Positions 1 to 33,171 of a stretch of 33,171 nt of DNA are shown here, in pieces. The notes below the pieces were generated by a model. The model worked only from the letters and a program-made list of their open reading frames with translations, did not search any database and was not told the origin of the DNA. A program made the translations under genes and the position numbers. Numbering within the stretch: position 1 is the stretch's first letter; the number at the start of each line of letters is the position of its first letter. This stretch comes from an uncultured Anaeromyxobacter sp. (GTDB lineage: Bacteria; Myxococcota; Myxococcia; Myxococcales; Anaeromyxobacteraceae), in contig CAIQRS010000154.1 in NCBI GenBank assembly GCA_903874275.1, positions 1 to 33,171 on the forward strand, in the 5' to 3' direction.

Positions 1-1848
1 GCAGGCGGCGGGGTCGACGTCCTGGCCGAAGGCGTCCGAGACGTGGGCCGGGCGATCGGCCAGGCCATCGAGCAGAACCAACTCGACGCGCTCACCAAGG
101 CGGAGACCGAGTTCCAGGCCAGCCTCAACGATGCCCACGATCGGGTCGCTCAGGCGAAGGGTTCCGACGCGGCGGTCGTAGCCGCTGAGGCAGGCCAGGC
201 CGTTGAGAAGCGGAGGGAGGTCCTTTCCCAGGGGTTCCAGTCGCCGGCGGCACAGCGCGCCTTCCTCGCTCGCTCCGGCACGCTCATGGAGTCCACGAAG
301 CGCCAGGTGAAGGGCTACGTCCGCCAGCAGCGGGACGAGGAATCGTCCCAGACCCTCGTGGCGCGAAAGGCCGTCGGCCTCAACGCCGTGGCCCAGTCCG
401 CCTTCGACGACGAGGCGTTCGCCGCGCAGCTCGGCGCCCTCGAAAGTGCGGTGAACGCCGACGAGGCGGTGAAGGGCCGTCCCCACGTCGACGGCGCCCC
501 CGACGCGAACGTCCACGTCATCACCCAGGCCCGGCGGCAGGAGGTCCGGCAGAGGGCGGTCGCGGTTCGACTGAATGCGCTGATCGGGTCGGAGTCTCCC
601 GGCGGGATCGCGAAGGCGCGCGAGGTCCTCGAGACGAACCGCGAGCTACTCGGCGACCAGGTGGGCCAGTACGAGGGGCAGATCAAGGCCCAGGCGTACA
701 CGGTAGACGGGGCCACGAAGGGGCGGGAAATCGCCGACAAGTCGAAGACTAGTTTCACCTTGCCGTGGGACGTCAACCAGACGCCCATCGGGCGCGTGGA
801 TCCCAACGTCGCCGAGGCGAACCTGGCCGAGTTCGAGGCGGACCCCACAGTCCCGGAGCCTGTGAAGCGAATCGCCCGGGAGCGGGTCGAACATCTGGTC
901 CGCATCTCAAACGCCTATGCCGACAACACGCTCTCCGTGACATACGATCGAGCCATCACCAAGATCGAAGGTGCCGGCTGGCAGTTGTCGGCGGCCTCCC
1001 AGGAGAAGGCTTTCCTCCTCGACCCGAAGGTGAACGGCGGCAAGCATTGGGCCGCCATCGAGGACCGGGTGGCGCAGAAGAGACGCGAGCTCAATGCCAA
1101 GCCCGAGACGCCGGAGCAGCGCTCGGCCATGGTCGAGTTCCTCGTCTCCTTCCCGGACCGGATGGGCGAGTACGGCTCGATGGGCGTCTCGAAGTTCAAC
1201 CAGGAATGGGGCGGCCGGCTCTCCCCGAAGGACCTCGAGCGCGCCGCGGCCCACGTCTCCCAGTTCGGGATCGCCTCGAGGAAGAGTGACGAGACCTTGC
1301 CCGCCTGGGCGCTCAAGGAGATCGTTACCGAAGGTGTGCCGCTCCGCGGGAGCCTCTGGGGCGTGAGGGGACCGAAGACCCCCGACCAAGTCGCAACCTA
1401 TACCGTCATCGTCCAGGACCTCCTCGCCGAGCAGCAGCGGCTCAAGCTCGCGGGCAAGCCGCTCGACCCCGATACCGTGAAGAAGCGGATTTCGTACTGG
1501 ACGACGAGGGGCGTGGTCGAAGGATCCGGCATCTTCGGGTCGGACTTCCTCGCGGACTACAACGTTCCACGCGCGAGGGCTGCGGCCGCAACTGACTATG
1601 ATGGCAAGACCTTCATCGAGGAAGTCCCACAAAAACTCAGGTTGGAACTATGGGAGCAGGCCTATCGGGCTGGCCGCCCGACGTCGCCCGAGTGGCTGCG
1701 CTGGTACTACAACGACTCGCTCGGCATCCCGGAGGAGAAAAACCCCCGGCCGCCCGAGCCACCGCCAATTCCCAGGAGTCTCCCCACGGTGAACATTCGG
1801 GACGTCGAACCTCCTACCGGAGGCCGCCCCGCCCGTTGGATGCCCTGA
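1..1848 (+). CDS. Large phage protein, probably virion-associated (5' end outside window)
   Basis: The frame is open from the first base to the TGA at 1846-1848, so at least 615 residues are visible and the gene probably begins left of the window. A GTG at 43 is only the first possible start inside it. The visible protein is hydrophilic, rich in Ala, Glu, Arg and Gln, and mostly predicted helix. It has no signal peptide, no membrane segment and no catalytic motif I can recognise. The N-terminal part (about residues 1-240) looks like long charged helices; the C-terminal 40 residues are Pro-rich. Size, composition and position at the end of a run of phage genes resemble internal or ejection proteins of podovirus-type virions, but that is inference. 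The reading frame is convincing; the function is a guess. Confidence 0.8.
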   Translation, partial: AGGGVDVLAEGVRDVGRAIGQAIEQNQLDALTKAETEFQASLNDAHDRVAQAKGSDAAVVAAEAGQAVEKRREVLSQGFQSPAAQRAFLARSGTLMESTKRQVKGYVRQQRDEESSQTLVARKAVGLNAVAQSAFDDEAFAAQLGALESAVNADEAVKGRPHVDGAPDANVHVITQARRQEVRQRAVAVRLNALIGSESPGGIAKAREVLETNRELLGDQVGQYEGQIKAQAYTVDGATKGREIADKSKTSFTLPWDVNQTPIGRVDPNVAEANLAEFEADPTVPEPVKRIARERVEHLVRISNAYADNTLSVTYDRAITKIEGAGWQLSAASQEKAFLLDPKVNGGKHWAAIEDRVAQKRRELNAKPETPEQRSAMVEFLVSFPDRMGEYGSMGVSKFNQEWGGRLSPKDLERAAAHVSQFGIASRKSDETLPAWALKEIVTEGVPLRGSLWGVRGPKTPDQVATYTVIVQDLLAEQQRLKLAGKPLDPDTVKKRISYWTTRGVVEGSGIFGSDFLADYNVPRARAAAATDYDGKTFIEEVPQKLRLELWEQAYRAGRPTSPEWLRWYYNDSLGIPEEKNPRPPEPPPIPRSLPTVNIRDVEPPTGGRPARWMP

Positions 1849-1877
1849 TCCCCACGCGCGCGCGAGGACCGTGAAAG

Positions 1878-2060
1878 ATGCCCACCGTCAAGGTCTGGAA
1901 ACAGATGTACGACCAAGGCTCGATGCCGACCGGCGTTCGAGAAAAGATAGTCGCTCAGCTTGCGCAGTCGGGGCAGCCGATCACCGAACAATGGATCTTG
2001 CACGCCTGGAGGAAGTCGCTGGGCGTTCCCGACTACCAAAACCCCATTCCGATGTTCTAG
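1878..2060 (+). CDS. Small phage protein, 60 residues, unknown
   Basis: An ATG frame begins 29 bases after the large virion-type gene, with purine-rich GAGGA about 10 bases upstream of the start. The product is 60 residues, begins MPTVKVWKQMYDQGSMPTG and has balanced composition, including an amphipathic helix in the middle and aromatic residues throughout. That is unlike the Arg/Pro/Ala-rich shadows typical of this GC content. It is followed 41 bases later by another small gene in the same direction, as expected for a compact phage operon. I do not recognise the family. Confidence 0.6.
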   Translation: MPTVKVWKQMYDQGSMPTGVREKIVAQLAQSGQPITEQWILHAWRKSLGVPDYQNPIPMF

Positions 2061-2101
2061 GCGATGCCCCTGCGCCCTACCGTTGCCCGACGAGGGACGC
2101 C

Positions 2102-2374
2102 ATGACTCTTCCCCCGGACGAGAGAGAGCTCAACCGCGACCCGACCTGGCCGTGCAAGAAGTGGGGGTTCGCGAGCGAGAACGTGATGGAGCTCACGCCC
2201 GATCAGGTCGCGCTGCACGCCCTCGAGCCGAAGCTCGCCGACGTCCGGCGCATCCTCCTGGTCGCCTCGACCACCAGGACCCCTCTCAAGCCGGAGGTCC
2301 GGGCCCTCGCCCACCTTGCCGAAGAGCTCCACCATCGAGTCCTTCGCGAGCTCGTCGGCGAGGTTCCATCGTGA
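2102..2374 (+). CDS. Small phage protein, 90 residues, unknown
   Basis: The ATG at 2102 is preceded by GAGGGACG, a usable ribosome binding site, and the frame runs to a TGA at 2372-2374. The product is soluble and has a Trp/Cys/Lys-rich N-terminal segment (DPTWPCKKWGF). A longer helical part follows with regularly spaced Leu, Ala and charged residues (QVALHALEPKLADVRRILL). The stop overlaps the next start in a GTGA arrangement, which suggests translational coupling with the two zinc-ribbon genes that follow. No function is recognised. Confidence 0.6.
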   Translation: MTLPPDERELNRDPTWPCKKWGFASENVMELTPDQVALHALEPKLADVRRILLVASTTRTPLKPEVRALAHLAEELHHRVLRELVGEVPS

Positions 2375-2682
2375 GCAGGCTCGCCGAGACCTTCCTGGGA
2401 TCTCTCGGGAGCTCCGCGCTTGTAGGCGACGGCAAGGAGTACGGACCGTGCTCCACCTGCAACACCATGGTCGTCATGTTCGCGATCGTCCTGGACCAGA
2501 GCCCGCCGCCGCGGTGCCATCGCTGCGGCAAGCCATGGGTGGTGGTGCAGGTGACATACGGCTCGCTCCGAACGGAGCCCGAGGCGCCGTCGCCCCCCGA
2601 TCCCTTGGAGGCCCTGTACGACGCGCGGTCCCGGGCGGTCGTCGATGCCATCGCAGCGGAGCGACACAGGCACCAGCCGTGA
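2371..2682 (+). CDS. Phage zinc-ribbon protein, first of a tandem pair
   Basis: The GTG start at 2371 overlaps the preceding stop (GTGA). The 103-residue product carries two knuckles, CSTC and CHRCG, separated by 18 residues, a typical four-cysteine zinc ribbon. A short hydrophobic/Gly segment (LGSLGSSAL) lies before the ribbon and a Pro-rich then helical tail after it. The following gene repeats the same plan with the same 18-residue spacing, so the two look like a tandem duplication. Zinc ribbons of this size in phages can bind nucleic acid or act as protein-protein adaptors; which applies here cannot be read from the sequence. Confidence 0.65.
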   Translation: MSRLAETFLGSLGSSALVGDGKEYGPCSTCNTMVVMFAIVLDQSPPPRCHRCGKPWVVVQVTYGSLRTEPEAPSPPDPLEALYDARSRAVVDAIAAERHRHQP

Positions 2683-2867
2683 CGACGCTGCTCCTGTCCG
2701 CGCTTGGAGGTCGCGCGCTCGAGCGGGACCGGGAGCCCGGCAAGGCCGACTGCTCCGCCTGCGCGGCGACGGCAACGTTCTTCCTGTTGGGCTGGGAGCA
2801 CCAGCCGACGCCCCGGTGCCCGAGGTGCGGCCGGCGGTGGGAAGTGCTGCGCGCTGGGCAGAAATGA
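2679..2867 (+). CDS. Phage mini zinc-ribbon protein, second of a tandem pair
   Basis: The GTG at 2679 overlaps the previous stop (GTGA) and the frame ends with TGA at 2865-2867, giving 62 residues. It matches the previous gene over its whole length: a Leu/Gly N-terminus (LLLSALGGRAL), then CSAC, 18 residues, CPRCG and a Trp (RRWEVL). It lacks the 40-residue tail of its partner and so is a bare zinc ribbon. Overlapping starts and stops across three genes suggest they are translated as one coupled block. The function is unknown. Confidence 0.6.
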   Translation: MTTLLLSALGGRALERDREPGKADCSACAATATFFLLGWEHQPTPRCPRCGRRWEVLRAGQK

Positions 2868-3480
2868 AACAGACCCGGCGCCGGCCGCAGGTGGCCCCGC
2901 CTCGCAGCGGGTCGCCGATCCTGCACTTGCCGGAAACACCGGGTCCATCACCAGCGTAGTCCCGGGACGGACGTGGAGGCAACCCACCAAAAGAACAGGC
3001 CCGGCGCCGGCAGCAGGTGGGTCCGTCTCTCGACGGGTAGCCGATCCTGCACGCGCCGGAAACACCGAGCCCACGAACAGCCTACCGAGGCGACAGACGC
3101 GGCGCAACCCGGACAAAAAAGTGCCCGGGAGCAAGTGGGTTGATGGAGCCTCTCGCGGGAGGAGCCACCGGAACCGGTCACCCGGGCAACCCGGCTTCGT
3201 ATGCGGCTGACCAAGGGTCGGTTCCCCTGCTGCCATACCGCGTAAGCCGGGCACCCTCAGGATACGAGCGGGAGGGACACGGCGCAACGGGAGGCCACGA
3301 GCGGGGGGAAAGTGGGTCCGGGACCTCCACTTGTGCCCGGCGGTCCATGCTCCCTTGCGGGGGAGCAACCGCGCTCCAGGTGCTGACGGAGAACCCGTCC
3401 ACGCTAACCCTGTGGGTCGGAGGTCCCGTACCCGGTTCAAGCCTACCGACCACACGGACACGGCGCAACGGACCGGCCCC
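2868..3480 (+). ncRNA. Candidate structured phage RNA array of four diverged units
   Basis: No convincing gene lies in this stretch, but it is packed with nested inverted repeats. Unit 1: 2872-2878 pairs with 2939-2945, 2881-2885 with 2929-2933, 2887-2891 with 2920-2924, and 2897-2900 with 2907-2910. Unit 2, 126 bases on, repeats the same fold (2998-3004/3065-3071 with one mismatch, 3007-3011/3055-3059, 3013-3017/3046-3050, 3023-3026/3033-3036). Two pairs change on both sides: A-T to G-C in the outer stem and C-G to T-A in the hairpin. Unit 3 has 3123-3129/3181-3187, 3190-3197/3244-3251 and 3199-3203/3234-3238. Unit 4 has a 15-base stem with one mismatch (3314-3328/3419-3433) enclosing a 12-pair hairpin at 3340-3372. 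Strand is inferred from the flanking genes. I cannot assign it to a known RNA family. Confidence 0.5.
2887..3469 (+). repeat. Four diverged direct repeats with shared head and tail words
   Basis: Each unit opens with a GCAGGTGG-like head (2887, 3013, 3131 as GCAAGTGGG, 3308 as GAAAGTGGG). Each closes with a GGCGCAAC-like tail (2976-2983 as GAGGCAAC, then exact copies at 3101, 3281 and 3462). Tail spacing is 125, 180 and 181 bases; units 1 and 2 are the short form, units 3 and 4 the long form. Units 1 and 2 are closest to each other, including 37 aligned bases from 2890 and 3016 with seven differences and no gaps. Confidence 0.6.
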
Positions 3481-3534
3481 GGGAGGGGCACGGGACACAG
3501 GTAGGAGCCCCGTGGCTTGCGTCATGTAGAGTAA

Positions 3535-3552
3535 TAGTGTACTGGTGTACTA
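3535..3552 (+). promoter_or_regulatory. Possible operator upstream of the 121-residue phage gene
   Basis: The word GTGTACT occurs twice ten bases apart inside an 18-base imperfect palindrome that reads TAGT at one end and ACTA at the other. It lies 27 bases before the ATG at 3579, in a short AT-rich patch unlike its surroundings. This suits a regulator binding site or promoter region for the downstream phage genes, but no clear -35/-10 pair is visible. Confidence 0.3.
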
Positions 3553-3578
3553 ATGGGGACGAACCCCAGGAGGACACC

Positions 3579-3944
3579 ATGGCGAAGACGATGGACGTGG
3601 CCGAGGCGAGGAACCTGCTCAACATGGCGAAGCACGAGGGGATGCTCACCTTCAACGCTTCGACCTACCGACGGGCGGTGGAGAGCGTCGCCGTGGTTCT
3701 GCGGCCGCGCTTCGAGGCGGGCGAGCTCGACGAGGCCGAGTGGCGGGTCCTTGAGGTCGAGTGCCGGCGCCTCTTCATCCGGCGGCCCACGCTCGCCTTG
3801 CTGGTTACGGAGCACTCGCCGTCCAAGAAGATCTGCCCGTTCAACTGGGAGCGCGACCCCGAGGTCCCGCTGGCCGAGTGCGCCAAGACCCAGATGGCGG
3901 CGGACGTCCGCGCGCTGGCGAAGCGGAAGGGCTGGATCCGATAG
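3579..3944 (+). CDS. Phage protein of 121 residues, unknown
   Basis: The ATG at 3579 is chosen because a perfect AGGAGG lies five bases upstream (3568-3573). The product is soluble and mostly helical, with a basic C-terminus (ALAKRKGWIR) and a central EEC-like acidic/basic helix (EAEWRVLEVECRRLFIRR). Composition is balanced, with Trp, Cys, Phe and Tyr scattered through it. There is no signal peptide or recognisable domain. It follows the candidate RNA array and precedes a ribbon-helix-helix protein and the integrase, so a role in lysogeny or early functions is possible by context only. Confidence 0.75.
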   Translation: MAKTMDVAEARNLLNMAKHEGMLTFNASTYRRAVESVAVVLRPRFEAGELDEAEWRVLEVECRRLFIRRPTLALLVTEHSPSKKICPFNWERDPEVPLAECAKTQMAADVRALAKRKGWIR

Positions 3945-4000
3945 GCGTAGGCGTCGGACTGGAGTGCTAGTGCATCGTAGGCCCACAGGAGGGGCCAGCG

Positions 4001-4222
4001 ATGCCCAAGGCGAAGGTCAAGGCGGAGAGCGAGATGGCGAGAGCGTGGGCACGAACAAAGGGCGGGATGACCAAGGCGCTCTTCACGATCACCCCGGAGC
4101 AGGAGGCGGAGCTCCGCGCCGAGGCGTTCAAGCGTGCCACGGCCAGGGGGAGCGGCCGGCCGGACGCCAGCGAGGTGGTCCGGGAGATCCTCGCGGCCTG
4201 GATGAAGAAGCGCGGGAGGTAG
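4001..4222 (+). CDS. Ribbon-helix-helix-like phage DNA-binding protein
   Basis: The ATG at 4001 has GGAGG about 9 bases upstream and yields 73 residues. After a basic 25-residue leader comes a likely beta strand (KALFTITPE). A first helix (QEAELRAEAFKRATA), a turn and a second helix (DASEVVREILAAWMKK) follow. That is the order of the Arc/CopG ribbon-helix-helix fold. It ends two bases before the integrase start, so the two are almost certainly co-translated. Such small proteins next to an integrase often act as excisionase-like or repressor factors. The fold is a moderately confident reading; the role is inferred. Confidence 0.65.
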   Translation: MPKAKVKAESEMARAWARTKGGMTKALFTITPEQEAELRAEAFKRATARGSGRPDASEVVREILAAWMKKRGR

Positions 4223-4224
4223 GT

Positions 4225-5619
4225 ATGGGCGCAGGAGCGACGGGCTACATTCGGCAACGAGGGGGCTTCCTCGAGGCGGTGGTCACGGTCGGCAACGACC
4301 GGATCCGCAAGGCGACCGGCTGCCAGGTCGGCCAGGAGGCGCAGGCCGAGAAGTTCCTGGCCGACCTCCTCCGCGAGATGGGCGCCGTCGGTCCCGAGGA
4401 GGCGCCCCCCGCGGCATCCGAGGAGCTCACGCTCCGCGAGTGGTCCGAGCGGTGGGTGAAGGACCGGCGCGCCCGCGGCATCGTCAGCGTGGCCGACGAG
4501 GAGTCGCAACTTCGCTACCACGTCCTCCCCGACCTGGGCGCCGTGCCGCTCCGGCAACTGACGAAGGCGCAACTGCTCGCGTGGGTTCACACGCTCAAGG
4601 GCCGGCAGGGCGTGGACTCCGACAAGCCGCTCTCGAGCCGCTACATCCACCACATCGCCGGCACGGTGAAGCGGCTCCTCAATGCCGCGACGAAGATCGA
4701 CCTCATCCCGATCAACCCCGCGGTCTGGGACAAGAGCGATCTCCCGAAGAAGCGCGACGTGAACGCCGGGAAGCGGCGCCACGCCTCGTTCCGGGCCTGG
4801 GAGGTCTGGGCGCTCCTGCACGACGAGCTCGTGCCCCGGGAGCGCCGCGTGCTCTACGGCATCGAGTTCCTGACCGGACTCCGTACCGGCGAGGCGTCGG
4901 CGCGGCGGTGGAGCGACCTCGACCTCGACGCGAAGCCGCTGGCCCGCCTGGAGGCGAAGACGGCGTGGAACTCCCGGGTGAAGCTGGAGAAGGGCACGAA
5001 GACGGACGTGGAGAAGGTGGTCCCCGTCCATCCGGTCCTGCGGGAGCTCCTGGTCGCGTGGAAGGCCGAAGGCTGGAAGGAGTACGTCGGGCGGGAGCCG
5101 AAGCCCGACGACCTCATCGTGCCGAGCGAGCGGGGTGCCCGCCGCGGCGCCTCGCACTCCAACAAGCTCTTCCAGGACGACGTGCGGACCCTCGGCCTCG
5201 TGGCCCTCGACGGCGCCGGCCAGGCCGTGACCCGGACCCACTACGAGACGAGGAGCACGTTCCGGTCGCTGGCCCTGGGTGGCGGCGCGGTGGAGCGGGA
5301 CCTCAACCGGATCACGCACCCATCCCCGAAGGAGGCGAGCGACCTCTACTCCCGGATGGACGCGCTCTGGCCGGTCATGTGCCAGGCCGTCGAGTGCATC
5401 CGCATCGGACCCCGAGAGAACGCTGGCTTGACCCCATCGGGGAGGTCACACGGCGTGTCACACGACACAGGCGAAAAGCCTGTGTCGACGGGCACCCAAA
5501 CGAAAAAGCCCCCAAGTCGTGAGGACTTGGAGGCTTCGATTCGTGTCACAGAATGGCGCGCGATACAGGATTCGAACCTGTGGCCCTCAGCTCCGGAGGC
5601 TGATGCTCTATCCAGCTGA
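4225..5619 (+). CDS. int: Tyrosine-recombinase phage integrase
   Basis: The product is 464 residues with start ATG 4225, supported by GGGAGG at 4214-4219. An N-terminal arm-binding region (about 1-55, with repeated short strands) is followed by a SAM-like core-binding helix bundle (about 65-170) and the catalytic domain. Catalytic positions seen are Arg220 in TGLRTGE, a Lys in EKGTKTDVEK, Arg343 in YETRST, His365 in ITHPS and the nucleophile Tyr375 in DLYSR. The usual His of the HxxR box is replaced by Tyr340, with a His at 339 beside it. About 90 residues follow the nucleophile, more than usual, and the last 22 are read from the antisense strand of the tRNA-Arg gene, which also supplies the stop codon. 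The enzyme would insert and excise the prophage at that tRNA. Confidence 0.93.
   Translation: MGAGATGYIRQRGGFLEAVVTVGNDRIRKATGCQVGQEAQAEKFLADLLREMGAVGPEEAPPAASEELTLREWSERWVKDRRARGIVSVADEESQLRYHVLPDLGAVPLRQLTKAQLLAWVHTLKGRQGVDSDKPLSSRYIHHIAGTVKRLLNAATKIDLIPINPAVWDKSDLPKKRDVNAGKRRHASFRAWEVWALLHDELVPRERRVLYGIEFLTGLRTGEASARRWSDLDLDAKPLARLEAKTAWNSRVKLEKGTKTDVEKVVPVHPVLRELLVAWKAEGWKEYVGREPKPDDLIVPSERGARRGASHSNKLFQDDVRTLGLVALDGAGQAVTRTHYETRSTFRSLALGGGAVERDLNRITHPSPKEASDLYSRMDALWPVMCQAVECIRIGPRENAGLTPSGRSHGVSHDTGEKPVSTGTQTKKPPSREDLEASIRVTEWRAIQDSNLWPSAPEADALSS
5463..5487. other. Perfect 10-base-pair inverted repeat inside the integrase 3' end
   Basis: CGACACAGGC at 5463-5472 is the exact reverse complement of 5478-5487, with the loop GAAAA. 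It lies inside the integrase tail that follows the catalytic Tyr. There is no T run after it, so it is not a standard terminator. It could be an RNA hairpin that protects or attenuates the int message, or a recombinase/accessory-protein site near the attachment core. Confidence 0.45.
5503..5536 (-). terminator. Rho-independent terminator of tRNA-Arg
   Basis: On the minus strand a stem built from AAGCC and CCAAGTC paired with GACTTGG and GGCTT (about 12 pairs around one or two mismatches, loop near 5519-5523) is followed by five T residues. It starts about 18 bases past the tRNA 3' end. It lies within the integrase reading frame of the opposite strand and, if the prophage boundary is the tRNA, is phage-supplied. 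Confidence 0.75.
5554..5600. other. Inferred prophage attachment site in the tRNA 3' half
   Basis: A tyrosine integrase reading into the 3' half of an intact tRNA marks this as one prophage junction. The duplicated core should be some part of the tRNA from the anticodon arm to CCA. Its exact limits cannot be set here because the other prophage end is left of the window. Confidence 0.5.
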
Positions 5620-5630
5620 GCTAATCGCGC
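5554..5630 (-). tRNA. tRNA-Arg (anticodon CCG)
   Basis: On the minus strand the acceptor arm GCGCGAT pairs with ATCGCGC. The D arm GCTC/GAGC, anticodon arm TCAGC/GCTGA and T arm ACAGG/CCTGT (loop TTCGAAT) are all perfect. The anticodon loop reads CTCCGGA, giving anticodon CCG, which decodes CGG, a common Arg codon in this DNA. The discriminator is G and CCA is encoded (5554-5556). The body is 74 bases. The gene is intact although a prophage lies against its 3' end, as expected when the attachment core restores the tRNA. Confidence 0.97.
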
Positions 5631-5641
5631 AGGCGCCCGCG

Positions 5642-5670
5642 TATCTATTGCAGGGAGGGCGGAAAGGCAA
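5642..5670 (-). promoter_or_regulatory. Sigma-70 promoter of tRNA-Arg
   Basis: On the minus strand TTGCCT (5665-5670) and TAGATA (5642-5647) are separated by exactly 17 bases. The predicted transcription start falls about 5-7 bases before the tRNA 5' end at 5630. The pair overlaps no coding sequence. Confidence 0.65.
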
Positions 5671-5690
5671 GGAGCATCCCGGCTTGCCGG

Positions 5691-7148
5691 TCAGGGGCAG
5701 GGGAGCCCGCGCAGGGCCGGCGGAGCGGTGCGCAGCCAGGCGACGGTGGCGTCGCGCAGCCGGAGGTCGCCACGGATGGTCTTCGCCCCGGGCGGGAGCC
5801 GGGTGAGCACGCCCCGCAGCCCGTCGCCACCCTCGGCGAGGAACTCGTTCATCGCGACGGTGTAGGTCCGGGACGGGTCGATGGGGATGCCGGAGCAGGT
5901 GCGCGTCGCGGCGCCGTCGAAGACCACGCCGGCGACCTGCGGCGCCTCGTTGCGGAAGGAGGTGAGCGCGGAGAGCGCGGCGAGCAGGTCGGCCCCGCGC
6001 ATCCGCACCACGGCCAGGCCGTCGTCGAAGGGCATGGCCTCGTACACCTGGCCGTAGCGCAGCTCCCCGGCGGGCAAGGTGGCCCGGAGCGCGCCGGCGT
6101 TGACGAGCCCGATCTCGGCCCCCATGGCCGAACGGGCCGCCTGGGCGGCCGTGGCGCCCAGCGGGGAGACCCGGTCGCGCCCCCGTCCGAGCGGCCGGTC
6201 GAGCCGCACCCCCACGGGGCGCATCCGCTCCGCGTCGGCAGCGGCCAGCGCGGGCGCCACCGCGGCGCGCACCTTCGCGTCCTCGGCGACGGCGCCGCCG
6301 CCCTTTCCGTCGCCCGGGCGGATGGGCAGGTGGAAGCGGGCCGGCTGCCCGGCGCACAGGGTGAGCCAGCCCACCGACTCCCCCTTGGAACCTGCCTGCA
6401 GCAAGGCCACGCCGTTCACGATGTGTGAAACGTACCCGTGGGTGTGGCCGCCCACCAGCACGTCCACCAGGCCAGCCGGCAGCGCCCGCGCCAGCGAGAA
6501 CAGCTCGCCCCGCGGGTCGCACGACGAGAGGTCGTCGGGGGAGGCGCGCTCGCGGCAGGACCCCCCGGCGTGGACCACGCCCACCACCAGCCCGGCGCCC
6601 CGGGCGCGCAGGTCGCGGGCCTGGCGCTCCGCCTCCGGGGTCAGCTTGCCGAAGCGCAGCCCCGCCGCGTTGGCCGGCATGGTCTGCCGCGGCGTGGAGG
6701 GCGTGGCCAGGCCGAACACCCCCACCACCGGCCCCCCAGGGAGCCGGAAGATCCGCCCCGGCTCGAGGTTCTTCCAGTCCGGCATTCGTCCGGTGCGGGC
6801 GTCGCGCAGGTTGGCGGCCAGGGTGGGGTAGGGGGCGGAGGCGATGCGCCGGCGGGCCGCCTCCTGGCCGAAGTCCAGGTCGTGGTTCCCCAGTGCCGCC
6901 CCATCCACTCCCAGTGCAGCGAGCCCGGCGGTGACCACGTCCCCCGCCGAGAGGCTGGCCTCGATGGTCCCCTGCGCCGAGTCGCCGGCGTCGAGCAGGA
7001 GCGAGGGGCCGCGGGCCCGCACCGGTGCGATGGCGGCCGCGATCCGGGGGAGCGCGTCCACCCGTCCGTGCAGGTCGGAGAGGGAGAGGATCTCGACGCA
7101 GGACGGGGCGGCCGAGAGGGCGAGGGCGAGCGCGGCGGGCAGCAGCAT
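5691..7148 (-). CDS. Secreted 5'-nucleotidase / UshA-type metallophosphoesterase
   Basis: The product is 485 residues from the ATG at 7148. That start is preferred over a GTG 36 bases upstream because the protein then begins directly with a signal peptide (MLLPAALALALSAAPS). The N-terminal calcineurin-like domain shows the metal-site motifs SLSDLHGR, DAGDSAQGT, ALGNHDLDFG and VGGHTHG. The C-terminal 5'-nucleotidase domain shows NAGALRATLP, YEAMPFDDGLAVV and NEFLAEGGDG. Members hydrolyse nucleotides, nucleotide sugars or similar phosphoesters in the periplasm using two divalent metals; the exact substrate is not readable. Six cysteines, several in the metal-domain insert, may form disulfides. 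It is divergent from the cytochrome operon and lies between that operon and the tRNA. It is slightly shorter than E. coli UshA. Confidence 0.9.
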   Translation of the reverse strand: MLLPAALALALSAAPSCVEILSLSDLHGRVDALPRIAAAIAPVRARGPSLLLDAGDSAQGTIEASLSAGDVVTAGLAALGVDGAALGNHDLDFGQEAARRRIASAPYPTLAANLRDARTGRMPDWKNLEPGRIFRLPGGPVVGVFGLATPSTPRQTMPANAAGLRFGKLTPEAERQARDLRARGAGLVVGVVHAGGSCRERASPDDLSSCDPRGELFSLARALPAGLVDVLVGGHTHGYVSHIVNGVALLQAGSKGESVGWLTLCAGQPARFHLPIRPGDGKGGGAVAEDAKVRAAVAPALAAADAERMRPVGVRLDRPLGRGRDRVSPLGATAAQAARSAMGAEIGLVNAGALRATLPAGELRYGQVYEAMPFDDGLAVVRMRGADLLAALSALTSFRNEAPQVAGVVFDGAATRTCSGIPIDPSRTYTVAMNEFLAEGGDGLRGVLTRLPPGAKTIRGDLRLRDATVAWLRTAPPALRGLPCP

Positions 7149-7241
7149 GGGGGTCCTGGAGACCTTAGCAGTCGCCCCGGACACTCCGCAGATTGATCTG
7201 GATCACCTCCAGGTACGATTTGACGCGCAGCGAAATGCTTG

Positions 7242-7255
7242 CACCCGGTCGGGTG
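7242..7255. promoter_or_regulatory. Perfect 6-base inverted repeat in the divergent promoter region
   Basis: CACCCG and CGGGTG are separated by GT, 33 bases before the TTG start at 7288, in the 139-base gap between the phosphoesterase and the electron-transfer operon. A TTGACG lies at 7219-7224 without a good -10 partner. The repeat could be an operator for the plus-strand operon. Confidence 0.3.
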
Positions 7256-7287
7256 TGTTTCCCTTCGCCGGAACCGGAGGTGCATCG

Positions 7288-7602
7288 TTGGCTGGACGTC
7301 TCGAGGGGCTCAAGAAGATGGTGCAGTCAGGCCTCACCAGGGAGGAATTGCCGCCGGCGCCGCCACCCGCTCCGGGGTCTTCCCGCCCCTCGCTCCTCCG
7401 CGTGCTCTTCGAGGTCGAGTCGCTCCCGGACGCCCCATCCGGGCCGCCCGGCGACCGGCGCTCGCTCCTCTCCGTCCTCCTCTCCCGCGAGTCGCTCCCG
7501 CTCGACCCGGAGCGGAAGCGCACCCACCGCGACTGGCTCTCCTTTCTGTTCGCTCCCGAACGCATCGACCCGCCCGGCGGCACCGGGCCGGAGGCCCACT
7601 GA
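7288..7602 (+). CDS. Small three-repeat protein leading the cytochrome/NrfD operon
   Basis: Start TTG 7288 is chosen because GGAGG lies at 7276-7280 with seven-base spacing. The 104-residue product has no signal peptide, no cysteine and no transmembrane stretch. A helical N-terminus (MAGRLEGLKKMVQSGL) and a Pro-rich linker precede three repeats: residues 35-47 SLLRVLFEVESLP, 59-71 SLLSVLLSRESLP and about 82-95 DWLSFLFAPERIDPP, with a period of 23-24. Each repeat is a short amphipathic helix ending in Leu/Ile-Pro or Asp-Pro, separated by Pro/Gly/Arg linkers. Its stop directly abuts the ATG of the tetraheme cytochrome gene, so it belongs to that operon. I cannot name a function; a membrane-surface assembly or docking role for the redox complex is possible. 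Confidence 0.7.
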   Translation: MAGRLEGLKKMVQSGLTREELPPAPPPAPGSSRPSLLRVLFEVESLPDAPSGPPGDRRSLLSVLLSRESLPLDPERKRTHRDWLSFLFAPERIDPPGGTGPEAH

Positions 7603-8067
7603 ATGGAGCACGGCAAGCACGTCTTCCGAATCGTCATCCTCGTGGCCGTCATCCTGGTCGTGGTGATCCTGGGGCGGGGCCTGCTCATCCCCAAGACCTA
7701 CGGCCTGTACGGCCGCTACCGCGCGGCCAACGTCGCCGAGCAGATGAACGCCCGCCCGGTGCTCCACGCAGGCGCGGCCGCCTGCGCCGAGTGCCACTCC
7801 GAGCTGGCCGCCAAGCGGACCGCCGGGGGGCACCGGAACGTGAGCTGCGAGATCTGCCACGCCCCGCTCGGCGCCCACGTCCTGGCCGACGGCTCGGTGG
7901 TCAAGCCGCCCATCGACCGCTCGTTCACCCTGTGTGCGCGCTGCCACCGCAAGATGGCCGCCCGCCCCGCCAGGTTCCCGCAGGTGGACCTCGACCAGCA
8001 CGTCAACGGGCCGGTCGAGGGCAAGGTCTGCCTGCAGTGCCACGACCCCCACTCGCCGAAGCCGTGA
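7603..8067 (+). CDS. Membrane-anchored tetraheme cytochrome c
   Basis: This 154-residue protein has one N-terminal membrane helix (residues about 8-28, VILVAVILVVVILG) and four CxxCH heme-binding motifs: CAECH, CEICH, CARCH and CLQCH. Additional His residues can serve as distal ligands. The single uncleaved anchor puts the hemes in the periplasm. It follows the small repeat protein without a gap and precedes the FeS and NrfD subunits. In this arrangement it would take electrons from the quinol-oxidising membrane complex and pass them to other periplasmic carriers, as in Geobacter and Anaeromyxobacter respiratory complexes. The heme count comes directly from the sequence; the electron path is inferred. 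Confidence 0.92.
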   Translation: MEHGKHVFRIVILVAVILVVVILGRGLLIPKTYGLYGRYRAANVAEQMNARPVLHAGAAACAECHSELAAKRTAGGHRNVSCEICHAPLGAHVLADGSVVKPPIDRSFTLCARCHRKMAARPARFPQVDLDQHVNGPVEGKVCLQCHDPHSPKP

Positions 8068-8078
8068 AGGAGGACACC

Positions 8079-8870
8079 ATGAGCGACTGTCACGACGGGT
8101 GCAACGGGAGCCGCCGCGAGTTCCTCTCCGGCACGCTGAAGCTGGCCGGCGGCGCGGTGGTGACCGTGATCGGCGCCTCGGCGCTGGCCTCCTCCTCCTC
8201 CGGCCCCACCAGCGCGCCGATCCCAGGCGGTGGGGAGTACGACTGGAACGAGCACCTCTGGGCCTACCTGGTGGACACCACCAAGTGCATCGGCTGCGGC
8301 TCCTGCGCCCGGGCCTGCAAGGCCGAGAACGCCGTGCCCGACGGCTTCTTCCGCACCTGGATCGAGCGCTACGCCGTGGGCACCGACGACAGCCACGTGG
8401 ACTCGCCCAACGGCGGCATGGACGGGTTCCCGCCGGTCCAGGTGGGCTTCGTCGCCAACAAGTCCTTCTTCGTCCCCAAGATCTGCAACCACTGCCGGGC
8501 CACCCCCTGCACGCAGGTCTGCCCGGTGGGCGCCTCCTACCGCACCAAGGACGGCGCGGTCCTGGTGGACGCCGACAGCTGCATCGGCTGCGGCTACTGC
8601 GTCCAGGCCTGCCCCTACGGGAGCCGCTTCATCCACCCGGCCACCCACACCGCCTCGAAGTGCACCTGGTGCTACCACCGCATCACCAAGGGGCTGAAGC
8701 CGGCCTGCGTGACGGTCTGCCCGACCCAGGCGCGCCAGTTCGGCGACTTGAAGAAGGACGGCGACCCGGTGCGGGCCGTCGTCGAGCACGACCGCGTGCA
8801 GATCCTCCAGGGGCACCTGCTCACCGAGCCCCAGTGCTACTACACCCACCTCGACAAGGAGGTCAGGTGA
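8079..8870 (+). CDS. Tat-exported four-cluster ferredoxin subunit (HybA/NrfC type)
   Basis: Start ATG 8079 has a strong AAGGAGG site. The 263-residue product begins with a twin-arginine signal (SRREFLSGTLKLAGG, then a hydrophobic stretch). It then shows four cysteine groups for [4Fe-4S] clusters: CIGCGSCARAC, CNHCRATPCTQVCP, CIGCGYCVQACP and CTWCYHRIT...CVTVCP. This matches the electron-transfer subunit of complex-iron-sulfur enzymes that dock on NrfD-type membrane proteins. Its stop overlaps the NrfD start (ATGA). No molybdopterin or other catalytic subunit is encoded nearby, so it probably links quinol oxidation to the tetraheme cytochrome rather than to a terminal reductase. Confidence 0.95.
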   Translation: MSDCHDGCNGSRREFLSGTLKLAGGAVVTVIGASALASSSSGPTSAPIPGGGEYDWNEHLWAYLVDTTKCIGCGSCARACKAENAVPDGFFRTWIERYAVGTDDSHVDSPNGGMDGFPPVQVGFVANKSFFVPKICNHCRATPCTQVCPVGASYRTKDGAVLVDADSCIGCGYCVQACPYGSRFIHPATHTASKCTWCYHRITKGLKPACVTVCPTQARQFGDLKKDGDPVRAVVEHDRVQILQGHLLTEPQCYYTHLDKEVR

Positions 8871-10093
8871 TGCCCGAGATCACCGGCTTCTCCTTCCCCA
8901 ACGACATCCACGTCACCTGGAGCCTGATGATCGTCATGTACCCGTACATCACCGGGTTCGTGGCCGGCTCCTTCATCGTGACCTCGCTCTACCACCTCTT
9001 CGACCGCCAGGAGTTCAAGCCGGTGGCGCGCCTCGCCATGGCCACCTCCTTCGCCTTCCTGCTGGTGGCCTCGCTGCCGCTCCAGCTCCACCTGGGGCAG
9101 CCGCAGCGCGGACCGTTCGTCATCATCACGCCCAACTTCACCTCGGCGATGGCCGGCTTCGGCATCCTCTACTCGTTCTACATGCTCGTGCTGGTCCTCG
9201 AGCTCTGGTTCGTGTGGAGGCAGGAGATCATCGACCGGGCCCGGCGCAGCCGCGGGATGAAGCGCGCCTTCTACGCCGCGCTGGCGCTGGGCACCTACGA
9301 CACCTCGCCCGAGGCCATCGAGATCGACCACAAGGCCATCAAGATCCTGGCCGGCATCGGCCTGCCCGCCGCCTGCATGCTGCACGGCTACGTGGGGTTC
9401 ATCTTCGGCGCCATCAAGGCCAACCCCTGGTGGTCCACGCCGCTCATGCCGGTCATCTTCCTGCTCTCGGCGGCGGTCTCCGGCATCGCGCTGCTCATCC
9501 TCCTCTACCAGGTGTACGCCAAGCTCGACCGGCGGCCGGTGGTGTCCACCTGCGTCTCCGCCCTGGCCAGCTGGCTCTGGTTCTTCCTCATCCTCACCAT
9601 CACCCTCGAGGAGCTCGAGCTCATCGTGATGGCCTACGAGAAGTCGGAGTCCTGGCTCATCATCTCCGAGCTGCTCACCACCCGGCTCTCCTTCTCCTAC
9701 GTCACCATGCAGATGATCATCGGCGGGCTCATCCCGCTCATCCTGCTGGCGGTGGTGGTCCTGATGAACCGCTACCTGCACGAGAAGGTGCGCAACACGC
9801 TGGCCACCGTGGCCGCGTTCCTCACGCTCATCCAGGTCTTCTCGATGCGCTGGAACATCGTCATCGGTGGGCAGCTCCTCTCCAAGTCGCTGCGCGGGCT
9901 GCGCTCCCCGTACGAGCCGGAGATGTTCGGGCGGGAAGGGGTGCTCATGGCCATCGCCCTCTTCGTGGCGCCCTTCGTCATCCTCTGGGTCTTCGACCGG
10001 GTGCTGGGCATCGAGGAGCCGGAGGGGAGCGGCGGGCACGGGAACCCGCCGGCCGCGCCCGCCGAGGCGTCCGCCGCCAGCCACGTGCCGTGA
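8870..10093 (+). CDS. nrfD: NrfD-family quinol-interacting membrane subunit
   Basis: The ATG at 8870 overlaps the ferredoxin stop. The 407-residue protein is polytopic, with roughly nine to ten hydrophobic helices. The N-terminus (HVTWSLMIVMYPYITGFVAGSF) and the third helix region (QLHLGQPQRG) are typical of the NrfD/PsrC/HybB family, which binds menaquinol and passes electrons to a ferredoxin-like partner. A charged loop at about residues 120-150 and a Pro/Ala-rich cytoplasmic-type tail are present. With the two upstream genes it forms a quinol to FeS to cytochrome c relay. A DUF2339-like membrane protein follows within three bases, suggesting one transcript. Confidence 0.93.
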   Translation: MPEITGFSFPNDIHVTWSLMIVMYPYITGFVAGSFIVTSLYHLFDRQEFKPVARLAMATSFAFLLVASLPLQLHLGQPQRGPFVIITPNFTSAMAGFGILYSFYMLVLVLELWFVWRQEIIDRARRSRGMKRAFYAALALGTYDTSPEAIEIDHKAIKILAGIGLPAACMLHGYVGFIFGAIKANPWWSTPLMPVIFLLSAAVSGIALLILLYQVYAKLDRRPVVSTCVSALASWLWFFLILTITLEELELIVMAYEKSESWLIISELLTTRLSFSYVTMQMIIGGLIPLILLAVVVLMNRYLHEKVRNTLATVAAFLTLIQVFSMRWNIVIGGQLLSKSLRGLRSPYEPEMFGREGVLMAIALFVAPFVILWVFDRVLGIEEPEGSGGHGNPPAAPAEASAASHVP

Positions 10094-10095
10094 AA

Positions 10096-11835
10096 ATGGA
10101 GGACACATCGCTCCTGGAGGCGCGGATCGCCGATCTCGCCGACGTGGTGGCGCGGCTGGAGGGGCGCGTGGCGTCGCTGGAGCGGGCCGGGACGCCGGGC
10201 CGGCGCTCGGCCGCGCAGGCCGCCCTGGACCGGTCCGCCACCCCTTCCCGGGACAGCGCCGGCGCGTTCGACACCGGCCAGGCGACGCGGGTCGTCTCCC
10301 TGGGCGGCCGCACGCTGCTCGTCCTGGCCGGCGCCTTCGTGCTGCGCGCGGTGACCGACGCGGGGAGCATCCCATCCTGGCTGGGCGTGGGGCTCGGCTT
10401 CGTGTACGCCGGCGCCTGGATGATCATGGCCGACCGGGCCGGCAAGGCCGGGCAGACCATGTCGGCCGCGTTCCACGCCGCCTCGGTGGTGATCATCGGC
10501 TTCCCGCTGCTCATCGAGGGGACGAACAAGTTCAAGCTCTTCTCGCCGGGCGGCAGCGCGCTCGTGCTCACCGCCCTGACCGGGGCCGCCCTCCTGCTGG
10601 CCACCCGGCGGGGGTTGCAGTCGCTCGCCTGGGTGGTGTCCCTCGGGGGGACGGCCACCGCGCTCTGGCTCATGGCCACCTCGAAGGTGCTCGTCCCCGG
10701 GGCCCTCTACCTGGTGGCGCTGGGGACCGCCGTGGCCTGGATCGGCTACATCCGGGACTGGACGGGCATCCGCTGGCCGGTGGCGCTCGTCGCCGACGTG
10801 ATGGTCCTCATCGTCGCGGTGAAGGCCGGCGACCGGATGACCAACGAGGGGCCGGGCTCGGCGCTGCTCGTGCAGGCGGTGCTGGTGGCCCTCTTCCTGG
10901 GCTCCTTCGCGACCCGCACCCTCTACATGGGGCGCAAGGTGGTGCCCTTCGAGATGCTCCAGGCCGCCGCGGTGATCGTGGTCGGCATCGGAGGGGCGGT
11001 CTGGGTGGCCGTCCGCTCGGGACTCGGCCAGGCCGGGTTCGGGCTCACCTCGATCGTCTTCGGCGTGGCCTCCTACGCGGTGGCCTTCGCCTTCGTGGAG
11101 AGGCGCCAGAAGATCCGGGAGAATTTCTACTTCTACACCTCCATCGCCCTCGTCTTCCTGCTCTCCGGGACCGGCCTGCTCCTCGGCGAACCGGCGCGGT
11201 CGGTGGTCTGGGGCGCGCTCGCGGTCCTCTTCGCCTGGCTGGCGCTCTCGCGGAAGAGCCGCACGCTCTCCACCCACGCGGCCGTCTACGCCGTCGCCGC
11301 CTCGGCCGGGAGCGGGCTCGTCGCCCGGTCCATCTGGACCCTCTTCGTCGGCGGCGAGGTCGGGTGGCGCCCCTCCTTCGCGACCACCGCGGTCCTCCTC
11401 GCCGTGGCGGCGACCGCCTGGCTGGCCGGCCGGGCGCCCCGGAGCAACCTCCTCGAGCGCATCCCGCCGGTCATCCTCCACGTGGTGCTGGTGGTCGGGA
11501 CCTGCGGAACCCTGGTCGCCTGGCTGGCGCCGGTCGTCGCCGGGGTCGGACCGGGCACGAGCGCCGGCGCGCTCGCCACGCTTCGCACGGTCGTCCTGGT
11601 GGCCGCGGTGCTGGCCACCGCCTTCCTGGGGCGCACCCCCGGACACGCCGAGGCCGGCTGGCTCGCCTATCCGCTGCTCGGGTTCATCGGCCTGAAGATG
11701 CTGCTCGAGGACCTTCCCCGGGGGCGTCCCGTCACCCTCATCCTGGCCTTCGCCTTCTACGGTCTGGCGCTCATCCTGGTTCCCCGCATCCGCGCGCGGG
11801 GGAGCGCGGCGCAGGCCCCGACCGAGGGGAGCTGA
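10096..11835 (+). CDS. Polytopic membrane protein, DUF2339-like
   Basis: The ATG at 10096 lies two bases after the nrfD stop; a GTG at 10090 overlapping that stop (GTGA) is an alternative. The 579-residue product starts with a short coiled coil (LLEARIADLADVVARLEGRV) and a low-complexity linker (residues about 30-55). About fifteen or more closely spaced hydrophobic helices follow, with few polar loops. A coiled coil followed by many helices is the plan of the DUF2339 family, whose function is unknown. I see no catalytic motif. Co-transcription with the NrfD complex suggests a membrane support or assembly role, but this is context only. Confidence 0.8.
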   Translation: MEDTSLLEARIADLADVVARLEGRVASLERAGTPGRRSAAQAALDRSATPSRDSAGAFDTGQATRVVSLGGRTLLVLAGAFVLRAVTDAGSIPSWLGVGLGFVYAGAWMIMADRAGKAGQTMSAAFHAASVVIIGFPLLIEGTNKFKLFSPGGSALVLTALTGAALLLATRRGLQSLAWVVSLGGTATALWLMATSKVLVPGALYLVALGTAVAWIGYIRDWTGIRWPVALVADVMVLIVAVKAGDRMTNEGPGSALLVQAVLVALFLGSFATRTLYMGRKVVPFEMLQAAAVIVVGIGGAVWVAVRSGLGQAGFGLTSIVFGVASYAVAFAFVERRQKIRENFYFYTSIALVFLLSGTGLLLGEPARSVVWGALAVLFAWLALSRKSRTLSTHAAVYAVAASAGSGLVARSIWTLFVGGEVGWRPSFATTAVLLAVAATAWLAGRAPRSNLLERIPPVILHVVLVVGTCGTLVAWLAPVVAGVGPGTSAGALATLRTVVLVAAVLATAFLGRTPGHAEAGWLAYPLLGFIGLKMLLEDLPRGRPVTLILAFAFYGLALILVPRIRARGSAAQAPTEGS

Positions 11836-11887
11836 ATGCTCGCGAGCGAATCACGGTGTGGCGCGGCGCCGATTGCCGGGGTACCCT

Positions 11888-11915
11888 GTCCGTGGTACGT
11901 CGTCCGTGGTACGTC
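11888..11915. repeat. Perfect 14-base tandem repeat before the response regulator
   Basis: GTCCGTGGTACGTC occurs twice head to tail with no gap or mismatch (11888-11901 and 11902-11915), 51 bases before the ATG of an orphan NarL-type regulator. Each copy holds the palindromic words GTAC and ACGT. Tandem sites one and a third helical turns apart are a common layout for a dimeric regulator, so an autoregulatory operator is plausible. Confidence 0.7.
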
Positions 11916-11966
11916 GAATGATCTGACGTGGGGTGAAGGGCGCCCCAGGGGGCAGGGGAACCAAGG

Positions 11967-12611
11967 ATGCCGACGAGAGCCATAGCCATCGAGGACGACG
12001 AGGCGGTCTCCCGCCTCATCGCGCAGGTGCTGACTGCGCACGGCTTCGAGATGTGCGGGACCGCAGCCACCGGCGAGGACGGCATCGCGCTGGCGAAGCG
12101 CGAGGTCCCCGACGTCGCGCTCGTGGACCTCGGCCTCCCCAAGATGAGCGGCGAGGACGTCATCGCCGCCATCCGCCAGGAGGTCCCGAAGACCATGTGC
12201 ATCGCGCTCACCGCGGTGGACATCCCGGCCCGCGTCCTGGGAGCACTGCGTGCGGGGGCGGCCGGATACATCCTGAAGCCGTTCCACGCCGGCGAGCTGG
12301 CCCGGGCCGTCGAGGACGTGCTCCGCGGCGACTCGGCCCCCATCAGCCCCCGCGCCGCCAAGGTGCTGCTGGCGGAGCTTCGCGGCGACGCGCCCGACCA
12401 GCGCAACCACGGACCGCCGCTCTCCAAGCGGGAGCGAGAGGTGCTCGAGCTCCTGGTCCACGGCCACACCTACGCCGACGTGGCCAACGCCCTCGGGATC
12501 GCCGAGGGGACCGTCCAGACCTACGTGAAGCGCATCTACGAGAAGATGGACGTCTCCACGAAGGCGGAGGCGGCGCTCCTCGCGGTGGCTCGCGGTCTCG
12601 TGAAGCCGTAG
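11967..12611 (+). CDS. NarL/FixJ-family response regulator
   Basis: This 214-residue protein has an N-terminal receiver domain (acidic pocket EDD at residues 9-11, phospho-acceptor Asp54 in LVDLGLP, Thr in IALTAVD, Lys in YILKPFH). A short linker with PISPRA follows, then a C-terminal LuxR/GerE helix-turn-helix (LSKREREVLELLVHGHTY, then GIAEGTVQTYVKRIYEKM). All switch residues are present, so it should be activated by phosphorylation and bind DNA as a dimer. No histidine kinase is encoded in the window, making it an orphan. It sits between the redox operon and the fatty-acid operon, each with its own promoter region, so its targets are not obvious. Confidence 0.95.
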   Translation: MPTRAIAIEDDEAVSRLIAQVLTAHGFEMCGTAATGEDGIALAKREVPDVALVDLGLPKMSGEDVIAAIRQEVPKTMCIALTAVDIPARVLGALRAGAAGYILKPFHAGELARAVEDVLRGDSAPISPRAAKVLLAELRGDAPDQRNHGPPLSKREREVLELLVHGHTYADVANALGIAEGTVQTYVKRIYEKMDVSTKAEAALLAVARGLVKP

Positions 12612-12666
12612 CGGCGCCGGTTATACCCTCCGGGCTTGGACGGAGTGCCGGGTGTCCCGGCCTGCC

Positions 12667-12694
12667 TTGACTTGCAGGGGTCGGTCCCTATAAT
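12667..12694 (+). promoter_or_regulatory. Near-consensus sigma-70 promoter of the yceD-rpmF-fab operon
   Basis: TTGACT (12667-12672) and a perfect TATAAT (12689-12694) are separated by 16 bases, 33 bases before the yceD start. It is the best promoter in the window and drives the ribosomal-protein and fatty-acid synthesis genes. A small hairpin (GCCGGG/CCCGGC at 12647-12661) just upstream may help end transcription from the regulator gene. Confidence 0.85.
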
Positions 12695-12726
12695 GGACCG
12701 CTTTTCACGAGCCCGAAGCTGCGCAA

Positions 12727-13290
12727 ATGCGCGTCAATATTGATGAAATCAAGGATTCTGGCCTCGAGCGTGCCTGGGAGATCCCCACCGCCCGCCTCGA
12801 CGAAGCCCTCCGCGGCGACCGTGCCGGCTACCTGGCCGTGCGTCCGGCCAGGGTCGAGGCTCGCCTGGAGCGGCTGGGGAAGCGGGTCCGGCTCCAGGCG
12901 GTGACGAGCATCGAGCTCACCTCTCCCTGCGGTCGGTGCCTCCTCCCGGCCCGGACCACCGTCCCGGTGGACTTCCAGCTCTCCCTCGTCCCGGTCGAGG
13001 AGGCCGCGCAGTCGGAAGGCGGGTCCCGGGAGGACGGCGAGGAGCACTCCGAGGGCAGCTTCACGCCCCACCAGGTGGACGAGGAAACCTACAAGGGCAA
13101 GGTGATCGACCTCGATCCCCTGGTCGAGGAGCAGGTGCTGCTGGCGCTGCCGGCCTACCCGGTGTGCCAGGAAGGCTGCAAGGGGCTCTGCCCCGTCTGC
13201 GGCCAGAACCAGAACGAGAAGGCGTGCGGCTGCGACCGCCACGTGCCCGACCCCAGGTGGGCGGGGCTGGAGAAGTTCCGGCAGTCGTAG
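12727..13290 (+). CDS. yceD: YceD/DUF177 family protein
   Basis: This 187-residue protein has the DUF177 signature: an N-terminal strand-rich part, CGRCL near residue 68, an acidic linker (residues about 100-120) and the C-terminal DLDPLVEEQVLLALP followed by CxxxCxGLCPVCGQN. The last motif has several cysteines that could bind metal. Bacterial members are linked to 23S rRNA accumulation and nearly always precede rpmF, as here (31-base gap). No catalytic role is known. The start at the first ATG downstream of the promoter is well placed. Confidence 0.93.
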   Translation: MRVNIDEIKDSGLERAWEIPTARLDEALRGDRAGYLAVRPARVEARLERLGKRVRLQAVTSIELTSPCGRCLLPARTTVPVDFQLSLVPVEEAAQSEGGSREDGEEHSEGSFTPHQVDEETYKGKVIDLDPLVEEQVLLALPAYPVCQEGCKGLCPVCGQNQNEKACGCDRHVPDPRWAGLEKFRQS

Positions 13291-13321
13291 TACCGAGACA
13301 CATTCACAAGGAGCGAACACC

Positions 13322-13501
13322 GTGGGAGTTCCCAAGAAGCGAACGAGCAGCATGCGGCGCAACCGTCGGCGCGCCGCCAACTTCAAGATCACGCCTGCCA
13401 ACGTGACCCTCTGCCCGAAGTGCAAGGAGCCGGTGATGTCGCACCGGGTCTGCGCGGCGTGCGGGTTCTACAAGGAGCGTCAGGTTTCCGAGGGCGCATA
13501 G
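13322..13501 (+). CDS. rpmF: Ribosomal protein bL32
   Basis: This short frame starts with GTG, 59 residues, preceded by AAGGAG. It reads MGVPKKRTSSMRRNRRRA..., with the basic N-terminus that threads into the 50S subunit and four cysteines (CPKC and CAACG) forming the zinc-binding form of bL32. It ends six bases before plsX. The yceD-rpmF-plsX order is conserved across many bacteria and supports the call. Confidence 0.97.
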   Translation: MGVPKKRTSSMRRNRRRAANFKITPANVTLCPKCKEPVMSHRVCAACGFYKERQVSEGA

Positions 13502-13507
13502 GGCCCG

Positions 13508-14566
13508 ATGGCCCCGGGCATCGCGCCGGTCGCGTTGGATGCCATGGGGGGCGACCATGCCCCTGCAGCGATCGTGCAGGGCGCGATTGACGCAGCGCGC
13601 AAGGGGCAGCCGGTCATCCTGGTGGGGCCTGAGGAGCGGGTGCGCGCCGAGCTGGAACGGCTGCGCGCCAGCTGGAACCTCCCCGTGCAGGTGCGCCACG
13701 CCCCCGAGGTGGTCGGCATGGACGACCACCCCGGCCAGGTCATGCGCCGCAAGAAGCAGAACTCCATCCGCGTGGCCCTCGAGCTGGTGCGCGACGGCGA
13801 GGCCTCGGCCGCCGTCAGCGCCGGGAACAGCGGCGCGGTGATGGCGGGGGCCATGATGGTCCTGGGCTGCGCCGGCGGGGTGCAGCGCCCGGCCATCCTC
13901 TCGGTGCTCCCGGCGGCCAGGGGGCGGCCGGTGATGCTCGACGCCGGCGCCAACGTGGACTGCAAGCCGCTGCACCTGGTGCAGTTCGCGCTCATGGGGG
14001 AGGTCTACTCCAGGCGCGTGCTGGGCGTGTCGCGCCCGCGGGTCGCGGTGCTCGCCAACGGCGAGGAGCCGAGCAAGGGCACCGCGCTCACCCGGGCCGC
14101 CGCCGCCGCGCTCTCCCGCTCCGGGCTGCGATTCCAGGGCTACTGCGAGGGGCGAGATCTCCTGGCCGGCGAGGTGGACGTGGTGGTCACCGACGGCTTC
14201 ACCGGCAACGTGGCCCTGAAGACCATGGAGGGCACGGCCCAGGCGCTGGCCGTGATGATGAAGGAGGCGCTCCACCGCACCCTCCCGGCCCGGCTGGGCG
14301 GGGCGCTCGTGAAGACCGCCATCGACGAGATCCGCCGCCGCGTGGACTGGCGGGAGATCGGCGGGGCCCCCCTGCTCGGCGTCAACGGCGTCGCGGTCAT
14401 CGCCCACGGTGCGTCCGACCGGCGGGCCGTGGCCAACGCCGTGGCCCGCGCCGCCGACGGCGCCCGGGCCAGCTGCACCGGTGAGATGGGGGAGGCGGCC
14501 GCGCTCGCGGCCGGGCTCCTCGAAGAGGATCAGGACGAGGCGGGATCCACCAGGAGGAGCAAATGA
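13508..14566 (+). CDS. plsX: Phosphate acyltransferase PlsX
   Basis: The 352-residue product converts acyl-ACP and phosphate to acyl-phosphate for PlsY in phospholipid synthesis, acting at the inner face of the membrane. Family motifs seen are VALDAMGGDHAP at the N-terminus, SAGNSGAVMAGA, MLDAGANVDCKP, VLANGEEPSKGT and TDGFTGNVALKTMEG. Length is typical. It begins six bases after rpmF, and its stop overlaps the fabH start (ATGA). Confidence 0.97.
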   Translation: MAPGIAPVALDAMGGDHAPAAIVQGAIDAARKGQPVILVGPEERVRAELERLRASWNLPVQVRHAPEVVGMDDHPGQVMRRKKQNSIRVALELVRDGEASAAVSAGNSGAVMAGAMMVLGCAGGVQRPAILSVLPAARGRPVMLDAGANVDCKPLHLVQFALMGEVYSRRVLGVSRPRVAVLANGEEPSKGTALTRAAAAALSRSGLRFQGYCEGRDLLAGEVDVVVTDGFTGNVALKTMEGTAQALAVMMKEALHRTLPARLGGALVKTAIDEIRRRVDWREIGGAPLLGVNGVAVIAHGASDRRAVANAVARAADGARASCTGEMGEAAALAAGLLEEDQDEAGSTRRSK

Positions 14567-15543
14567 GGTCGCTCATCGTCGGGACGGGAAGCTACGCGCC
14601 GGAGAAGATCGTCACCAACAAGGATCTGGAGACCCTCGTCCAGACCAGCGACGACTGGATCGTCGAGCGCACCGGCATCCGGGAGCGGCACGTCGCGTCC
14701 GAGACCGAGGCCACGAGCGACCTGGCCCTCAAGGCCTCCCTCAAGGCGCTCAAGATGGCCGGGGTCCGTCCGGAGGACGTGGACCTCATCGTGGTCGGCA
14801 CCATCACCCCCGACTTCCCGTTCCCGTCGTCGGCGGCGGTGCTGCAGGCCCAGCTCCACAACAAGAAGGCCTTCGCCTTCGACGTGTCGGCGGCCTGCGC
14901 AGGCTCCCTCTACGCCCTCTCCATCGCCGACCGCTACGTGGCCTCGGGCGTGGCCCGCGTGGCGCTGGTGGTCGGGGCCGAGATCCTGACCAGCATCACC
15001 GACTGGAGTGACCGGAACACCTGCATCCTCTTCGGCGACGGCGCCGGTGCCATGGTCCTCGTCCCCACCCAGGATCCGAACCGGGGCATGCTCTCCACCC
15101 ACCTGCACACCGACGGCTCCCTCTGGCCCATCCTGTACACGCCGGGCGGCGGGACGCGGATGCGCATGAGCCAGAAGGTGCTCGACGAGAAGCTCAACAC
15201 CGTGAAGATGAACGGCCGTGAGGTCTACAAGGTCGCCGTCCGGGCGCTCGAGGAGGTCTCCCGCGAGGCACTCGGGGCGAACGGGCTCCAGCCCAAGGAC
15301 GTCACCTGGGTCATCGCCCACCAGGCCAACAAGCGCATCCTCGACTCGACGCTGGATCGGCTGGGGATCCCGGCCGAGAAGTGCTGGATGAACTTGGAGA
15401 AGTATGGCAACACCTCGTCGGCGAGCGTTCCCATGACCCTCGACGAGGCCAACCGCGCCGGCTGGCTCAAGCCGGGCGATCTCATCCTCATGATGGCCAT
15501 CGGCGGCGGCATGGCCTGGGGCAGCGCGCTCGTTCGCTGGTAG
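14563..15543 (+). CDS. fabH: Beta-ketoacyl-ACP synthase III
   Basis: The 326-residue enzyme starts fatty-acid synthesis by condensing a short acyl-CoA with malonyl-ACP. The thiolase-fold catalytic triad is visible: Cys112 in SAACAGSLY, His253 in VIAHQANKR and Asn283 in YGNTSSASVP. The glycine-rich C-terminus (AIGGGMAWGSALVRW) is typical. Its ATG overlaps the plsX stop, and nine bases separate it from fabD. The substrate preference (acetyl versus branched primers, common in myxobacteria) cannot be judged from these motifs. Confidence 0.97.
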   Translation: MRSLIVGTGSYAPEKIVTNKDLETLVQTSDDWIVERTGIRERHVASETEATSDLALKASLKALKMAGVRPEDVDLIVVGTITPDFPFPSSAAVLQAQLHNKKAFAFDVSAACAGSLYALSIADRYVASGVARVALVVGAEILTSITDWSDRNTCILFGDGAGAMVLVPTQDPNRGMLSTHLHTDGSLWPILYTPGGGTRMRMSQKVLDEKLNTVKMNGREVYKVAVRALEEVSREALGANGLQPKDVTWVIAHQANKRILDSTLDRLGIPAEKCWMNLEKYGNTSSASVPMTLDEANRAGWLKPGDLILMMAIGGGMAWGSALVRW

Positions 15544-15552
15544 GAGGACTCC

Positions 15553-16500
15553 GTGTCGAAGCTGGCCTTCATCTTTCCCGGACAGGGCTCCCAGGCTACG
15601 GGCATGGGCAAGGCGCTCCACGACGCCTTCCCCGAGGCGCGCGCCGTCTTCGACGCCGTGGACGCGGCGCTCGGCGAGAAGCTGTCCACCCTCTGCTTCG
15701 AGGGGCCGGACGAGAAGCTCAGGCTCACCGCCAACACCCAGCCCTGCATCCTCACCGTCTCGGCCGCCGCGGCCGCCGTCCTGGCCGCGCGGGGCATCCG
15801 GCCCGACCTCGTGGCCGGCCACTCGCTCGGCGAGTACTCGGCGCTGGTGGCCGTCGGCGCCGTCTCGGCTGCCGACGCCGCCCGGGCGGTGCGGGCGCGC
15901 GGGACCTTCATGCAGGAGGCCGTCCCGGCCGGGCAGGGCGCCATGTCGGCCGTCCTGGGGCTCGATCCCGACCGGGTCCGGGCCATCTGCGAGGCCGTCC
16001 AGGGCTCCACCGGCAAGGTGGTCTCCCCCGCCAACTACAACGAGCCCAGCCAGACGGTCATCGCCGGCGACGTCGCCGCGGTGGCCGAGGCCGGGCTGAA
16101 GCTCAAGGAAGCCGGGGCCAAGCGCGTCCTGCCCCTCCCGGTGAGCGCCCCCTTCCACTGCGCCCTCATGGCGCCCGTGAAGCCCCGGCTCGAACTGGTG
16201 CTCCGGGCCCTCGCCTGGGCGGAGCCCTCGGCGCCGGTGGTCACCAACGTCGAGGCCCTTCCCAACCGGGAGGCCGGGCGCATCGTCCCGTTGCTGGTGG
16301 AGCAGGTGACCGCGCCGGTCCGCTGGATCGAGATCGTCCAGGAGCTGGCCCGGCAGGGCGTGACGCGGGTCGTCGAGGTCGGTCCCGGGACGGTCCTGGG
16401 GGGGTTGGTCCGGCGGATCGAGAAGGGTGTCGAGGTACACTCCGTCTCCGACCCCGCCTCGCTCGAGAAGACCCTCGCCGCCATCGGAGCAGCCCAGTGA
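15553..16500 (+). CDS. fabD: Malonyl-CoA:ACP transacylase
   Basis: The GTG start has TAGGAGG five bases upstream. The 315-residue protein loads malonyl groups onto ACP. It shows FIFPGQGSQATGMG at the N-terminus, the nucleophile Ser91 in AGHSLGEYSAL and catalytic His202 in SAPFHCALM. Length is normal for the family. The stop overlaps the fabG start (GTGA), indicating coupled translation. Confidence 0.97.
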   Translation: MSKLAFIFPGQGSQATGMGKALHDAFPEARAVFDAVDAALGEKLSTLCFEGPDEKLRLTANTQPCILTVSAAAAAVLAARGIRPDLVAGHSLGEYSALVAVGAVSAADAARAVRARGTFMQEAVPAGQGAMSAVLGLDPDRVRAICEAVQGSTGKVVSPANYNEPSQTVIAGDVAAVAEAGLKLKEAGAKRVLPLPVSAPFHCALMAPVKPRLELVLRALAWAEPSAPVVTNVEALPNREAGRIVPLLVEQVTAPVRWIEIVQELARQGVTRVVEVGPGTVLGGLVRRIEKGVEVHSVSDPASLEKTLAAIGAAQ

Positions 16501-17246
16501 ACTCCTTCCAGGGGAAGACCGCCCTCGTCACCGGCGCCTCGCGCGGCATCGGACGGGCCATCGCCGTACAGCTGGCCCGCGGAGGAGCCAGGCTGGCGCT
16601 CAACTACGCCGGGAACCAGGCCGCCGCCGAGGAGGCGCTGCGCCTCGTGCGCGAGGCGGGCTCCCCCGAGGCACGCCTCTTCCAGTTCGACGTGGCCGAC
16701 CCGGTCGCCGTAGGGAAGGCGGTGGACGAGGTGGTGTCCACCATGGGCGGGCTGCACATCCTGGTGAACAACGCCGGGATCGCCCTCGACCAGCTGGTCA
16801 TGCGCATCAAGGACGACGACTGGCAGCGGCAGCTCGACGTCAACCTCTCCGGGGCCTTCCACCTCATCCGGGCGGCCACCCGCCCCATGATGAAGGCCCG
16901 CGGGGGTTCCATCGTGAACCTCACCTCGGTGGTCGGTGAGATGGGAAACGCCGGCCAGGCCGCCTACGCGGCCACCAAGGCGGGCCTCATCGGGCTCACC
17001 AAGTCGGTGGCCCGGGAGCTCGCCTCGCGAAACGTGCGGGTGAACGCGGTCGCTCCCGGCTACATCGACACCGACATGACGGCGTCCTTGCCGGCGGACG
17101 CCAAGCAGAAGATGGCGGAGATGATCCCGCTGGGGCGCCTCGGAAGCGTCGAGGACGTGGCCGCGGCGGTGGCGTGGCTCTGCAGCGATCAGGCATCGTA
17201 CGTGACCGGAGAGGTCCTCCGGGTGAACGGCGGCATGCACATGTAG
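16497..17246 (+). CDS. fabG: 3-oxoacyl-ACP reductase
   Basis: The GTG at 16497 overlaps the fabD stop and gives 249 residues. This NADPH-dependent short-chain dehydrogenase reduces 3-oxoacyl-ACP. The nucleotide-binding [11 protein letters not shown], the NNAG motif ([10 protein letters not shown]) and the catalytic set Ser144, Tyr157 and Lys161 are present ([19 protein letters not shown]). The C-terminus [14 protein letters not shown] is the standard FabG ending. Confidence 0.96.
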
Positions 17247-17293
17247 TGCGGGGATCCCCCGCGAGACGGTCAACCACACAGGAGGAAGCATCG

Positions 17294-17536
17294 ATGACGA
17301 CGGGCAACGTGGAGCAGAAGGTCAGGGGAATCATCGCCGAGCAGCTCGGGGTCGCCGAGGACGAGATCAAGACCACCTCCAGCTTCATCGAGGACCTGGG
17401 CGCCGACTCGCTCGACATCGTCGAGCTGGTGATGGCCATGGAGGAGGAGTTCGAGGTCGAGATCCCCGACGAGGAGGCCGAGAACATCAAGACCGTCCAG
17501 GACGCCATCAACTTCATCAACACCCACAAGAAGTAG
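17294..17536 (+). CDS. acpP: Acyl carrier protein
   Basis: This 80-residue acidic protein starts at ATG 17294 behind AGGAGGAAG. The phosphopantetheine attachment Ser39 lies in the invariant [10 protein letters not shown] motif, followed by the acidic recognition helix ([15 protein letters not shown]). It carries growing acyl chains between the enzymes encoded around it. It lies between fabG and fabF, as in many bacteria. Confidence 0.98.
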
Positions 17537-17631
17537 GCGCGGGCGGGACGGCGGGGATCCCCACCGGGACCATCGAGGTCGCGGGAGGGATCCGTGCCGG
17601 CGCGCGCGTGCGGCGAGAGGAGGTCGGTCGG

Positions 17632-18873
<1,242 letters not shown>

Positions 18874-18886
18874 CCCGCAAAAGGAA

Positions 18887-18914
18887 ACGGCCGGCGCATC
18901 CTGGCGCCGGCCGT
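18887..18914. terminator. Hairpin terminator between convergent fabF and the DUF4382 gene
   Basis: ACGGCCGGCGC (18887-18897) is the perfect complement of 18904-18914 with a six-base loop. An A-rich stretch before it gives a short T-rich tail (TTTCCTTTT) on the minus strand, so termination should be best for the minus-strand gene. It probably serves both directions. Confidence 0.7.
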
Positions 18915-18942
18915 CTCGCCGCGAGGTTCCGGGATGCCCGGC

Positions 18943-19737
18943 CTAGTCGTGGTCTTCCTCCCCGTCGCAGTCGTCATCGCCGAAGGCCTTCAGCGAGCGC
19001 TTCACGTTGGCGATGATCTTCGCGTTGATCTCGGGGTCGTTGGCGCAGGGGTCGAGGGTGGTGCCGTTCGGGCCGGCCAGCCAGGTGGAGGCGTCGAACG
19101 AGAGGGTCACGTTGGACTGGGCGTCCTTGACGACCTCGAAGGGGCTCTCGTACTCCACCTCGACCTCCATCGTGGAGGTGACGGCGAAGGGCTTGGCGGC
19201 CGGGGCGGGGGTGGTGGGAGGCGTGGTGGGGGCCGGAGTGCAGGTGCCCTCGAGGACGATCGACAGCCCTTCGAGCTTGGTCCCCCCCTTGGTGGTCTGG
19301 ATGTTCAACCTCTCGGTCGAGCGGACCCGGTGGATCTCGAACTCGATGCCCTCGTAGGAGCCGGGCGGGACCACGGTGGACGGGATGAATGGCTGCACGG
19401 GCGCGAGGTTGGTGTCGCTGATGGTCAGCGCGAGGACGTAGGGACCGACCTCGAGCTCCTCGACCTCGTGGTGCGAGGGGCCGGTGGAGCCGGTGGGGCC
19501 GGTCGAACCGGTGGCTCCGGTCGGGGCCGTCGGGCCCTTCTTGAGCTCGATCTCCTTCACGACCAGGTAGAGGTTGTCGAGCTTGGCGGTGCCGGACGGT
19601 GTGGCGACCGACGAGAGCTTGGCGGTGCCTGTCTTGACTGCCGAGCTGACGGAGACGGCGGAGCCGCTGCTGCCGGCTCCGCAGCCCAGGATGGTGGCGG
19701 CGGCGAGGATGGCGAGGTACGGAGTTGCGGTGCGCAT
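18943..19737 (-). CDS. DUF4382 lipoprotein with a collagen-like insert
   Basis: Start ATG 19737 is chosen because a perfect AAGGAGG lies seven bases upstream and a lipoprotein signal follows at once (LAAATILGCGAG, lipidation Cys19). The 264-residue product fits the DUF4382 family: a strand-rich domain with LDNLYLVVKEIELKKG, GPYVLALTISDTNLAPV, PGSYEGIEFEIHRVRS and a C-terminal beta sandwich. About residues 68-87 form Gly-x-y triplets (TGATGSTGPTGSTGP) like collagen, placed between two strands. A second Pro/Thr-rich stretch (CTPAPTTPPTTPAPAA) follows. The tail is strongly acidic (DDDCDGEEDHD). It should be a surface or periplasmic lipoprotein; the function is unknown. Confidence 0.85.
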   Translation of the reverse strand: MRTATPYLAILAAATILGCGAGSSGSAVSVSSAVKTGTAKLSSVATPSGTAKLDNLYLVVKEIELKKGPTAPTGATGSTGPTGSTGPSHHEVEELEVGPYVLALTISDTNLAPVQPFIPSTVVPPGSYEGIEFEIHRVRSTERLNIQTTKGGTKLEGLSIVLEGTCTPAPTTPPTTPAPAAKPFAVTSTMEVEVEYESPFEVVKDAQSNVTLSFDASTWLAGPNGTTLDPCANDPEINAKIIANVKRSLKAFGDDDCDGEEDHD

Positions 19738-19821
19738 GTGAGGCCTCCTTATGCTGATGGACGGATGCATCCCAAAATCTCTACCCGTCCATGGCGCGAC
19801 GCGCAAGACCTACATCGTCGC

Positions 19822-19856
19822 TAAAATATTGAATTAATTGATTAATTTTAACTAAT
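19822..19856. promoter_or_regulatory. AT-rich divergent promoter region with palindromic operator
   Basis: This 35-base stretch is almost pure A and T inside GC-rich DNA. AATTAAT (19832-19838) and ATTAATT (19841-19847) form a perfect 16-base inverted repeat around TG. Toward rpiB, TTGAAT (19829-19834) and ACTAAT (19851-19856) are 16 bases apart. Toward the lipoprotein gene, TTAAAA and TATTTT on the minus strand are also 16 apart. One regulator site could therefore control both directions. Confidence 0.5.
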
Positions 19857-19876
19857 CCCCCCGGAAAGGACGAGAA

Positions 19877-20320
19877 ATGCCCGACATCATTGCCTTTGGG
19901 TCCGACCACGCGGGGCTCGCCCTGCGGGCCGAGGCGGTCCGGGTCGCCACGGCGGCTGGGTTCCAGGTCGAGGACCTGGGCCCTTTCTCGACCGAGAGCG
20001 TCGATTACCCCGACGTCGCCGCGCTGGTGGGGCAGGCGGTGGCCGAGGGTCGGGCCAGGCTCGGCGTGCTCGTCTGCGGAACCGGCATCGGCATGTCCAT
20101 CGCGGCCAACAAGGTGAAGGGGGTGCGGGCGGCCCACTGCACCACCGAGTACGAGGCGCGCATGGCCCGGGCCCACAACGACGCCAACGTTCTCTGCGTC
20201 GGGGAGCGGGTGATCGGCCTCGGACTGGGGGGCGCGGTGGTGGCGGCCTTCCTCTCCCAGCCCTTCGAGGGCGGCCGGCACCAGCGGCGGGTGGACAAGA
20301 TCTCGGCTCTCGACCGCTGA
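19877..20320 (+). CDS. rpiB: Ribose-5-phosphate isomerase B
   Basis: The 147-residue product interconverts ribose 5-phosphate and ribulose 5-phosphate, feeding the riboflavin genes downstream, which use ribulose 5-phosphate. RpiB/LacAB motifs seen are FGSDHAGLALR at the N-terminus, VDYPDVA, the active-site Cys in LVCGTGIGMSIAANK, and HNDANVLCVGERVIG. The start has AAGGA upstream. It is the first gene of the glyA-nrdR-rib-nusB cluster, with a 45-base gap to glyA. Confidence 0.96.
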   Translation: MPDIIAFGSDHAGLALRAEAVRVATAAGFQVEDLGPFSTESVDYPDVAALVGQAVAEGRARLGVLVCGTGIGMSIAANKVKGVRAAHCTTEYEARMARAHNDANVLCVGERVIGLGLGGAVVAAFLSQPFEGGRHQRRVDKISALDR

Positions 20321-20365
20321 GGCGGGGCGCGGTATTCAGTCCCCCTTTCCAAAGGAGCGTTCCAC

Positions 20366-21619
20366 ATGATGCCCACCCAGCGCCTCTCCGAGGCCGACCC
20401 CGACATCGCCCGGCTCGTCCGCGAGGAGACCCGGCGCCAGGCCGACGGGCTCGAGCTCATCGCCAGCGAGAACTTCGTCTCCCCGGCGGTGCTGGAGGCC
20501 ACCGGCTCGGCCCTCACCAACAAGTACGCCGAGGGCTACCCGGGGAAGCGCTACTACGGCGGCTGCGAGGTGGTGGACCAGGTCGAGCAGCTCGCCATCG
20601 ACCGGGCCAAGAGGCTCTTCGGCGCCGATCACGCCAACGTCCAGCCGCACTCCGGGTCGCAGGCCAACATGGCGGCCTACTTCGCCCTGGCCCAGCCGGG
20701 CGACACGCTGCTCGCCATGAGCCTCAACTTCGGCGGCCACCTCACCCACGGCTCCCCGGTCAACTTCTCCGGCCGCCTCTTCAAGATCGTCCCCTACGGC
20801 CTGCGCCAGTCCGACGAGACGGTGGACATGGACGAGGTCCGGCGGCTGGCCCGCGAGCACAGGCCGCGCATCCTGGTGGTGGGCGCCAGCGCCTACCCGC
20901 GCCTCTTCCACTTCGACCGATTCGCCGAGATCGCCCGCGAGGTCGGGGCGGCCATGGTGGTGGACATGGCCCACATCGCCGGGCTCGTCGCCGCCGGGCT
21001 GCACCCCAACCCGGTGCCGCACGCCGACATCGTCACCACCACCACCCACAAGACGCTGCGCGGCCCGCGAGGCGGCATGATCCTCTGCCGCGAGGCCCAC
21101 GCCAAGGCGGTCAACAGCCAGATCTTCCCGGGCACCCAGGGCGGCCCCCTCGAGCACGTGGTGGCGGCCAAGGCGGTGGCCTTCCACGAGGCGCTGCAGC
21201 CCGGATTCAAGGCCTACCAGCAACAGATCCTCGACAACGCCCGGGCTTTGGCCGAGGGGCTCGTGGCCGCGGGGCTGCGGCTCGTCTCCGGCGGCACCGA
21301 CAACCACCTGATGCTCGTGGACCTGCGCACCAAGAAGCTCAACGGCAAGATCGCCGAGGAGGCGCTCGGCAAGGCCGGCATCACGGTGAACAAGAACATG
21401 ATCCCCTGGGACCCGGAGAAGCCCTTCGTCACCTCGGGCATCCGCGTCGGGACCCCGGCCCTCACCACCCGTGGAATGGGGGTCGCCGAGATGGGCAAGG
21501 TTGCGTCGCTCATCGGCCGCGTCCTCGACGCGCCGGCCGACGAGGCGTCGCTCTCCCGGGTGCGGGGCGAGGTCCACGAGCTCACCCGGCAGTTCCCTCT
21601 CTACCCCGACCGGGTCTGA
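20366..21619 (+). CDS. glyA: Serine hydroxymethyltransferase
   Basis: The 417-residue PLP enzyme converts serine and tetrahydrofolate to glycine and methylene-tetrahydrofolate. The PLP lysine is Lys229 in [14 protein letters not shown]. Other family motifs are [39 protein letters not shown] and [12 protein letters not shown]. Two ATG codons are adjacent; the first is eight bases from AAAGGAG and is preferred. A 25-base gap leads to nrdR. Confidence 0.98.
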
Positions 21620-21644
21620 AGGCCGGCCCGGGGACCATCGACGA

Positions 21645-22100
21645 ATGCGCTGTCCCTTCTGTGGCCACCTCCAGGACCGGGTCGTCGACTCGCGAGAGGC
21701 GCAGGACGGCCAGGCCACGCGCCGCCGCCGCGAGTGCCTGGGCTGCGCGCGCCGCTTCACCACCTACGAGCGGGTCGAGGAGAGCCTGCCGGCGCTGGTG
21801 AAGAAGGACGGTCGTCGCGAGTCCTTCGACCGGCGCAAGGTCCTGGAGGGGATGCGCCGGGCCTGCCAGAAGAGGCCGGTCTCCCAGGAGCGCATCGACG
21901 AGATGGCCACCCGGGTCGAGCGGCGCCTCCAGGAGTCTGGCGAGAAGGAGGTCGCGGCCAGCGCCGTGGGCGAGCTGGTGATGGAGCTGCTCCGCGCCGA
22001 GGACCCGGTGGCCTACGTTCGCTTCGCCTCGGTCTACCGGGACTTCCGCGACGTCGGCGAGTTCACCGCGGCCGTCGAGGGGCTGAAGGAGAAGCCGTGA
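21645..22100 (+). CDS. nrdR: Transcriptional repressor NrdR
   Basis: The 151-residue product has an N-terminal zinc ribbon (MRCPFCG and [13 protein letters not shown]) and an ATP-cone domain ([19 protein letters not shown]). NrdR senses ATP/dATP and represses ribonucleotide reductase genes by binding NrdR boxes. It lies between glyA and ribD, a neighbourhood common in Proteobacteria and Myxococcota. The stop overlaps the ribD start (GTGA). Confidence 0.97.
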
Positions 22101-23215
22101 AGCTCCCCCCCGCCCAGGAGCGCTTCATGCGGCTCGCGCTGCGCGAGGCCCGGCGCGGGCTCGGGCGCACCAGCCCCAACCCCGCGGTGGGGGCGGTGCT
22201 CGTGAAGAACGGCCGGGTTGTCGGGCGCGGCCACCACGCCCGGGCCGGGGCTCCCCACGCCGAGGTGGCGGCCATCCGCGACGCCGGTGCCCGGGCGCGC
22301 GGCGCCGACCTCTACACCACCCTCGAGCCCTGCGACCACTTCGGGCGCACCCCCCCCTGCAGCCTGGCCATCCTGGAGGCCGGCGTGCGCCGGGTATTCT
22401 CCGGGTCGAACGACCCCAATCCCCGGGTGAACGGTCGGGGGATCCGGCGGCTGCGCCGGGCCGGCGTGGCCGTGGAGACCGGGGTCCTGCGCGCCGCCTG
22501 CGACGTCGTCATCGAGCCCTGGGCCCGGTTCATCACCACCGGACGCCCCCACGTGACCCTCAAGGTGGCCTCCACCCTCGACGGGCGCATCGCCACCGCG
22601 GGCGGTGATTCACGGTGGGTGACCAGCGCCGAGTCGCGCGCCCTGGTGCACCGGTTCCGCGACGCCTCCGACGCGGTCCTGGTGGGCGCCGGGACCGCCC
22701 GGGCCGACGACCCCCGCCTCACCACGCGCCTCCCCGGGGGGCGCGGCCACGACCCGATCCGCGTGGTCCTCGACTCCCGGCTCGAGCTCCCGCCCGGGCT
22801 GCGCCTCCTCCGGCCCCGCTCCACCTCGCCCACCATCGTGGCGCACGTCGCCGGGACCCCGCCGAAAAGCCCCCCGCGCGGCGTCGAGTACCTGCGCTGC
22901 AAGGCGCGGCGCGGCCGGGTGGACCTCGCCGACCTGCTCACCCGGCTGGGGAGGCGCGGGGTCACGACCCTCCTCGTCGAGGGGGGGGCGGAGGTGTCGC
23001 GGAGCCTCCTCGAGGGGTGGCACGTGGACCGGCTCGCCCTCTTCCTGGCCCCGAAGCTCGCCGGGGGCGGCCTTTCCTGGCTCCCCGGGAAGGGGCCGGC
23101 CCGCATGGCCGACGCCCTCGCCCTGCGGGAGATGGAGGTCCGCAGGGTGGGCGGGGACCTCCTCGTCACCGGACGCCCGGCGCCGAAAGGTGCCCGAACC
23201 CCCCGCGTGGACTAA
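22097..23215 (+). CDS. ribD: Bifunctional riboflavin deaminase/reductase RibD
   Basis: The GTG at 22097 overlaps the nrdR stop; 372 residues. The N-terminal deaminase has the zinc motif HAEV and [11 protein letters not shown], after [11 protein letters not shown]. The C-terminal reductase has [23 protein letters not shown] and [13 protein letters not shown], ending with [11 protein letters not shown]. It performs the second and third steps of riboflavin synthesis. Twelve bases separate it from ribE. Confidence 0.97.
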
Positions 23216-23227
23216 GATTCCTCCCCG

Positions 23228-23877
23228 ATGTTCACAGGACTGATCTCCGACATGGGCGTGGTGGAGCGGCTCGAGCCGAGGGCCGGAGGCGCGCGCATCA
23301 CCATCCGCCCCGGGAGCCTGCCGGTGGACGAGCTCGTGCTCGGGGAGAGCGTGGCCGTGAACGGGGCCTGCCTCACCGTGGTCGAGCGGGGCGGCGGGCG
23401 GATGTCCTTCGACGCCGTCCCGGAGACGCTCTCGCGCACCACGATGGGAACCTGGAAGCCGGGGACCCGGGTGAACCTCGAGCGGGCGCTCCGCCTCTCC
23501 GACCGGCTCGGCGGCCACCTCGTCCAGGGGCACGTGGACGCGGTGGGCAAGGTGCTGGCCCGCGCCGCCGAGGGGCAGGGGGCGCGGTTCACCCTGTGGA
23601 TGCCGCCGGCCATCGCGCCGCTCGTCGCCGAGAAGGGGTCCATCGCCATCGACGGGGTCTCGCTCACGGTGGCCAGCGCCGGGCGCGACCGGTTCGAGGT
23701 GGCGCTCATCCCGGAGACGCTCGCACGCACCGTGCTGGGCGAGGCGGCGCCGGGGACCGCGGTGAATCTGGAGGCCGACGTGGTGGCCCGCCACGTGGCC
23801 CGGCTTCGCGAGTTCGCCGGCACGGCCGGTGTCACGGAGGGTTCATTGCAGGACTGGGGATACGGCGAGGTGGCCAG

Positions 23878-23881
<4 letters not shown>
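23228..23881 (+). CDS. ribE: Riboflavin synthase alpha chain
   Basis: The 217-residue enzyme dismutates two lumazines to riboflavin. It starts [13 protein letters not shown] and is built of two homologous beta-barrel halves. The first has [13 protein letters not shown] and the second [27 protein letters not shown] lies between the halves. The stop overlaps the ribBA start (GTGA). The ribosome site is weak, so coupling with ribD may matter. Confidence 0.96.
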
Positions 23882-25163
<1,282 letters not shown>

Positions 25164-25167
<4 letters not shown>

Positions 25168-25637
25168 AGGTCTTCGAGGGAAACCTGGTGGGCGAGGGGC
25201 TCCGGTTCGCCATCGTGGTGTCGCGCTTCAACTCGCTCGTCACCGAGCAGCTGCTCCTGGGGGCCAAGGACGCGCTCCGGCGCCACGGGGTGGCCGACGA
25301 CGCGGTCGAGGTCTTCCGCTGCCCTGGCACCTTCGAGATCTCCCCGGTGATGCGGCGGGTGGCCAGCAGCGGCCGCTTCCAGGCGGTGGTGGCGCTGGGC
25401 GCGGTGATCCGCGGCGGTACCCCCCACTTCGAGTACGTGGCCAGCGAGGTCTCGAAGGGCGTGGCCCAGGTCTCCATGGAGGCCGACTGCGCGGTCGGGT
25501 TCGGCGTGCTCACCTGCGACACCATGGAGCAGGCCCTGGAGCGGGCCGGCGTGAAGGGCGGCAACAAGGGGGCCGAGGCCGCCGTGGCCGCCATCGAGCA
25601 GGCCAACCTCTTCCGCGCCATCTCCGGCGGGAAGTAG
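25164..25637 (+). CDS. ribH: Lumazine synthase
   Basis: The 157-residue product makes 6,7-dimethyl-8-ribityllumazine and forms icosahedral or pentameric shells. Motifs seen are [60 protein letters not shown] and NKGAEAA. The catalytic His is in the HFEYV motif. Its ATG overlaps the ribBA stop and nusB follows after ten bases. Confidence 0.97.
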
Positions 25638-25647
25638 CAAGGGGCAC

Positions 25648-26091
25648 ATGGCCCACACCCGGCGCACCAAGGCACGCGAGCGCGCCCTCCAGGCGCTCTA
25701 CCAGATCGACGTGGCCGCCACCGACCTCGACGAGGCGCTGGCCCGCTTCTGGCCCAGCTTCGAGCCGGTGGAGAAGGAGGTCCGCGAGGGCGCCGAGGAG
25801 CTGGTGCGCGGCGTCGCCAGGCACCGGCGCGAGATCGACGAGGCCATCGAGGAGGTCTCCACCAACTGGCGCATGGACCGCATGGCCAAGGTGGACCGGA
25901 ACGTGCTGCGCCTGGCGGTCTTCGAGCTGCGCTGGAGGTCCGACGTCCCGGTGAAGGTCTGCATCAACGAGGCCATCGAGCTGGGCAAGAAGTACGGCAG
26001 CGAGAGCTCGGCCGCCTTCGTGAACGGAGTGCTCGACCGGATCGCGGCGGCCCTTCCCGAGGCCCGCCGCGGGGACGGGCCCGGACGGTGA
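25648..26091 (+). CDS. nusB: Transcription antitermination factor NusB
   Basis: The 147-residue all-helical RNA-binding protein works with NusE (S10) on boxA of rRNA operons. Typical features are the N-terminal [14 protein letters not shown] and the C-terminal [20 protein letters not shown] and GVLDRIA. The ribH-nusB pair is conserved widely. Its stop overlaps the next start (GTGA). Confidence 0.96.
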
Positions 26092-26621
26092 AGCTCCGCA
26101 TCGAGCTCTGCGACCTCTCGCTCGCGTCGATCGACGCGCTCGAGGTGGACTCGCTGGCCGCCTTCGTCGGCGCGGAACGTCCGCTGGCCGGCCTCCCGTC
26201 GCTCGTGGACTGGCGGCTCGCCGGCGCCGTCTCGCGGGCCATCCTGGCCGGGACCGTCACCCCGGAGCACGGGGAGGCCCTGCTCCTTCCCTCCGGAGGG
26301 CGGCTGCGCGCCCGGCGCGTCTTCCTCTTCGGCGTGGACGACCCGGCCCCGCGCCCCGTGGCGCTGGCGGTGCGCCACGCCTGCGAGGCCCTGCGGCGTG
26401 CCGGGGCCCGCGAGATCGCCATCGCCTTCCCGCACGGGGTTCCCCTGCCGGTGGCGGCGCGGGCCTGGGTCGAGGCGTCGTCGTCGGCCGGCTTCGCCCG
26501 GCAGGTGGTTCTCGGCGACGTCCGTACGCTGGCTCCGGCGCTGGACGCGGCGGCCCGGGAGCTCTCGGTCGCCCTCGAGGTGTTCCGGGCGGCCGCCCGG
26601 GCGGACCAGCCTACGGCGTGA
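26088..26621 (+). CDS. Stand-alone M17 leucyl-aminopeptidase N-terminal domain
   Basis: Start GTG 26088 overlaps the nusB stop; 177 residues. The sequence resembles only the N-terminal (macro-like) domain of family M17 peptidases. It has an early strand, then [19 protein letters not shown], a GAVSRAI helix, [21 protein letters not shown], a helix beginning [21 protein letters not shown], and a terminal helix. The catalytic C-terminal domain with its metal ligands (NTDAEGR) is absent, so it should not be a peptidase. It may bind a nucleotide, peptide or DNA, as that domain does in PepA, but no role is proven. It overlaps the convergent asnS end by 11 bases. Confidence 0.8.
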
Positions 26622-27963
26622 TCCGCTCGGTCATGCGCGCGAACGGGATGGTCTCCCGGACGTGGTGCAGCCCGCAGATCCAGGCCACGCAGCGCTCCAC
26701 GCCCATGCCGAACCCGGCGTGGGGAACGGTGCCGTAGCGGCGCAGGTCGAGGTACCACTCGAAGGCCTCGCGGGGCAGCTCGTGGTGCGCGATGGCCTTC
26801 TCCAGGGTCTCCAGGTCGTCCTCGCGCTGTCCGCCGCCGATGATCTCCCCGTACCCCTCGGGGGCGAGGACGTCGCAGCCCAGGGCCACCTTGGGGTCCT
26901 GCGGGTCCTTCTTGAAGTAGAAGGCCTTCATGAGCGTCGGGTAGCGGTGCACCATGACCGGTCGGTCGTAGCTCCGCGCCACCAGCGTCTCCTCGTCGCC
27001 GCCGATGTCGTCGCCCCACACCATCATGGGCGGGAGCTTGGCAGCCTCCTCCGGCGGGAGCGCCGCGCGTTGCGCCTCCTGCTCCTTGCGGATGACCTCC
27101 ACCGCCTCGGTGTAGGTGATGCGCGGGAAGGGGGGCGTGACGCTCTCCAGCTTCGAGACGTCCCGCTCCAGAACCCGGGCGAGCTCGTCCCGGTGCTTCG
27201 CCAGCGCCGCCTGCACCACGAAGGAGACGAACTCCTCCATGAGCACCATGTCGCCGTCGAGGTCGAGCCAGGCCACCTCCGGCTCCACCATCCAGAACTC
27301 GGTGAGGTGGCGACGGGTCTTGGACTTCTCGGCGCGGAAGGTGGGGCCGAAGCAGTAGACCTTCCCGAGCGCCATGGCCGCCGCCTCCATGTAGAGCTGG
27401 CCGGACTGGGTGAGGTAGGCCTTGCCCAGGTCGAAGTAGGGCACCTCGAAGAGGTTGCTGGTCCCCTCGCACGCACTGGGAGTGAATATCGGCCCGTCCA
27501 CCAGCGTGAACCCGCGCTGGTCGAAGAAGTCGCGGATGGCCTTCTCGACGGTGTGGCGGACCCGCAGGATCACGTTCTGGCGCGGGGAGCGCAGCCAGAG
27601 GTGGCGCTGCTCCATGAGGAAGGCCACGCCGTGCTCCTTGTGGCCGATGGGGAACTCCTGGGTGGGCCGGGCGTGGACGGCCAGGGCGCGCACGTCGATC
27701 TCGAAGCCGATGGGGGAGCGGGGCTCCTTCTTGACGAGCCCGGTCACCGCGACCGAGGTCTCCTGCGGGAGGTGGTCGGCCTCGGAGAAGACCTCCGGCG
27801 TCACGTTGCCCTTGAAGACCACGCACTGGATGGTGCCGGTCCCGTCGCGGACCTGCAGGAAGTGGAGCTTGCCCGAGGAGCGGCGGTTGTGGAGCCAGCC
27901 CCGGAGGGTGACTTCCTTCCCCTCGTGCGCGGCGATGTCGGCGACGTAGACGTTCTCGGGCAT
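26611..27963 (-). CDS. asnS: Asparaginyl-tRNA synthetase
   Basis: Start ATG 27963 is preferred because GGAG lies about nine bases upstream; an ATG nine bases earlier has no spacing for a site. The 450-residue class IIb synthetase has an N-terminal OB-fold anticodon-binding domain ([20 protein letters not shown]). Motif 2 is [21 protein letters not shown] and motif 3 [15 protein letters not shown]. The AsnRS-type residues around [11 protein letters not shown] distinguish it from AspRS. An uninterrupted frame runs far upstream of the start, but only this part is a protein. It is divergent from leuS. Confidence 0.96.
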
Positions 27964-27995
27964 CTGGACCATCTCCGGGGTCGAGGGAGGCGCGC

Positions 27996-28060
27996 AATAT
28001 ACCCCGGCTCCCGGCCGATCGCGCAGGTGCAAAATCGCCGTCCCGCGGTAATATCGCGGG
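27996..28060. promoter_or_regulatory. Divergent asnS/leuS control region
   Basis: A -10-like TATATT lies on the minus strand (27996-28001) and TAATAT on the plus strand (28049-28054). Neither has a good -35 box. The second is the loop of a perfect inverted repeat (CCCGCG 28042-28047 and CGCGGG 28055-28060), which lies immediately before the leuS start. Confidence 0.35.
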
Positions 28061-28065
28061 CTTCC

Positions 28066-30567
28066 ATGACCTCCATGAACGAGCGGTACGAGCCCAGGTC
28101 GATCGAGCCGCGCTGGCAGAAGCGCTGGGACGACGCCGGCGTCTTCAAGGCCGGCCGCCGCGCCGGGGCCGAGAAGCGCTACGTCCTCGAGATGTTCCCG
28201 TATCCGTCCGGCGCCATGCACATGGGGCACGCGCGGGTCTACACCATCGGCGACGCGCTGGCCCGCCTGCTCCGCATGAAGGGCTACGACGTGCTCCACC
28301 CCATGGGCTTCGACGCGCTGGGGCTTCCGGCCGAGAACGCCGCGCTCAAGGACGGGCGCCACCCCGCCGAGCGCACCCGCGAGAACATCGTCTCCTTCCG
28401 CGAGGACATGAAGCGGGCCGGGTTCGCCTTCGACTGGGAGCGCGAGTTCGCCACCTGCGACCCCGAGTACTACCGCTGGAACCAGTGGTTCTTCCTGCGC
28501 ATGCTCGAGAAGGGGATCGTCTACCGGCGCCAGGGCAAGGCCAACTGGTGCACGGGCTGCAACACCGTCATCGCCAACGAGCAGGTGGTGGACGAGAACA
28601 TCTGCGAGCGCTGCAGCTCGCCGGTGGAGGAGAAGGTCATCCCGGAGTGGGCCTTCCGCATCACCGACTACGCCGACGACCTGCTCGAGGGGCTGGACGG
28701 GCTGCGCGAGTGGCCCGAGCGCATCACCACCATGCAGCGCAACTGGATCGGGCGCAGCCAGGGAGCCGAGGTGGACTTCGCCGTGGCCGGCCAGGCCGAG
28801 CGCATCCGCGTCTTCACCACCCGTGTGGACACCATCTTCGGGTGCACCTACGTGGTGCTGGCGCCCGACCACCCGCTCACCGCCCGGCTCACCACCCCGG
28901 AGCGGAAGGCCGAGGTGCAGGCCTTCGTCGAGCGGATGGCCCGCATCGACCCGGCCGGGCGCACCGGCGAGGACGCGCCCAAGGAGGGGGCCTTCACCGG
29001 CTCCTTCGCGGTGAACCCCTACAGCGGCGAGAAGATCCCGGTCTGGATCGCCAACTTCGTGCTGGCCGGGTACGGCACCGGGGCCGTCATGAGCGTCCCG
29101 GCCCACGACCAGCGCGACTTCGAGTTCGCCCGGAAGTACGGGCTCCCGGTGCGGGTCGTCGTCCAGCCCGCGGGGGGGGATCGCCTCCCGCCCGGCGACC
29201 TGCTCGGGAAGGCCTTCACCGACGACGGGGTGCTGGTCGAGTCCGGCCCGTTCACCGGCCTGGCCGGCGAGGAGGCGCGGCGGCGCATGTCGGCGCTGGC
29301 CGGGGAGAAGGGGTTCGGCGAGCCCTCGGTGAAGTACCACCTGCGCGACTGGGGCTTCAGCCGCCAGCGGTACTGGGGAACGCCCATCCCCATCGTCTAC
29401 TGCCCGGAGCACGGGGCGGTGGGGGTCCCCGACGCCGACCTGCCGGTCACGCTGCCGCCCGAGGCCATCATCACCGGGACCGGCGAGCCGCCGCTGGCCA
29501 AGGTGCCGGCCTTCGTGAACACCACCTGCCCGAGGTGCGGCAAGGCGGCCCGGCGCGAGACCGAGACCATGGACACCTTCGTGGACTCCTCCTGGTACTA
29601 CGCGCGCTACCTGTCGCCGCGCGACGCCGAGCGCCCCTTCGGCCAGGCCGAGGCCCGCCGCTGGCTGCCGGTGGACGTCTACGTGGGCGGCCCCGAGCAC
29701 GCGGTGATGCACCTGCTCTACTTCCGCTTCTGGCACCGGGTGATGGAGCAGCTCGGCCTGGTCTTCGAGAAGGAGCCGGTGAAGCGGCTGGTCACCCAGG
29801 GGATCGTGAACGGCCCCGACGGCCGGAAGATGTCGAAGCGCTGGGGCAACGTGGTCCAGCCCGGCCCCATCATCGACCGCTTCGGCGCCGACACCATGCG
29901 CATGTTCATGCTCTTCGCGGCCCCGCCCGAGAAGGACATCGACTGGTCCGACGAGCAGGTGGACGGGATGTTCCGCTTCCTGGCCCGGGTCTGGCGCATC
30001 TTCCACGCGCGCCAGGAGACCTTCCAGGTCCCCGACCGGGCGCTCGCCGACGCCGCCGGCCCGTTCCTCGAGCTGCGCCGCAAGACCCACCGCACCGTCA
30101 AGCGGGTCACCGACGGGCTGGAGGGCGACCTCAAGTTCAACACCTCCATCGCCGCGCTCATGGAGCTCGTGAACGAGCTCTACGCGCTCGAGCCGGCCAC
30201 CGACGCCGATCGGGCCGCGGTGAGGGAGGCGCTCGTCGCGGTGGCGTCCATGCTCGCCCCGTTCGCCCCGCACGTCGCCGAGGAGCTCTGGCACGAGGTG
30301 CTCGGGCCCGCCGTGCGCGACCAGCTCCTCGCCGAGTCGCCCTGGCCGTCCTACGACCCGGCGCTGGTCGTCGCCGACGTGGTGACCATCGCGGTGCAGG
30401 TGAACGGCAAGCTGCGCGGGGAGATCCAGGCGCCGATCTCGGCCGGGGAGGCGGAGGTGCGGGTGCTGGCCCTCCAGGAGGAGCGCGTGAAGACCCATCT
30501 GGCCGGGAAGACCCTCCGCAAGGTGGTCTTCGTCCCCAGGCGGCTCATCAACTTCGTGGTCACATGA
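28066..30567 (+). CDS. leuS: Leucyl-tRNA synthetase
   Basis: The 833-residue class I synthetase is of usual bacterial length. ATG 28066 is chosen; a second ATG at 28075 is equally possible and neither has a clear ribosome site. The HIGH signature appears as HMGH in [18 protein letters not shown]. The KMSKS loop appears as KMSKR ([14 protein letters not shown]). The CP1 editing domain has [13 protein letters not shown]. Zinc-type cysteine pairs are present (CTGC...CERC; CPRC), and the anticodon-binding helical domain with [10 protein letters not shown] lies at the end. Its stop overlaps the lptE start. Confidence 0.97.
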
Positions 30568-31046
30568 GCCGCGCAGGGATCGCAGCGGTCCTCGCCGTGT
30601 TCGCCTCGGGGACGGGCTGCGGGTACTCCGTCGGCTCGGGCGCGGCCCGGCTCCCGTCCGGCGCCGGCCCGGTCTTCGTGCCCCCCCTCGAGAACCGCAC
30701 CGCCGACGCGGAGGCCGGCGCGCTGGTGGCGGCGGCGCTGCGGGAGGAATTCTCGCGGCGGGGCGCCGCGGGAGGGGAGGGCTCCTCGACGCGCATCGAG
30801 GGAACGGTCACCCGCGTGTCGTCGTCGCCGCTCACCACGCAGGGCGGGACCTGGCGCCTCGCCTTCGAGGTCGAGGCGCGCCTCGTCGTGGACGGCCGGG
30901 AGGCCGCCCAGGTCAGGTCGCGTCGCGAGGTGGACTACCTGGGTGAGGTGGACGCAGTCGCCACGGAGGGGCGGCGAAGGCTTGCCATCCGGCGGGCGGC
31001 CAGCGAGGCCGCCCGGGAGATCGTCGAGCGGCTCGAGGCTCCGTAG
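30564..31046 (+). CDS. lptE: LPS-assembly lipoprotein LptE family
   Basis: The ATG overlaps the leuS stop; 160 residues. The N-terminus is a short hydrophobic signal followed by GTGCGYSVG. The CGY start of the mature protein is the LptE hallmark, though the residues before Cys19 are a poor lipobox. The body has [16 protein letters not shown], then an alternating strand region ([19 protein letters not shown]), VEARLVVDG and a C-terminal helix with [13 protein letters not shown]. LptE plugs the LptD barrel and helps place LPS in the outer membrane. leuS-lptE pairing is common in this group and in Proteobacteria. Confidence 0.88.
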
Positions 31047-31063
31047 AGCCCGAGCCCGTTCCG

Positions 31064-31336
31064 CTACTTCGCGGGAGCGCTCTTGTGGAGGGCCTTGGCG
31101 AGGCGCGAGATCTTCCGCGACGCGGTGTTGCGGTGGACCACGCCCTTCGACGATGCCTTGTCGATGGCCCGGGCTGCGGTCTTGAAGGCCTCCTGGGCCG
31201 CGGCGACCTCGCCGCGCTCCAGCGACTCGCGGACCGACTTCACGGCGGTCTTCACGCGTGTGCGGACGCCCTGGTTGCGGGCGCGGCGCTTCTGGGTCTG
31301 GCGATTTCGCTTCTCGGCGGAGCGGGTGTTTGCCAA
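31064..31336 (-). CDS. rpsT: Ribosomal protein bS20
   Basis: The product is 90 residues, very basic and helical (MANTRSAEKRNRQTQKRRARN start; HKSAPAK end). The start codon is TTG, with AAGGGAG eight bases upstream. A TTG start is also used by E. coli rpsT, where S20 represses its own translation. It converges with lptE across 17 bases with no terminator visible between them. Confidence 0.96.
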   Translation of the reverse strand: MANTRSAEKRNRQTQKRRARNQGVRTRVKTAVKSVRESLERGEVAAAQEAFKTAARAIDKASSKGVVHRNTASRKISRLAKALHKSAPAK

Positions 31337-31662
31337 GTGTGCTTCTCCCTTGGGGGTTCTCGAAGGTCGCGGTTTCTACCGCTCGGCTTGCTGGCCGTCA
31401 AGCCTTTTGGCGGACCACATTCCCTGACGACACGCCGAGTTATCCACCGCTGGGATTCTGGAGCGGTCAAGGTACCCCTTTGGGATGCGACCCCGAATGG
31501 TGGGATGGAGCCCTGGATCCCAACCACCCAGGATCATTGGCAACAAACGGTTAATGGGAACTTCTCAGCACGTGTCGAAGATGTGTCGGTGACCTGAAGC
31601 GGCTGTGACCCGGCTCATTCATCCACGTACTTTCCACAAAGGGCGGGGGACCGGCCAAAGGG
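31337..31662. other. Gene-free stretch between rpsT and mazG
   Basis: These 326 bases have lower GC than the neighbours and no convincing gene. Besides the rpsT promoter they hold three DnaA-box-like words in one orientation: TTATCCACC (31440-31448, one mismatch), TCATCCACG (31619-31627, two) and CTTTCCACA (31630-31638, two from TTATCCACA). They also contain the inverted repeat TGGGAT/ATCCCA (31501-31506 and 31517-31522). I see no other structure that I can name. Confidence 0.4.
31373..31401 (-). promoter_or_regulatory. Promoter of rpsT
   Basis: On the minus strand TTGACG (31396-31401) and TAGAAA (31373-31378) are exactly 17 bases apart and 37 bases before the TTG start at 31336. Spacing and -35 are good; the -10 box is moderate. 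Confidence 0.55.
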
Positions 31663-32511
31663 TCAAGAAGTGCCCGACCTTTGTCGGGAAACCGCCTTCG
31701 CCTCGTCCCAGAGTCGGTCCATCTCCTCGAGCGTCGCCCCCCCGTGAGGAACCCCGCGGCGGGCCAGCGCCTCCTCGACGTACTCGAACCGCGAAACGAA
31801 TTTCCGGAGCGTTCCCCGAAGCGCCTCCTCCGGAGGGATCGAGAGCTTCCGGGCCAGGTTCGCCGCCGCGAAGAGCAGGTCTCCGAGCTCGTCCTCCATC
31901 CGCGCGCGGTCACCCGAGGCGATGGCCTCGTCGAGCTCCCCCAGTTCCTCCGCCACCTTGGCCCGGGCCCCGGACGCGTCGGGCCAGTCGAAGCCGACCC
32001 GGCTCGCCTTCTCGGTGAGCCGCTCGGCCCGCGCCAGGGCCGGGAGCTCGCGCGGGACGCCCTCGAGCACGCTCTTTCCGCGCCCCTTCGCCTGGTTCTC
32101 CTTCTTCTTGAGCGCCGCCCACTGACGCAGCACGCCGTCGGCGTCGGCGATCTCCGGGGCGTCCGGGTCGGGGCGGGCGTCGGCGCTTCGGGCGCCCGGG
32201 CCGAAGACGTGGGGGTGGCGGGAGAGCAGCTTCTCCGAGATGGCGTCGGCGACGCCCGCGAAGTCGAAGAGCCCCTCCTCCTCGGCGAGCCGCGCCTGGA
32301 AGACGATCTGGAGCAGGAGATCCCCGAGCTCCTCGCGGTGGGCCTGCGGATCGCCGGCGTCGATGGCCTCCAGAACCTCGTAGGTCTCCTCGAGGACGTA
32401 GGGGCGGAGGGTGGCGAGCGTCTGCTCCCTGTCCCAGGGGCAGCCGTCTGGCCCCCGAAGGCGGGCCATGATGGAGAGGAGGCGATCGACCGCGTGCGAG
32501 GTCCGGTTCAT
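31663..32511 (-). CDS. mazG: Nucleoside triphosphate pyrophosphohydrolase MazG
   Basis: The 282-residue all-alpha hydrolase cleans NTP/dNTP pools. It has the typical N-terminal GPDGCPWDREQT and two tandem MazG domains. The first has EETYEVLEAI and EELGDLLLQIVFQARLAEE; the second has KVAEELGELDEAI and EDELGDLLFAAANLAR. Together they give the EExxE metal sites. A charged linker (residues about 105-150) with WAALKKKENQAKGR lies between them. A hairpin CCCGAC/GTCGGG at 31673-31688 lies in its last codons. It is divergent from the secreted protein at the right edge. Confidence 0.95.
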   Translation of the reverse strand: MNRTSHAVDRLLSIMARLRGPDGCPWDREQTLATLRPYVLEETYEVLEAIDAGDPQAHREELGDLLLQIVFQARLAEEEGLFDFAGVADAISEKLLSRHPHVFGPGARSADARPDPDAPEIADADGVLRQWAALKKKENQAKGRGKSVLEGVPRELPALARAERLTEKASRVGFDWPDASGARAKVAEELGELDEAIASGDRARMEDELGDLLFAAANLARKLSIPPEEALRGTLRKFVSRFEYVEEALARRGVPHGGATLEEMDRLWDEAKAVSRQRSGTS

Positions 32512-32558
32512 CGCCGGTTTCTAGCGCGGAATCCCACGTGCTAGCATCCCAATCTCGC

Positions 32559-33171
32559 GTGAGAATCCCAGCGATCGCCTCCCTCGCCGCCTGGCTCCTG
32601 CTCCTCCCGCCATCCCCGGCAGGGGCCCAGGTCCAGGCCCCTTCGCTCGTGGAGGGGGAGCTCCGCGACGAGGACCCGAAGGCGAAGGGGGCCGCACGGT
32701 CCGGTGAGGCCGTACCGGAGCCCGCGCTGCCCCCCGAGCCGCTCCCGCCTCCCCCGGCGGTCCCCGCGCCCTCCGCCGCAGCGCTCTTCCAGGGGGTGGC
32801 GCCGGGCGTGAGCATCGGTTCCGAGGAGCTGAAGAAGCTCCAGCGCCCCCTGCAGCCGGTCGGCATCTCGCCCTCCCGGATCGACGAGCTGTGGCAGGTG
32901 CGACGCAAGGCGAGCCGCGAGCAGGACGGGCCGGCGAGCCGGGCCGCGGCCGTCTCGCTCCAGGACGCCATGCGGGAACTCGGGATCGCCAGCCTCCCCT
33001 GGCACGCCATCGCCGAGGTGCGCGACGCGGAGCGGTCGCTGCGCGCCCGGGCCGTGGACGACGCCGTGGAGCACGCATCCACCGCCGTGGTGCTCGCTCC
33101 CGACCTGCCCGAGCCGCACCTCGCGCTGGCGCGGGCCCGCATCGCCGCCGAGCCCGCCCGGCCGCCCGGCC
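32559..33171 (+). CDS. Secreted Pro-rich protein with helical repeats, 3' end outside window
   Basis: The frame begins with GTG 32559 (an alternative GTG at 32538 is in frame) and is open to the right edge, so 204 residues are visible. An N-terminal signal peptide (IPAIASLAAWLLLLPPSPAG) ends near AGAQ. A Pro-rich linker (PPEPLPPPPAVPAP) follows. Then comes a helical region whose last part (DDAVEHASTAVVLAPDLPEPHLALARARI) reads like the start of a tetratricopeptide repeat. It is divergent from mazG across 47 bases. No function can be assigned from the visible part. Confidence 0.75.
   Translation, partial: MRIPAIASLAAWLLLLPPSPAGAQVQAPSLVEGELRDEDPKAKGAARSGEAVPEPALPPEPLPPPPAVPAPSAAALFQGVAPGVSIGSEELKKLQRPLQPVGISPSRIDELWQVRRKASREQDGPASRAAAVSLQDAMRELGIASLPWHAIAEVRDAERSLRARAVDDAVEHASTAVVLAPDLPEPHLALARARIAAEPARPPG

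Follow-up and report, generated by a model that had tools for sequence, protein, structure and literature searches.

In a prophage of an uncultured Anaeromyxobacter sp., a non-coding gap (positions 2868 to 3578) close to the integrase end carries an array of palindromic units. Does this array specify an RNA or a protein, or is it a repeat that exists at the DNA level? A preliminary description had proposed an undescribed phage noncoding RNA composed of four repeated units. We examined the proposal in a window of 33,171 nucleotides (i.e., the whole stretch of DNA that was analyzed; contig CAIQRS010000154.1, forward strand), in the remainder of the genome, and in collections of related and viral genomes.

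Two solid units and two units linked mainly by tails

The gap follows the stop codon of a small protein with two CxxC pairs (2679 to 2867, plus strand; identified by translation; G+C content at third codon positions [GC3], 0.87), and unit 1 begins directly after this stop. Its other border is the start of a 121-amino-acid protein of unknown family encoded 3' of the array (3579 to 3944, plus strand), for which no match was obtained in Pfam, PHROGs, or PADLOC. Codon-position G+C content over the gap is flat (0.68/0.66/0.69), in contrast to GC3 values of 0.86 in the long open reading frame (ORF) at the window start and 0.95 at 3579 to 3944. The earlier impression that about 600 bases hold no convincing gene is thus borne out.

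Unit 1 (U1; 2868 to 2992) and unit 2 (U2; 2994 to 3118) are direct repeats on the plus strand (74% identity over 125 nt), and their alignment score is 62.5, while the maximum among shuffles is 21.5. Both contain a palindromic module of 88 nt (2871 to 2958 and 2997 to 3084), which in U1 is a nested hairpin with an outer 7-bp stem (2872 to 2878/2939 to 2945) and a 3' box (CAGCGTA), and both have a tail. Unit 3 (U3; 3109 to 3288, plus strand) consists of two back-to-back hairpins (about 3122 to 3188 and about 3190 to 3251) and a tail, with an overall fold that is not above shuffles. Unit 4 (U4; 3289 to 3469, plus strand) comprises a long hairpin (3314 to 3433), which encloses an inner hairpin (3340 to 3372), and then a tail.

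The 30-nt tail repeats of U2 (ending in GGCGCAAC), U3, and U4 are located on the plus strand at 3079 to 3108, 3259 to 3288, and 3440 to 3469, respectively. The U2 and U4 tails are identical at 24 of 30 positions (best site outside the array, 20), and U3 and U4 share an exact 14-mer (GGACACGGCGCAAC) that has no other exact occurrence in the genome. The tail of U3 is otherwise matched at only 20 to 21 of 30 positions (20/30 for U2/U3), which is the background level, and the U1 tail lacks the exact word GGCGCAAC; the tail repeat is thus weaker than first described. Whole-unit similarity of U1 to U3 and to U4 was not above shuffles, the U3/U4 and U2/U3 similarities were reached in 25 and 38 of 500 shuffles, respectively, and neither U3 nor U4 was matched by a covariance model built on the U1/U2 module. 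The array is thus real, and it consists of two solid units (U1 and U2) and two units linked mainly by their tails (U3 and U4), which confirms the preliminary description in part. A head/tail junction pattern occurred at background level, with a reversed control matched about as often, and a viral scan with a loose form of the pattern returned at least 120 stretches with one match each.

Downstream, an integrase frame (4225 to 5619) shows weak Pfam integrase matches, and its end overlaps a tRNA-Arg gene on the opposite strand (5554 to 5630) that is likely the attachment site and the right end of the prophage. Beside the integrase, a 73-amino-acid protein (4001 to 4222) weakly matches phrog_6506, an Arc-like repressor family (E = 0.003). 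The stretch just 5' of the gene at 3579 (3500 to 3578) is AT-richer, contains a repeated GTGTACT word, and is possibly the promoter or operator of that gene. Upstream of the array, positions 2374 to 2867 encode two adjoining small proteins with paired CxxC motifs (CSTCNTMVV...RCHRCGKPW and CSACAATAT...RCPRCGRRW) that look like paralogues.

Positions 1 to 141 of the window are identical over 141 nt, in reverse complement, to the starts of contigs C118 and C127, which is an assembly branch. Genes for podovirus-like tail proteins and internal virion proteins were recognized on C127 by inspection, so the point is probably common to two related prophages. Contig C118, which adjoins the window, holds a 252-nt near-tandem duplication (L200 9349 to 9867; 85% identity). 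Within the window, a 52-nt direct repeat (8267 to 8318/8561 to 8612; 85% identity) lies in or near the gene for a 4Fe-4S dicluster protein.

Pairing within the units and the case for an RNA

The inverted repeats on which the RNA proposal had been built are present. The stem 3314 to 3328/3419 to 3433 has 15-nt arms with one mismatch (93%), and the hairpin at 3340 to 3372 has 13 pairs and a 3-nt bulge, compared with the 12 pairs previously counted. Both compensatory changes between U1 and U2 were also confirmed (i.e., A-T at 2873/2944 versus G-C at 2999/3070, and C-G at 2900/2907 versus T-A at 3026/3033). When the structure of one unit was laid on the other, pairs were kept above the level of random substitution (P of about 0.003; range, 0.002 to 0.006), and the two compensated pairs had P values of 0.01 to 0.04 under the same model. 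Column shuffles, however, matched both compensated pairs in 55 of 500 cases, and the covariation amounts to two pairs in effectively two sequences or lineages. Template switching at replication is reported to generate hairpins and to preserve the pairing of their arms (PMC8794818); compensation and complementarity alone are therefore no proof of selection on an RNA.

Folded in fixed windows of 130 nt, the region is no more stable than is usual for a window this rich in G+C; the lowest fold z score of the whole window (−4.7) was recorded for the 130 nt at 5401. The unit cores, whose ends were chosen after the stems had been seen, gave z scores of −3.6 (U1), −1.7 (U2), −1.3 (U3), and −4.5 (U4; −4.45 before rounding, with −3.7 for its inner hairpin), and a third copy of the module, described below, gave −2.0. 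Evidence for a strand from G-U pairs is mixed: a C-A mismatch in U2 becomes G-U on the minus strand, while U-G pairs in U2 favor the plus strand.

Searches for relatives covered several collections. No Rfam family matched at its gathering score or at E values of up to 5. With blastn, the phage collection yielded short chance matches only, and 98 related genomes yielded matches of 22 to 55 nt to GC-rich words, with the module absent. The exact module pattern was found neither in IMG/VR nor in 145 relatives, and its 12 matches in some 85,000 species genomes could all be attributed to chance by sequence and by model; the tail pattern was likewise absent from IMG/VR. The preliminary description had suggested a covariance-model search based on the four units; a model of the U1/U2 module, run on 60 genomes, gave clear matches to the three known copies alone, and the next match had an E value of 0.002 over 45 nt. 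The module was thus not found outside this genome at the depth searched.

These results bear on the reading that the array is a structured noncoding RNA, transcribed from the plus strand together with the upstream operon, of which it would be the 3' part, and in which the hairpin units would act as a decoy, a processing signal, or a regulator. We regard such an RNA as unlikely, at about one chance in four. In its favor, the units are tandem, the gap is non-coding and lies within an operon-like run of genes, two compensated pairs accompany pairing kept above random, and U4 has a strong hairpin core. Against it stand the lack of any Rfam match or of homologues that could provide real covariation, the ordinary stability in fixed windows, the mixed strand evidence, the lack of promoter or terminator consensus sequences between 2600 and 3700, and the coding position of the third module copy.

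A third copy of the module in a predicted polyvalent-protein gene

The preliminary description had missed a further copy of the U1/U2 module, which lies within a coding frame at another site of the genome. This sole other copy, on contig C81 (C81:4337-4424; 88 nt), is 95% identical to the module of U2 (E = 1e-33) and 81% identical to that of U1, so that U2 and C81 form the closest pair among the three copies. The C81 copy lies in frame within an ORF of 1,855 codons that matches the LPD3 and ART-PolyVal domains and, below the threshold, LPD22. Its predicted product, judged by these domains, is a polyvalent protein of the mosaic kind described previously (PMC5512222). Contig C81 opens with 158 codons that share 69% identity with the terminal part of the window's first ORF, and its prophage is a relative of the window prophage.

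The C81 module starts right after the LPD3 domain, fills the linker, and ends in the codons of the next motif, where the shared 88 nt terminate in the ISV codons; the motif that contains ISV looks native to LPD3 proteins. The module has a GC3 value of 0.58, against roughly 0.95 for most of the gene, and the GC3 value of the surrounding LPD3 stretch is lowered too. In a blastn comparison of the array and the C81 gene, the module was the sole common part at this point, the flanks being unrelated and identity falling immediately beyond it; the tails, U3, and U4 had no match in the gene. The linker peptide was detected in its own genome only among 195 genomes of the phylum, and no LPD3 relatives were confirmed in IMG/VR. 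The LPD3 domain of a relative in another genome of the family (G010) is followed by a linker just a few residues shorter than that of C81, and in LPD3 proteins from phages of Burkholderia and Achromobacter, a variable, A/P/S-rich linker of comparable length leads into a TVxxL-like motif. Since these native linkers are of like length, the C81 linker may be an ordinary one that need not hold an insertion.

The array might instead have been seeded by a fragment of an LPD3 polyvalent-protein gene, followed by tandem duplication and decay, in which case the hairpins would be by-products of a GC-rich linker tidied by template switching. We consider this origin improbable, at a level of about one in five. 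It would account for the end of the shared 88 nt within the ISV motif and for a frame 1 without stops across U1 and U2, and it accords with the mosaic nature of polyvalent proteins. It would also require a second exchange, because the C81 copy resembles U2 far more than it resembles U1, and it leaves the tails, U3, and U4 unmatched in the C81 gene. Moreover, the differences between U1 and U2 fall on codon positions 3, 2, and 1 in the ratio 7/6/2 over 80 nt (in an alignment read by hand), which is not a coding pattern of substitution.

Doubtful to a greater degree is a new class of phage RNA, with transcribed tandem hairpins and a conserved 3' tail, whose module would be constrained and would persist in the coding linker of the sister prophage. 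A 42-residue repeat protein encoded by frame 1 of U1 and U2, a reasonable caveat of the preliminary description, is very improbable, since the open ORF (2704 to 3210), even though it uses the same frame as the C81 gene, overlaps the gene at 2679 to 2867 in a different frame and stops inside U3, and since neither the flat codon-position G+C content nor the U1/U2 substitutions point to coding.

Proposed exchange between prophages and comparison with known systems

In our preferred reading, to which we assign a probability of roughly 45%, coding and non-coding sites of related prophages have exchanged the module, a small palindromic DNA repeat that would work in a manner like that of the Rickettsia palindromic elements (RPEs). 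The array itself seems to be a short tandem series, in decay, of DNA repeats that form hairpins, and we consider a palindromic repeat spread by copying or exchange likelier than a dedicated phage RNA. The 88-nt module would have moved as a unit between prophages of the same genome, by recombination or by copying between the related prophages, which would have left two copies in the non-coding array and one in an in-frame linker. The linker would tolerate the module because the frame stays open, and the complementarity of the arms may be kept by template switching, weak selection, or both. Two directions of transfer can be envisaged. The closeness of U2 and C81 would fit a transfer after the duplication of U1 and U2, while the overlap of the module's 3' end with the native LPD3 motif suggests an older link to, and possibly an origin from, such a gene.

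This exchange is supported by the 95% copy placed in frame directly after LPD3, by the unrelated flanks, by the kinship of the two prophages, and by retained pairing in an array with flat codon-position G+C content; the low GC3 value also suggests that the module is a foreign piece in C81, although the LPD3 stretch is similarly affected. It is weakened by the number of copies (three, two of them adjacent), by U3 and U4, which lack the module, and by the like-length linkers of LPD3 relatives. No target duplication was seen at the module, and no matching transposase was identified, which also weakens the exchange. The locus also calls for caution, in that a small number of compensatory changes among tandem palindromes is not enough by itself to show a functional RNA.

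Among known systems, integron attC arrays are variable-length tandem palindromes with short conserved boxes. The present array resembles them in its tandem palindromes of varying length and differs in having no cassettes; neither an R' (GTTRRRY) nor an R'' (RYYYAAC) box occurs on the plus strand at 2868 to 3500, and since each box is the reverse complement of the other, this result covers both strands. Type III toxin-antitoxin RNAs (ToxI-like) are tandem structured repeats that precede a small gene. Tandem hairpin units also lie 5' of a small gene here, but they measure 126 to 181 nt, compared with about 35 to 50 nt in ToxI-like RNAs, they matched no Rfam family, and the neighboring gene at 3579 to 3944 matched no toxin family of the ToxN, CptN, or TenpN kind and no other family in Pfam, PHROGs, or PADLOC. 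Miniature inverted-repeat transposable elements (MITEs) and REP sequences share with the present repeats a short, palindromic form without coding capacity of its own. The present repeats are, however, not dispersed in the genome, and no matching transposase was identified for them; a MITE is further disfavored by the imperfect 7-bp outer stem, at which no flanking target-site duplication was seen.

The closest comparison is with the RPEs, which are palindromes of about 150 bp that sit within protein genes without breaking the frame and code there for a short peptide (PMC10969869). RPEs form a dispersed multicopy family, whereas the module here has three copies confined to two related prophages, and its units stand in a tandem array. 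With regard to in-frame insertion, the C81 copy is in frame, and the native linkers of LPD3 relatives are of like length. The 88-nt module with its nested stems corresponds to a hairpin-forming repeat of about 100 to 150 nt, and, as for RPEs, it is short and palindromic, with one copy in frame in a protein gene. If the module truly moves between coding and non-coding sites, it would represent an RPE-like route, outside Rickettsia, for changing the linkers of polyvalent phage proteins.
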